This document shows positions 1 to 54,266 of a stretch of 54,266 nucleotides of DNA, one piece after another. The position numbers and the translations under genes were made by a program. The stretch is from Actinomycetota bacterium (lineage in GTDB: Bacteria > Actinomycetota > Acidimicrobiia > Acidimicrobiales > Ilumatobacteraceae): the NCBI GenBank assembly GCA_009701715.1, contig WLJO01000013.1:1-54266 (forward strand). The letters are read 5' to 3'. A model generated the notes under the pieces. It was not told the DNA's origin. It searched no databases and saw only the letters and a list, made by a program, of their open reading frames with translations. Within the stretch, counting starts at the first letter, position 1. Each line of letters opens with the position of its first letter.

Positions 1-411
1 AGCAAGTATTACGAGACCCTCGGGCACCGGTACTTCGAGCTTGAGCAGGACCTGCAGCAGGAGACCACCATCAAGGGGGCGCTCAGCGACGCCGGGATCG
101 ACACCGCGTATCTCGATCGTGCACTTGCGGACCCGGCCACGTGGGAGACCGTGCTCACCGAGCACCATGATCTCGTGAACAACTCCAGCTCGTTCGGTGT
201 CCCCACCATCCGGCTCGACGGCGGCTCCGGCCCGGCCATCTTCGGTCCGGTGATCTCAAACATGCCGGCGAACGACGACGATGCGGTCAATCTCTGGAAG
301 AGCGTGGCGTGGCTGACTCGTTACGAGAACTTCAGCGAGCTGAAGCGCAATCGAACGATCGATCCCGACCTCCAGATGTTCCGCTCGTACATGGCGAAGC
401 AGAAGAAGTAG
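1..411 (+). CDS. DsbA-fold thiol reductase, C-terminal part (5'-truncated by window edge)
   Basis: The reading frame is open from base 1 to the TAG at 409-411, so only the last 136 residues are present. They contain GVPTI, the cis-proline loop of thioredoxin/DsbA folds, preceded by a helical segment and followed by a C-terminal helix. The pattern fits the DsbA-family mycothiol-dependent reductases of actinobacteria (Rv2466c-like), which use the low-molecular-weight thiol mycothiol in the cytoplasm. The N-terminal CxxC-type active site would lie outside the window, so the exact subfamily is inferred. An internal ATG at 151 is unlikely to be the start, because family-like sequence continues upstream of it. 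The next gene is convergent, 18 bp away. Confidence 0.7.
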   Translation, partial: SKYYETLGHRYFELEQDLQQETTIKGALSDAGIDTAYLDRALADPATWETVLTEHHDLVNNSSSFGVPTIRLDGGSGPAIFGPVISNMPANDDDAVNLWKSVAWLTRYENFSELKRNRTIDPDLQMFRSYMAKQKK

Positions 412-429
412 TCGGCCTGCGCGGCAGGA

Positions 430-1335
430 TCAGGTCTGCCAGGGGATGACGGTGGTTGCCGCCTCCTCGAGGTGCGACACCCACGCCTCGGCGGATCCCG
501 GCTCGTTGAGTGGGAGGATCACGAACTTCGAGGTACCGACGTCCACGAAGCGCCGTACCAGTGCCCCGAGCTGTTCCCAGTTGGACGGGATGAGCTCGTT
601 GATGTCGGCGAGATCGGGTCGACGCGTGCGCAGGTTCTCGAGCACGGCCGGCGGGACGTCGCCGTTCGCATAGGGGATGAGCACGCCGTAGTGCTCGTCC
701 TCGATCTCACGGTCGTGCTGACGGGCAACCTCCTCGATGACGGACCGTGCCTTCTCGACGTCCGCCGGCGTGACGAACGACGGGAGCCAGCCGTCTGCGA
801 GCCGGCCGACACGCTTGAGCTCGGAGGGGGCGATCCCGCCGAGCCAGACATCCGGCGGGCTCTGTCTCGGCTTGGGCTCGACACGCAGGTCCTCGTAGTG
901 AAAGAAGCGTCCGGAGTGGTTGACACGTTCCTGGGTCCAGCACGCCCGCATCACGGTGAGGGCCTCGTCGAAGATCGCTGCGCGCTCGGTGCGCTCCACC
1001 CCGAACGCCTGCTGCTCGTGGCCGTCGGCAACCCCGAGCCCGAATGCCGGGAGCAGACGCCCACCCGACATTCGATCGAGGGTGGCAAGTTCCTTCGCGA
1101 GGATGACGGGGTTGCGCCCCGGCAGGACCATCACGCTCATGCCGACCTTGAGTTTCTTCGTGCGACCTGCTGCGTAAGACATCGCCACGAGTGGGTCCGG
1201 TGCAGCACCGCCGATGCGTTCAGAGAGCCAGAGCGAGTCGAAGTGCAGGCGCTCGAGCGCATCCACCACGGTGCCGAAAGACTCGTCGTTGAGGCCGGTG
1301 CGGACACCGAGGCCATAACCAATGCGGATCTTCAT
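430..1335 (-). CDS. LLM-class F420-dependent oxidoreductase
   Basis: 301-residue luciferase-like monooxygenase fold (TIM barrel). It starts MKIRIGYGLG, has a VGMSVMVLPGRNP segment and then the LDRMSGGRLLPAFGLG stretch typical of this family, in which reduced coenzyme F420 is the usual hydride donor. Length is normal. The substrate cannot be read from sequence. It resembles the mycobacterial TIGR03854-type probable F420 oxidoreductases. The gene lies 9 bp downstream of the alpha/beta hydrolase on the same strand, so the two are probably co-transcribed. Confidence 0.85.
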   Translation of the reverse strand: MKIRIGYGLGVRTGLNDESFGTVVDALERLHFDSLWLSERIGGAAPDPLVAMSYAAGRTKKLKVGMSVMVLPGRNPVILAKELATLDRMSGGRLLPAFGLGVADGHEQQAFGVERTERAAIFDEALTVMRACWTQERVNHSGRFFHYEDLRVEPKPRQSPPDVWLGGIAPSELKRVGRLADGWLPSFVTPADVEKARSVIEEVARQHDREIEDEHYGVLIPYANGDVPPAVLENLRTRRPDLADINELIPSNWEQLGALVRRFVDVGTSKFVILPLNEPGSAEAWVSHLEEAATTVIPWQT

Positions 1336-1344
1336 GATGTGGGG

Positions 1345-2061
1345 TCAGTTCCTCGCGAGGCGTTCGAGGATGTCGGCGGTCTCTGCCGGCTTGGACGCGA
1401 AGGGTGAGTGGTCGGTCTCGAGCGTGACGACGTTCTGGCAGCGGACGGACATCGCCCTCTGGTGCTCGATCGGGATGGCCCCGTCGAGCGTGCACTCGAC
1501 ATAGGTAGAAGGGATGGTTTTCCACGGTGCCCCGGTGACGGGTTGGAAGAACGTGGCGAAGGGCTGCGGACACAGGCGCGGGTTGGCCGCCTCGGTGGTG
1601 CCCTTCGGGCACTCGCCGTAGAAGGACACCTCGGAGTACGCCGGGTCGATGGTGGAAAAGGCGCCGTCCTCGCTCGGCCGGATGGCCGCACCGAGAGGAC
1701 TCTCGATAGCTGGCAGGCTCTGAACAAACGGCACGACGGCCTCGCCCTCGTCGAGAACAAGTGCAGTGAGATAGACGAGGTGGTTCACGTTGCCCGGGTG
1801 GCGCGTAGCGGCCTCGGTGATAACGGCGCCGCCATAGCTGTGGCCCACGAGCACCACCGGGCCCTCGATGCGGCTCAGGGCATCGGCCACGTATTGTGCG
1901 TCGCCGTGCAGGTCCGAGAACGGCAGCGGGGACACTCCGTGACCGGGGAGGTCGATGGCGAGAGAAGGCACGCCGCGCCGGTCGAGTTCCGCCTGGAGCG
2001 AGGCCCAGCACCATGCGCCATGCCAAGCGCCGTGAACGAGGAGGATGGTCTTGGGGGTCAT
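1345..2061 (-). CDS. Alpha/beta hydrolase (esterase-like)
   Basis: 238 residues from the ATG at 2061. The oxyanion region is LLVHGAWHGAWCW near the N-terminus. The nucleophile elbow is GHSYGG with Ser75, and a C-terminal ETDHSPF supplies the likely catalytic His. The HGAWHGAWCW signature is shared with small carboxyl-esterases of the salicylate/methyl-ester type, but the substrate is unknown. A much longer upstream reading frame is open only because of high GC and antisense overlap with the SDR gene. The start chosen puts MTPKTILLVHG directly before the first strand. The gene is divergent from the SDR, with about 40 bp between start codons. Confidence 0.85.
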   Translation of the reverse strand: MTPKTILLVHGAWHGAWCWASLQAELDRRGVPSLAIDLPGHGVSPLPFSDLHGDAQYVADALSRIEGPVVLVGHSYGGAVITEAATRHPGNVNHLVYLTALVLDEGEAVVPFVQSLPAIESPLGAAIRPSEDGAFSTIDPAYSEVSFYGECPKGTTEAANPRLCPQPFATFFQPVTGAPWKTIPSTYVECTLDGAIPIEHQRAMSVRCQNVVTLETDHSPFASKPAETADILERLARN

Positions 2062-2101
2062 GGCTGTATCTTCGCACGCCACCACACCTAGCCTCGCGGC
2101 C

Positions 2102-2881
2102 ATGACCACCGACGTTGCCGTTGACCCGTTCTCGCTGTTCCGCCTCGACGGGAAGGTAGCCATCGTGACGGGCGCATCGTCCGGGTTGGGCGAGCGGTTT
2201 GCTCGTGTGCTGCACGCTGCCGGGGCCAGCGTTGTCGTGGCGGCCCGCCGAAAGGAGCGCCTCGACGCGCTCGTGACCGAACTGCCGGGTTCGTTGGCCG
2301 TCGCGTGCGACCTTGCCGTCGAGGCGCAGCGCGTCAACCTCGTCGACGAGGCGATTGCGCGGTTCGGGAGGGTGGATATCCTCGTGAACAACGCAGGCAT
2401 CACCCGGGTGGTCGGGATCGAGGGCGAGGACATCGACTTCTTCCGAGAGGCGATGGAGGTCAACGTCACGGCCGTGTGGCATCTCTGCAAGCTGGTCGGA
2501 CCCCACATGCTGGCGGGCGGTGGCGGGAGTGTGATCAACATCGCGTCGATGCTCGGCCTCGTGGGGGGCACCCCGGTGAAGCAGGCGAACTACTGCGCGA
2601 GCAAGGGCGCTGTGGTGAACATGACCCGCGAGCTTGCGCTCCAGTGGGGGCGCAAGGGCATCCGCGTGAATGCGATCTGCCCGGGATGGTTCCCGTCGGA
2701 GATGACCGCACCGATGGAGGACGACGAGGCCTCCCAGCGATACATCAAGCAGAACTCACCGATTCCCCGGATGGGTGAGCCCCAGGAACTCGACGGCCCG
2801 TTGCTGCTCCTTGCCAGCGACGCGGGCGGATTCATGACGGGCCACATGCTCGTGGTGGATGGCGGCTGGACCGCGCACTAG
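2102..2881 (+). CDS. Short-chain dehydrogenase/reductase (SDR)
   Basis: 259-residue classical SDR. The NAD(P)-binding motif TGASSGLG is at 23-30 and NNAG at 96-99. The catalytic Ser is at about 149 (INIASM), with Tyr164 and Lys168 in YCASK. The C-terminus ends GHMLVVDGGW, as in FabG-like members. The start at 2102 is preferred over one at 2045 because 2045 lies inside the divergent hydrolase. The acidic residue after the second strand usually indicates NAD preference, but here AARRKER suggests NADP; this is inference. The gene is convergent with the decayed PaiB gene, with a hairpin between them. Confidence 0.9.
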   Translation: MTTDVAVDPFSLFRLDGKVAIVTGASSGLGERFARVLHAAGASVVVAARRKERLDALVTELPGSLAVACDLAVEAQRVNLVDEAIARFGRVDILVNNAGITRVVGIEGEDIDFFREAMEVNVTAVWHLCKLVGPHMLAGGGGSVINIASMLGLVGGTPVKQANYCASKGAVVNMTRELALQWGRKGIRVNAICPGWFPSEMTAPMEDDEASQRYIKQNSPIPRMGEPQELDGPLLLLASDAGGFMTGHMLVVDGGWTAH

Positions 2882-2919
2882 AGCGACACGCAATTTCCGG
2901 CGGGAAATCTGCCGAGGCG

Positions 2920-2943
2920 GAGCGGGCAATTTACGCCCCGCTC
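2920..2943. terminator. Bidirectional terminator-like hairpin
   Basis: Perfect 7-bp stem GAGCGGG/CCCGCTC (2920-2926 with 2937-2943) around a 10-nt loop. It lies between the convergent SDR and PaiB-type genes. A second small stem ATTTCC/GGAAAT sits at 2893-2908. There is no clear U-tract, so assignment rests on position and symmetry. Confidence 0.5.
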
Positions 2944-2947
2944 TGGG

Positions 2948-3541
2948 CTATCGGCCAGCAGCAGTGCGTACGGCGTTGGCGAGAGCCGGTGGCGCGGATG
3001 CAATGACCCCGTCAACGTCCTGAGCGGCTCGGTTCTGGCTGAGCTTCGCCTTGCCCTCGATCCGGTCGATGATGATCTCGATGCCCACGATCGCCTTGAG
3101 TTGACCCTCGATGAATTCGGCGGGTGCATCACTCACCTTCCAGTCCGAGGCGATGCGCTGCTCGTGGGTGTCGGTCAGTTCACCCACCACCTGACGGATC
3201 CAGTCGGCGTCGTGATGCGCCTGCATCATGCCGTGGCAGTGCACGGTCACGTAGTTCCACGTGGGCACGACCTTGCCGTGTTGCTGCTTTGATGGGCACC
3301 ACGAGGGTGAGACGTATCCGTCGAGCGGTGTGAAGATTGCGAGTGCCCGGCCTGTTCGCTGCCAGATGGGGTTTCATCGGGCGACGTGACCCACGAGAGC
3401 GTTACCGCGAAGCAGGAGTGGGAGGACTGTCGCCTCGAGACCGAGGTTCGGGTCGTGTGTGATCAGGTGCGCAACCCCAGTCCTCGTGACGCAGGCGCGG
3501 GCGTCGTCACCGGTCATCGCGAAGGCTGAGGGGAGATACAT
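2948..3541 (-). pseudogene. paiB: PaiB-type FMN-binding protein, interrupted by an in-frame TGA
   Basis: Reading minus from the ATG at 3541 to the TAG at 2948-2950 gives one continuous family-like protein of about 197 codons, apart from a TGA at codon 56 (bases 3374-3376). Before it comes GNALVGHVAR; after it comes NPIWQRTGRALAIF, then YVSPSWCPSK, HGKVVPTWNYVTVH, VSDAPAEFI, GQLKAIVG and KLSQNR, all landmarks of the PaiB/FMN-binding split-barrel family. In relatives the position of the stop holds a small residue (HVAR-x-NP). One base change from GGA (Gly) would create this TGA. An automated caller would report only the C-terminal 106 codons (2948-3268). A sequencing error is possible. Confidence 0.75.
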
Positions 3542-3583
3542 GAAAAAAGTATGCCGAAACGACCCGGCGGCTACGGCTGAGTA

Positions 3584-3925
3584 TCAATACGGCCGGCGGT
3601 GGGACCAGGGCGCGGCGAGTTCCAGTTGACTCGCCACCCTGATTAACACATCCTCACGCCCGTAGGCAGCGACGAGTTGCACCCCGACGGGAAGGCCATC
3701 GGGCGCCGAGCCGTTGCGTGCCCGGGCGATTGCCCGGTCGAACCACCGCAGGCTCGCGGCGTTCAGTTCGGTGTCCAGTTGCTCGATGCACTCTGCGGCG
3801 GCAATCGTCGGCTCTGCCGGTGCGAGGTCACCCCGCCGGACTAGCTCGGCCACAGCGGTTGCATCGAGCCAGTGCAGCTGTTCCCCCAGTGTCCCCGCAC
3901 CCGCACAGTAGGCTCCTTTTCTCAT
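3584..3925 (-). pseudogene. Amidase remnant: N- and C-terminal ends joined, catalytic core deleted
   Basis: 113 codons from the ATG at 3925. Residues about 18-67 (LHWLDATAVAELVRRGDLAP, then IEQLDTELNAASLRWFDRAI) match the first helices of amidase-signature enzymes. They are followed directly by DGLPVGVQLVAAYGREDVL and LELAAPW, which belong to the extreme C-terminus. Family members are about 450-500 residues. The roughly 350 residues holding the Gly-Ser-rich signature and the Ser-cisSer-Lys triad are missing in frame, so no amidase activity is expected. Its ATG overlaps the divergent MFS start by two bases (CATG). Confidence 0.75.
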
Positions 3926-5174
3926 GGACGCGCCGGCTGTTGCCTCCCCGTCCGCGGGTTCGGTGATGCGGGACCGCCACGTCCGGCTGGTGCTCTCCGG
4001 GTCGTTCCTGCACTCCGGTGCCGTGATCGCACAGTTCACCGCGCTGGGAAAGCTCGTCTACGACATCAGCGGCCGTGAGTTCGACCTCGGCTGGCTCGGT
4101 CTCGCGGAGTTTGCGCCTGCTCTCGTCTTCGTCACGATGACTGGAAGCGTTTCCGACCGCTTCGACCGGCGTCGTGTCGCGGCGGTGGCGTTCATGCTTG
4201 AGGCAGTGTGCTCAATCGTCATCGCGCTCTATGCGCACAGCAGTCCCACGGCGATCTGGCCGATCTACATCCTCGCCGCAGGGTTCGGCACCTGCAGGGC
4301 GTTCGCCGTACCCGCAACCCGTGCGATGCCCGTGAACGTGGCCCCGGATGGCTCCCTGCCGAGGGTGGCAGCCCTCTCGTCCACCGCGTGGCAGGCGGCG
4401 TCCATCATCGGCCCGGTGGTCGGCGGCATCTTCTACGCAATCGGACCGACCTGGCCCTTCGTCGGCGCGGCTGTGATGTGCACCGGTGCGGCCACCTGCT
4501 ACTCGTTTGTGCGCTTCCGCCGCCCGCAGGAGATCCGCAAGGATCGCCCCACGTTCCAGGCGGCCGTCGCCGGGTTCCGTTTCGTGCGCCAAACCCCGCT
4601 GCTGCTTGGGGCGATCGCTCTTGACCTGTTTGCCGTGCTGTTCGGCGGAGCGGTTGCGCTGCTGCCGGCGATTGCCGAGAAGCGGCTTGGGGTGGGGGCC
4701 ATCGGCCTCGGCTTCCTGCGCGCAGCCGGCGGCATCGGGGCTGCCGCGGTGGCGGTCATGCTCGCGTGGAAACCGCTCAGCCGGTACCTCGGACGCAAAC
4801 TGCTCGTTGCTGTTGCCGTCTTCGGTCTCGGCACCATCCTGCTCGGCGCTACGCGTCAGTACTGGGTTGCGTTCGTCGCGATGGTGGTACTCATGGGGGC
4901 GGACATGGTCAGCGTGTTCATTCGCGGGACGATCGTGCCTCTGGCAACGCCGGACGACATGCGGGGCCGGGTGCTCGCGGTGGAGAACCTGTTCATCGGT
5001 GGCTCGAACGAGCTCGGAGCCTGGGAGAGCGGTATGGCCGGTCAGGCGTTCGGGGCGTCTTGGGCAGTCGTCGGCGGCGGCTTCGCAACCCTCGCGATCG
5101 TTGGGTTCTGGTGGGTGAGGTTCCCGGCGCTCCGCAATGTCGACCGGTTCGACGACATCACCGTGACACGCTGA
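3924..5174 (+). CDS. MFS transporter (EntS/MFS_3-like exporter family)
   Basis: 416 residues with about 12 predicted membrane helices. The first loop carries the MFS motif-A variant GSVSDRFDRRR at about 75, and a long charged loop after helix 6 (RFRRPQEIRKDRPTFQ) separates the halves. The second half has DMRGRVLAVENLFIGGSNELG, characteristic of enterobactin-exporter-like MFS proteins. The substrate is unknown. The start at 3924 overlaps the divergent amidase-remnant start. A downstream ATG at 3966 (MRDRHVRLVLSGS) directly precedes helix 1 and is a reasonable alternative. Confidence 0.8.
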   Translation: MDAPAVASPSAGSVMRDRHVRLVLSGSFLHSGAVIAQFTALGKLVYDISGREFDLGWLGLAEFAPALVFVTMTGSVSDRFDRRRVAAVAFMLEAVCSIVIALYAHSSPTAIWPIYILAAGFGTCRAFAVPATRAMPVNVAPDGSLPRVAALSSTAWQAASIIGPVVGGIFYAIGPTWPFVGAAVMCTGAATCYSFVRFRRPQEIRKDRPTFQAAVAGFRFVRQTPLLLGAIALDLFAVLFGGAVALLPAIAEKRLGVGAIGLGFLRAAGGIGAAAVAVMLAWKPLSRYLGRKLLVAVAVFGLGTILLGATRQYWVAFVAMVVLMGADMVSVFIRGTIVPLATPDDMRGRVLAVENLFIGGSNELGAWESGMAGQAFGASWAVVGGGFATLAIVGFWWVRFPALRNVDRFDDITVTR

Positions 5175-5226
5175 ACAGGTACGGGGGTCCCTCACGGCGA
5201 ATCATCGGGCGTGCTCTACTGAGCCG

Positions 5227-5625
5227 ATGAAGAGATTCATCAAGGAGTTCCGCGATTTCATCGCCACGGGCAACGTCATCGACCTCGCGGTCGCAGTCGT
5301 GCTCGGCGCAGCCGTCAAGGCCGTGATCGACCGTTTCATGGAGGCCGTGGTGAACCCGTTGATCGGGGCGATCGTCGGCAAGCCGAACCTCGACAGTTTC
5401 CTCACCATCACGATGCGCAGGGGGCAGGAGAACGAGTCGATCATCTCGTTCGGTGCTGTCCTCACGCAGGTGATCAACCTGGTTCTGGTGGGTTTGGTGC
5501 TGTTCCTGTGCGTCCGCACCTACAACCGGCTGAGGCGACCGAAGGAGGAGCCAACCCCGGAGCCCACCGTTTCGGCCGAGGTGGGGCTGCTCACTGAGAT
5601 TCGCGACGCCCTGCGCGATCGCTGA
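5227..5625 (+). CDS. mscL: Large-conductance mechanosensitive channel MscL
   Basis: 132 residues, normal for MscL. The N-terminal amphipathic helix and TM1 read FIKEFRDFIATGNVIDLAVA, then VLGAAVKAVID, the family signature. A periplasmic loop and a second membrane helix (VLTQVINLVLVGLVLFLCV) follow, then a charged cytoplasmic tail (RRPKEEPTPEP). It forms the homopentameric membrane channel that releases solutes on hypo-osmotic shock. It sits alone between the MFS gene and the ABC-F gene, which begins 27 bp downstream. Confidence 0.95.
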   Translation: MKRFIKEFRDFIATGNVIDLAVAVVLGAAVKAVIDRFMEAVVNPLIGAIVGKPNLDSFLTITMRRGQENESIISFGAVLTQVINLVLVGLVLFLCVRTYNRLRRPKEEPTPEPTVSAEVGLLTEIRDALRDR

Positions 5626-5652
5626 CCTTTCGGTGCCGTAGCCTCGAATACC

Positions 5653-7272
5653 TTGCTACAGGTATCGGGTCTTTCGGTGGAGGTGGGTGGTCGAGTCGTG
5701 CTCGAGGGCGCGTCGTTCACGATCATGCCCCGGGACAAGGTGGGTCTGGTCGGTCGCAACGGAGCGGGCAAGACGAGCCTGTTCCGCACGCTCGGCGGCG
5801 AACTGGAGCCTGCCGCCGGCAACATCATGAAGAAGGGCGGCTTCGGCTACCTGCCGCAGGACCCCCGCACCGCCGGTGCGATGGACGGCCGCACCGCTGT
5901 CACCCACATCCTGTCGGGACGCGGTGTCGACGATGACCTCGTGCGTATCGAGAAGCTTCGGATCGCGATGGAGGAGGACCCGAACGACCGCAACGTCCGG
6001 CGCTTCGCCAAGGCCGAAGAGGAGTTCGCCACCAAGGGCGGGTACGCGGCCGACAGTGAGGCGCGTTCGATAGCGGCGGGTCTCGGCCTGAAGGCGGACC
6101 GTCTAGACCTCGCGGTGAAGGACCTGTCCGGTGGCGAGCGCCGCAGGGTGGAGCTGTCCCGGATCCTGTTCGCCGGTTCCGACGTGTTGCTGCTCGACGA
6201 GCCAACGAACCACCTCGACGTGGACGCGAAGAACTGGTTGATGGGGTTCCTGCGGTCGTACCGGGGAGCGCTTCTCGTCATCTCCCACGACCTCGACCTC
6301 CTCGACGAGGCAATCACCCGCGTCATCCACCTGGACCGTGCCGGAGAGGACGCGCTCGGCGAGATCGTGGAGTACCGCGGCACGTACAGCCAATACCACG
6401 CCGCCCGCGCCAAGGACGAGGAGCGCCTTGCCAAGTTGGCCGCTGCGCAGGCGAAGGAGATCGCCCGTCTGCAGGGGATCGTTGACCGTTTCGGCGCCAA
6501 GGCGACGAAGGCCGCGATGGCGCACAGCATCGAGAAGCGAATCACGCGACTCGAGTCCTCGGGTGTCTCCGACGGGCCCAAGGCCTCACGCTCGATGCGC
6601 GTGAAGTTTCCCGATCCGCCGCCCTGTGGCGCCACTGTGCTCACCGTGTCGGGCCTCGCGAAGTCCTACGGCGGGCCCAAGGTGTTCGAGAAGGTGTCGT
6701 TCGACCTCGGTCGGGGTGAGCGCATCCTCGTGCTCGGCCTCAACGGGGCTGGCAAGACGAGCCTTCTGCGTATCCTCGCCGGCGAGACCCAGCCCGACAG
6801 TGGCACGTTCCACCTCGGCCACCAGGTGTCCAGCGGCTATTACGCGCAGGAGCACGACAACCTCGACCCTCACGCTTCGCTGCTCGACAACATCCGTAGA
6901 GACGCCCCCTCGGGCCCGCAGGTCACCGAGACGTATCTCCGTGGGCTGCTCGGTATGTTCGGGCTCTCCGGCCCGAAGGTGTTCCAGGAGTCCGGCACGC
7001 TGTCCGGTGGCGAGAAGACCAAACTCGCGCTCGCAATGCTGATGGTCGGCCGGAACAACCTGTTGTTGCTCGACGAGCCCACCAACAACCTCGATCCCGG
7101 CTCGCGCCGGGCCGTTGCGGACGCCCTCACGGAGTGGAAGGGGTCGATGGTTCTGGTGAGCCACGACACCGAGTTCGTTGAGGCGCTCTCGCCCACCAAG
7201 GTGCTGCTCATGCCGGACGGTCAGGTGGACTACTTCAACGCCGGATGGTTGGAACTCGTCCTGCTCGCGTGA
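5653..7272 (+). CDS. ABC-F family ATPase (ribosome-associated type)
   Basis: 539 residues, two ATP-binding cassettes and no membrane segments. Cassette 1 has Walker A GRNGAGKTS at about 35, signature LSGGERRRVELS and Walker B LLLDEPTNHLD. Cassette 2 has GLNGAGKTS at about 365, LSGGEKTKLALA and LLLDEPTNNLD. A charged linker with coiled-coil character (ERLAKLAAAQAKEIARLQ) joins them. ABC-F proteins act on the ribosome as translation or resistance factors, not in transport. The start is TTG at 5653, the only in-frame start that precedes the first strand LQVSGLSVEVGGRVVL. Confidence 0.92.
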   Translation: MLQVSGLSVEVGGRVVLEGASFTIMPRDKVGLVGRNGAGKTSLFRTLGGELEPAAGNIMKKGGFGYLPQDPRTAGAMDGRTAVTHILSGRGVDDDLVRIEKLRIAMEEDPNDRNVRRFAKAEEEFATKGGYAADSEARSIAAGLGLKADRLDLAVKDLSGGERRRVELSRILFAGSDVLLLDEPTNHLDVDAKNWLMGFLRSYRGALLVISHDLDLLDEAITRVIHLDRAGEDALGEIVEYRGTYSQYHAARAKDEERLAKLAAAQAKEIARLQGIVDRFGAKATKAAMAHSIEKRITRLESSGVSDGPKASRSMRVKFPDPPPCGATVLTVSGLAKSYGGPKVFEKVSFDLGRGERILVLGLNGAGKTSLLRILAGETQPDSGTFHLGHQVSSGYYAQEHDNLDPHASLLDNIRRDAPSGPQVTETYLRGLLGMFGLSGPKVFQESGTLSGGEKTKLALAMLMVGRNNLLLLDEPTNNLDPGSRRAVADALTEWKGSMVLVSHDTEFVEALSPTKVLLMPDGQVDYFNAGWLELVLLA

Positions 7273-7307
7273 GTCGCCGGTCTGCCCGGCCGGATACCGT
7301 GCTGCCC

Positions 7308-8213
7308 ATGCGCATCGGACTCGTCAGTAACGCCATCGGAACCGGATCCCTCGAGGACGTGATCGAGGAGGCCCGGATTGCGGCCCAGGACGGCTTCCAC
7401 ACCTTCTGGTCGTCCCAGATCTTCGGGTTCGACGCGCTCACCGTGCTCGCTCTCGTCGGCCGCGAGGTTCCCGGTATCGAACTTGGGACGGCAGTGGTGC
7501 CCACCTATCCGCGCCACCCGATGATGCTCGCCCAGCAGGCGCTCACGGTGCAGGCCGCCACCGGGGGCCGACTTGCTCTCGGCATCGGGTTGAGCCACCA
7601 GATCGTCGTGGAGTCCATGTGGGGAATCTCGTTCGACAAGCCCGTACGCCACATGCGTGAGTACCTGAACGTGCTCATGCCGATGCTCGACGGCAAGCCG
7701 GTCGCGTTCGATGGCGAGACGTACAAGGTGCATGCTGGGGCGTCGGTTATCGGTGGCACCCGGCCGTCGGTGCTCGTAGCGGCGCTCGGTGCCCAGATGC
7801 TGCGCCTGTGCGGTGCGCTCACCGACGGTACGTCCACGTGGTGTGTCGGGCCCGAAACGCTCCGCTCGTTCACGGTGCCCACGCTGCGCGAGGCCGCCGA
7901 GGCCGCCGGACGCCCTGCTCCCCGCGTCGAGGCCTCGTTCCCCGTGTGCGTCACCGACGATGCAGACGCTGCCCGGGCACGGGCCGCCCAGCTGTTCGCC
8001 ATCTACGCGCAGTTGCCCAGTTACCGGGCGATGATGGACAAAGAGGGTGTCGCGGACGCCAGCGGGCTCGCCATCGTCGGCAGCGAGGCGGAGGTGTCGG
8101 ACCGCATCAAGGACCTCGTCTCCGCAGGGGTCACCGACTTCGCCGCTGCAGCGTTCCCGTCCAATCCTGACGAGGCCGGCCGTACCCGCGCCGTGCTGAA
8201 GTCGCTGGTCTGA
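7308..8213 (+). CDS. LLM-class F420-dependent oxidoreductase
   Basis: 301 residues from the ATG at 7308 (MRIGLVSNAIG). Luciferase-like TIM barrel: ELGTAVVPTYPRHPMMLAQQALT, then ATGGRLALGIGLSHQ and PVRHMREYLNVLMPML, as in mycobacterial TIGR03564-type F420 oxidoreductases. A longer frame starting at 7245 would overlap the ABC-F gene and adds no family sequence. The substrate is unknown. It is the second such enzyme in the window and is only distantly similar to the one at 430-1335. Confidence 0.85.
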   Translation: MRIGLVSNAIGTGSLEDVIEEARIAAQDGFHTFWSSQIFGFDALTVLALVGREVPGIELGTAVVPTYPRHPMMLAQQALTVQAATGGRLALGIGLSHQIVVESMWGISFDKPVRHMREYLNVLMPMLDGKPVAFDGETYKVHAGASVIGGTRPSVLVAALGAQMLRLCGALTDGTSTWCVGPETLRSFTVPTLREAAEAAGRPAPRVEASFPVCVTDDADAARARAAQLFAIYAQLPSYRAMMDKEGVADASGLAIVGSEAEVSDRIKDLVSAGVTDFAAAAFPSNPDEAGRTRAVLKSLV

Positions 8214-8229
8214 TCCGGCGAAGGGTGGC

Positions 8230-9069
8230 ATGACGGTGGGTCCCTCGTTCGTCCTGCTCGCTGCAGGAATCGGCCGTCGCTACGGTGGCCTCAAACAACT
8301 CGCTCCGGTGGGTCCGAACGGTGAGGCCATCATCGACCTCACCATCGCCGATGCTGCTGCAGCGGGCTTCGAGGAGGTGGTGGCCATCGTTCGCCACTCC
8401 ATCGCTGACGAGATCCGTACGCACATCGAGCAGCGCAGCCCCATCCCGCTGCGGCTCGCGTTCCAGGACGACCTGCTGCCGCGGCGGGACAAGCCGTGGG
8501 GCACTGCGCACGCGCTGCTCAGCGCTGCGTCGCTGCTCGAGGACCGGCCGTTCGGCATCGCGAACGCGGACGACTACTACGACGTCGACGGGATCGCCGC
8601 GCTCGCGGACTGGCTCACGAACCGGCGCCGCCCGAACGCTGCGTGCCTCGTGGCGTACCGCCTCGGCGACACGCTCTCCGATCGTGGCACCGTCAGCCGC
8701 GGCATCTGCGAGGTGGGTGCGAGCGGTGAGTTGCTGCGCTGCGTGGAGAACTTGAAGATTGCACGCGAGGCCGACGGTCTGGTGCATTCTGAAAACGGTG
8801 TGCTGGCCGACGATGCATCGGCGTCCATGAACCTGTTCGGGTTCGACCCGAGCGTGCTCGATCTCGTGCGTGCCGACTGGGAAGCGTGGATCCCCGGCAA
8901 GGTGCACGACGAGGAAGATGAGTGCCGCCTTCCCGAGGTGCTCAATGATCTCGTCGCGACCGTACGGGCTTCGGTTGACGTGGTGCGCACCACGGGTTCG
9001 TGGATGGGCATCACCTATACCGACGACCTCGAGCCCACCCGAGAGGCCCTCGCGCACCGCTTCGCCTAG
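8230..9069 (+). CDS. Nucleotidyltransferase (NTP-transferase fold)
   Basis: 279 residues. The N-terminal Rossmann-like nucleotide-binding motif LLAAGIGRRYGGLKQL is the NTP-transferase G-x-G-x-R...K signature. Downstream, KPWGTAHAL and IANADDYYDVDG give the metal-binding aspartates. The Tyr-Gly-Gly in place of the usual proline before the Lys is found in a subgroup of uncharacterised sugar-nucleotide transferases. The family transfers nucleotidyl groups to sugar phosphates; the sugar here cannot be told. It begins 16 bp after the F420 enzyme, so a two-gene operon is likely. Confidence 0.8.
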   Translation: MTVGPSFVLLAAGIGRRYGGLKQLAPVGPNGEAIIDLTIADAAAAGFEEVVAIVRHSIADEIRTHIEQRSPIPLRLAFQDDLLPRRDKPWGTAHALLSAASLLEDRPFGIANADDYYDVDGIAALADWLTNRRRPNAACLVAYRLGDTLSDRGTVSRGICEVGASGELLRCVENLKIAREADGLVHSENGVLADDASASMNLFGFDPSVLDLVRADWEAWIPGKVHDEEDECRLPEVLNDLVATVRASVDVVRTTGSWMGITYTDDLEPTREALAHRFA

Positions 9070-9091
9070 CCCCTCTCGAGTTCTCGGGGGG

Positions 9092-10819
<1,728 letters not shown>

Positions 10820-10899
10820 GTAGGCAACGGTATCGCGGTGCCCGGGACGGTTGAGCCCCGGGTGTTCGCAAGCGACTGCGCTGTCGTTGTCCCGGCGCG

Positions 10900-11388
10900 T
10901 CAGCCGATGGCGGGTGAGCCCTCGAACGGCGACGGGTCGCCGGTCTCGGGGATCGTCGGATACGACCACGCAGTAGTGGTGGCGATCTCACGCGCCACCT
11001 TGCGCCACGCAGCCGGGTCCCAGCCCTCGGCGACCGCAGCGAGCTTGCCGTCACCGCGGACGAAGACGAAGGCGGGCAGCGACGAGAGGCCGAGCGAACG
11101 GACCGCCGCGCGGTCTGGGTCGCAGAACACGAGGAATTCTTCTGCGAGCGGCCCGAGGAACTCGCGCGCCTCGTCGGGGCCGCAGGTCATCAGGAAGTTC
11201 GCCCGGACCGCTGCACCACGGAATGCATGGAGGATCCGTCGTGCCGTCGGGAGGATCCACGACGACTGGTTCGTGTACGGGTCGAGTACCACCGACGTGA
11301 AGTGAAAGGTGGTGAGCCACTCGTTGAGTGAGCGGGGGTCTCCGTGCAGCGGGGTGAGCACGAGGTCGCCTGAGGGATCGGTCGCCAT
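10900..11388 (-). CDS. Thioredoxin-fold protein without CxxC
   Basis: 162 residues from the ATG at 11388. The core resembles a thioredoxin fold: [20 protein letters not shown] (strand and helix), [35 protein letters not shown], then [20 protein letters not shown], with the proline before the third strand as in the cis-Pro loop. The position of the redox CxxC is occupied by non-cysteine residues, so a redox role is unlikely. Function unknown. It lies 80 bp upstream of the fumarase on the same strand and is divergent from the next gene. Confidence 0.6.
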
Positions 11389-11427
11389 CGGCTGAGACGG
11401 TAGCGCAGCGGCGATAGTGTCCCCCAA

Positions 11428-12231
11428 GTGCACCCGATTGAGCGGCTGAGATATGTGGCGCGATCGTCCGGGGTGGACCAGCGCAGTCTCGTTCGGGAGA
11501 CCGCGATGGCGCTCCGTGGGCTGCGTGGTGACCCAACCGGACTCCTGGTGTCCTGCAGGCGGATTCTCGAGCGTCATCCCACCTCAGGGGCCCTCTGGGC
11601 GCTGGCGGCACGAACCCTGACCGCAACGGACCCGGGCCAGGAACTCGGTCTGTTCGCGCGCCAGGTCGACGAGGATCCGACCCCGGAACTGCTCTACGAC
11701 GCGATTCCGCAGGACGCCACCGTCTGTGTGCTCGGCTGGCCGGATCTGGTGGGCGAGGCCATCTTGCGCCGAGGCGACGTCTGCGTGCTCGCCGTGGACA
11801 TGCTCGGTGAGGGGTCGGGGTTCGTGCAGCGACTCCGCCGGGCCGACGTCGATGCCGGGGTCGTGGCCCCCGCCGGGCTCGGTGCGGCAGTCGGTGCTGC
11901 TGACCTCGTGCTGCTCGAGGCGTCCGCCGCCGGTCCCGGGGGGATCCTTGCCGTGGCGGGATCGCGTGCGGCCGCTGCCGTTGCCTACTGCAGCGAGCTC
12001 CCCGTTTGGGCCGTCGTCGGCCAGGGGCGAAGGCTTCCGGGACCCCTGTGGAGCGCGCTCCTCAACCGCCTCGAGCGCAGCGCCGATCCCTGGGAACTCG
12101 ATGACGAGGTCGTTCCCGCCGGAACGATCAGCCACGTCGTCGGACCGGACGGTTTGAGGCCCGGCACAGCGGACCTCGACGTGCCCGAGTGCCCGGCGGC
12201 CCCGGAACTCCTGAAGCTCGTCAGCCGCTGA
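11428..12231 (+). CDS. eIF-2B/NagB-fold-like hypothetical protein
   Basis: 267 residues from a GTG start at 11428. The N-terminal part is helical (RLRYVARSSGVDQRSLVRET). The C-terminal half, with TVCVLGWPDLVGEAILRRGD, then AADLVLLEASAAGPGGILAV, YCSELPVWAVVGQGRRLP and TISHVVGPDG, has the strand-turn pattern of the eIF-2B-alpha/ribose-1-phosphate isomerase superfamily (ADLVLVGADAV... in relatives). Conserved catalytic Asp/Cys positions of methylthioribose-phosphate isomerases are not evident, so no reaction is assigned. The EEP hydrolase starts 12 bp downstream. Confidence 0.5.
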   Translation: MHPIERLRYVARSSGVDQRSLVRETAMALRGLRGDPTGLLVSCRRILERHPTSGALWALAARTLTATDPGQELGLFARQVDEDPTPELLYDAIPQDATVCVLGWPDLVGEAILRRGDVCVLAVDMLGEGSGFVQRLRRADVDAGVVAPAGLGAAVGAADLVLLEASAAGPGGILAVAGSRAAAAVAYCSELPVWAVVGQGRRLPGPLWSALLNRLERSADPWELDDEVVPAGTISHVVGPDGLRPGTADLDVPECPAAPELLKLVSR

Positions 12232-12243
12232 GCAGTACCCGCC

Positions 12244-13131
12244 GTGTCCGCCCACGACGCGCTGCGTGTCCTGCAGCTGAACACCTGGAACGTGGAGGGG
12301 CCGTGGCCGCAACGCCTCGCCGAAGTCGTTGCACAGGTGCTCCGGCTGCAACCGGACGTCATCTGCCTGCAGGAAGTAGTCAGCGGACCTGACGGCCGAT
12401 CGACGGCCCACATCCTGGCCGACGAACTGGTGAGGGCCAGCCCGCCCGCGTGGCATGTGGCCTACGCCGGCACGCCGTACCCCGAGGAGGTTCTCGGTGT
12501 GCCCGACGGAGCGCTCTGGGGCGTGGCCGTGCTCAGCCGTTGGCCGATCGAGGCCCAGCACTCCCGACTGCTGCAGGACGGCTATCCGAGCATGTGGTTG
12601 GTGCTCCACGCCCGCACCAATGGCCTCGACGTGTTCTCCACCCACCTCACCCCGGCCCAGCACGATGGCGTGTGGCGTGAGCGTCAGGTGCTCGAGGTGG
12701 ACACCTTCGTACGCGAGCACCGCAATCCCGGCTCGCCCCTGCCGGTGATCCTCGGCGGCGATCTCAACGCTGCGCCCGAGTCGAGCGAGATCCGCTTCCT
12801 GGCCGGGCTGCAGAGCCTGGAGGGCCGCAGCACGTACTACCAGGACGCCTGGGCCGTCGCGGGCGACGGTGGGCCGGGCCACACGTGGGACCCGGGGAAT
12901 CCATTCGCTGCAGCGCTGCACCTGCACCCCAAGCGGGTGGACTACGTACTCGTGGGGGACCACTTCCCGCTCAACGCCCCGTCGGCGCCCGGGGCCGCCC
13001 CGGGGGACGGCACGGGCAAGGTGTTGCACTGTGAACTCGTCGGGCCGAACCCGATCACCGGCATCAACCCGAGCGACCACCACGGGGTTTTCGCCCTCGT
13101 GGCTTGGCCGCAGGTTGGGCGCCGGGAGTAG
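12244..13131 (+). CDS. Endonuclease/exonuclease/phosphatase (EEP) family hydrolase
   Basis: 295 residues, GTG start. The four EEP landmarks appear in order: LQLNTWNVEG, ICLQEVV (metal-binding Glu), LGGDLNAAPESSE (catalytic Asp-x-Asn) and SDHHGVFA (catalytic His near the C-terminus). RVDYVLVGDHF precedes the last motif as in sphingomyelinase/DNase I-like members. Substrates in this superfamily range from DNA to phospholipids and cannot be chosen here. There is no signal peptide, so it is likely cytoplasmic. Confidence 0.8.
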   Translation: MSAHDALRVLQLNTWNVEGPWPQRLAEVVAQVLRLQPDVICLQEVVSGPDGRSTAHILADELVRASPPAWHVAYAGTPYPEEVLGVPDGALWGVAVLSRWPIEAQHSRLLQDGYPSMWLVLHARTNGLDVFSTHLTPAQHDGVWRERQVLEVDTFVREHRNPGSPLPVILGGDLNAAPESSEIRFLAGLQSLEGRSTYYQDAWAVAGDGGPGHTWDPGNPFAAALHLHPKRVDYVLVGDHFPLNAPSAPGAAPGDGTGKVLHCELVGPNPITGINPSDHHGVFALVAWPQVGRRE

Positions 13132-13142
13132 CGTTCTCGCTC

Positions 13143-14084
13143 ATGTCCCCCCGTTCCCGTGAACTTCCGCGCCGCTCCTGCCTCTCCATCCCCGGTTCCT
13201 CGGAGAAGATGGTCGGAAAGGGCCCCGGCATCCCCGCTGACATGGTCTTTCTCGATCTCGAGGACGCTGTTGCCCCGAAGGAGAAGGAAGCAGCCCGCGG
13301 CAAGATTGCCCACGCGCTGCGCACGCTTGACTGGGGCGACAAGGTGATGTGCGTCCGCGTCAACGACTGGTCCACGAAGTGGACGGCGTACGACATCATC
13401 GAGGTGGTCGGCAACTCCGGCCTGCGTCTCGACGAGATCATGCTCCCGAAGGTGGAGTCCGCGGCGCAGATCGTCGCCACCGACATGCTCCTGCGTCAGG
13501 TGGAGATCGCCGCTGGCCTGCCCGTCGGCCACATCGGTATCGAGGCACAGATCGAGACCGCACGCGGCCTCATCAACGTCGAGGAGATCTGCGCAGCGTC
13601 GCCCCGCCTCGAGACCATCATCTTCGGGCCCGCCGACTTCGCTGCCAGCATGGAGATGCCGGTGCTCACCGGTGGCGTGCAGATCCCGCAGTACCCGGGC
13701 GACCACTTCCACTACGTGTTCTCCAAGATCCTCATGGCCGGCCGCGCCAACGGCCTGCAGGTCATCGACGGCCCGTACCTGTACATCCGTGACGGCGAGG
13801 GCTTCCGCGACTACTGCAACCGCACCCGCACGCTCGGCTACGACGGCAAGTGGGCACTGCACCCCGACCAGGTCGCCATCCTCAACGAGGTGTTCTCGCC
13901 CACGCAGGAGCAGTTCGACCGTGCGCACGCAATCCTCGATGCCTACAACTTCGCCACCGAGGACGAGGGCAAGGGCGCGGTGATGTTCGGCGAGGAGATG
14001 ATCGACGAGGCAAGCCGCAAGATGGCGCTCAAGTTCATCTCCCGCGGCGAGCGCGCGGGCCTCGTGCGCAGCGCTGCGTCCTGA
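13143..14084 (+). CDS. mcl: CoA-ester lyase, malyl-CoA/beta-methylmalyl-CoA lyase-like
   Basis: 313 residues from the ATG at 13143. CitE/HpcH TIM-barrel fold: RRSCLSIPGSS at 10-20 (CoA/acid-binding Arg), VFLDLEDAVAPKEK at about 34, IGIEAQIETARGLINVEEI at about 131 (metal-binding Glu) and IIFGPADFAASM (metal-binding Asp). The family cleaves malyl-CoA or beta-methylmalyl-CoA to acetyl- or propionyl-CoA plus glyoxylate. With the methylsuccinyl-CoA dehydrogenase-like and MaoC genes within 7 kb, a role in the ethylmalonyl-CoA pathway is likely (inference). A 13-codon upstream extension overlaps the EEP gene and is rejected. Confidence 0.8.
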   Translation: MSPRSRELPRRSCLSIPGSSEKMVGKGPGIPADMVFLDLEDAVAPKEKEAARGKIAHALRTLDWGDKVMCVRVNDWSTKWTAYDIIEVVGNSGLRLDEIMLPKVESAAQIVATDMLLRQVEIAAGLPVGHIGIEAQIETARGLINVEEICAASPRLETIIFGPADFAASMEMPVLTGGVQIPQYPGDHFHYVFSKILMAGRANGLQVIDGPYLYIRDGEGFRDYCNRTRTLGYDGKWALHPDQVAILNEVFSPTQEQFDRAHAILDAYNFATEDEGKGAVMFGEEMIDEASRKMALKFISRGERAGLVRSAAS

Positions 14085-14094
14085 TCGACGCACC

Positions 14095-14808
14095 ATGAGC
14101 CAGAAGCGCTTCGACGCACTGCTGTTCGACGCCGGTGGCGTCTTCGTCGTGCCGGACCACATCGCACTGGGCGACGCACTCGGCCACCGGCCCAACTCGC
14201 TCGACGGGCACCGTGCGCACTACTACGCGCTCAGCGCGCTCGAGCGTGACGCGCTGTCGAACAAGGCGAAGGACGCTGACGGCATCGAGCACCTCGACTG
14301 GTCCGTGTACCGCGGTGCGTGGGCCAAGGCAATCGGTGACTCCGCACCGGACACCGTCGAGGACCGCCTTCGCCGTGTGTGGACAGCGCTGCTCTGGCGT
14401 GCACGGATCGAGGAGTCCGTCGCTGCACTGTGGAAGTTGTTCAACCGCAAGGTGCCGATCGGTGTGGTCTCCAACGCGAGCGGACAAATCGAGGGCATCC
14501 TTGCCACCCAGGGCATCTGCCAGGTAGGTGCCGGAGCCGGGGTTCCCGTGAGCGTGGTGAGCGACTCGCACGTGGTCGGTTTCGCGAAGCCCGATCCGCG
14601 TGTGTTCGAGCCGGCGCTCGCCGTTCTGGCGGCGCAGGGGATCACCGACGGCTCGCGTATCGGCTACATCGGAGACTCGTTCATCAACGACGTTGCCGGC
14701 GCTGCGGCCGCCGGTCTCGTGCCCCTGCACCTCGATCCGTACGGCCTGTACGACGACCTCGGCCACGAGCGGATCCAGTCGCTGCACGACCTGCTCGACT
14801 GGGTGTGA
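14095..14808 (+). CDS. HAD-superfamily hydrolase
   Basis: 237 residues. Motif I LLFDAGGVF has the nucleophile Asp but Gly at the usual second Asp position, as in the DLGG/DAGG subgroup. Motif II is VVSNASG, motif III Lys is in FAKPDPRVFEPAL, and motif IV is GYIGDSFINDVAGAAAAG. A cap domain lies between motifs I and II. Possible activities include phosphatase or dehalogenase; the substrate is unknown. It follows the CoA lyase by 10 bp and precedes the methyltransferase by 7 bp, so the three probably form an operon. Confidence 0.8.
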   Translation: MSQKRFDALLFDAGGVFVVPDHIALGDALGHRPNSLDGHRAHYYALSALERDALSNKAKDADGIEHLDWSVYRGAWAKAIGDSAPDTVEDRLRRVWTALLWRARIEESVAALWKLFNRKVPIGVVSNASGQIEGILATQGICQVGAGAGVPVSVVSDSHVVGFAKPDPRVFEPALAVLAAQGITDGSRIGYIGDSFINDVAGAAAAGLVPLHLDPYGLYDDLGHERIQSLHDLLDWV

Positions 14809-14815
14809 CCTGAAC

Positions 14816-15463
14816 GTGCCCGGTGGTGACGAGCAGCAAGCGCGTGTGCCGGGCAGCGAGGTGTCGGCGCGCTGGGTGAAGTGGCGCCGCGCGATCAACC
14901 TCGACGAGTACGACGCACGCTGGCAGCGAATGGTGGACGCTGGCGAGGCGGCGCACGGCGAGGCGGATTTCCTCGACACGCTCGGTGCAGGTGCGGTGCT
15001 CGATGCGGGTTGCGGCACGGGTCGTCTCGCGATCGAACTCGCACACCGTGGTCGCGAGGTTGTCGGCGTGGACCTCGATGTGGACATGGTGGACCGTGCA
15101 CGCCGCAAGGCCCCGCAGATCGACTGGCACGTTGCGGATCTCGCCACCGTGCAGCTCGGCCGCACGTTCCCGATCGTGGTGATGGCGGGCAACATCCTGC
15201 TGTTCTGCAAGCCCGAGGACCGTGGGGCGATCGTCGCGAATCTTTCGCACCACCTCGAACCCGGCGGTCGACTCGTCGCAGGCTTCAGCCTCGACGCGCA
15301 GGGCTATCCCGTCGAGCGTTACGACGAACTGTGCGCTGCAGCGGGCCTGGTGCTGGAGGCGCGCTACGCCACCTGGGAGCGAGCACCGTTTGCTGGCGGC
15401 GACGGTGCTGGCGCCGACGGTGCTGGCGGGGACTATGCCGTCAGCATCCACCGCCAGCCCTAA
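14816..15463 (+). CDS. Class I SAM-dependent methyltransferase
   Basis: About 215 residues if GTG 14816 is the start; another in-frame GTG lies slightly downstream. The core is VLDAGCGTGRLAIELAHRG (SAM-binding motif I), VVGVDLDVDMVDRAR (acidic residue binding the ribose), then MAGNILLFCKPEDRGAIV and HLEPGGRLVAGFS (motifs II-III). The substrate is unknown. The C-terminus carries a short Gly/Ala/Asp-rich repeat (GGDGAGADGAGGD), which looks like small tandem duplication of a GGTGCTGGCG unit near 15408-15430. It is translationally close to the HAD gene. Confidence 0.8.
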   Translation: MPGGDEQQARVPGSEVSARWVKWRRAINLDEYDARWQRMVDAGEAAHGEADFLDTLGAGAVLDAGCGTGRLAIELAHRGREVVGVDLDVDMVDRARRKAPQIDWHVADLATVQLGRTFPIVVMAGNILLFCKPEDRGAIVANLSHHLEPGGRLVAGFSLDAQGYPVERYDELCAAAGLVLEARYATWERAPFAGGDGAGADGAGGDYAVSIHRQP

Positions 15464-15535
15464 CCCCTCAGGGATCTCGGTCTACTTCTGGCGGAGGGGT
15501 CGCCCGATGTAGACCCAGAACTTGGTGAGGGAGGG
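15464..15535. other. Convergent intergenic region with competing inverted repeats
   Basis: Between the stop codons of the methyltransferase and the acyl-CoA dehydrogenase. GGTCTAC pairs with GTAGACC, and TTCTGG pairs with CCAGAA. The pairs interleave, so they could form alternative or pseudoknot-like foldings. ACCCCTC/GAGGGGT is a third option. It probably serves as a shared transcription end; there is no U-tract on either strand. Confidence 0.35.
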
Positions 15536-17134
15536 TTACTTGGCGAGCGAGTCGACCAGGCGGCGGGCGACCACCTTGAGGCACAGGGTCTCGTCTGCAC
15601 CCTCGAAGATGCTGAGCACGCGTGCATCAACGAACAGCCGGCTCACGCTGTACTCCTCGGCGTAGCCGTAGCCGCCGTGGATTTGCATGGCCTCACGGGT
15701 AACCCACTCGGCGGCCTTGCACACGTAGGCCTTCACCATCGAGGCCTCCATCTGGCCCTGTCCCTTGGCCATGAGCGTCGCCACGGCGTAGGAGAACTGG
15801 CGGGAGGCCTGGATAACGAATGCCATGCGCCCGAGCTTCACCTTCGTGAGTTCGTAGTCGCCCACGGTGTTGCCAAACACGGTGCGGTCCTGGGAGTAGG
15901 TGAGCGCAGCCTCGTACGCAGCCTGCATCACGCCAACGGCGCGTGCAGCGGTCTGCAGACGGCCGTTCTCGAATCCCTCCATCTGGTAATAGAAGCCCTT
16001 GCCCATGCCGTCCTCGAGGCCGATGAGGTTCTCGGCGGGCACCCACCAGGCGTCGAGTGCGATCTCGTAGGAGTGCATGCCGCGGTAACCAATGGTGTCG
16101 ATCGGGCGGCCTTCCATCTTGCCGCCACCGGGCTGGCTGAACTGGAAGCCGTGGGCATCGCCGAGCGGCTTGGGCACGATGAACACCGACAGGCCGCGGT
16201 GGGTCTTGGTGCGGTCCGGATCGGTGCGGGCGAGCAGCATGAGCACATTCGCGCGGGCGGCGAACGTGCACCAGGTCTTCACGCCGTTGATCACGTACCC
16301 GGCCTCGCCGTTGGGGCCTGCGGCCGGGGTGCCCGTGACCTTGATGCCGGCAACGTCGGAGCCGTAATCGGGCTCGGTGACGGCCACGGCGCACATCACC
16401 TCAGCAGTAGCGAGCTTGGGCAGCCACTCCTGCTTCTGCTCCTCGGTGCCGCCCTTGACGAGCGCACGCGTGAGGATCTCGGGGCGGGTAATGAGCGAGC
16501 CGCCGATGCCGAGGCTGGCGCGGCTCAGTTCCTCGGTGGCGATGACCATCGCGGTGTACTCGCCGTCGCCGCCGGTGGAGAACCCGCCGTACTCCTCGGG
16601 GATCGAGAGGCCGAATGCGCCGATCTCGGCGAGTCCGCTGATGATGTTCTCGGGGACGTCCTCGTTGCAGCGGTGCACATGCTCGGCATGCGGGGCGATG
16701 ACCTTGTCACCGAACGCGCGGAACGTGTCCTGCACCATTTCGAAGTCGGAGTCCAGATGACGTGGGCCGGGTGTAGTCGCAAGCGATGCGATGAACGACG
16801 GGTCGCGGTACGTGGCCACGAAGCCGTGTGCCGGTGTGAGCGCATTCGCGTCAACGCCCCACAGCTGTTCGCGCCCGACCAGCTTGCACACGAGGTCGTG
16901 AACGGCATCAGCGACAAAGGCACAGGTGAGCGCGGATTCGACGGCGCCCTTTGCCCCGTAGTCGAGCATCGACCGGGCAGTGGACACGGCGGAGGCGGCA
17001 TGAGCCACGTCGTACGCCAGCACCTGCTGGGAGTCTGGTCCACCGAGGTCGGCGAGGCGCCGTACGGCCTTGCCGACAACCCCCTCGGCCAGCTCGATGA
17101 CGGAAACGGCAGCCTGCAGATCGTGGGCGGTCAT
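15536..17134 (-). CDS. mcd: Acyl-CoA dehydrogenase with N-terminal extension; (2S)-methylsuccinyl-CoA dehydrogenase-like
   Basis: 532 residues from the ATG at 17134, about 150 longer than ordinary acyl-CoA dehydrogenases. The extension (helical, with YDVAHAASAVSTARSMLDYG) precedes a normal flavoprotein: MCAVAVTEPDYGSDVAGIKV, YVINGVKTWCTFA, TVFGNTVGDYELTKVKLGRM, IHGGYGYAEEY, and a C-terminal SIFEGADETL with the likely catalytic Glu. The known methylsuccinyl-CoA dehydrogenase of the ethylmalonyl-CoA pathway has this size and a comparable extension. Neighbouring lyase and MaoC genes support that reading, but the substrate is inferred. Confidence 0.7.
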   Translation of the reverse strand: MTAHDLQAAVSVIELAEGVVGKAVRRLADLGGPDSQQVLAYDVAHAASAVSTARSMLDYGAKGAVESALTCAFVADAVHDLVCKLVGREQLWGVDANALTPAHGFVATYRDPSFIASLATTPGPRHLDSDFEMVQDTFRAFGDKVIAPHAEHVHRCNEDVPENIISGLAEIGAFGLSIPEEYGGFSTGGDGEYTAMVIATEELSRASLGIGGSLITRPEILTRALVKGGTEEQKQEWLPKLATAEVMCAVAVTEPDYGSDVAGIKVTGTPAAGPNGEAGYVINGVKTWCTFAARANVLMLLARTDPDRTKTHRGLSVFIVPKPLGDAHGFQFSQPGGGKMEGRPIDTIGYRGMHSYEIALDAWWVPAENLIGLEDGMGKGFYYQMEGFENGRLQTAARAVGVMQAAYEAALTYSQDRTVFGNTVGDYELTKVKLGRMAFVIQASRQFSYAVATLMAKGQGQMEASMVKAYVCKAAEWVTREAMQIHGGYGYAEEYSVSRLFVDARVLSIFEGADETLCLKVVARRLVDSLAK

Positions 17135-17231
17135 AGTTCCACAACCTACCGAGCAGACCGCCCGCAACACTCCGTCGGCGACCGCCTCATAGATGGCCGC
17201 AGGGGAGGGCGTCGGGCGTCAGACTGGGTCG

Positions 17232-17789
17232 ATGCGGATCTGTGTGTACTGCGGCTCGAGCAAGGGCCCCGAGACCTTCCAGCGACTGGCCGTGGAACTA
17301 GGCGCCGAGATGGCCAGCCGGGGGATCGGGTTGGTCTACGGCGGGGGTGACGTCGGCCTCATGGGCATCATTGCTGACGCCGTGCTCGCGGGGGGCGGCG
17401 AGGTGATTGGGGTGATCCCCGAGGCGATGATCCCCCTTGAGGTGGCCCACCGGGGGCTGAACGAGTTGATCGTCGTGGACTCGATGCACGCCCGCAAGTT
17501 CCGCATGGCTGAACTGTCTGATGCATTCATCGCCCTCCCGGGCGGGTTCGGCACACTCGACGAGATCTTCGAGATCCTCTCGTGGAATCAACTCGGCTAC
17601 CTGAGCAAGCCGGCGATCTTCCTCGACGTCGAGGGGTTCTGGGACCCGATGTTCGCCCAGATCGACGTGATGAGCGAGGCGGGTCTGCTGCGCCCCAAGC
17701 ACCGCGGGCTGGCGCAACGGGCACGGTCGGTTGCGGAGGCGATCGATCTCGCCGCCGCCATCCCGCCACCCACCGAGTCCAAGAAGTAG
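17232..17789 (+). CDS. LOG-family protein (TIGR00730; cytokinin-type 5'-monophosphate phosphoribohydrolase)
   Basis: 185 residues from the ATG at 17232 (MRICVYCGSSKG). Rossmann-like fold with LVYGGGDVGLMGIIADAVL, GVIPEAM, SMHARKFRMAELSDAF and the diagnostic PGGFGTLDE. LOG proteins cleave nucleoside 5'-monophosphates to base and ribose phosphate; in bacteria the natural substrate is often uncertain. The upstream in-frame extension lacks family sequence. It is divergent from the acyl-CoA dehydrogenase, with about 97 bp between starts. A run of nine C followed by GGGG lies just after the stop. Confidence 0.9.
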   Translation: MRICVYCGSSKGPETFQRLAVELGAEMASRGIGLVYGGGDVGLMGIIADAVLAGGGEVIGVIPEAMIPLEVAHRGLNELIVVDSMHARKFRMAELSDAFIALPGGFGTLDEIFEILSWNQLGYLSKPAIFLDVEGFWDPMFAQIDVMSEAGLLRPKHRGLAQRARSVAEAIDLAAAIPPPTESKK

Positions 17790-17807
17790 CGGAACCCCCC
17801 CCCGGGG

Positions 17808-19004
17808 TTACTTGCCGAAGGAGACCGGGCACATGCGCGGTCCGCGCACCTGACCGCCGGCCCAAGTGACTTCTGCGCCCTTGGTAAGGCCGAACTCGGG
17901 GATCATCGCGAGCCATTCCTCGACGGCGACGCGCAGTTCCATGCGAGCGAGGTTGGCGCCTGCGCAGCGGTGGATGCCCGATCCGAACGCGATGTGGCGG
18001 TTCTGCTCACGGTCGAAGTCCACCACGTCGGGATTCGGGAACACGTCCGGGTCCCGGTTGGCGGCAGGGAAGGGGAGCAGCACGTTGTCGCCCTTGTGCA
18101 TCGGACAGCCGTTGTACTCGAAGTCCTCGGTGACGATGCGGGCCATGGTGACCGGCGAGTACGCGCGGAGCAGTTCCTCGAGCGCGAACGGCATGATCTC
18201 GGGGTCGTCGATGAGCCGTTGCCGGTCGGCGGGGTGCGTAGCGAGGTGCCACAGCGCGGAACCGATGGCGCTCCAGGTGGTGTCCACCCCGGCGAGGAGC
18301 GTGAGCGCTGCCGTGCCGAGCACGTGGGCATCGGGAATGGCCTCGCCCTCCACCTTGGTGTGCGCAAGCTCGCTGATGAGATCGTCGCCCGGGTTGACCT
18401 TGCGCTCCTCGAGGGCCTGCATGAAGAAGGTGAAGATATTGATCTGCCCGCGCTGGAGGCGCTCGGGGTCGTAGGCGAACTCGAGCACGTCACGCACCCA
18501 GCTGGTGAAGTCGTCGGACATCTCGGCGGGTACGCCGAGCACCTTGGCGATGATGCGCACTGGGATCTGCTGGGCGTAGTCCTGTGCGGCGTCGGCCTTG
18601 CCATCCTCGATAAAGCCGCGAATGAGGCTGCGGCACAGTTCACGCGTAATGACCTCGTACTCGGCCACCCTGGTGTGGGAGAACCAGGGGAGCAGGAGGC
18701 GACGCGACCAGGTGTGCACCGGCGGGTCGCTCGTGATCGGCGGGAGTCCCAGCGGGAACGGGTCGGGTGCGCCCTCGGGTGCACGGATCACGCCGACCTC
18801 TGCGGAACTGAAGTGCTCGACGTCGTGGGCGATCGCCACCACGTCGTCGTACTTGGTGGGCATCCACGACCCACCCCAGCGATCGGTATGCGCCACCGGG
18901 CAGGTGCCGCGCAGTTCCTCGTACACGGGGTACGGGTCCTTCACGAACTCCGGGTCAACCACGTCGTAGTCGGTGGCCCAGTTCAGATGGCTCGGTGTGG
19001 ACAC
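17808..19004 (-). CDS. Cytochrome P450
   Basis: 398 residues, GTG start at 19004 preceded by GAGGAGGGATCCC as ribosome-binding site. The I-helix oxygen-activation motif is LAGVDTTWSA, the K-helix ExxR is ALEELLRAYSPV, and the haem loop FGSGIHRCAGANLARME has Cys347 as thiolate ligand. No membrane anchor, so it is a soluble bacterial class I P450 that needs a ferredoxin and a reductase. None is adjacent; the small ferredoxin at 36743 is one candidate partner. The substrate is unknown. Confidence 0.93.
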   Translation of the reverse strand: MSTPSHLNWATDYDVVDPEFVKDPYPVYEELRGTCPVAHTDRWGGSWMPTKYDDVVAIAHDVEHFSSAEVGVIRAPEGAPDPFPLGLPPITSDPPVHTWSRRLLLPWFSHTRVAEYEVITRELCRSLIRGFIEDGKADAAQDYAQQIPVRIIAKVLGVPAEMSDDFTSWVRDVLEFAYDPERLQRGQINIFTFFMQALEERKVNPGDDLISELAHTKVEGEAIPDAHVLGTAALTLLAGVDTTWSAIGSALWHLATHPADRQRLIDDPEIMPFALEELLRAYSPVTMARIVTEDFEYNGCPMHKGDNVLLPFPAANRDPDVFPNPDVVDFDREQNRHIAFGSGIHRCAGANLARMELRVAVEEWLAMIPEFGLTKGAEVTWAGGQVRGPRMCPVSFGK

Positions 19005-19150
19005 GGGATCCCTCCTCGGATCCGGCGGACTGGGCCGGACTGCGCAATCCTAGGCAACGGTGTGCCGAACGTCACGAGATTAGTGATGGGTGTCATGGCC
19101 GCCCACACAGTCCCGACACCGTTTCTGGGTGGAGAGTACGGTGGCACCCG

Positions 19151-19297
19151 ATGCCAGCGCCGTCCGATCCGTCGTGCCTTGAGCGTTTGGTCGACACGTT
19201 GTTCAACCCCGCCGCTGAGCAGGTGCCGAAGGTCGATGCGGCACTCGCCGGGATCGTGGGATGCCTCGCCCCGTTTGCTGGATCGGCTAGCAAATGA
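19151..19297 (+). CDS. Small hypothetical protein, possibly translationally coupled
   Basis: 48-codon frame from the ATG at 19151 to a TGA at 19295-19297. It overlaps the ATG of the YbhN-like gene as ATGA, which favours coupled translation. A GGAGAG lies 14 bp upstream. The protein (MPAPSDPSCLERLVDTLF...) has no recognisable motif or membrane helix. It is also in frame with a longer upstream open stretch, so it could be chance. Low confidence. Confidence 0.35.
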   Translation: MPAPSDPSCLERLVDTLFNPAAEQVPKVDAALAGIVGCLAPFAGSASK

Positions 19298-20430
19298 GTG
19301 TGGACGAGACCGTGACACCGAGGCGAACGCGCCGGCGCCACTGGTGGTACGTGCGCGGAAGCCTCAAGGTGATGGCGTCGTTCTTCGTCTTCTGGTTCCT
19401 CATCCTTCCGCTCATCCCGGGCTTCCGGAAGGCGAGCAGCGACCTGCAGAACTCGAACTTCTGGTTCCTCGGCGTGGGCTTTGTCCTCGAGGGCGTCGCC
19501 CTGTTCTGCTACTCGATGCTGACACACGCCGCGCTCGGGGCGCCCTCGCCCAAGCCACTGCGGTTGTTCCGCATCCAGCTGTCGACCCGGGCGGTGTCTT
19601 CACTCATGCCTGGTGGGTCGGCGGCAGGTTCCGCACTCGGCTACCGCTTGCTCACAACCTCGGGGGTTCCGGCAGCAGACGCCGGGTTCGCCCTCGCCAC
19701 CGTGGGCCTCGGGTCTGCCGTGATGCTCAACATCTTGCTGTTCTTCGCGTTGATGGTGTCCATCCCGCTTCGCGGCTTCAACCCCGTCTACGGCTCGGCT
19801 GCGGTGGTCGGGGTCATCCTTCTGGTGTTCTCGGCCGGTGTCGTTGTCGGCCTGCTGCAGGGCCAGACACGCGCCGAGCGGCTCGTGCGCTGGGTCGCAC
19901 GGCGGCTGCGCTTCGACCCGGACCGCGCGGTCGCTGTCATCCGTCACGTGGCCGATCGCATGCGGTACCTCCTGAGGGACCGCCAGCTGTTGGCACGTGT
20001 CGCGGTGTGGGCGGCGCTCAACTGGTTGCTCGACGCGGCGGCCCTCTGGTTCTTCCTGCGCGCGTTCGGCGGTTCCATCGCCGTGGACGGCCTGCTCGTG
20101 GCGTTCTGTCTGGCGAACGTGCTGGCCGTCATCCCGATCACCCCGGGCGGCCTCGGGATAGTCGAGGGTGTCTACATCCCCGCACTCACCGGGTTTGGCC
20201 TGACTCGAAGCCAGTCGTCGCTCGGCGTGCTCGGCTATCGGCTGGCCCAGTACTGGGTGCCGATGCTGATCGGTGGTCTCTGTTACGTCTCGCTGCGAGT
20301 CGGCCCGTGGTCGATGGAGCGCCGGGACCGCCTCGCCCGACTGCGCCAGGTGGCCCATGACTCGATCATGGACACCACCGACTCGCTGGAGTGGGCCGAG
20401 AAATACGCACAGCGCCGTCCGGGCACGTAG
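19294..20430 (+). CDS. YbhN/lysylphosphatidylglycerol-synthase-type integral membrane protein
   Basis: 378 residues with about eight hydrophobic helices. Landmarks of the UPF0104/LPG_synthase_TM family are SSLMPGGSAAGSALGYRLL, then LNWLLDAAALWFFLRAFGG and NVLAVIPITPGGLGIVEG. The soluble aminoacyl-transferase domain of full MprF enzymes is absent, so it is not a complete lysyl-PG synthase. Stand-alone members are membrane proteins linked to lipid or polyprenyl-carrier flipping; a precise role is not assignable. The C-terminal tail is charged and cytoplasmic. Confidence 0.8.
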   Translation: MSVDETVTPRRTRRRHWWYVRGSLKVMASFFVFWFLILPLIPGFRKASSDLQNSNFWFLGVGFVLEGVALFCYSMLTHAALGAPSPKPLRLFRIQLSTRAVSSLMPGGSAAGSALGYRLLTTSGVPAADAGFALATVGLGSAVMLNILLFFALMVSIPLRGFNPVYGSAAVVGVILLVFSAGVVVGLLQGQTRAERLVRWVARRLRFDPDRAVAVIRHVADRMRYLLRDRQLLARVAVWAALNWLLDAAALWFFLRAFGGSIAVDGLLVAFCLANVLAVIPITPGGLGIVEGVYIPALTGFGLTRSQSSLGVLGYRLAQYWVPMLIGGLCYVSLRVGPWSMERRDRLARLRQVAHDSIMDTTDSLEWAEKYAQRRPGT

Positions 20431-20442
20431 CGTTTGGGTCCT

Positions 20443-20958
20443 ATGACCGTCCACGATCGCCCCTTCGGCCGCTGCCTCGAAGACTTCGCAGTTGGTGACA
20501 TCTACCGGCACTGGCCCGGCAAGACCATCACCGAGTACGACGACCACCTCTTCTGCATGATCACCATGAATCATCACCCGTTGCACACCAACGACTGGTT
20601 TGCAGCCAAGAGCGTTCAGGGTCGCAATGTGGTGGTCGGCAACCTCGTGTACTCCCTCACGCTCGGCATGAGTGTCCCCGACGTGAGCGGTGCCGCCATC
20701 GCCAACCTCGAGGTGGAGACGCTGCAGCACAAGTTCCCCACATTCCACGGGGACACCATTCACGCCGAGACCCGTGTCCTCGACGTGCAGGAATCGAAGT
20801 CTCGCAACGACCGCGGTGTCGTCACCGTCGAGACAAAGGCGTTCAACCAGGACGGCAAGGAAGTGTGTTACTTCCGCCGTCGCGTGATGGTGTGGAAGCG
20901 CGAGTTCGCCCCCTCGCGGGAGCGCCCGTATGACGGCCAGGACGTCTGGGCCGGCTGA
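20443..20958 (+). CDS. MaoC-family (hot-dog) hydratase, mesaconyl-CoA hydratase-like
   Basis: 171 residues from the ATG at 20443. LEDFAVGDIYRHWPGKTITE, then HPLHTNDWFAA (hydratase Asp/His region), NLVYSLTLGMSV, NLEVETLQHKFPTFHGDTI and CYFRRRVMVWKRE fit the actinobacterial MaoC dehydratases that are encoded with malyl-CoA lyase and methylsuccinyl-CoA dehydrogenase in ethylmalonyl-CoA gene sets. Mesaconyl-CoA to beta-methylmalyl-CoA hydration would connect the Mcd-like (15536) and lyase (13143) enzymes. The pathway assignment is inference from family plus proximity. Confidence 0.7.
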   Translation: MTVHDRPFGRCLEDFAVGDIYRHWPGKTITEYDDHLFCMITMNHHPLHTNDWFAAKSVQGRNVVVGNLVYSLTLGMSVPDVSGAAIANLEVETLQHKFPTFHGDTIHAETRVLDVQESKSRNDRGVVTVETKAFNQDGKEVCYFRRRVMVWKREFAPSRERPYDGQDVWAG

Positions 20959-21817
20959 TCCCGCGTTGAACATGGCCGACCTCGTCGGCCGTGTGCTGGC
21001 GTGGGGTGTGCCCCGCATGCGGGATCTGCCGTGGCGGCAGTCCCGGGACCCGTGGGGCATCCTCGTCGCAGAGGTGATGGCCCAACAGACGCAGGTGGAC
21101 CGGGTGGTGCAGCGCTGGGACCGGTTCCTCGAGCGCTTCCCCACTCCGGCCGCGTGCGCAGCCGCACCGCTCGGTGACATCCTGCGCGAGTGGCAGGGCC
21201 TCGGGTACCCGAGGCGAGCAAGGCATCTCCACGAGTCAGCGAACCGCGTGGTGGAGCTCGGCGTATTCCCGTCCACGCTTGACGGGCTGCTGAGCCTGCC
21301 CGGGGTCGGTCAGTACACGGCGCGTGCGGTGCTCGCCTTCGCGTTTGAGTCGCCGGCGGCCGTGGTGGACACGAACATCGCACGGGTGCTCGCAAGGACG
21401 GTGGGGGAGCGGCTCACGGCGAAACGTGCGCAGTCGATTGCCGACGAACTCTGCCCGCCCGAGGATTCGTGGGTGTGGAACCAGGTGATCATGGACCTCG
21501 GTGCCGTCCTGTGCAGGCCAGCGCCTCGCTGTGCTGAGTGTCCGATCCAGCAGCAGTGCGTATGGACTGCGTCGGGTCAGCCGGATCCAGACCCTGCGAT
21601 CGGCACGGCCGGCGTCAGTGGCAAGCAGGCGCGTTTCGAGGGATCGGACCGTCAGGCCCGCGGCCGACTGATGGCGAGGCTTGTTGCGGGCCCCCTCTCG
21701 GCTGCCGAGGCTGCGGCCGCGATGCAGGTGGACGCAGAACGCGCCGAGCGACTCGTCTCAGCGCTCGTCGCCGAGGGTCTTGTTGTCGGCAACGGTGAGT
21801 CGCTCCGGCTCCCGTAG
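20930..21817 (+). CDS. mutY: A/G-specific adenine glycosylase MutY
   Basis: 295 residues if the ATG at 20930 (29-bp overlap with the MaoC gene) is used; the ATG at 20972 is an alternative. Catalytic Glu48 is in AEVMAQQTQVDRV, the helix-hairpin-helix LPGVGQYT is at 123-130, Asp147 is in VVDTNIARV, and the 4Fe-4S ligands are Cys195, 201, 204 and 210. The spacing between the first two cysteines is five residues, whereas six is usual. It removes adenine mispaired with 8-oxoguanine. The C-terminal NUDIX-like recognition domain is replaced by a short winged-helix-like tail, as common in actinobacteria. Confidence 0.9.
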   Translation: MTARTSGPADPALNMADLVGRVLAWGVPRMRDLPWRQSRDPWGILVAEVMAQQTQVDRVVQRWDRFLERFPTPAACAAAPLGDILREWQGLGYPRRARHLHESANRVVELGVFPSTLDGLLSLPGVGQYTARAVLAFAFESPAAVVDTNIARVLARTVGERLTAKRAQSIADELCPPEDSWVWNQVIMDLGAVLCRPAPRCAECPIQQQCVWTASGQPDPDPAIGTAGVSGKQARFEGSDRQARGRLMARLVAGPLSAAEAAAAMQVDAERAERLVSALVAEGLVVGNGESLRLP

Positions 21818-21824
21818 GGCCTGC

Positions 21825-22340
21825 TCAGCGGGTGACGGCGCGCAGGATCTCGGCGAAGGCCTCGTCGGCCTTGGCGCGCATCTCGTCGTCGGTGCGGTCC
21901 TGAATGGGATGTGGCACGAACACGCTCGCCGGCGTGAAGCCGAGTGCCGCTGATTGCGCCTCGGCGGCCTGAACGAACTCGGTGGAGGCAATGAACATGC
22001 CGACCACACCGCGGGACTCGAGATCACTGATGTCGTGCACACTGCACGACGTACAACTGCCTCAATCGGCGAGTGCTTCGATAACCACCTGGCACTGGCT
22101 GGCGATCTCGTGGCGGAGGTCCACGGGGGCCGGCTTGGTGAAGGTGGGCTTCTTGAAGCGTTTCACCTTCGCCCCGACCTCGGTGAGACGCTGCTCGAGC
22201 CGGTCGAGGAACACGTCGCCGCGCGCCTTGGAGATGTCGAGCAGACCGACGGTCATGCCGGACAGCGTCGTCGGTCGCTCGAGGAGCGTCCGGTGGGCGA
22301 CGGTGCGCTCACTCGTGGGATCCAAGATGGTCGTGGTCAC
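21825..22340 (-). CDS. UGSC-family selenoprotein (in-frame UGA read as selenocysteine)
   Basis: From the GTG at 22340 (GAGGAG 9 bp upstream) to the stop at 21825, one frame encodes 171 residues if the TGA at 22062-22064 is read as Sec93. The junction reads VVIEALAD-U-GSCTSCSVHD, the motif that names the UGSC family, in which U is selenocysteine or cysteine. Beyond it the protein continues with family-like sequence (IASTEFVQAAEAQSAALGF). An automated caller would split it into a 100-codon and a 71-codon piece. A perfect hairpin starts 11 nt after the UGA. The redox-like U/C-rich site suggests thiol/selenol chemistry, but the reaction is unknown. It lies 39 bp downstream of a thioredoxin-domain protein in the same operon. 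Confidence 0.85.
22032..22050 (-). promoter_or_regulatory. SECIS-like hairpin downstream of the Sec UGA
   Basis: The mRNA strand reads GTCGTGCA-GTG-TGCACGAC, a perfect 8-bp stem with a GUG apical loop (or 7 bp with AGUGU). It begins exactly 11 nt after the UGA. Bacterial SECIS elements lie within the coding region just after the UGA and carry G/GU in a small apical loop. The stem also encodes the conserved SCSVHD, so part of its symmetry could be coding constraint. Confidence 0.7.
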
Positions 22341-22379
22341 GTGCTCATCTCCTCGTGTCGTCAATTCTGTGTCGTCGGT

Positions 22380-23852
22380 TCATCGCCAAGTCACTTCTCG
22401 TGTGACGGGCTGGCTGCCCGCCGCACCGTTTAGCCAGCCACCGATCATGGTGGAGAACAACCCGGCACCGCCACCAGCATGCACCAAGAGGATGCCGCCC
22501 TGCCGGAACTTCGGGAGTGTTTGGTCTTTCAGGCCCTCCGGCACGCCCTCGGCGATACCGGCGGCCCCGCGGATGATGTCCGCACCCGCTATCTGCGTGC
22601 GCTCGTGGAGCTCGGCGAGGATGCGGGTTCGGTCCCACCCGGCGTCCGCGAACACACGGGCGTGCTCCGGGCCGAGGATGAGGACGACGTCAAAGGCGAT
22701 GACAAGCTTCGGATGCGTCATGGCGCGCAATGCAGCAGCCAACGAGTTGGCCAGCGACTCGGGTGTGCGTGACAACTGATCCACAATCACCTTGGGGCCT
22801 TCGCCGGCAAACAGCGTGATGGCGTCCGTGCCCGGGGTGATCCCGCGTTCGGTGGCGAGCGAGGTCCACGGCGAGCCCACTTCGTCCTCGGGGAAGCAGA
22901 ACGAGATCTTCCCAGGATTGCCGTGTGCCGCGCGGTCCACGCCGCCCGGACGGCCACCGCCGACATTGCGGATCACGAGTTGCAAGGCCCTGCCGATGGT
23001 GAGGTTGGCGCGGTTGCCCTGGCCGAGCACGTTGACACCGCTGTTCATACCGATGGCCTGCGTGCCCGGACCGTTACAGATGATGACCGGACCCACCGGC
23101 ATCGTGGTGGCCAGCACGCCGTGGATGTTGAACTCGTCGGTGCACGCGGCCTGCACGGCAGTAAGCACCCACGGGAAATACTCGGGTTTGCAACCGGCCA
23201 TGACGGCGTTGATCGCAACCTTCTCCACCGTGATCTCCACGAGGTCCGGTGGCACGATCGCAACGAGTTCGTCCGGAGCGTGCGAGGTTCCCTCGAGCAT
23301 GCGCAGCACGCGGGCCTCGGTGGGCGGCACGACGGGGAGGCCGTCGGTCCAGCCGCGCTCGAACAATGTCTCCATCTCGTCCTCGAGCGTTGCGAGTTCG
23401 ATGCGGCGTGCACGCAATTTTGATCCGGTGAAGCGGACGCGCAGTTCGTCGGCAAGGTCGGGATCCACCGACTTCGACCCGCAACCCGGGCGCATCACCG
23501 GAAGATCGGGTGCTAGCCCCGCAACGCCGCTGACCTGCTCCCAGTCGGTACGGGACCAGCCAACTGTGCGGTCGGTCTCTTGACCCCCGCTTACACGGAT
23601 GAGCGTGGGGACGGTCTCGATCTCGTGGTGCCAGCTGACAGCGAGGTCGGCGTCCGGGAGTGACGGCAAGCCGCTGAGAAAAGACGCATCGTCCTGTACG
23701 TAGATCGTGAGCGGGGTTGCCGAGGCACCCAGTTGTTCAAGTACGGGCACGACCATGCGGCACGTGGCGCAGTCCTGCTTGACGACCACGACGAGTCCGT
23801 CGGGCAGGACAGGTGCGGCGGTCGGGGTGACGGCGTGCGGCTCAGCGGACAT
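22380..23852 (-). CDS. Thioredoxin-domain protein fused to a large conserved domain; partner of the UGSC selenoprotein
   Basis: 490 residues. An N-terminal thioredoxin-like domain has VVVVKQDCATCRMVVPVLEQ with Cys28 and Cys31 (CxxC) and a cis-Pro segment IETVPTLIRVSGG. From about residue 155 a second region carries WTDGLPVVPPTEARVLRML, VEKVAINAVMAGCKPEYFP, NGPGTQAIGMNSGVNVLGQG and NVGGGRPGGVDRAAHGNPGK, a conserved pattern I recognise as widespread but uncharacterised. It is the first gene of the operon with the selenoprotein. A thiol-disulfide or selenenyl-reduction partnership is an inference from the CxxC and operon. Confidence 0.7.
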   Translation of the reverse strand: MSAEPHAVTPTAAPVLPDGLVVVVKQDCATCRMVVPVLEQLGASATPLTIYVQDDASFLSGLPSLPDADLAVSWHHEIETVPTLIRVSGGQETDRTVGWSRTDWEQVSGVAGLAPDLPVMRPGCGSKSVDPDLADELRVRFTGSKLRARRIELATLEDEMETLFERGWTDGLPVVPPTEARVLRMLEGTSHAPDELVAIVPPDLVEITVEKVAINAVMAGCKPEYFPWVLTAVQAACTDEFNIHGVLATTMPVGPVIICNGPGTQAIGMNSGVNVLGQGNRANLTIGRALQLVIRNVGGGRPGGVDRAAHGNPGKISFCFPEDEVGSPWTSLATERGITPGTDAITLFAGEGPKVIVDQLSRTPESLANSLAAALRAMTHPKLVIAFDVVLILGPEHARVFADAGWDRTRILAELHERTQIAGADIIRGAAGIAEGVPEGLKDQTLPKFRQGGILLVHAGGGAGLFSTMIGGWLNGAAGSQPVTREVTWR

Positions 23853-23940
23853 TGCCCCGGACGGTAGTGCTCCGGTGCGACATGTGCCACAGTCCCGCCC
23901 CTAGACAGGGTCCGGCGGTGCCCGTAGCGTCTGATCCGTT

Positions 23941-24792
23941 GTGGGGAACACCGTTCGAATCACGTTCCACGGCGTCCGTGGGTCGACGCCGTGTCACGGT
24001 GACGAAGTCCGTCGGTACGGCGGGAACACGTCATGCGTGTCTGTTGACGCGCCCGGCGAGGACCCGCTCGTGTTCGACCTCGGCACCGGATTGCGCTACT
24101 TCGGCCGCCAGCAGCCCCAAGACGGCTCGTTCACCGGGACGTGCCTCCTCACGCACCTGCACTGGGACCACACCCAGGGTCTCCCGTTCTTCGTTCCAAT
24201 CCTGCGCAACGGCGCCAAGCTCGACATCTACGGGCCAACCCAGGAGGACGGGGCCACCGTCCGTACCGCGATGAGCCGCTTCATGGCCCCGCCGCACTTC
24301 CCGGTGGAGCTGGACAAGCTTCCCGGTGCGATCAACTTCTTTGATGTGGGCGACCACGATTTCTTCGTGGGTGGTTTCGCAGTTCGATCCCGCTTGATTC
24401 CACACGTCGGCAACACGCTCGGCTTCCGGGTGGAGTGGAACGGGCTGTCGATTGCCTACCTGTCGGATCACCAACAGCCCTACGACGGCTCGTTCGGCGC
24501 CACCGACGGGGCGATGGACCTCGTGCGCGGTGCCGATCTCGTGATCCACGATGCGCAGTACACGCCGGAAGAGTTCGAGATGAAGAGCACGTGGGGGCAC
24601 TGCACGGTGGACTATGCCGTGTGGCTCGCCGCAACAGCGGGCGCGAAGAGACTCGCTCTGTTCCATCACGACCCGACCCGCCACGACGACGATGTGGACG
24701 CGCTGTTGTGCGCCGCTCGCGAGTCCGGCCGTGAGCAGGGTGTGGAGGTCTTCGCTGCCAGCGAGGGTCTCACCGTCGAGCTGTCGAACTAG
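23941..24792 (+). CDS. Metallo-beta-lactamase-fold hydrolase
   Basis: 283 residues, GTG start. GVRGSTPCHGDEVRRYGGNT near the N-terminus and THLHWDHTQG at 71-80 (ligands His72, His74, Asp76, His77) define an MBL-fold two-metal hydrolase. SDHQQPY and DLVIHDAQYTPEEF supply the later metal-binding residues, and LALFHHDPTRHDD the C-terminal His. The opening motif is shared with stand-alone MBL proteins sometimes annotated as cAMP-phosphodiesterase-like; the substrate is unknown. It is divergent from the thioredoxin-domain/selenoprotein operon, with 88 bp between starts. Confidence 0.85.
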   Translation: MGNTVRITFHGVRGSTPCHGDEVRRYGGNTSCVSVDAPGEDPLVFDLGTGLRYFGRQQPQDGSFTGTCLLTHLHWDHTQGLPFFVPILRNGAKLDIYGPTQEDGATVRTAMSRFMAPPHFPVELDKLPGAINFFDVGDHDFFVGGFAVRSRLIPHVGNTLGFRVEWNGLSIAYLSDHQQPYDGSFGATDGAMDLVRGADLVIHDAQYTPEEFEMKSTWGHCTVDYAVWLAATAGAKRLALFHHDPTRHDDDVDALLCAARESGREQGVEVFAASEGLTVELSN

Positions 24793-24810
24793 GGCGACAG
24801 CCCAACAGGT

Positions 24811-27063
24811 CTACGACACCTGCTGGAGGGCTTCCCAGACACGCAGGGGTGTGTAGGGCATGTCGAGGTGCTCCACCCCGAGCACTGACAGGGCGTCCAT
24901 CACGGCACTCTGCAGCGCAGGGGTACCCACCACGGTGCCGGACTCGCCGATGCCCTTCACGCCGAGCGGGTTGCACGGCGACGGCGTCTCGGTGCCGTCC
25001 GTGTGGAAGAGCGGCATCTCGCAGGACGACACCAACGCGTAATCAGCGAAGTTTGCGGTCCGCGGAACCCCGTCGTTGCCGTAGTGCATCTCCTCGTAGA
25101 GGGCGGCACCGACCGCGAGTCCGAGGCCCCCGTGCACCTGGCCCTCGGCGATCTGGTGATTGAGGATCGTTCCTGCGTCGTCCACTGTGTGCATCTCGCG
25201 GACCCGGACGCAGCCGGTCTCGGTGTCAAGCTCGATCACCGCGATGCAGGCGCCGAAGGCGAAGGTACCGGGCGACTCGAACCTGTGGGATGCCTCGATC
25301 GCTCCGAGGTCCGCCCAGGCGAGCGACCTCGCCGGTGTGCCGACCACAGCGAACGTGCCGTGCGCCTTGTCGAACTCGATGTCGGCCTCGCTCGCCTCGA
25401 GGAGGTCAGCCGCCACCTGCCTGGCCGCCTCTACCGCAGCACGTGCTGCTCCGTACGCAGACGAGCCGCCGAGCTGGGCGGATCGGGAGCCGATGGTGCC
25501 CCCACCGAAGGGGGCGAGGTCGGTGTCGCTGTGGAGGACGCGAATCCTGTCTCGGTGGATGCCGAGTTCGCTCATGACGATCTCGGCGAAGGTGGTCTCG
25601 TGGCCCTGACCGTGCGGTGACGTGCCGACGATCACGTCCACCGTGCCGTCGTCGTTCACCCTGCACTCGGCGAGCTCCTCACCCCCGCCCGTAATCTCGG
25701 TCGTGCACGCCATGCCGACACCGATCTGGGTGCGGTCGCCCCGGGCGCGGCGGGTCGCCTGCTCCGAGCGGAGTGCGCGATAGCGAGAGCTCTCGACCAC
25801 CTTGTTGATCGCCCGTGCGTACTCGCCACTGTCGTAGGTGGAACCGACGGCGGTCCTGTAGGGGAAGCGGTCCGGGGCAACGACGTTCCTGAGCCGGACA
25901 TCCACGGGGTCGATGCCGAGAGCAAGGGCGAAGCGGTCCATCGCGCGCTCGATGTCGCATGCTGCCTCGGGTCGCCCGGCGCCGCGGAACGCAACGGTGG
26001 GCGTGGTGTTCGTGACGAGGGAAGTACCCGAAACCCGGGCAGCAGGGATGTCGTACACGCCCGTTCCCGAGTTGCGCAGGTTGGAGACCGTGAAGGTTCC
26101 CATTGCCGGGTAGGCACCGCTGTCCTGGAACGCTTCGACGCTGTAGGCAAGCACAGTGCCGTCGCCCGTGCCGCCCAGACGAATGCGGTGGGTGGAGGCT
26201 CGGCCGTGCCCCATGGCGACCATGGCCTCCGTGCGCGACTCGGTCCACCGCAGCGGGCGGCCGATTCGGCGGGAGGCCCAGGCGAGCACGACATCCTCGG
26301 GGTAGCAGCCAAAGCCACTCTTGGAGCCGAATCCTCCCCCGACATCAGGGGCGATCACCCGAACCGTTCCGGGTGCGAGGCCGAGCGATGACTCGATGAT
26401 GTGCTTCGCCCCGGCGGGTCGCTGTGACGTGACCCATGAGATGCACCGTCCGTTGTCGTACCAGGCGACGGCGCCGGCGCGCGGTTCCATCGGTCCGGGG
26501 TTGAGCCTTGGGTGGCGAAGGGAGAACTCGACGATTACGTCGCAGGCCTCGAACGGGTCGTCCTCGAAAGCCGGTGTGGACCACTCCCACGACACGTTGG
26601 TCCCAGCGGCGTCGTGGAGGACCACCGTACTGGCGAGGGCATCGTCGAGGGAGACGACAGCGGGCAGCGATTCGTAGTGGGCGACTACAGCCTCCGCTGC
26701 GTCTGCGGCCAGGTAGGCGGTCTCGGCAACCACGATGGCAAGGGGTTCGCCCACGAAACGGACTGTGTCTGTGGCCAGCATGGGTCGGTACATCTTCTGG
26801 TTCATGAACTGCAGTCGCGGCATGAGCGGCCACAGTTCTGTCCCGCTGTGCGCCCCGGTGAACACAGCGATCACGCCCGGCATCGACACCGCCTCGCTCG
26901 TATCGATGGATGTGATGCGGCCGTGTGGTTCGGTTGAACGGACGAATGCACAGTGGGCGGCACCCGTGAGTGCAGGGTGGTGGAGGCCGGAGATGAACGT
27001 GCCCCGTCCCGTGAGGAATCGGGGGTCCTCCCGCCGGAGAACCGGTTCGTCGCGGGCGCCCAT
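24811..27063 (-). CDS. Molybdopterin-binding large subunit, xanthine dehydrogenase/CO dehydrogenase family (CoxL form II-like)
   Basis: 750 residues from the ATG at 27063. The N-terminus LRREDPRFLTGRGTFISGLH is typical of aldehyde/CO dehydrogenase large subunits. GGGFGSKSGFGCYPED is the molybdopterin-binding GGGFG motif. VAFRGAGRPEA matches form II (AYRGAGR), not the true CO-oxidising form I (AYxCSFR). KGIGESGTV near the C-terminus holds the catalytic Glu. The enzyme normally needs FeS and FAD subunits (S and M), but neither is adjacent here. It is divergent from the 2-oxoacid oxidoreductase; the substrate is unknown. Confidence 0.88.
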   Translation of the reverse strand: MGARDEPVLRREDPRFLTGRGTFISGLHHPALTGAAHCAFVRSTEPHGRITSIDTSEAVSMPGVIAVFTGAHSGTELWPLMPRLQFMNQKMYRPMLATDTVRFVGEPLAIVVAETAYLAADAAEAVVAHYESLPAVVSLDDALASTVVLHDAAGTNVSWEWSTPAFEDDPFEACDVIVEFSLRHPRLNPGPMEPRAGAVAWYDNGRCISWVTSQRPAGAKHIIESSLGLAPGTVRVIAPDVGGGFGSKSGFGCYPEDVVLAWASRRIGRPLRWTESRTEAMVAMGHGRASTHRIRLGGTGDGTVLAYSVEAFQDSGAYPAMGTFTVSNLRNSGTGVYDIPAARVSGTSLVTNTTPTVAFRGAGRPEAACDIERAMDRFALALGIDPVDVRLRNVVAPDRFPYRTAVGSTYDSGEYARAINKVVESSRYRALRSEQATRRARGDRTQIGVGMACTTEITGGGEELAECRVNDDGTVDVIVGTSPHGQGHETTFAEIVMSELGIHRDRIRVLHSDTDLAPFGGGTIGSRSAQLGGSSAYGAARAAVEAARQVAADLLEASEADIEFDKAHGTFAVVGTPARSLAWADLGAIEASHRFESPGTFAFGACIAVIELDTETGCVRVREMHTVDDAGTILNHQIAEGQVHGGLGLAVGAALYEEMHYGNDGVPRTANFADYALVSSCEMPLFHTDGTETPSPCNPLGVKGIGESGTVVGTPALQSAVMDALSVLGVEHLDMPYTPLRVWEALQQVS

Positions 27064-27136
27064 GCCGGCGACGCTAGCCCGCTGTGGTTCTGCGCGCGGT
27101 TGCGCTGATGAGTACGTGCCGGGCGACTGCTCCCCG

Positions 27137-27158
27137 GGTTGACGGACTAGGGTCAACC
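27137..27158. promoter_or_regulatory. Inverted repeat, candidate operator
   Basis: GGTTGAC and GTCAACC form a perfect 7-bp inverted repeat with an 8-bp spacer. It sits in the 167-bp gap between the divergent molybdopterin subunit and 2-oxoacid oxidoreductase genes. The symmetry fits a dimeric regulator site; the regulator is unknown. Confidence 0.4.
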
Positions 27159-27230
27159 GCTGAAGAGGGTCTCGCCCAGATCCGCAGTGTCGGCAGTTCG
27201 CTGGCGGGAACCGGGTGTGAAGGGACGATC

Positions 27231-30200
27231 ATGACTGACGTAGTTCAGAGGCGGGGCGGCCAGCACGCCGGGGACCTCGACGCGAAGTACCGCGAGCCCG
27301 ACGGCAGTTTCTACTTCACTGGGGTACAGGCCCTCGTCCGCGTGCCGATCGACCAGATGCGTGCGGACCGGGACGCGGGTCTGAACACGGCGACCTTCAT
27401 CTCCGGCTATCAGGGCTCGCCGCTCGGCGGTTACGACCGAGAACTTATTGCGCACAAGAAGCTCCTCGAACCGTGGAACTTCGTGCATGTGCCCGGCCTG
27501 AACGAGGAGCTCGGCGCAACCGCGGTGCTCGGCAGCCAGATCTCGGCAACGTTCCCGGGACAGAAATATGACGGTGTCCTCGGCGTCTGGTACGGCAAGG
27601 CGCCGGGTCTCGACCGCTCGGGCGACGCGATCCGCCACGCGCAGTACGGCGGCACCACCCGTCACGGCGGTGTGCTCGCGCTGGTCGGGGACGATCCGGC
27701 CTGCAAGTCGTCCACTCTGCCGTCGTCATCGGAGTGGTCGATGGCGGATCTGCACATCCCCACCCTCCAGCCCGGAAACGTGCAGGAGAGCCTGGACCTC
27801 GGTCTGCACGGCATTGCGATATCCCGACTCGTCGGGCTCTGGACCGGCATGAAGATCGTTTCGGCGGTTGCCGACGGCACGGCAACCATCGAGGTCGGTC
27901 CCGGCCGGTTCGCCCCGGTGCTACCGGAGCTCATCTGGAACGGCAAGCCGTATCGGCCGACCGTCGAGGGCAATGTCGGGCCCTGGACCTCAGGTCCGCT
28001 GGAGAAGGAGATCTTCGAGGCACGGATCCCGCTCGCCGAGATGTATGCGTCGGCCAACAACCTCAACCGGATCACGGTCGACCCACCGCAGGCATGGATC
28101 GGCATTGTTGCATCGGGTCGTTGTTACTACGAGACCCTTGAGGCGCTTCATCTCCTCGGCCTCAGCCGGGCGGACGTCTCCAGATTCGGTATCCGACTCC
28201 TGCAGCTCGGCATGCTCTACCCGTTGGAGCGCGACGTGGTGCGCCGCTTCGCGCAGGGCCTCGAGGAGATCGTCGTCGTCGAGGAGAAGCGCCCGTTCAT
28301 CGAGACGTACCTCCGTGACGCCCTGTACGGCATGACGAACGCGCCGAGGATCTTCGGCAAGCGGGACCACGAGGGTGCCCTGCTCGTGCCCGGCACGGGA
28401 GCCCTCGATGCCGACTACCTCGTCGACCCCCTGCGCCGGCGTCTCGCAGCGCGCCTCGACTCTGCGCAGATGACACCGGCCACTCCGTCCTCGTCGGCCC
28501 TGCAGATCAAGCGCAAGATCGAGGTGCTCCCGAACCGCACGCCGTACTTCTGCTCCGGGTGCCCGCACTCCACGAGCACCAAGGTGCCAGAGGGCTCGCT
28601 GGTCGGCTCCGGAATCGGCTGCCACGGTCTCGTGGTGTTCCTCGCCCCCGAGCGCGTGGGCCAGATCATGGGCGGCACGCAGATGGGTGGCGAGGGCGTC
28701 CAGTGGATTGGGGTTGCCCCGTTCGTCGAGACCGAACACTTCATCCAGAACATCGGGGACGGCACCTTCGCCCACTCGGGCTCGCTCGCCATCCGCCAGG
28801 CAGTCGCCGCGGACGCGAACATGACATTCAAACTGCTCTACAACAGCGCCGTGGCAATGACCGGCGGTCAGGACGCAGCAGGCGCGATGCCCGTCGACCG
28901 TCTCTCGTCGTGGGCGCTGTGCGAAGGCGTCAAGCGGGTCATCATCACCACCGACGAGTTGTCGAGGTACCGGGGCGTCAAACTGTCGTCCGGTGTCGAG
29001 GTGTGGGACCGCTCCCGAATCGTCGAGGCACAGGAAGTACTCGCGAAGCTCCCCGGCGTCACTCTGCTCATCCACGACCAGCAGTGCGCAGCGGAAAAGC
29101 GTCGGGACCGCAAGCGCGGCAACGCCGTAGATCCGGCACGCCGGGTTGTCATCAACCAGCGCGTGTGCGAGGGATGTGGAGACTGCGGCGTGAAGTCGAA
29201 CTGTCTCTCCGTTCAGCCCTTGGATACCGAGTTCGGGCGCAAGACGGCAATTCACCAGTCGTCCTGCAACAAGGACTATTCCTGCCTCGAGGGTGATTGC
29301 CCCTCGTTCCTCACCGTGGTGCCCAAGAAATCCTCCGCGAGGTCGAAAAAAGCGACACGGGCCGAGGGCGGGGCCCGCCGTCGCCCGACGTTCGACCTGT
29401 CGCTGCTCCCTGAGCCGACACCGATCGTGCCCACAGACAACGTCACACTCCGGATGCCCGGGGTAGGCGGTACGGGCGTGGTCACTGTTGCCCAGATCGT
29501 CGGCACGGCCGCAACCCTCGATGGCAAGCACGTCGGTGGCCTCGACCAGACCGGTCTCTCGCAGAAGGCCGGGCCGGTGGTTTCCGACGTGCACATCTCC
29601 TCCACGCCCATCGAGGGAACGAACAAGATCACTGCGGGTGGGGCGGATCTCTACCTCGTGTTCGACCTCCTCGTCGGTCTCTCGCCGGGCAACCTGGTTG
29701 GGGTGTCACCTGCCCGGACGGTTGCGGTGGTCTCCACCTCGAAGAGCCCCACCGGGCTCATGGTGCGGGATGCGAGCGCGGTGTACCCGAATCTCGCGGA
29801 CCTGCAGTCCGACATGAACCAGGCGACGCGTGCGGCGGACAACCGTTTCCTCGACACGATCGCCGTCACCGAGGCACTCTTTGGGGAGTCGACAACGGCG
29901 AACATCTTCCAGCTCGGTATTGCGTACCAGTTGGGGGCACTGCCCGTATCTGCTGGGGCGATCGAATCGGCAATCGAGCTAAACGGTGCAGCGGTCGAGG
30001 CCAACAAGCTTGCGTTCCGCTGGGGGCGGCTCTGGGCCGTCGATCCGGCGAGGGTCCGCGAGCACTCGGTGTTCGCGGAGGACTACCTCCCCAAGCCCAC
30101 GCAGCGCATCGAGGAAGCGATTGTCTCCATGGGTCTCGGCGACGGGGAACTGGGTCGGATCGTTCGCCTGCGCGCAGGGGATCTCGTCGTCTACCAGAAC

Positions 30201-30752
30201 GAGAAGTACGCAGGCTCCTATCTCGATGTGGTGAAGCAGGCCGCCGGTACGGGCAGCATTGCCTTCGCCGAGGCCGTTGCTCGCGGTCTCTACCGGCTGA
30301 TGGCGTACAAGGACGAGTACGAGGTTGCCCGGCTCCATCTGGAGGAGGGGGCCCGCGCCGAGGTGGAGAATGCCGTCGGCGCGAACGTCAAGGTGTACTT
30401 CAACTTCCATCCGCCGCTCCTGCGCAGCCTCGGTATGAAGAACAAGATTGCGCTGGGTCCGTGGGCCCGCCCGATCCTCGGCATGCTGCGCGCAGGGCGC
30501 GGCCTGCGGGGCACGTGGGCCGATCCCTTCGGCAAGGCCGAGGTCCGTCGGGTGGAGCGTGGGCTCATCAACGAGTACGTGTCACTGATCGGGCAGGTAT
30601 CTACCCGGGTCAACGACGGCACGGTGGCGGCAGCGGTGGAGCTGGCTGGTCTGCCGGAACTCGTCGGTGGGTATGAGCAGATCAAACTGCGCACGGTGGA
30701 GCACTACCGCTCAGAGCTCGCCCGCCTCCGTAGCAACCTCGGGCTCGTGTAG
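27231..30752 (+). CDS. Fused indolepyruvate/2-oxoacid:ferredoxin oxidoreductase (IorA-IorB type)
   Basis: 1173 residues from the ATG at 27231, preceded by AAGGGA. The N-terminal pyrimidine domain has ISGYQGSPLGGYD. The thiamine-diphosphate region is at about 435 (YFCSGCPHSTSTKVPEG, then GIGCHGL). A cysteine-rich Fe-S region at about 645-690 contains CEGCGDCGVKSNC and SCNKDYSCLEGDC. The gamma-type domain starts at about 740 (RMPGVGGTGVVTVAQI). The enzyme decarboxylates aryl- or branched-chain 2-oxoacids to acyl-CoA, reducing ferredoxin. The single-chain fusion is common in aerobic bacteria. An upstream in-frame extension to 27084 crosses the promoter region and is rejected. Confidence 0.9.
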   Translation: MTDVVQRRGGQHAGDLDAKYREPDGSFYFTGVQALVRVPIDQMRADRDAGLNTATFISGYQGSPLGGYDRELIAHKKLLEPWNFVHVPGLNEELGATAVLGSQISATFPGQKYDGVLGVWYGKAPGLDRSGDAIRHAQYGGTTRHGGVLALVGDDPACKSSTLPSSSEWSMADLHIPTLQPGNVQESLDLGLHGIAISRLVGLWTGMKIVSAVADGTATIEVGPGRFAPVLPELIWNGKPYRPTVEGNVGPWTSGPLEKEIFEARIPLAEMYASANNLNRITVDPPQAWIGIVASGRCYYETLEALHLLGLSRADVSRFGIRLLQLGMLYPLERDVVRRFAQGLEEIVVVEEKRPFIETYLRDALYGMTNAPRIFGKRDHEGALLVPGTGALDADYLVDPLRRRLAARLDSAQMTPATPSSSALQIKRKIEVLPNRTPYFCSGCPHSTSTKVPEGSLVGSGIGCHGLVVFLAPERVGQIMGGTQMGGEGVQWIGVAPFVETEHFIQNIGDGTFAHSGSLAIRQAVAADANMTFKLLYNSAVAMTGGQDAAGAMPVDRLSSWALCEGVKRVIITTDELSRYRGVKLSSGVEVWDRSRIVEAQEVLAKLPGVTLLIHDQQCAAEKRRDRKRGNAVDPARRVVINQRVCEGCGDCGVKSNCLSVQPLDTEFGRKTAIHQSSCNKDYSCLEGDCPSFLTVVPKKSSARSKKATRAEGGARRRPTFDLSLLPEPTPIVPTDNVTLRMPGVGGTGVVTVAQIVGTAATLDGKHVGGLDQTGLSQKAGPVVSDVHISSTPIEGTNKITAGGADLYLVFDLLVGLSPGNLVGVSPARTVAVVSTSKSPTGLMVRDASAVYPNLADLQSDMNQATRAADNRFLDTIAVTEALFGESTTANIFQLGIAYQLGALPVSAGAIESAIELNGAAVEANKLAFRWGRLWAVDPARVREHSVFAEDYLPKPTQRIEEAIVSMGLGDGELGRIVRLRAGDLVVYQNEKYAGSYLDVVKQAAGTGSIAFAEAVARGLYRLMAYKDEYEVARLHLEEGARAEVENAVGANVKVYFNFHPPLLRSLGMKNKIALGPWARPILGMLRAGRGLRGTWADPFGKAEVRRVERGLINEYVSLIGQVSTRVNDGTVAAAVELAGLPELVGGYEQIKLRTVEHYRSELARLRSNLGLV

Positions 30753-30762
30753 CTGCGGCGAG

Positions 30763-31314
30763 TTACTTGGCAGTCTCGAACCGGTGGTAGTCCGTGGTGT
30801 CCATGATGGAGCCGGGGCCCTCGGTGGGCAGCATCTCGAAGTAGTTGAGTGCGCCGTTCACGTCGTGCTCCCAGACCTCCTTGGGCACCTCGTAGAGCAC
30901 CTCGATGCCGTTGCCGTCGGGGTCGCTGATGTAGACGCTGTGGGTCATGCCGTGGTTGCCGCGAATGATGAACTTCACCCCGATGTCCTGGATGTGCTCG
31001 ATGCGCGCCAGCCATTCCTCCCGTGTCGGGTAGCCGATGGCAACGTGGTTCAGGCCGACCTTGGCCTCGGGGAAGAAGCCGCCCCACGGTTCAGCGGGCT
31101 CGAGGGTGCCCTTCCCCTGGACGAGCGCAATGTCGTGATGCGAGTCGGGGTGGCCCTGGTAGAACCACATCGTGGAGCCGGCGAGCGGTCCGGTGAGTTC
31201 ACCGTTGCGCGTGAAGCCGAGGACCTCGGTGTAGAACCGATGCGACGCCTCGATGTCCCGGACGGTGAGGACGAGGTGATTGACGGACGGGCCGTACGGG
31301 TGTGCAGAAGGCAT
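30763..31314 (-). CDS. VOC-fold protein, extradiol (catechol 2,3-) dioxygenase-like
   Basis: 183 residues with two beta-alpha-beta-beta-beta modules. VNHLVLTVRDIEASHRFYTE opens module 1 (His13) and VGLNHVAIGYP opens module 2 (His90). SVYISDPDGNGIEVLYE carries Glu138 and the DPDGN turn typical of type I extradiol dioxygenases. Candidate metal ligands are His13/His60, His90 and Glu138. It is divergent from the HpaB-type monooxygenase, a sensible pairing of ring hydroxylation and ring cleavage, but glyoxalase-like function is also possible. Confidence 0.75.
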   Translation of the reverse strand: MPSAHPYGPSVNHLVLTVRDIEASHRFYTEVLGFTRNGELTGPLAGSTMWFYQGHPDSHHDIALVQGKGTLEPAEPWGGFFPEAKVGLNHVAIGYPTREEWLARIEHIQDIGVKFIIRGNHGMTHSVYISDPDGNGIEVLYEVPKEVWEHDVNGALNYFEMLPTEGPGSIMDTTDYHRFETAK

Positions 31315-31359
31315 GACAGTTCCCCAGATCGAGAAGATTTCCCGCTTCGGAGACTACGA

Positions 31360-31400
31360 GATCGCCCGAGATGGGGCAACGGTTCGAGGCTCGGGCGATC
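31360..31400. promoter_or_regulatory. Long inverted repeat in the VOC/HpaB divergent promoter
   Basis: GATCGCCCGAG (31360-31370) and CTCGGGCGATC (31390-31400) are perfect 11-bp complements around a 19-nt spacer. They sit in the 188-bp gap between divergent genes. It could be a paired operator half-site or an RNA hairpin in one of the leaders. Confidence 0.45.
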
Positions 31401-31502
31401 CGTCCCGCTGCAGAGCGAGTCGCTGCGTGGTTACGCTGATTGGGTGGGCAGGCAAGCACAAGGACCACCGCCGTGCTGGGCCGATGCGACCGGGGGATCA
31501 AC

Positions 31503-33065
31503 GTGACAGCAACCGAGAGTCAGCCGACCTCGTCCACCGCACGTCGTGCGTACACGGGCGCCGAGTACATCGAGAGCCTGCGCGACGGCCGCACGGTGTA
31601 CTTCCAGGGTGAGCGGGTCAAGGACGTCACCACGCACCCGGCGTTCCGCAACAGCGTGAGGTCCATCGCGACGATGTACGACGCACTGCACGACCCAGCC
31701 ACCCGGGACATCCTCACCACCGAGACCGACACCGGGAGCGGCGGCCGTACGCATCGGTTCTTCAAGGTTCCCCGGACGGTGGAGGACCTCATCGGCGGCC
31801 GTGACGCCATCGCCTGCTGGCAGCGCCTCGTCCATGGATGGATGGGTCGGGCGCCCGACTACAAGGCGGCGTTCCTCGGCACCCTCGGCGCCAACAGCGA
31901 GTTCTACGCCCCGTACCAGGCCAACGCGCTGCACTGGTACAAAGAGACGCAGGAGACCGTTCCATACTGGAACCACGCAATCGTCCACCCGCCCGTGGAC
32001 CGCAACCTGCCCGCCGACGAGTCGGCGGGGGTTTGCATGCACGTCGAGAAAGAGACCGACAACGGCCTCGTCGTGTCGGGTGCGAAGGTGGTCGCAACCG
32101 GCTCGGCACTCACGCACTACAACTTCATCGCCCACTACGGACTGCCGGTGAGGCACAAGGCGTACGGAATCGTGTGCACAACGCCGATGGACGCACCCGG
32201 GGTCAAACTGATCTGCCGCAACTCCTTCGAGTTCCAGGCGGCTGTTACCGGCAGCCCATTTGACTACCCACTGTCGAGCCGGCTGGACGAGAACGACTCG
32301 ATCCTCGTGTTCGACAAGGTGCTCATCCCGTGGGAGAACGTCTTCATGTACGGGGCCGACGAGGCAACGTCGTGGGCGGGTGGTTCGGGCTTCACTCCGC
32401 GGTTCACCCTGCACGGGCTCACACGCCTCTGCGTCAAACTCGACTTCATCATCGGAGTGCTCGCCAAGGCCCTGCGCGCCACCGGCGCGAGCGAGTTCCG
32501 CGGCGTTCAGGCGAACCTCGGCGAGTGCATCGCAATCCGCAACATGTTCTGGGCGATGAGTGACCAGATGTGCAAGTCGCCGACCATGTGGGCGAACGGC
32601 TGCTTGCAGCCGAACCTCGAGACCGGGATGTCGTACCGGGTCATGGCCCCGTGGCTGTACCCGAGGATCAAGGAGATCATCGAGCAGGTGGTCGCATCCG
32701 GCCTCATCTACGTGAACTCGAACGCTGCCGACTTCAAGTCCGACGAGATCCGCCCGTACCTCGAGAAGTACGTCCGTGGGTCCAACGGCATCGGTGCCCT
32801 CGACCGCGTGAAGATCATGAAACTGTTGTGGGATTGCATCGGCAGCGAGTTCGGCGGTCGCCACGAGTTGTACGAGCGCAATTACTCGGGAAGCCACGAG
32901 GACGCACGAATCCAGTGCGTGGGCGTGGCCAGCATGACCGGGACCCTCGAGATGATGGAGGGCATGGCGGATCGCGCGATGTCTGAGTACGACCTCGATG
33001 GCTGGACCTCGGACAAGTTCCTGAATCCCACAGACGTCAGCGCCATCGGCAAGTTCAACTTCTGA
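31503..33065 (+). CDS. hpaB: HpaB-family FADH2-dependent aromatic monooxygenase
   Basis: 520 residues from the GTG at 31503 (GGGGGAT upstream), the usual HpaB length. [20 protein letters not shown] is the N-terminal signature, followed by [10 protein letters not shown], the acyl-CoA-dehydrogenase-like middle domain ([16 protein letters not shown], with flavin-site residues) and [10 protein letters not shown]. The C-terminal domain has [16 protein letters not shown] and [11 protein letters not shown]. These enzymes hydroxylate 4-hydroxyphenylacetate or related phenols using FADH2 supplied by a separate reductase, and a suitable flavin reductase gene lies at 34170. The true phenol is unknown. 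Confidence 0.85.
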
Positions 33066-33099
33066 TTCCGGGCCGCATGATGGCTACGGTCGGGGGCAC

Positions 33100-34074
33100 A
33101 TGAGGTTCATCGTCTACGGAACAGGTGCGGTCGGGGGCCCGATCGCCGCAAAGCTGGTGCAGAACGGACACGACGTGGTTGCGGTGGCCCGCGGCGAGCA
33201 TGCCACGGCGATGGCGCGGGATGGGTTGGTGCTCGAGACGCCCACGGGTGCGGTTCACGTGCGGCTGCCGGTGGTCACGGACCCGGGCGACATCGTGTTC
33301 GGCGTGGGGGACGTCGTGGTCATCTCGGTGAAGTCCCAGGACCTCCCCCCGGTACTCGAGCGGCTGGCCCGGACGATGCCGTGGGGTACGCCGGTGGTGT
33401 GTGCCCAGAACGCAGTGTGCAACGAGCCGAGTGCGCTCCGGCTCTTCCCCAACGTGTACGGGATGAACGTGATGCTCATCGGCACGCACCTGAAGCCCGG
33501 GGTGGTGCAGGTGTATACGTCGCCGCTCAACGGGATCCTCGACATCGGTCGGTACCCCAATGGGGTGGATGACACGAGCCGTGCGATCTGTGCTGCGCTC
33601 AAACACTCGGGATTCGAGTCCGCAGCCCGACCGGACATCATGCGGTGGAAGTACGGCAAGCTGCTCATGAACCTCAACAACGCAATCGAGGTGGCCGTCG
33701 GCCCCGGGTTCGGATACTCCGAGGCGTACCGACGTGTGCGCGCTGAGGGGGAGGCGTGCCTGAGTGCCGCGGGGATCGAGTACGTGGGACGCGACGAGGA
33801 TGTCGCCCACCGTGGGGACAAACTCCGCTTCCACCTCATCGAGGGGCAGGACCGCGGCGGCGGATCAACGTGGCAGAGCTTCTTGCGCAACCGCGGCAGC
33901 GCCGAGACCGACTATCTCAACGGTGAGATCGTGCTCCTCGGCCGGTTGCGCGGAATCCCGACCCCCGCGAACGCGTTCCTCCAGCGCCTGATGCACCGCA
34001 TGCTCGTCGACGGACCCGCCCCGGGATCGATGAGCCACGACGAACTCGTGGCGGCTATGGATGCCGACCAGTAG
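33100..34074 (+). CDS. Ketopantoate reductase family (ApbA/PanE-like)
   Basis: 324 residues. The NADPH-binding glycine motif is VYGTGAVGGPIAAKL at the N-terminus, then VVISVKSQDLPPVL and PVVCAQNAVCNEP (nicotinamide side), and the C-terminal helical domain contains RWKYGKLLMNLNNAIE with the family Lys/Asn. Family members reduce ketopantoate or other 2-oxoacids. Its place between a two-component monooxygenase and its flavin reductase suggests a catabolic 2-oxo-acid or aldehyde step and not pantothenate synthesis (inference). Confidence 0.8.
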   Translation: MRFIVYGTGAVGGPIAAKLVQNGHDVVAVARGEHATAMARDGLVLETPTGAVHVRLPVVTDPGDIVFGVGDVVVISVKSQDLPPVLERLARTMPWGTPVVCAQNAVCNEPSALRLFPNVYGMNVMLIGTHLKPGVVQVYTSPLNGILDIGRYPNGVDDTSRAICAALKHSGFESAARPDIMRWKYGKLLMNLNNAIEVAVGPGFGYSEAYRRVRAEGEACLSAAGIEYVGRDEDVAHRGDKLRFHLIEGQDRGGGSTWQSFLRNRGSAETDYLNGEIVLLGRLRGIPTPANAFLQRLMHRMLVDGPAPGSMSHDELVAAMDADQ

Positions 34075-34169
34075 CCAGTCGCATCGGTCGGTCCGTCGGT
34101 TGCGTACCGAGTGGCGCGGGGGGCGAAGTTGTTCCTGACCGGTGTGGCGCCGTCGCCTAACGTGAGCAC

Positions 34170-34658
34170 GTGAGCAACTTCGATACCGCGCGCTTCCGTC
34201 AGGTCCTCGGACACCTCCCCACCGGGGTCACGATCGTGACGGGCCTGTCTACCTCGGGGGAGCCGGGGGGGCTCACCATCGGTTCGTTCTGCTCGGTCTC
34301 GCTCGAGCCGCCGCTGGTGGGGTTCCTGCCGGCCGTCAATTCGCGCAGTTGGGCGGACATCGCTCCCGGCGGGTCGTTCTGCGTGAACATCCTCGGGGCC
34401 GAACAGGGAGAACTCTGCTGGAGGTTCGCCAAGGACTCAGAGGGTCGCTTCGACGGCATCGACTGGCAGAAGGCCCCGAGCGGCTCGCCCATCCTGCCGG
34501 GTGCAATCGGGTGGATTGACTGCAGCACGGAGCAGGTCATTGAGATGGGTGACCACTGGTTCGTGCTCGGCCGTGTGGGGGATCTGCACTGCGAGGACGA
34601 CGTGAGCGACGCCATGACCTTCTTCAAGGGCAAGGTCTGCAGCGTCAAGATGGGTTGA
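34170..34658 (+). CDS. hpaC: Flavin reductase (HpaC-like) partner for the monooxygenase
   Basis: 162 residues, GTG start at 34170. FMN-binding split-barrel of the flavin-reductase-like family: RFRQVLGHLPTGVTIVTG, then GLTIGSFCSVSLEPPLVGFL, SFCVNILGAEQGELCWRFA and GDHWFVLGRVGDL. It supplies reduced flavin to two-component monooxygenases using NAD(P)H. The HpaB-type oxygenase lies upstream, separated by the PanE-like gene, on the same strand. The preference for FAD or FMN is not readable. Confidence 0.85.
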   Translation: MSNFDTARFRQVLGHLPTGVTIVTGLSTSGEPGGLTIGSFCSVSLEPPLVGFLPAVNSRSWADIAPGGSFCVNILGAEQGELCWRFAKDSEGRFDGIDWQKAPSGSPILPGAIGWIDCSTEQVIEMGDHWFVLGRVGDLHCEDDVSDAMTFFKGKVCSVKMG

Positions 34659-34659
34659 G

Positions 34660-36702
34660 CTAGGTGGTGGCGAGGAGGAAGACGAACGTCTGGGCCAGAT
34701 CGCGCCAAGCGTCGTAGCGGCCCGAGGGCCCACCGTGGCCGGCGCCCATCTCGGTCTTGAACACGATCGGCCTCGACCCCGTATTCACCGACCGCAGGCG
34801 TGCCACCCACTTTGCTGGCTCGTGGTAACTCACCCTGGGGTCGTTGAGGCCCGCAGTGACGTACGTGGCCGGATAGTCGGCCGCATCGGTGTTGTCGTAC
34901 GGCGAGTAGCCGAGCATGTACGACGCGAACGGCTCGCTGCGCGGGTCTCCCCACTCCTCCCACTCCGTCACCGTCAGCGGGAGGGTCGGGTCGCTCATCG
35001 TCGTGACGATGTCGAGGAAGGGAACCTCGGCAACCACGGACGCAAAGAGTTCCGGACGCATCGTGGCGCAGGCACCGACGAGCAGGCCGCCGGCCGAGCC
35101 TCCCTCGATCGCCACACGGCTCGGGTGCGCCCAACCCTCGGCGACGAGGTGCTCCGCGCAGGCGATGAAGTCCTCGAAGGTGTTGCGCTTGTTGAGCAAC
35201 TTGCCGTTCCGGTACCAGCGCCGGCCCAGTTCGCCGCCACCCCTCGGGTGCGCAAGTGCCCACACCCACCCTCTGTCGAGGAGTGAGAGGCGGCCTACCG
35301 AGAACCATGGGGCGATCGACATCTCGTACGAGCCGTAGCCGTAGAGCAGTAGGGGAGCGGTGGAATTGCGCTCGGTTCCCCTGCGCCACACGAGGTCGAC
35401 TGGTACGCGCTCACCGTCGCTGGATGTTGCCCACGTGCGGGTGGTCTCGTACGCAGCGAGGTCCACGTTGGGCGTTGGCGTCTGCTTGAGCAGCGCCCGC
35501 TCGCCGGTGCGCACGTTCTCCTCGAACGTGCCGCGTGGCTGCATGAGCGACTGGTAGTCGAAGCGGAGCAGTTCCGTGTCGTACTCGGGGTTCGCGGAGA
35601 ACTCGACGTCGCACGGGCTGTCGCCAACGTCGATGCGCCGCGTTGACCGGTCGCGGAACATCACGCGCAGCCCGGGCTGGGCGTCGGCCCACTGGTGGAG
35701 GACAAGATGGGTGGCGAAGGGTTCTACCCCGGTGATGCGGCGTCCGGATTCGTGCGGAACCAATTCGGTCCAAGCGGCCGGGTCGTCGATCGACGCGGTC
35801 ATCACGCGGAAGTCCTCTGCGTCGAGATTGGTCAGTACGACGAAGCAGTCCCCCCAGTGATCCACCGCGTACTCGTGCTTGTCGAGTCGTTCACGGACAC
35901 GCAACGGCTCTCCCGTCGGGTTGTCGGCCCGGATGAGCCACACCTCGGAGGATTCCTTCGATTCCAGCGTGACGATGATCCAGGCCCCACTGCGGCTCAG
36001 GTCCACCTCGAGGAAGAACCGCTCGTCGGGTTCCTCGAGCACGAGGACGTCAGCGGACTGCTCCGTGCCGATGCGGTGGCGCCACAGTTGATACGGTCGC
36101 ATCGCCTCGTCGGGCACCGTGTAGAAAATCCACTCGTTGTCGGCGGACCACGCGGTTCCGTAGTACGTGCGCTCAACCCGGTCGGCGAGGTCCGCCCCGG
36201 TGTCGAGGTCCCTCACCCGCAGGACGTACTCCTCCGAGCCGTCCAGATCGTGCGACCACGCGAGCAGACGATGGTTGGGGCTGATGTCGAAGGCTCCGAG
36301 TGCGAAATAATCGGACCCCTCCGCCTCCCGGTTCTCGTCGAGGAGCACGTGCGACGACGCGGTCCCGGCCGAGTTGCCGCGGCAGTGAACCCCGTAGGAC
36401 AGCCCCTCGATCGTGCGCCCGACGTACCACCACGGTCCCTTGCGCACCGGGACGGACTGGTCGGTCTCCTGGATACGCGACCGGATCTCGCCGAACAACG
36501 TCTCTTTGAGCGCAGCGTGGGGGCCGAACCACTCCTCGCAATACGCGTTCTCTGCGTGGAGGTAGCCAAGGGTCGCCGGGTCCTGCGGGTTGCTCAGCCA
36601 GGCGTACGGGTCCTCGGTCGGCCCGGTGGGGCGTTGCCAGGTGTGGGCACGGCGTTCGGCGAGGGGGGGTTGCACGCCGGGCACGCTAACGGCAGGCGCC
36701 AT
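34660..36702 (-). CDS. ptrB: S9 family prolyl oligopeptidase (oligopeptidase B-like)
   Basis: 680 residues. The N-terminus RPTGPTEDPYAWLSN is the usual opening of oligopeptidase B. The middle is a seven-bladed propeller with WSADNEWIFYTVPDEA. The catalytic domain has LLYGYGSYEMSI, LAHPRGGGELGRRWY, the nucleophile GGSAGG at about 536, and a C-terminal GAGHGGPSGRYDAW with the catalytic His. It hydrolyses short peptides after basic residues. There is no signal peptide, so it is cytoplasmic. Its stop falls 2 bp from the convergent flavin reductase stop. Confidence 0.92.
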   Translation of the reverse strand: MAPAVSVPGVQPPLAERRAHTWQRPTGPTEDPYAWLSNPQDPATLGYLHAENAYCEEWFGPHAALKETLFGEIRSRIQETDQSVPVRKGPWWYVGRTIEGLSYGVHCRGNSAGTASSHVLLDENREAEGSDYFALGAFDISPNHRLLAWSHDLDGSEEYVLRVRDLDTGADLADRVERTYYGTAWSADNEWIFYTVPDEAMRPYQLWRHRIGTEQSADVLVLEEPDERFFLEVDLSRSGAWIIVTLESKESSEVWLIRADNPTGEPLRVRERLDKHEYAVDHWGDCFVVLTNLDAEDFRVMTASIDDPAAWTELVPHESGRRITGVEPFATHLVLHQWADAQPGLRVMFRDRSTRRIDVGDSPCDVEFSANPEYDTELLRFDYQSLMQPRGTFEENVRTGERALLKQTPTPNVDLAAYETTRTWATSSDGERVPVDLVWRRGTERNSTAPLLLYGYGSYEMSIAPWFSVGRLSLLDRGWVWALAHPRGGGELGRRWYRNGKLLNKRNTFEDFIACAEHLVAEGWAHPSRVAIEGGSAGGLLVGACATMRPELFASVVAEVPFLDIVTTMSDPTLPLTVTEWEEWGDPRSEPFASYMLGYSPYDNTDAADYPATYVTAGLNDPRVSYHEPAKWVARLRSVNTGSRPIVFKTEMGAGHGGPSGRYDAWRDLAQTFVFLLATT

Positions 36703-36742
36703 GTACCCTGCGGGTCACCATGGTTACTCACGGCGGGCCGCG

Positions 36743-36979
36743 ATGAGGGTGTGGATCGATCAGGACCTGTGCACGGGCGACGGTCTGTGCGAGGACCACG
36801 CCCCTGATGTGTTCGCCCTGCTCGAGGATGGGATCGCCTACGTCAAAGAGGCCGATCAGATCCTCAACGACCCGGGAGGCTCAGGGAGTCTCGCCTTCGT
36901 CCCCGAACGGCTGTACCAGCAGGTTGTCGACGCCGCAGAGGAGTGTCCCGGGGAGTGCATCTTCATCGAGATGCGCTGA
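36743..36979 (+). CDS. Small 3Fe-4S/4Fe-4S ferredoxin
   Basis: 78 residues from the ATG at 36743. Cys10 and Cys16 lie in DLCTGDGLCEDHAPDVF, with Cys68 and Cys72 in EECPGECIF. The C-x5-C...CP pattern is that of single-cluster 3Fe-4S ferredoxins used with actinobacterial P450s and oxidoreductases; the extra Cys72 might permit a 4Fe-4S form. It is divergent from the oligopeptidase, with 40 bp between starts, and lies 104 bp upstream of sufB. Its partner is unknown. Confidence 0.8.
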   Translation: MRVWIDQDLCTGDGLCEDHAPDVFALLEDGIAYVKEADQILNDPGGSGSLAFVPERLYQQVVDAAEECPGECIFIEMR

Positions 36980-37028
36980 ACCGACGGTCTGGCTCGGGGT
37001 TTTCGGCCGAGGAATTGTTACTATGGCG

Positions 37029-37045
37029 GTAGTGGAAATCCCGGG
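37029..37045 (+). promoter_or_regulatory. Shared suf-region element, copy 1 (upstream of sufB)
   Basis: GTAGTGGAAATCCCGGG ends 38 bp before the sufB ATG. The surrounding 25 bp (from CTATGGCG) match the element upstream of the second sufC (minus strand) at 21 of 25 positions. A possible -10 (TTACTAT) lies immediately upstream, so a bound regulator would overlap the promoter. Confidence 0.55.
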
Positions 37046-37083
37046 TTCCCCATTCGGGATGCACCTCTCCGAGGAGTCTCACG

Positions 37084-38487
37084 ATGACCGCCATTGATCT
37101 CGACCTCAGCAAGTACAGCCTCGGCTGGAACGACGGTGAAGAGTACGTATTCCGGCCGGCGAAGGGCATTAGCACCGATGTCGTCAACCAGATGTCGCGC
37201 TGGAAGGGCGAGCCCGAGTGGATGCGCAAGTTTCGCGAGCGCAGCTTCAACGTGTTCGAGAAGAAGCCGATGGCCGCGTGGTTCGCGATCAACATGCCCG
37301 ACATCAACTTCGACGACATCTACTACTACATCAAGCCGACCGACGGCGGTGTGGTGGACGAGTGGGAAGACCTCCCCGAGAAGATCAAGCAGACCTACGA
37401 GAAGCTCGGTATCCCGGAGGCGGAGCGCAAGTACCTCGCCGGTGTCACCAGCCAGTACGACTCCGAGGTCGTCTACCACAAGAACCGTGACGAGCTCGCT
37501 GCTCAGGGGATCCTGTTCTGCGACATGGACACCGCCCTGCGCGAGTACCCGGACCTCGTCAAGCAGCACTTCGGCTCCGTCATCCCCCCGGCCGACAACA
37601 AGTTCTCGGCGCTGAATTCGGCGGTCTGGAGCGGTGGCTCGTTCATCTACGTGCCACCGGGTGTCGAGTGCGAGATGCCGCTGCAGGCGTACTTCCGCAT
37701 CAACTCCGAGAGCGCCGGCCAGTTCGAGCGCACGCTCATCATCGCCGACGAGGGCTCGAAGGTGCACTACATCGAGGGCTGCTCCGCACCCGTGTACGCG
37801 AAGGAAGCGCTGCACTCCGCTGTGGTGGAGATCATCGTGAAGCCTTCGGCCCGAGTCACCTACACCACCATCCAGAACTGGTCGCCGAACGTCTACAACC
37901 TCGTCACCAAGCGCGCACGCGTCGAGGCCGAGGGCCACATGGAGTGGATCGACGGCAACATCGGCTCCAAGCTCACGATGAAGTACCCGAGCGTGTACCT
38001 CGTCGGACCGAAGGCAACCGGAGAGGTGCTCTCGGTGGCGTACGCCGGCGAGGGCCAGCACCAGGACGCGGGGGCCAAGATGGTGCACGCCGCGCCGGAG
38101 ACCACGTCGAAGATCGTGTCGAAGTCGATCAGCAAGGACGGTGGGATCACCACCTACCGCGGCCTCGTTCGTGTCGAGGAAGGCGCGTACGGCTGCAAGA
38201 GCCACGTGCAGTGCGACGCACTCATCCTTGACGAGGACTCCACCTCACGCACGTTCCCGTACATGGAAGTGGGCGAGAAGGACGCGCAGATCGGCCACGA
38301 GGCAACCGTGTCCAAGATCGCCGACGAGCAGTTGTTCTACCTGATGAGCCGTGGGCTCTCCCAGGAGCAGGCCATGTCGATGGTGGTCAACGGGTTCATC
38401 GAGCCGGTCACCCGCACGTTGCCGATGGAGTACGCGGTCGAGTGGAGCCGCCTCATTGAGCTGCAGATGGAAGGCTCGGTCGGCTAG
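37084..38487 (+). CDS. sufB: Fe-S cluster assembly scaffold SufB
   Basis: 467 residues, normal length, GAGGAG ribosome-binding site. MRKFRERSFNVFEKKPMAAW, GVTSQYDSEVVYH, then FSALNSAVWSGGSFIYVPPG, VEIIVKPSARVTYTTIQNWS, EWIDGNIGSKLTMKYPS and GCKSHVQCDALILDEDS are the classic SufB beta-helix segments. ELPMEYAVEW-like residues near the end (TLPMEYAVEWSRLIELQMEGS) close the protein. It assembles nascent Fe-S clusters with SufC and SufD. Here it is separated from sufD by a lipoprotein hydrolase gene on the other strand, with which it shares a CTAG stop palindrome. Confidence 0.97.
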   Translation: MTAIDLDLSKYSLGWNDGEEYVFRPAKGISTDVVNQMSRWKGEPEWMRKFRERSFNVFEKKPMAAWFAINMPDINFDDIYYYIKPTDGGVVDEWEDLPEKIKQTYEKLGIPEAERKYLAGVTSQYDSEVVYHKNRDELAAQGILFCDMDTALREYPDLVKQHFGSVIPPADNKFSALNSAVWSGGSFIYVPPGVECEMPLQAYFRINSESAGQFERTLIIADEGSKVHYIEGCSAPVYAKEALHSAVVEIIVKPSARVTYTTIQNWSPNVYNLVTKRARVEAEGHMEWIDGNIGSKLTMKYPSVYLVGPKATGEVLSVAYAGEGQHQDAGAKMVHAAPETTSKIVSKSISKDGGITTYRGLVRVEEGAYGCKSHVQCDALILDEDSTSRTFPYMEVGEKDAQIGHEATVSKIADEQLFYLMSRGLSQEQAMSMVVNGFIEPVTRTLPMEYAVEWSRLIELQMEGSVG

Positions 38488-40490
38488 CCGAGTTTGGTGT
38501 AGATGCGACACGGCTGGCCGCGCAGCGATCCGCAAGGTGCCAGCCCGGCCGGTGCCGCAATGCCCTTCAGTACGGGAAGCACGATGCGCGACGGGTGTTG
38601 CTTGTCGGTCAGCACCGTAACCGTGCCTCCGGCCGGGAGGCCCTGGAAGATCCATTGTGCGCGGTTGCCGCCGGGGGAGCCGACGAGCACCCGGACACGG
38701 GAGCCCTTGCGGAACACGTGGGCAAAGGGGAAAAGTTCCACGCGTACGAGAGTCGGCTCGCCGGCAACGAGTGGAGCCGCGTCCCGCTGGAGATGGGTGT
38801 GCACCGGCCGCAGTTCGGTGGAGGCTGCGGTATCGAGTGCCCGCCGACTGGCACGCAGCCAGCCTGATTGCACGTAGACCTCCTGCCCGTCGGGGCGGAC
38901 CTCGGTGATTGTCACCTCGAGATCGGTGTCGGGGGCAGAGGAGGAGATCCAGAGATCGGCCGAAGCGGGCCCGACGAGCACCTGATCGGCCCCCAGCGTC
39001 GGACCCTCAAATGCCACTACGGCGCCTTTCGGCGCAGGCTTCCAGTCCCACTTCACGTCGGCGTTCCAGATCTCGGCGAGCGACCCGGTGTAATACGTGT
39101 CGGCAGTTGCATCGGGATCGTAGGTGTACGCAGCGGCGCCACCCTTCGCGGTGAGCAGCATCGGTGTCGGTTCGGTGCTCGGGATCGGCCACGACGGGAA
39201 CGACGCCTCGAAGCGAGGAGCGGGTGCACCGGCGGGCAGGCCGTCGGCTGCGCCCTCCTCGAACAGGATGCGCACCGGAGGCTCGGACTCGAAGGCCGCC
39301 AGCGCTTGTTCATACGTCTTGCCGGTGAACCGGAGCGGGGCGAAGCCGAGCCCGCTCACGTTGAACACGGTCTTGTAGAGCACCGATGGAATGAACCCGG
39401 CCATGATGCTCAACTGTGGGGTGCGCTGTGCGACGTAGAGCTCGAGGAACTCGTGGTAGCGGTTTAGGAAACCGACACCGAGCGCCTCGGTATGCAGGCC
39501 GTTCGACATGGTGGCGTACACATGCGGTGACGACGTGAACTTGTCGAGCAGCGCCGGGAAGCGCCCGCCGGTCTGCTCGTCCTGCCACGCCCCGGCGAGG
39601 AATACCGGCACCGTGATCTTCCCGACGAGCAGCGACGGGTTCAGCACATCGGAGACGCCCGGGTTGTAGAAGGGGTTGTCCGCGATCTCCTTCGCGGGGT
39701 CCAGATTGCCCGAGCGCGCATCCTGGTTGGTGATGCAGGTTGTGTCGCCCGCGTCAGCACGCTTCTTGGTCCATGCCTGACCGAAGGGCTGTGCCTCCTT
39801 GCCGCGCTCGGTGCTCCACATCACGGCGAAGCCCGTGTTGAGGATCCCGCCCGGATACAGCGTGGAGCGATAGAGGTCGTCGCTCACCGAGAACGGTGCG
39901 ATTGATGTAAGGCTCGGCGGCTGTGTGGATGCAACAAAGAGCTGCGTGATGCCGGGATACGAGATGCCGACCATGCCGACCTTGTTGTGCAGCACCCACG
40001 GTTGCGACGCGATGGTCTCGATCGCGTCGTAGCCGTCGGTGAGCTGCTTGTCCTCGAAGAACCTGAACGCACCGCCCGAGCAGCCGGTACCGCGCACGTT
40101 GATGCCGACGTGGGCGTAGCCCAATGCGTTATAGAGCGCCGACGATGTTGTGTTGTCGGGGTTGCTCGGGTCGTATCCCGAGTACTCGACCACGGTCGGG
40201 TAGGGGCCGGACTTCTCCGTCCCCGGGAGCATCACGTTGATCGACAGCGTGACGCCGTCTCGGACCGTCAGGTAGCCGAACCCGGGCTTGATGGTCTGGG
40301 CACCGGTGGCCTCGGTGGTCGGTGCGGCACTCTCGGACGGCGCGGGCGCTGTGGTGCCGGCGACGCTGCTCGTGGACGGGGCCACGGATACCAGTGCGGT
40401 GGTCGGGCCCCCGGCCGGGGTTGAAGACCCACAGGCCGCTAGGAGAGCGAGCGGTAGGAGGACGAGCAGGTGGCGTGTGCGACAGATCAC
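38484..40490 (-). CDS. CocE/NonD-family hydrolase, predicted lipoprotein
   Basis: About 668 residues from the GTG at 40490; a longer start at 40532 is possible. The lipoprotein signal RTRHLLVLLPLALLAAC has its lipobox Cys followed by a Ser/Thr/Pro/Ala-rich linker, so the enzyme is probably exported and lipid-anchored. The X-Pro dipeptidyl-peptidase/cocaine-esterase fold has VVEYSGYDPSNPDN, VRGTGCSGGAFRFF and the nucleophile GISYPG at about 180. A C-terminal jelly-roll follows (DLWISSSAPDTDLEVTI, then RKGSRVRVLVGSPGGNR). The ester or peptide substrate is unknown. Its stop overlaps the sufB stop. Confidence 0.85.
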   Translation of the reverse strand: MICRTRHLLVLLPLALLAACGSSTPAGGPTTALVSVAPSTSSVAGTTAPAPSESAAPTTEATGAQTIKPGFGYLTVRDGVTLSINVMLPGTEKSGPYPTVVEYSGYDPSNPDNTTSSALYNALGYAHVGINVRGTGCSGGAFRFFEDKQLTDGYDAIETIASQPWVLHNKVGMVGISYPGITQLFVASTQPPSLTSIAPFSVSDDLYRSTLYPGGILNTGFAVMWSTERGKEAQPFGQAWTKKRADAGDTTCITNQDARSGNLDPAKEIADNPFYNPGVSDVLNPSLLVGKITVPVFLAGAWQDEQTGGRFPALLDKFTSSPHVYATMSNGLHTEALGVGFLNRYHEFLELYVAQRTPQLSIMAGFIPSVLYKTVFNVSGLGFAPLRFTGKTYEQALAAFESEPPVRILFEEGAADGLPAGAPAPRFEASFPSWPIPSTEPTPMLLTAKGGAAAYTYDPDATADTYYTGSLAEIWNADVKWDWKPAPKGAVVAFEGPTLGADQVLVGPASADLWISSSAPDTDLEVTITEVRPDGQEVYVQSGWLRASRRALDTAASTELRPVHTHLQRDAAPLVAGEPTLVRVELFPFAHVFRKGSRVRVLVGSPGGNRAQWIFQGLPAGGTVTVLTDKQHPSRIVLPVLKGIAAPAGLAPCGSLRGQPCRIYTKLG

Positions 40491-40560
40491 TATGCATGAT
40501 CGTGCCACGAAGCAGCGCGATTGCGACACCATGGGGCCAGCGACGAGCCAGAATGTCGGG

Positions 40561-40911
40561 GTGCCGATGCGTCAGGAATGCAAGAACTTCGAGAGCCGCA
40601 CCTATGCCAACGGCGAGACCGTGCAGAAGTGCAACGTCGACCTCGCCCCCGATGCACCGTGGCGCTGCCCCGATCAGTGCGCGGGCTACCAGCGGCGGAT
40701 CATCGACGGTGGCTGGACCTACGGGAGTCTGACGCCGCCGAGTACACCGGAGGAACCGCCGGGACTCGATGACGGAACCGCTGCGGCGGTCCTCGACGAG
40801 GCTGAGGAGATCATCAACGCGATCGTGCCCGAGGTGCTCGCGGAGGTGCTCGCCGAGAACCAGCGCAAGAAGGGTTTTGGCCGCTTTTTCCGGCGTCGCG
40901 GCAGGTCCTGA
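40561..40911 (+). CDS. Small four-cysteine protein upstream of sufD
   Basis: 116 residues from the GTG at 40561 (ATG at 40567 is an alternative). Cys7, Cys24, Cys36 and Cys40 fall in QECKNFESRTY, VQKCNVDLAPDAPWRCPDQC, a spacing that could hold zinc or an Fe-S cluster. The rest is acidic-helical (AAVLDEAEEIINAIVPEVLA) and ends in a basic tail KKGFGRFFRRRGRS. I recognise similar short proteins in other actinobacteria but no assigned function. Its place directly before sufD hints at a link to Fe-S metabolism. Confidence 0.6.
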   Translation: MPMRQECKNFESRTYANGETVQKCNVDLAPDAPWRCPDQCAGYQRRIIDGGWTYGSLTPPSTPEEPPGLDDGTAAAVLDEAEEIINAIVPEVLAEVLAENQRKKGFGRFFRRRGRS

Positions 40912-40922
40912 GCCCCAGCGGG

Positions 40923-40940
40923 CCGGGGGATTTCCCCTAC
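40923..40940 (-). promoter_or_regulatory. Shared suf-region element, copy 2 (upstream of sufD)
   Basis: Read on minus: GTAGGGGAAATCCCCCGG. It ends 46 bp before the sufD ATG, in the 75-bp gap after the four-cysteine gene. A related plus-strand half (GTAGTATTTCCCC) follows immediately, making the site partly symmetric. Confidence 0.5.
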
Positions 40941-40986
40941 GGCGATGGTAGTATTTCCCCTGCTCCCGACCCCCTCAGGACCGCCG

Positions 40987-42138
40987 ATGAACCCCGAACT
41001 TGCGAGCGCGATCCCCGGCCCGAGCTGGCTGATCGAGCGAAGGACTGCCGCTGCCGTGCGGGCTACCGCCTCAGCGATGCCCCAGGTGGACGAGGAGATC
41101 TGGCGGTACAGCCGGATCGACGAACTCAACCTCGACCGCTACGCCTACTCGCCCGCCGCATCGTCGATCAGCGGCGCCGGCGAGTGTTTGTCCGAACCCC
41201 TCGAGACGGACCCCGTGGCGCCTGCCCCCGACGTGTTTGCCGAGTGGAACACAGCCCTCAGCGAGCCGATCGTGCTGCGCACGGTCCGCGGTCAGGTGCT
41301 CGAGGTGCCGGTCGTGGTTGAGCATTCGGTCAGCGAGGGACAGATCACGTTCCCGCGTCTCGTGATCCATGCGGCGGCCGACAGCGAGATCACGGTGGTC
41401 GAGCGGTTCCGCAGCGACGCCTCGGGCGCTGCACTCGTCGCCCCGGTGGTCGAGATTCACGCCGGTCCTGCTGCGAGGGTGAAGTACGTCGCGATCAACG
41501 AACTCGGCACGGATGTGTGGCTGATCGGGCACCAACTCGCCTGGGCGGACCGCGACAGCACCGTCTCGCTGTCGTCGGTGGCCCTCGGCGGGGACTACGC
41601 CCGTGTGCGGACCGAGGCCGTGGCCAATGGGCAGGGTTCCTCGACGAAGCAGACGGCCCTCTACTTCGCGGACGGCACTCAGATGCACGATTTCCGCACG
41701 ATCCAGTCGCACATCGCACCGCGCACACAGTCGAACCTGCTGTTCAAGGGCGCAGTGAAGGACACGGCCCGGAGCGTCTACACCGGCCTCATCCGGATCG
41801 GTCACGAGGCCAAGGGCTCCTCAGCGTTCCAGACGAACCGCAACCTCACACTGTCGGCAGGGGCGTGGGCCGAGAGTGTCCCCAACCTCGACATCGAGAC
41901 CAACGACGTGCGCTGCAGCCATGCGAGCACCGTGGGCCCGATCGACGTGGAGCAGCGCTTCTACCTCGAGAGCCGTGGCGTGTCCCCGGAGATCGCAGAG
42001 CGACTGATCGTGCTCGGCTTCTTCGACGAGGTACTCGAACAGCTTCCGTTGCCGGCGCTCGCGGCCCAGTTGCGTGCGCGCGTGGCGGCCAAACTCGACG
42101 GCGTGCCGGCAGTGCTCGCTGGTTCGGTGGGCGGATGA
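40987..42138 (+). CDS. sufD: Fe-S cluster assembly protein SufD
   Basis: 383 residues from the ATG at 40987 with AGGA upstream. The N-terminal part is variable (PGPSWLIERRTAAAVRATAS). The core beta-helix has HAAADSEITVVERFRSD, LIRIGHEAKGSSAFQTNRNL, ETNDVRCSHASTVGPIDVEQ and FYLESRGVSPEIAERLIVLG, matching SufB/SufD. DVRCSHAS is the conserved Cys/His region involved in cluster assembly. Its TGA overlaps the Rieske ATG (ATGA), so the two are translationally coupled. Confidence 0.93.
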   Translation: MNPELASAIPGPSWLIERRTAAAVRATASAMPQVDEEIWRYSRIDELNLDRYAYSPAASSISGAGECLSEPLETDPVAPAPDVFAEWNTALSEPIVLRTVRGQVLEVPVVVEHSVSEGQITFPRLVIHAAADSEITVVERFRSDASGAALVAPVVEIHAGPAARVKYVAINELGTDVWLIGHQLAWADRDSTVSLSSVALGGDYARVRTEAVANGQGSSTKQTALYFADGTQMHDFRTIQSHIAPRTQSNLLFKGAVKDTARSVYTGLIRIGHEAKGSSAFQTNRNLTLSAGAWAESVPNLDIETNDVRCSHASTVGPIDVEQRFYLESRGVSPEIAERLIVLGFFDEVLEQLPLPALAAQLRARVAAKLDGVPAVLAGSVGG

Positions 42139-42448
42139 GCGCCGTCCACCATCTCGGTCCGCTTGCGCAGTTCGAGTCCGGTTCGGCGCGCCGGGTGGAG
42201 ATCGACGGCCAAGCCATTGCCCTCGTGCGCATCGGAGACAGCGTGTACGCCATCGGCGACGTTTGCTCGCACGCCGACGTGTCGTTGAGCGGCGGCGAGG
42301 TGTTGGACGACGAGTGCGCACTCGAGTGCCCCAAGCACGGAAGCCGCTTCAGCCTCACCTCTGGGGTGCCCCAGACCCTGCCGGCAACCCAGCCAGTGCC
42401 CGTCTACGACGTCCGTGTGGTGAACGGCGAAGTGGAGTTGGAGATCTC

Positions 42449-42452
<4 letters not shown>
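42135..42452 (+). CDS. Rieske-type [2Fe-2S] ferredoxin of the suf operon
   Basis: 105 residues. The Rieske ligands are Cys44-x-His46 (CSHADVS) and Cys65-x2-His68 (CPKHGS), with the intervening loop of normal length. It overlaps sufD and sufC by 4 bp (ATGA) on both sides. Such a soluble Rieske ferredoxin between sufD and sufC is typical of actinobacterial suf operons, where it may supply electrons for cluster assembly. Confidence 0.93.
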
Positions 42453-43249
<797 letters not shown>

Positions 43250-43256
43250 ACCGGGC

Positions 43257-43277
43257 CGCGGGATGCGCGCATCCGCG
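43257..43277. terminator. Terminator-like hairpin after sufC 1
   Basis: The perfect 14-bp palindrome GGATGCGCGCATCC (43261-43274), extended by flanking CGCG/GCG pairs with one bulge, lies 8 bp after the sufC stop. A strong GC stem without a U-tract, as often seen in high-GC actinobacteria. Confidence 0.5.
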
Positions 43278-43356
43278 TCCTAGGGGTCGAGTTCTCCCCG
43301 GTCGCGCGCACGCCCCGGCACGGCAGCAGCAAATAAGGCCTCAGTACGCTGTCGAG

Positions 43357-44577
43357 GTGAGTGAGCATGCCGACGGGATCGCTGAAGTGGGGGAACCCCA
43401 ACGGCGGTCGTGGTGCACAAGAACGCTCGTCGTACTCACGCTCGTGTCGTTCTTCCAGGACACGGCGAGCGATTTGGTCTATCCATTGCTGCCGATATTC
43501 CTCACCGGAGTCCTTGCGGCGCCACCAGTACTCGTCGGTGTGATCGAGGGGGTCGCGGATGCGACTGCTGGTGTCACCAAGTTCTTTGCCGGGAAATGGT
43601 CCGACCGGCACGGACGCAAACCATTCATTGCGTATGGCTACGGAATGGCCGCCGTCGGCAAGGTGTTGGTCGCTTCCTCGGTGGCGTGGCCGATGGTGCT
43701 GCTCGGTCGCGTCAGCGACCGCTTCGGAAAAGGACTCCGTTCAGCGCCCCGCGATGCATTGATCGCTGCGGACACGCCCCCGGAATCGCTCGGCAAGGCA
43801 TTCGGGTTCCACCGCGCCGGTGACAGCCTCGGTGCGGTCGTTGGTCCGTTGATCGGCTTGTTGGCGCTGTCGGTTGTCCACGGAAACGTGCGATCGGCCA
43901 TGTGGTGGGCGATCGTCCCGGCGGTGATCTCGACCGCACTCGTTGCGTTCGTGCGTGACCGTCGGCCGCCGCTGCCGAACGACGCAGATGGGGCTGATAG
44001 TCCCGGGGAGCGGGCGCCGGACACAGCGGAACCGTTCCCGAGGCCGTTCTGGCTCGCCACGCTCGCCGTGGTGATCATTGCCCTCGTGAACTTCTCCGAT
44101 GCGCTGCTGCTGCTGCGCGTTGTGCAGCTCGGCTACTCCACCACCCAGGTCGTGCTCGCCTACGTGGTGTTCAACAGCGTCTACACACTTGCCTCGTATC
44201 CAGCAGGCACGCTCGCCGACCGCATGCCGCGCTCGACTGTCTACGCCATTGGCCTCGTCGCCTTCGCCGCGGGCTACATCGGGCTCGGTCTGCTGGACCG
44301 GGGTATCGGGGTGTTTGTGGTCATCGGTGTGTACGGGCTGTTTCCCGCATTCACCGACGGTGTCGGCAAGGCATGGGTCGCTTCCCTCGTTTCGCGTGAG
44401 CGTGCGGGGCGAGCGCAGGGCGTGTTCCAGGCGCTGAACAACGGGGCAGTGCTTGTGGCGGGGCTGTGGGCCGGGCTGCTCTGGAACGTCGGCCCCGGGC
44501 ACGGGGTGCTCCCACTGCTCGTTGCCGGGAGCGCGGCCGCTTTCGCGGCGGTGGTGCTGCCACTACTGCCGATCTGA
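43357..44577 (+). CDS. MFS transporter
   Basis: 406 residues from a GTG at 43357, with about 12 membrane helices. Motif A after TM2 is AGKWSDRHGRKPFI. ATAGVTKFFAGKWSDR and LLGRVSDRFGKGLRSAPRDA, then FGFHRAGDSLGAVVGPLIGL, place it in the subgroup of uncharacterised MFS_1 proteins with the RSAPRDALI segment. The second half repeats the pattern (AGTLADRMPRS). The substrate is unknown. It stands between the two parts of the split suf locus. Confidence 0.85.
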   Translation: MSEHADGIAEVGEPQRRSWCTRTLVVLTLVSFFQDTASDLVYPLLPIFLTGVLAAPPVLVGVIEGVADATAGVTKFFAGKWSDRHGRKPFIAYGYGMAAVGKVLVASSVAWPMVLLGRVSDRFGKGLRSAPRDALIAADTPPESLGKAFGFHRAGDSLGAVVGPLIGLLALSVVHGNVRSAMWWAIVPAVISTALVAFVRDRRPPLPNDADGADSPGERAPDTAEPFPRPFWLATLAVVIIALVNFSDALLLLRVVQLGYSTTQVVLAYVVFNSVYTLASYPAGTLADRMPRSTVYAIGLVAFAAGYIGLGLLDRGIGVFVVIGVYGLFPAFTDGVGKAWVASLVSRERAGRAQGVFQALNNGAVLVAGLWAGLLWNVGPGHGVLPLLVAGSAAAFAAVVLPLLPI

Positions 44578-44595
44578 CGGCTGCGCTCGCATGGT

Positions 44596-45465
44596 TTAGA
44601 AGGTCATCGCCCGCAGTCGGGCGATGCGCTCCTCGGTGGGCGGATGACTGCTGAAGAGCCTGGCCATGCTGGCGTTCCGCCCGCCGCGGAACTCGCTGAG
44701 TGGGTTGTGGATGTAGGCGTACGCCTGGGCCGGTGCGACGGACATGGGCGCCTTGGCGGCAAGCAACTCGATGCGTTCGAGAGCGGTTGCGAGCGATGCA
44801 CCGGAGCCGAGCAACTGTGCCGCGCCGCGGTCGGCCTCGAACTCGCGCGAGCGGCTGACGGCCATCTGGATGAGCGACGCGGCGATGGGCGCGAGCAGCG
44901 ACATGAGCAACATCGCGAACGGGTTCGGTCGGTCCTCGTCGTCGCGGCCACCGCCGAACATGCTCGCGAACATTGCCATCTGTGCGATGTAGGAGATCGC
45001 GGTCGAGATGGCAGCAGCCACCGAACCGATGAGGATGTCCCGGTGGCGAACGTGCATCAGTTCGTGCGCCATGACCGCCTCGATCTCGTCGCGCGGCATG
45101 GCCCGCAGGAGACCCTCGGTGGCGCAGACCACCGCCTTGCTGGGGCCGCGACCGGTGGCGAACGCATTCGGTTGCTCGCTTGGGGCGATTGCCACCCGGG
45201 GCATCGGGAGGTTTGCCCGGGTGGCGAGCGAGGCGATCATGTCGTAGAAGTCGGGGTTGTCGGAGCGCTCGATCACCCTCGCCTTGGCCGCACGGAGCGC
45301 AAGGCGGTCGCTGAACCAGTAGGAACCGCCGACCATGACGAAGGCGATGAGCAGTCCGATGGTGAGTGCTCCGCTGCTTCCGCCGCCGAGCAAGCCGGCG
45401 ACGGCCACGATGAGCCCGCCGAGTGCGGCGAGGAGCACGGTTGTCTTTGCGGTGTTCTTGAACAC
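44596..45465 (-). CDS. htpX: Membrane zinc metalloprotease HtpX
   Basis: 289 residues from the GTG at 45465, preceded by AGGAAGGATCC. Two N-terminal helices (TTVLLAALGGLIVAVAGLL, then GLLIAFVMVGGSYWF) precede the zinc site HELMH at 134-138 and SREFEADRGAA (third ligand Glu). Two further hydrophobic segments lie between. The C-terminus FSSHPPTEERIARLRAM is family-typical. HtpX degrades misfolded membrane proteins. It begins 13 bp after the P-type ATPase stop on the same strand, so co-transcription is likely. Confidence 0.95.
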   Translation of the reverse strand: MFKNTAKTTVLLAALGGLIVAVAGLLGGGSSGALTIGLLIAFVMVGGSYWFSDRLALRAAKARVIERSDNPDFYDMIASLATRANLPMPRVAIAPSEQPNAFATGRGPSKAVVCATEGLLRAMPRDEIEAVMAHELMHVRHRDILIGSVAAAISTAISYIAQMAMFASMFGGGRDDEDRPNPFAMLLMSLLAPIAASLIQMAVSRSREFEADRGAAQLLGSGASLATALERIELLAAKAPMSVAPAQAYAYIHNPLSEFRGGRNASMARLFSSHPPTEERIARLRAMTF

Positions 45466-45478
45466 GTGAGGATCCTTC

Positions 45479-48196
45479 CTAACGGGTGTTGCGGGTACGG
45501 GCAGAGATGAACTTGCGGGCCTCCTCGGCGACCAGCACGCTGCTGGCCACCGCGATGCACACGAACCACTGGGCGAGGCTGATCGACATGGTGTCGAACA
45601 GGCTCTGCATCGGGCCGAAATGCGTGACGCCGACCTGCAGGAGGAGCACGGCGGCAAGCGAGACCCACAGCCAACGGTTCCGCAGGGTCGAGCGCCTGAA
45701 CACGCTGCGCGTGTCGTGGCGGGCATTGAGGATGTTGAAGAACTGGAAGAGCACGAAGGTGTTGAATGCCATCGTCCCAGCGATCGAGGCCGTGCCTGCG
45801 CTGAGTGCGGGCCCGGGTGCGAACTCGAGCACGAGGAGCGTGCCGACGGCCATCACCAGGGCGGAGAGCCCGACGCTGGCCCAGCGGCCGCGCGTCAGGA
45901 TCCGCTCGTCTGCCGGTCGCGGTGCCGCGTGCATCGCGTCCGGTTCTTCTGCGTCAAGACCGAGCGCCATGGCCGGGGGGCCGTCCATGATGAGGTTGAC
46001 CCAGAGGATTGCTACGGCAGTGAACGGCTTGCCGCTCGCGATGCCGATTATCGACGCAAGCAGGAACAGCACGGCGAACCCGAGCGTTGTGCTGAGCTGG
46101 AAGCGGACGAACTTCACAATGTTGGCGTAGATCGCCCGCCCCCGCCCGACGGCGCTGACGATCGTGGCGAAGTTGTCGTCGGCCAGCACCATGGTGGCGG
46201 CCTCCTTGCTCACATCCGTTCCGGTGATCCCCATGGCGATACCGAGGTCCGCCTGCTTGAGTGCCGGCGCGTCGTTCACCCCGTCACCGGTCATGGCAAC
46301 CACGTGGCCCCGGTGCTGCAGGATGCGGACGAGCCGCAGCTTGTGCTCGGGAGAGACACGGGCGAACACCGCAACCTCGTCCACGCGCTCGGCGAGTTCC
46401 TCGTCGCTCATCGCCTCGAGGTCTGCGCCCGACAGCACGTCTCCCTCGAGGCCCAGTTCCCGAGCGATGGCGGTGGCGGTGGACGCGTGGTCTCCCGTGA
46501 TCATCTTCACGGCGATACCAGCCCGGTGCGCCTGCACGATCGCGTCCCTTGCCTCTGCCCGTGCGGGGTCGACGATTCCGACCAACGCGAGGAGCGTGAG
46601 GTCACGGACGAGGCCCATCGGCTCGCCCCCGCTTGACTGGAACTCCTGCCAGGCGTCGAGCGGCAGTTCCCGCTGGGCGATGGCCAGCACGCGGTATCCG
46701 TTGTCGCCGAGGCGGCTGTTGTGCGCCTCGAGCACAGCGCGGTGCTCGTTGATGTCCACGGCGGCGCCCGAACGGTCGATGACGCTCGTGGTGCGTGCGA
46801 GGAGCACGTCGGGGGCGCCCTTGACGAGGACCCGCACCATCACGTCGCCGTTGCTGTCGGCGAGCTCGTGCACCGTCGCCATGAACTTGTGCGTCGAGTC
46901 GAACGGCACCTCCGCAATCCGCGGATGCCGGGTGCGTAGCGGGCCGGCCTCTACGCCGCCCTTCGCGGCGAGCGCCACGAGCGCTCCCTCCGTCGGGTCG
47001 CCGACCAACTGCCAGTCGTTCTCGTTGCGCCGGATCTCGGCATCGTTGCAGAGGACCATCGCGACGAGTGCAGTATCGAGCCCAACGGGGTCGTCGTCGT
47101 TCTTGCGGCGGATCTCCCCCTCCGGGGAGTACCCGAGGCCGCTCACCGCATGCTCGTGCAACTGCGTAACCAGCTCCACAGCGGTCATCTCGTTGAGCGT
47201 CAGCGTTCCGGTCTTGTCGCTGCAGATCACGGTTGCGCAGCCGAGCGTCTCGACCGAGGCGAGTCGCTTCACGATGGCGTTGCGCTTGGCGAGCTTGGAG
47301 ACCCCGACGGCGAGCGTGACAACGGTGACGGCGGGCAGTCCCTCGGGGATGGCGGCGACCGCGAGCGCTACCGAGGTGAGGATCACCTTGCTCAGGGGCT
47401 CTCCGCGGATCAGCCCGATGATGAAGACAACGGCGACGATGCCCATGGCGAGCTTGGCGACGCTGTTGGCCAGACCGTGGAGCTGTTTCTGCAACGGCGT
47501 GTCACCCGGCTCGGTTTCCCTGAGCAACGTTGCCAGTCGACCGATCTGGGTCTGCATCCCGGTGCCGGTTGCCACGAACTCGCCGCGCCCGCGGGTGATT
47601 GCGCTGTTCATGAACACCATGCCGCTTCGGTCGCCGAGCGGGACCGACTCGTCGGTGGGCCCGCCCACGGCCTTGACCACCGGCGTGCTCTCGCCGGTGA
47701 GCGCGGACTCTGCTGCCTCAAGATTCGCTGCGGAGATCAGCCGCCCGTCAGCCGGCACCCGATCACCAGCCTCGAGCAGCACGATGTCGCCGGGTACGAC
47801 CTCGCGGGACTCGACGTACAGCAGCGAGCCGTCCCGGCGGACCCGGGCTCGGGAGGTCATCGAGTTCCGAAGTGCGTCAACCGACTTCTCGGCGCGCTGT
47901 TCCTGCAGGAAACCGATCACCACGTTGAGGACAACGACGGTGAGGACGATCGCCGGGGTCTTGAGCTCTCCCGACACGAGCCAGGCGACGACGGCGGCCG
48001 TGATGAGGAGCAGGATGAGCCTGTCGGTGAAACCGGCGAGCAGGCGCCGCCATGCGGGCACACCGGCCGCGGCTACGAGTTCGTTCGGCCCGTGGGAGTC
48101 GAGGCGGAGCGCTGCTTCCTGCGTGGAGAGCCCAAGCGAAGCATCACCACTGTTCGGTGCGGTTTCAGCGGGGAGGTTGGAAGCGGCAGCGCTCAC
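45479..48196 (-). CDS. P-type cation ATPase, Ca2+-transporting (P2A-like)
   Basis: 905 residues from the GTG at 48196, chosen because GAAGGAA lies 5 bp upstream. The actuator motif is ALTGESTPV. The TM4 ion-binding motif is AAIPEGLPAV, as in Ca2+-ATPases. The phosphorylation site DKTGTLTLNE is at about 327; the nucleotide domain has KGAPDVLLA; the hinge is MTGDGVNDAPALKQADLGIA; and TM6 WVNLIMDGPPA has the Asn/Asp ligands. It likely pumps Ca2+ (or Mn2+) out of the cell. About ten membrane segments. Confidence 0.9.
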   Translation of the reverse strand: MSAAASNLPAETAPNSGDASLGLSTQEAALRLDSHGPNELVAAAGVPAWRRLLAGFTDRLILLLITAAVVAWLVSGELKTPAIVLTVVVLNVVIGFLQEQRAEKSVDALRNSMTSRARVRRDGSLLYVESREVVPGDIVLLEAGDRVPADGRLISAANLEAAESALTGESTPVVKAVGGPTDESVPLGDRSGMVFMNSAITRGRGEFVATGTGMQTQIGRLATLLRETEPGDTPLQKQLHGLANSVAKLAMGIVAVVFIIGLIRGEPLSKVILTSVALAVAAIPEGLPAVTVVTLAVGVSKLAKRNAIVKRLASVETLGCATVICSDKTGTLTLNEMTAVELVTQLHEHAVSGLGYSPEGEIRRKNDDDPVGLDTALVAMVLCNDAEIRRNENDWQLVGDPTEGALVALAAKGGVEAGPLRTRHPRIAEVPFDSTHKFMATVHELADSNGDVMVRVLVKGAPDVLLARTTSVIDRSGAAVDINEHRAVLEAHNSRLGDNGYRVLAIAQRELPLDAWQEFQSSGGEPMGLVRDLTLLALVGIVDPARAEARDAIVQAHRAGIAVKMITGDHASTATAIARELGLEGDVLSGADLEAMSDEELAERVDEVAVFARVSPEHKLRLVRILQHRGHVVAMTGDGVNDAPALKQADLGIAMGITGTDVSKEAATMVLADDNFATIVSAVGRGRAIYANIVKFVRFQLSTTLGFAVLFLLASIIGIASGKPFTAVAILWVNLIMDGPPAMALGLDAEEPDAMHAAPRPADERILTRGRWASVGLSALVMAVGTLLVLEFAPGPALSAGTASIAGTMAFNTFVLFQFFNILNARHDTRSVFRRSTLRNRWLWVSLAAVLLLQVGVTHFGPMQSLFDTMSISLAQWFVCIAVASSVLVAEEARKFISARTRNTR

Positions 48197-48314
48197 GAGG
48201 GTTCCTTCGGTCAAACGACGATGTTCGTTTTCCGAAGGTCTTTCCCGGCCCAACTAGCTGGACCCACTGCAACCGGGTGTTTCCACCGTGATGACGACTG
48301 CAATGCGGAGGAAT

Positions 48315-48337
48315 ACTCCCCTTCTTGGATGGGGAGT
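48315..48337 (-). terminator. Terminator-like hairpin downstream of sufU
   Basis: ACTCCCC/GGGGAGT, a perfect 7-bp stem with a 9-nt loop, lies in the 201-bp gap between the sufU stop and the ATPase start, all on minus. A smaller stem ATCAGC/GCTGAT (48369-48383) is nearer sufU. No other feature is seen in this gap. Confidence 0.45.
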
Positions 48338-48397
48338 TTACGGCACCCAGAAACACTTTCCACTCATGATCAGCGGGGCTGATGGGTGGGAAGGTCC

Positions 48398-48838
48398 TCA
48401 GGCGCCGGCTTCGTCCATCGCCTGAGCGAGCGTTGTCCACGCGAGGGTCGCGCACTTGATCCTTACGGGGAACTTCACGACACCCTGGAGTGCTTCAAGG
48501 TCTCCGAGGTTCACGTCCTCCGGTTCCCCGTCGACGTCGAGGCCCATCATGCGCCGGAATGCATCGAGCACCCGGTGTGCATCGGCGACGGGTTTGCCTT
48601 TCACGGCCTGGGTCATCATCGACGCGGAGGACTGGCTGATTGAACAGCCCTGGCCGCCAACTTTCACGTCCCTCACGACACCGTCCTCGACGAGGAGGTA
48701 CACTTGGATCTCATCGCCGCACAGCGGATTGTGACCCTGGGCCACGACTGCCGGCGGTGTCTCGAGCGCACCACGGTTCCGCGGGGTGCGGTAGTGGTCG
48801 AGGATGATCTCCCTATAGAGGTCTTCGAGTCCGGGCAC
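48398..48838 (-). CDS. sufU: SufU-type Fe-S assembly/sulfur-transfer protein
   Basis: 146 residues. LYREIILDHYRTPRNRG is the N-terminal signature. The zinc/sulfur-transfer ligands are Cys40 (NPLCGDE, with Asp42), Cys65 (GQGCSIS) and Cys129 (RIKCATLAW). An inserted region between the second and third Cys is longer than in IscU, as in SufU. It accepts sulfur from SufS and activates it. It starts 15 bp after the sufS stop in the order sufC-sufS-sufU. Confidence 0.93.
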   Translation of the reverse strand: MPGLEDLYREIILDHYRTPRNRGALETPPAVVAQGHNPLCGDEIQVYLLVEDGVVRDVKVGGQGCSISQSSASMMTQAVKGKPVADAHRVLDAFRRMMGLDVDGEPEDVNLGDLEALQGVVKFPVRIKCATLAWTTLAQAMDEAGA

Positions 48839-48853
48839 AGCAGGTCCTTTCGA

Positions 48854-50086
48854 TCAGAAACCGAAGATATCGGTGGCCGAGTCGAGGGCGTCCGCCAGTG
48901 CGTCGGCGTCGCTCTCGTCGTTGTAGATATAAAAACTCGCCCGGGTGGTGGCGGGTGTACCGAGGATCCGCATGAGCGGCTTGGCGCAGTGGTGGCCGGC
49001 ACGAACGCACACATTCGTCTGGTCCAGCACCTGGCTGACGTCGTGTGGGTGGATGCCGCGGAAGTCGAACGACAGGGTGGCCCCGCGGACCTCGATGTTG
49101 TCGGGACCGTAGATGTGTATGTCGTCGCCGAATCGATCCTTCAGCAGGTTCAGGGCGTACACGGTGAGGTCCATCTCATGCTGGCGGATCTCGGCCATGC
49201 CGATCGACTCGAGGTACTCGATCGCCGCACCGAGGCCGACTGCTTCGATGATGGGTGGGGTGCCCGCCTCGAACTTGGCAGGCAGTTCGGCGGTGTCGAA
49301 CCCATCGAGCCGCACGTCGCTGATCATGTTGCCGCCGCCGAGGAAGGGTGGCATGGCGTCCAGCAGTGCCTCATGGGCCCACAGCACCCCGATGCCCGTG
49401 GGCCCGCACAGCTTGTGCGAGGAGAACGCGAGGAAGTCTGCACCCATGGCGCTCACGTCGGTCGCATGGTGCGGGACGTACTGGCAGCCGTCCACGATCG
49501 CGATCGCTCCGGCCGCGTGTGCGGCATCCGTGAGGCGACGCACCGGCGTGATGGTGCCGAGCACGTTGGACATCGCGGTGAACGAGAAGGCCTTGACCCC
49601 TACGAGCAGGCGATCAAGATCCGTGAGGTCCAGCTGCCCGTCTGTGGTGAGCGGCACCCAACGGATGGCGAAACCCTTCTCTGCCTGGAGCATCTGCCAC
49701 GGCACGATGTTGGCATGATGCTCCATGTGGGTAAGCAGCACCGCGTCCTCGCTCGACAGGTTGGCGCGGCCCCATGACTGCACCACGAGGTTGAGGGCCT
49801 CCGTGGCGTTCTTCGTGAAGATGACCTCGTGGGGCTTGCGGGCGTTGATGAATCGCTGTGTGACGGCCCGGGCCCGCTCGTAGCAATCGTTCGACTCGGC
49901 AGCGAGTCGGTACGAACTGCGGTTCACCGGCGCGTACGAATTACGCATGAACTCGGCCATCGCTTCGATGACCTGTCGGGGCTTCTGGGTGGAGTTAGCC
50001 GAGTCAAGGAACACGAGCCGTTTGCCGTCGATCATGCGATCGAGGATCGGGAAGTCGCCCTTGATCGTTGCGGCGTGCAGGCCCAT
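48854..50086 (-). CDS. sufS: Cysteine desulfurase SufS
   Basis: 410 residues from the ATG at 50086. KGDFPILDRMIDGKRLVFLD opens the protein. PLP Lys225 is in FSSHKLCGPTGIG, HMEHHANIVPW lies at 120-130, and the active-site Cys367 is in RAGHHCAKPLM. The short loop around the Cys identifies group II (SufS) desulfurases, which need SufU. A longer frame reaching 50410 runs inside sufC and is an artefact. The gene begins 13 bp after the sufC stop. Confidence 0.95.
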   Translation of the reverse strand: MGLHAATIKGDFPILDRMIDGKRLVFLDSANSTQKPRQVIEAMAEFMRNSYAPVNRSSYRLAAESNDCYERARAVTQRFINARKPHEVIFTKNATEALNLVVQSWGRANLSSEDAVLLTHMEHHANIVPWQMLQAEKGFAIRWVPLTTDGQLDLTDLDRLLVGVKAFSFTAMSNVLGTITPVRRLTDAAHAAGAIAIVDGCQYVPHHATDVSAMGADFLAFSSHKLCGPTGIGVLWAHEALLDAMPPFLGGGNMISDVRLDGFDTAELPAKFEAGTPPIIEAVGLGAAIEYLESIGMAEIRQHEMDLTVYALNLLKDRFGDDIHIYGPDNIEVRGATLSFDFRGIHPHDVSQVLDQTNVCVRAGHHCAKPLMRILGTPATTRASFYIYNDESDADALADALDSATDIFGF

Positions 50087-50099
50087 GGTGCAGTGTCCC

Positions 50100-50882
50100 T
50101 CAGTCGGCCCCGCGGAAGGCTTCGTAGCCGTCCCGCTCGAGGCGTTCGGCAAGCTCCATGCCGCCGGAGGCAACGATACGACCCGCCACCATGATGTGCA
50201 CGAAGTCCGGCTGTAGCTCGTCGAGCAGGCGCTGGTAGTGCGTGATGAGTAGGATTCCGAGCTGCGAGCGGTCCTTGCGGATCTCACGGATGCCGGTGGC
50301 GACAACCCGCAGCGCGTCGATGTCGAGCCCGGAGTCGGTCTCGTCGAGGATCGCGAGTTCGGGCTCGAGGATCGCCATCTGCATGATCTCGTTGCGCTTC
50401 TTCTCGCCACCGGAGAACCCCTCGTTCAGGTACCGGTCAACGAAGGACGAGTCCATGCCGAGGCGCTTCATCCAGTCCATGGTGGCGAGGCGCAGTTCGA
50501 GCACTGAGAGGTCAATGCCCTTGCGGGCAGACAGGGCCTGTCGGAGGAACTGGATGACCGAGACGCCCTGGATCTCCTGCGGGTACTGGAACGCGAGGAA
50601 CATGCCGCTCTTGGCCCGTACATCGGTGGGCCACTCGGTGACGTCGTCGCCGTCGTACAGGATGCGGCCGCTGGTGACCTCGTACGCCGGGTTGCCGAGC
50701 AGGGTGTTGGCGAGGGTGGACTTGCCCGAGCCGTTGGGCCCCATGATTGCGTGCACCTCGCCGCGGCGAACCACGAGATCGAGCCCCTTCAGGATGTCGG
50801 CACCGGGGTCGGCGCCCTCCTCTGGTGTCGGTCGGGCATGGAGGTCCTCAATGCGCAGCAGGTCGGCAGCCGTGTCGGTCAC
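50100..50882 (-). CDS. sufC: SufC ATPase, paralogue 2
   Basis: 260 residues. Walker A is GPNGSGKST, Q-loop FQYPQEIQGVSVIQFLRQAL, signature FSGGEKKRNE, Walker B LAILDETDSGLDIDALR (canonical SufC), and H-loop ITHYQRL. An acidic insert PTPEEGADPGAD lies between strands 1 and 2. It heads a sufC-sufS-sufU unit on minus. It is clearly homologous to, but well diverged from, the sufC at 42449; of the two it has the more canonical Walker B. Having two sufC genes within 8 kb is unusual. Confidence 0.95.
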   Translation of the reverse strand: MTDTAADLLRIEDLHARPTPEEGADPGADILKGLDLVVRRGEVHAIMGPNGSGKSTLANTLLGNPAYEVTSGRILYDGDDVTEWPTDVRAKSGMFLAFQYPQEIQGVSVIQFLRQALSARKGIDLSVLELRLATMDWMKRLGMDSSFVDRYLNEGFSGGEKKRNEIMQMAILEPELAILDETDSGLDIDALRVVATGIREIRKDRSQLGILLITHYQRLLDELQPDFVHIMVAGRIVASGGMELAERLERDGYEAFRGAD

Positions 50883-50902
50883 GCTCCTCAGTCTATTTCC
50901 GG

Positions 50903-50935
50903 CCCGGGATTTCCACTATCCGCGTAGGGGAAACG
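50903..50935. promoter_or_regulatory. Shared suf-region element, copies 3 and 4 (upstream of sufC 2)
   Basis: Minus strand 50903-50919 reads ATAGTGGAAATCCCGGG, 20 bp before the sufC ATG. Plus strand 50924-50935 reads GTAGGGGAAACG. The two copies face each other, giving a symmetric site close to the start codon, consistent with repression or promoter control. Confidence 0.55.
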
Positions 50936-50954
50936 TCTGGGGGCGTGCGGCGGG

Positions 50955-51443
50955 TCAGTTCCCGGAGCACAGACGGGACCAGAGTGCCCGGTAGGAGGGG
51001 TATTCGAGCGCGTCGCTGGCGTAGCCAGCCTCCACCAGCGCCCGGTGGCACTCGGGGAGATTCCGGAACGGGATGCCGCTGTCGACGTGGTGGGCGAGGT
51101 GCCAGCCGATGCGGTACGGCAGCAGCCAGAGCAGCGGGTACATGAGCGGGTGCCCGAACAAGGTCATCAGCACCGCGAGCACGATCTGCACGAGCACGAT
51201 CTTCAGGAACGTGAGGCGCACCCTCCATCGGCCAACAACGTCGTTGGCCACCTTGTTGCTAAACAGCAGGCGATGCGCAGCCTCGTGCATGAGCGACGCG
51301 AACTGGGCGTTGGTACGTCCGAGCAGCAACACGGCGACGAACCATGCAGGCGGCCACCACGCCCACGGCGTGGTCCACGCTGCAGCCCGCAGGATCGCCA
51401 CCGTCTGGACACAGGTCGACACGACAGACAGCGCATTGCGCAC
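50955..51443 (-). pseudogene. Fatty acid desaturase remnant with internal deletions
   Basis: 162 codons from a GTG at 51443, but family-like sequence (RFREELRRIPN) continues in frame upstream to about 51482 with no start codon. The first His box HEAAHRLLFSNK and the last, GWHLAHHVDSGIPFRNLP, are present. The middle HxxHH box and the HGG region that lie between them in membrane desaturases (about 320-350 residues) are missing, apart from one hydrophobic segment (IVLVQIVLAVLMTLFGHPLM). At least two in-frame deletions explain this. Without the middle His box the di-iron site cannot form. Confidence 0.7.
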
Positions 51444-51525
51444 GTTGGGGATGCGGCGCAGTTCCTCGCGGAATCTCGGTGTGGCGCTTGTGCCTTGGTG
51501 TGCGGCGCGGTGGCAGGATAGGCCT

Positions 51526-52257
51526 ATGGATCACCAGCAGAACTGCGCAATCGCCGCCACGCTCATCGATCGCATGGCAGGGCTGCTGAGCGAGGCAGAC
51601 CTGTCGACCCCGGTCCCCACGTGTCCGGGATGGGATCTCGCACGGTTGATCACCCACGTGGGCGGCATTCACCGTTGGGCGGTCCAGTTGGTGGAGGCCC
51701 GGGCCCAGGAGCGGGTCGCACCTACCAAGGGCGAACGCGGCGACGATCTTGTTGCGTGGCTGGCGGCAGGTGCCCTCCCCGTTGCTGGTCTCGTCACTGC
51801 GGACCCGAACGACCGCATGTGGTCGTGGGGCAAGGAGCAGACGGTGGGCTTCTGGACCCGACGCCTCGTCCACGAGACAGCCGTGCACTACGCGGATGCG
51901 GCGATCGCGCTCGGCGTGGACCCGCAGATCGAGGCACCCATCGCCGTTGACGGCATTGACGAGAGCCTCGGGAATCTTCCGTTCGCTACATGGTCGCCCA
52001 CGGTCGCGAACCTGCGCGGCACCGATTCCATCCACCTGCACGGCACCGACACCGAGGGTGCCGAGTGGATGATCCAGATGAACGACAGCGGCTACACGTT
52101 CAATCATTCGCACGGCAAGGGATCGGTGGCGGTGCGCGGTACAGCGGTGGATCTCTACCTGCTGCTGCAGGGTCGCGGATCGCTGGACAGCGGCCGCTTC
52201 GAGGTGTTCGGCGACCGCGCCGTTATTGACTTCTGGCTGGCGAATGCATCGACGTGA
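51526..52257 (+). CDS. Maleylpyruvate isomerase-family, mycothiol-dependent-type protein
   Basis: 243 residues from the ATG at 51526. The DinB-like four-helix N-terminal domain has VPTCPGWDLARLITHVGGIH (metal-binding His of the mycothiol-dependent family) and LVHETAVHYADAAIALG (second His pair). A C-terminal SCP-like domain follows (GTAVDLYLLLQGRG). These proteins use mycothiol and a divalent metal; the substrate is unknown. A longer in-frame extension into the desaturase region is rejected. Its stop abuts the stop of the convergent ligase. Confidence 0.85.
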   Translation: MDHQQNCAIAATLIDRMAGLLSEADLSTPVPTCPGWDLARLITHVGGIHRWAVQLVEARAQERVAPTKGERGDDLVAWLAAGALPVAGLVTADPNDRMWSWGKEQTVGFWTRRLVHETAVHYADAAIALGVDPQIEAPIAVDGIDESLGNLPFATWSPTVANLRGTDSIHLHGTDTEGAEWMIQMNDSGYTFNHSHGKGSVAVRGTAVDLYLLLQGRGSLDSGRFEVFGDRAVIDFWLANAST

Positions 52258-53700
52258 TCAGCTTCGTTCGGCGCGCAAGGCGGAGCGGCGCACCTTGCCA
52301 GCGTCGTCCCGCACGGCCTCGCTCGTGTACTCGAAGGTACGCGGGATCTTGTAGCGCACGAGGCGCTCGGCAAGGAACGTACGCAGTTCATCGTCGGTGA
52401 CGGGGGACACCGTCTGAACGACGGCGTGGATCCGATTGCCGAGGTCGTCGTCGGGAATGCCCACCACGGCGCACGAGCGCACGGCGGGGTGCTCGTCGAT
52501 GGCAGCCTCCACCTCGGCCGGGTAGATGTTGGCACCACCCGAGAGGATCATGTCGCTCCTGCGGTCGCCGAGATACAGGTAACCCTCCCCGTCGAAATGG
52601 CCCATGTCGCCAAGGCTCTCCCAGCCGTCGGGGGAGAGGCGGGCATCAGCGCCCACGTACCGGTAGGTCGGGTTGGCCGACAGCGAGCGCATGAACACCT
52701 CGCCCTCGTTGCCGATGGGCACCTCCACGAAGGTCTCCGGGTCGAGGACCTTCATCTCGCCGACGAGACAGCGACCGACCGAACCCCTGTGTGTGAGCCA
52801 CTCGTCGCCACGGATGATGGTGATCGCCTGCGCCTCGGTGCCGGCGTACAGCTCCCAGATCCTCTCGCCGCCGAGCCATTCGATCCACGCCTGCTTCAGC
52901 CACGGTGGGCACGGCGCCGCCATGTGCCACACGGTTTCGAGCGACGAGAGGTCGTAGCGATTGCGCACGTCGTCGGGCAGGCGCCAGATACGCAGCATCA
53001 TCGTTGGCACGAGCAACAACCAGTCGGCGCGGTGGCGCTGGATCTCCGCAAGGGTGCTCTCGGCATCGAACTTCTCGAGGATGCTGATGTGATTGCCGTG
53101 GAACAGCGCTTGCGTGGAGAAGCCGAACGGAGCGTTGTGATAGAGCGGCCCCGGCACGCACACGCTGCCGTCCACCTTGATGCCCTGCGCTGTCTGACCT
53201 TCGTTCACCACACCGGGGTCGCCCGACACGATGAGTTTGGGGCGACCGGTGGAGCCACCCGATGTCGGCGCCTTCCACGTCGGGGACACGACATCGGCAA
53301 GCTCGGTGTCCGCGTACTTGCTGTCTGGCTCCCAGCCGACCGGGATCACGGTGAAGCCCGGGTGCTTTGCTGGATCGGCACCGACAACGAGTGCGGGTTG
53401 TGCAAGGTCGACGATCGCCTGGCGCTCGCGATCGGGGAGACGGTGCGAGATCGGTTGGGGCACTGCACCGAGTTTCCATGCGGCAATCGCGACCTCATAG
53501 AACGCAATCGAATTAGGAAGGCCGATGGTGACGTAGCTGCCGGCCGTCACGCCTAGGTCCGCAAAGGCTCGGGCCAAGCGATTGGTCCGGAGATCGAGGT
53601 CGCGGCGGGTCATGGTGCTGTCGCCACAGGTGATCGCCGGCCGGTGAGGGTCCGCGGCGGCTTTGGAGCTGATTGCACGACTGATCGAGAGCTGTCCCAT
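52258..53700 (-). CDS. AMP-dependent (acyl-CoA) synthetase/ligase
   Basis: 480 residues from the ATG at 53700. The phosphate-binding loop is a degenerate APTSGGSTGRPKLI. The adenine site is ELYAGTEAQAITI, followed by ESLGDMGHFDGEGYLYLGDR (ribose Asp) and the hinge DRRSDMILSGGANIYPAEVE. The C-terminal Lys region (RTFEYTSEAVRDDAGKVRR) carries the catalytic Lys in GKVRR. It activates a carboxylic acid as acyl-AMP, usually to form acyl-CoA. The substrate is unknown. A GTAGGGGAAACG element lies 17 bp upstream of its start. Confidence 0.88.
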   Translation of the reverse strand: MGQLSISRAISSKAAADPHRPAITCGDSTMTRRDLDLRTNRLARAFADLGVTAGSYVTIGLPNSIAFYEVAIAAWKLGAVPQPISHRLPDRERQAIVDLAQPALVVGADPAKHPGFTVIPVGWEPDSKYADTELADVVSPTWKAPTSGGSTGRPKLIVSGDPGVVNEGQTAQGIKVDGSVCVPGPLYHNAPFGFSTQALFHGNHISILEKFDAESTLAEIQRHRADWLLLVPTMMLRIWRLPDDVRNRYDLSSLETVWHMAAPCPPWLKQAWIEWLGGERIWELYAGTEAQAITIIRGDEWLTHRGSVGRCLVGEMKVLDPETFVEVPIGNEGEVFMRSLSANPTYRYVGADARLSPDGWESLGDMGHFDGEGYLYLGDRRSDMILSGGANIYPAEVEAAIDEHPAVRSCAVVGIPDDDLGNRIHAVVQTVSPVTDDELRTFLAERLVRYKIPRTFEYTSEAVRDDAGKVRRSALRAERS

Positions 53701-53717
53701 GGGCGGGGGACTGTACT

Positions 53718-53729
53718 CGTTTCCCCTAC
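53718..53729 (-). promoter_or_regulatory. Short copy of the suf-region element upstream of the AMP-ligase
   Basis: GTAGGGGAAACG on minus, identical to the plus-strand half-site at 50924-50935. It lies between the ligase start (53700) and the pilin promoter. It could serve either gene or be chance; 12 bp is short. Confidence 0.35.
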
Positions 53730-53774
53730 TCACGGACCGTGACCAAATCGTCACAAAAATCTTCCCGCCAGATA

Positions 53775-53803
53775 TTGCCAGAGCGTGGTGGACCAACTAC
53801 ACT
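53775..53803 (+). promoter_or_regulatory. Sigma70-type promoter of the pilin gene
   Basis: TTGCCA (-35, 53775-53780) and TACACT (-10, 53798-53803) are separated by exactly 17 bp. Transcription would start near 53810, leaving a leader of about 75 nt before the pilin ATG. Confidence 0.6.
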
Positions 53804-53809
53804 ACGTAG

Positions 53810-53885
53810 CAGTCAAGGGACACCGTCAGCGTCTCGTGGACTGAGGGTGGCAACTCCGCCACTCAACAAGTTGGAGGGAACTTAC
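53810..53885 (+). promoter_or_regulatory. Structured 5' leader of the pilin mRNA
   Basis: Three stems can form in order: CAGTC with GACTG (about 53811-53845), GGGTGGC with GCCACTC (about 53846-53865), and AAGTT-GGAGGG-AACTT. The last displays the ribosome-binding site in its loop just before the ATG. No match to a known riboswitch class was recognised. Confidence 0.4.
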
Positions 53886-54233
53886 ATGGACCGCAAAGCA
53901 CTCATCGCCAAGAAGCGCAAGGACAAGGGCTTCACGCTCATCGAATTGCTCATCGTCATCGCCATCCTCGGCATCCTCAGCACCATCGTCGTGCTGTCGG
54001 TCCGTGGTATCCAGGACCGTGGCCAGTCGTCTGCCTGCTCCAGCGACAAGAAGTCGCTCGAGACCTCTTACGAGACGGCTCTCGCCAACGGCCTCGACCT
54101 GACCACCCCGGCCTCCGCCGACGTGTCCAGCTCGCTGGTCGCCAACGGCTACCTGCACGCCGAGTCGGCCTGGTACAAGGTCGGCTCAGACGGTGCGGTG
54201 ACCGTCAAGACGGGCGTCACGACCTGCACCTGA
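53886..54233 (+). CDS. Type IV pilin-like protein
   Basis: 115 residues. A short basic leader ends KRKDKG, and the prepilin peptidase site is Gly15/Phe16. The mature N-terminus FTLIELLIVIAILGIL carries the conserved Glu at mature position 5, followed by the long hydrophobic assembly helix. The small globular part has two cysteines (SACSSDKK and a C-terminal TTCT) that could form the terminal disulfide loop of pilins. GGAGGGAA precedes the ATG. It could be a major pilin or a minor pseudopilin; assembly genes are not in the window. It is followed by a CAGCG/CGCTG hairpin at the window edge. Confidence 0.9.
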   Translation: MDRKALIAKKRKDKGFTLIELLIVIAILGILSTIVVLSVRGIQDRGQSSACSSDKKSLETSYETALANGLDLTTPASADVSSSLVANGYLHAESAWYKVGSDGAVTVKTGVTTCT

Positions 54234-54266
54234 TGCACTGACGCAGCGACTTCGCTGACGGGGGGC

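Follow-up and report, generated by a model that had tools for sequence, protein, structure and literature searches.

The 171-residue gene on the minus strand of the window, the 54,266-nucleotide stretch of an Ilumatobacteraceae genome analysed here, very likely encodes a UGSC-family selenoprotein that forms a two-gene redox module with the gene upstream of it, and the selenoprotein part of this reading is close to certain. The features on which we draw are collected in Table 1. The first-pass annotation had joined two apparent short genes into one frame through a TGA codon, and the coordinates, the position of selenocysteine (U93) and the end of that frame were all verified. The motif around U93 is U-GSCTSCSVHD as described, and the product matched both family models above their cut-offs: NF041046 over residues 28-169 (156.7 bits, cut-off 125; 3.9e-46) and PF24696 over residues 4-170 (142.8 bits, cut-off 25; 1.5e-41). 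Both alignments run past the TGA, confirming that the C-terminal half is family-like, so that the family match spans both flanks of the codon and the whole is a single UGSC-family frame. The ribosome-binding site claimed for its start is also present. A gene finder taking the TGA as a stop would split this gene.

Table 1. Features of the UGSC gene, its partner and the selenocysteine machinery (unprefixed coordinates are those of the window; G000 is the window's own assembly and C34 one of its contigs)
Feature	Location	Strand	Details
UGSC-family selenoprotein gene	21825..22340	minus	GTG start, 171 residues, Sec at 93, stop TGA 21825-21827
In-frame TGA, codon of U93	22062..22064	minus	from codon comparison; in the model between strand 3 and the next helix
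Ribosome-binding site AGGAG	22349..22353	minus	spacer of 8 nt to the GTG start codon (22340); from sequence
SECIS-type hairpin GUCGUGCA-GUG-UGCACGAC	22032..22050	minus	8 bp, loop GUG, starts 11 nt after the UGA
Partner gene, 490 aa	22380..23852	minus	thioredoxin-like domain (CATC) and uncharacterised domain (WTDGLPVVPPT...); 39 nt separate its end from the start of the UGSC gene downstream
selA	G000 C34:95194-96225		profile score above curated cut-off
selB	G000 C34:96303-97388		adjoins selA; profile score above curated cut-off
selD	G000 C34:18945-19889		profile score above curated cut-off; own in-frame TGA in GUACK

We compared the U93 codon across 80 loci from named genomes (the best 80 of 394 relatives), 30 loci of related genomes and the window, and all 111 sequences carried TGA. 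Dropping L047, a duplicate of the window itself, left 110 sequences (the window and 109 others), which represent 95 distinct gene stretches because some genes entered via both collections; two of the carriers, G014 and G021, are single-contig genomes. A family-model search of 61 genomes gave 62 UGSC matches, 57 with one in-frame TGA and five without, the latter comprising two Cys versions (L175, L190) and three fragments that, judged by profile position, end short of the codon. In a sample of the phylum, 37 of 396 genomes had a UGSC match; 44 of the 56 listed matches held one TGA, and the 12 without it were seven TGC or TGT versions (L221-L226 and again L190), one with Ala (L227), two fragments outside the codon and two weak partial matches of 19-23 bits (20 of the 56 matches, chosen by place, were fetched as loci). 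Homologues were expected to carry Cys at this position, and among the nine TGA-free homologues that were read, eight did (TGC or TGT; L175, L190, L221-L226), with L227 the exception. Sec and Cys thus exchange at the U/C-G-S-C motif. Record titles among the best 80 of 394 relatives were for many Ilumatobacter, Ilumatobacteraceae, Acidimicrobiia or just Actinomycetota, and a few named other groups, Deltaproteobacteria (L116, L118) and Acidobacteria (L124).

The existence of Cys homologues and the draft state of the window's assembly would be compatible with a Cys-type gene in which the TGA arose through a sequencing error or by decay to a pseudogene, yet we regard this as extremely improbable, since the codon is TGA in so many independent assemblies, which serve here in place of reads and include the two single-contig genomes, the frame beyond it is intact and the hairpin behind it is frozen at synonymous sites. 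Recoding of UGA to another amino acid by an altered genetic code, for which we found no evidence, is scarcely credible, given that both genes of the module terminate in TGA, that selA, selB and selD are present and that Cys stands in eight of the nine TGA-free homologues.

Two UGSC observations stand apart from these counts. L227 (G400:C80) reads DAGSC, with Ala replacing Sec or Cys and a partner gene adjacent, and is possibly an inactive or repurposed copy. Genome G047 (L173-L179 and others) holds ten UGSC matches, nine with TGA and eight with an adjoining partner match, so that a single selenoprotein family is unusually expanded there.

The 8-bp hairpin with a G-containing loop reported 11 nt past the UGA was found at that place; E. 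coli fdhF is the reference for such SECIS spacing. Among 5000 random synonymous recodings of the gene with the protein kept fixed, the 8-bp hairpin was reproduced exactly in 62 and an equally stable fold arose in 185; as a single sequence, the hairpin is only moderately above chance once the protein is fixed. The comparative evidence makes it convincing as a real SECIS-type RNA signal, and the support sought for it across homologues was found in both frozen synonymous sites and compensatory changes. Among 93 unique stretches, synonymous entropy averaged 0.068 bits over the seven hairpin codons and 1.12 bits over a set of 32 conserved codons elsewhere in the gene (p=2.6e-5), and the Cys codon immediately ahead of the hairpin was free to vary (63 TGC, 30 TGT). 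All eight pairs form in 108 of 110 Sec orthologues, versus one to five pairs in the eight Cys homologues (the window duplicate L047 was left out of the entropy and pairing counts, and the Ala-bearing L227 out of the pairing table).

Covariation was scored on an alignment of 55 Sec rows, paralogues included, in which sequences sharing their first 36 bases are represented by a single row. Pairing was kept in 88.6% of cells, the covariation score was 0.200 versus 0.101 +/- 0.013 in shuffled alignments, and 21 cells showed a double change versus 4.4 in shuffles, neither value being reached in any of 500 shuffles. One stem pair shows a C-G to G-C exchange in eight rows, and in all of these Trp replaces the motif's second Cys, so the stem pair is preserved despite the change in the protein; six of these rows keep 6-8 of the eight pairs, and L192 and one copy of L238 keep five. 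At another stem pair, A-U replaces G-C in four rows (L050, L132, L179, L237). Other measures on the same 55 rows were less distinctive: four stem pairs had a double change, a count reached by 75 of 500 shuffles, the count of further pair types was reached by 18 of 500, a register slide of +2 still scored 0.167 and one of -3 had equally many double-change cells (21), and RNAalifold predicted no consensus pair on this alignment.

Of the 18 Sec paralogues, 4 keep all eight pairs in the window's register, as do 10 of the 15 Sec sequences from the phylum sample; some Sec paralogues keep four or five pairs, no better than the Cys homologues. By a rule allowing any register (the bSECIS rule), a strong hairpin was missing in 7 of the 18 paralogues and 2 of the 15 phylum sequences, and present in 2 of the 8 Cys homologues. 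Because pairing is kept in orthologues and partly lost in paralogues, the signal is firm in the window's subgroup and looser in distant paralogues. This loose pairing and the recoding counts would fit a hairpin that arises only from conservation of the protein motif TSCSVHD and carries no RNA signal; we consider that very unlikely, as synonymous sites are near-invariant inside the hairpin only, the C-G to G-C change is compensatory through a Cys-to-Trp replacement and Cys homologues pair so poorly. Two Cys-type UGSC genes, L225 and L226, retain a stem of six or seven base pairs close to where the SECIS would lie, and may have lost Sec only recently.

The window's assembly is a draft of 2.8 Mb in 96 contigs (97.35% complete). 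The first-pass annotation had seen no selA, selB, selC or selD gene in the window, and this agrees with profile searches of the window's own genome, which list no selA, selB or selD match on the window (contig C5), and with Rfam, whose models gave no match in the window at their gathering thresholds. Its call to look elsewhere in the genome was answered in part: selA, selB and selD are present above their cut-offs, though tRNA-Sec was not found in the draft. The best RF01852 match, at 41.7 bits, was rejected as tRNA-Sec since ARAGORN reads it as tRNA-Cys. ARAGORN called tRNA-SeC (anticodon tca) in G001 and G002, both of the same genus as the window's genome, and in G003, and candidate tRNA-Sec matches of at least 58 bits were listed in 43 of 61 genomes, including both same-genus genomes. 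The 1200-base tRNA-Sec locus of G001 is present in G001, is represented by its tRNA part only in G002 and G003, and gave no match in the window's assembly. An assembly gap would be the simplest reading of the missing tRNA-Sec.

Across the 61 genomes, 38 had both UGSC and SelA, two UGSC only, four SelA only and 17 neither (Fisher p=1.6e-9, uncorrected for relatedness; fragmentary matches were dropped beforehand, namely a UGSC one of 36 residues in G053 and those to SelA in G046 and G056). The two UGSC-only genomes, G008 and G037, are 90% and 84% complete. The UGSC pair is close to a tRNA-Sec match and to selA in G009 and G026, with all of them in a span of about 5 kb on one contig; in G036, the pair, a tRNA-Sec match and only a SelA fragment lie within 7 kb of one contig. 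The selD gene of the window's genome (L018, 1501-2445) also encodes a selenoprotein, and a strong hairpin, though with the loop CCA, is predicted right after its TGA. A search for GRDB-type proteins gave none in this genome, and among the families looked for UGSC and SelD are therefore the sole selenoproteins seen there so far.

The first-pass annotation overlooked the upstream partner gene, as well as a possible link to the GrdB/PrdB superfamily. The first 100 residues of the partner are thioredoxin-like and contain CATC; they match TIGR01068 over residues 28-100 at 3.2e-4, with 20.8 bits and thus under the equivalog cut-off of 96.8. Its second domain gave no convincing Pfam or NCBIfam match in the 26 members examined, and it contains 18 invariant residues. 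A relative of the partner was detected in 91 of 100 loci, namely 72 of the 80 close UGSC loci (the best 80 of 394) and 19 of 20 paralogue loci. In the 61 genomes, the partner adjoins 58 of 62 UGSC matches, with about 1.2 kb between match ends in two pairs and at most 329 bases in the rest; the four UGSC matches without it are two near a contig start and two fragments. Conversely, we detected 62 partner matches in 42 genomes, four of them without a nearby UGSC match, and among the 20 phylum-sample loci that were read, 19 have the partner next to UGSC. This association indicates that UGSC and its partner very probably work together.

In five loci (L175, L183, L186, L189, L191) the two genes share one frame, and the partner is therefore probably the domain Unknown_1 that a 2008 paper described as fused to UGSC (PMC2398784). 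CxTC is present in all 63 partner orthologues, of 72 in total, whose N-terminal part is available. Of the 19 partners of paralogues, 13 have under 70 residues ahead of the conserved domain, which leaves no room for a thioredoxin domain, and a strict thioredoxin motif expression matched 0 of 19 (the same expression missed 11 of 63 orthologues); these partners seem to be without the thioredoxin-like domain. Neighbours of the paralogue pairs include AMP-binding enzymes, thiolase, aldehyde dehydrogenase with aminotransferase, ABC transporter parts and regulators, among others. For some of the loci these neighbours hint at a catabolic context, and the 20 neighbours showed no common Pfam theme that would indicate one substrate.

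GRDB-type proteins were detected in 15 of the 61 genomes. The related genomes contain GRDB/PrdB-like selenoprotein genes (L195-L198, L200-L217), several of which extend into a longer C-terminal part. A TGA falls in the U-P-x-C motif in 22 of 25 GRDB-type loci, and a hairpin is predicted at a similar place in 14 of these 22. Comparison by hhalign placed the UGSC profile on the GRDB-type profile with probability 71 and E 3.6e-5, Sec on Sec; with other settings the score was 27.1 and the probability 43, versus scores of at most 7.3 for 60 column shuffles, 6.6 for the reversed profile and 2.4 for the partner. The GRDB model PF07355 gave no match to the UGSC product at E up to 1. Both families, GRDB (PF07355; PrdB) and UGSC, have Sec-x-x-Cys behind a hydrophobic, strand-like run, and the Glu 15 and Gly 18 residues past Sec that are invariant in the GRDB-type set have UGSC counterparts, the Gly nearly invariant and the Glu constant in close orthologues. 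The two differ in that the local alignment spans only about 80 columns around and behind Sec, and in that the UGSC hosts are Acidimicrobiia that are probably aerobic. From these profile comparisons, UGSC may be distantly related to the Sec domain of the glycine/proline reductase B family.

The structure model of the UGSC protein (pLDDT 95) consists of five alternating strand-helix units, with Sec just ahead of the helix that follows strand 3. The order of the thioredoxin fold is beta-alpha-beta-alpha-beta-beta-alpha. The alternating model therefore disagrees with the thioredoxin-like fold once suggested for UGSC (PMC2398784), and thioredoxin is also absent among the 50 VIA rows for the model, which alone excludes nothing. 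The top structural score was to chain H of 8s7v (Z 12.6, rmsd 2.9, 129 aligned), a methyl-coenzyme M reductase activation complex (PMC12176620); chain H is 12% identical to UGSC, and the following rows (Z 10.8, 10.7) are other Rossmann-like proteins. With a model of the UGSC-partner fusion, of moderate confidence (pLDDT 82.5) and with fold searches that cover mainly the UGSC half, a de novo design outranks this chain (Z 11.7 vs 11.3), so the likeness may merely reflect a common fold. Foldseek with the UGSC model returned ten matches at E <= 0.001, which we set aside as weak and to unrelated Rossmann- or flavodoxin-like proteins. Sequence searches against solved structures gave nothing significant, with best E values of 0.044 for the UGSC profile and 0.34 for the partner profile.

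We suggest that SelB carrying Sec-tRNA-Sec would bind the hairpin past the UGA and direct selenocysteine into position 93, creating a putative redox pair, Sec93-x-x-Cys96. UGSC would then be the selenol subunit of a module with its partner, the two being associated in genomes and presumably also in a physical complex. The uncharacterised domain of the partner may hold the substrate, which Sec93, at a helix N-terminus, would attack reductively, as proposed for the GrdB/PrdB relatives; PrdA/PrdB chemistry is the background for this step. Cys96 could resolve the intermediate as a selenenylsulfide, and this would be re-reduced by the CATC thioredoxin-like domain of the partner or, where that domain is missing, by a separate thioredoxin. 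A two-component selenol reductase with GrdB/PrdB-like chemistry is our tentative proposal for the module.

Alternatively, the module could be a general thiol-disulfide or peroxide-reducing system, in which a reactive Sec is served by a thioredoxin-like donor and the chemistry is not of the GrdB/PrdB type. A UxxC motif with a fused CxxC domain is a usual layout in thiol redox systems, Cys versions of UGSC exist and CxTC is retained in every partner orthologue that could be read. We hold this alternative to be somewhat less likely than not, on indirect grounds, as it does not fit readily with the distant profile relation of UGSC to GRDB-type proteins or with a large conserved partner domain that is no known redox domain, and the ten UGSC matches in G047 may suit varied substrates better. 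Following the reductive proposal, UGSC and its partner might constitute an undescribed class of two-component selenoenzyme, with a GRDB-related selenol subunit, an uncharacterised domain for the substrate and, in its main subgroup, an integral thioredoxin-like electron donor, duplicated in genomes, probably for different substrates, and hosted by likely aerobic Acidimicrobiia; we put this forward as a possibility.

The gene itself belongs to an already known family, the UGSC-containing selenoproteins (PMC2398784; PMC5029168, PMC9402790, PMC9312934, PMC13188914), with which (NF041046, PF24696; PMC2398784) it shares the motif, length, TGA and Cys homologues. UGSC is among the commonest environmental selenoproteins, with 255 sequences in one survey (PMC2398784) and 8.2% of selenoprotein genes in another (PMC9402790), and UGSC-motif selenoproteins have been noted in genomes with unusual tRNA-Sec, one of them Blastococcus (PMC5330540). 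According to a 2026 review, computationally found families of this sort are largely uncharacterised in function (PMC13188914). We found no report of a regular pairing with a separate partner, thioredoxin-fused in the main subgroup, in the open-access literature consulted, including passages of PMC2398784, and a subject search of the open-access literature for selenoproteins in Acidimicrobiia or Ilumatobacter gave no on-subject title. Specialists may find use in the pairing with the partner, the covariation of the RNA and the possible link to GRDB, and the near-constant partner, the natural fusions and the possible kinship with selenoenzymes of known biochemistry make the function of UGSC testable.

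Elsewhere in the window, two long open frames (17970-20360 and 19600-21276) gave no Pfam match at E up to 1, and at least one of them is probably spurious because they overlap on opposite strands. A gene for a CoxL-like molybdenum hydroxylase large subunit (24811-27156) lies near the UGSC module and is probably outside it, since it is clustered with the module at only two other loci by crude gene calls. We also detected a 1222-residue protein (27084-30752) with a POR domain and DUF6537, a layout that we take to be that of indolepyruvate ferredoxin oxidoreductase.
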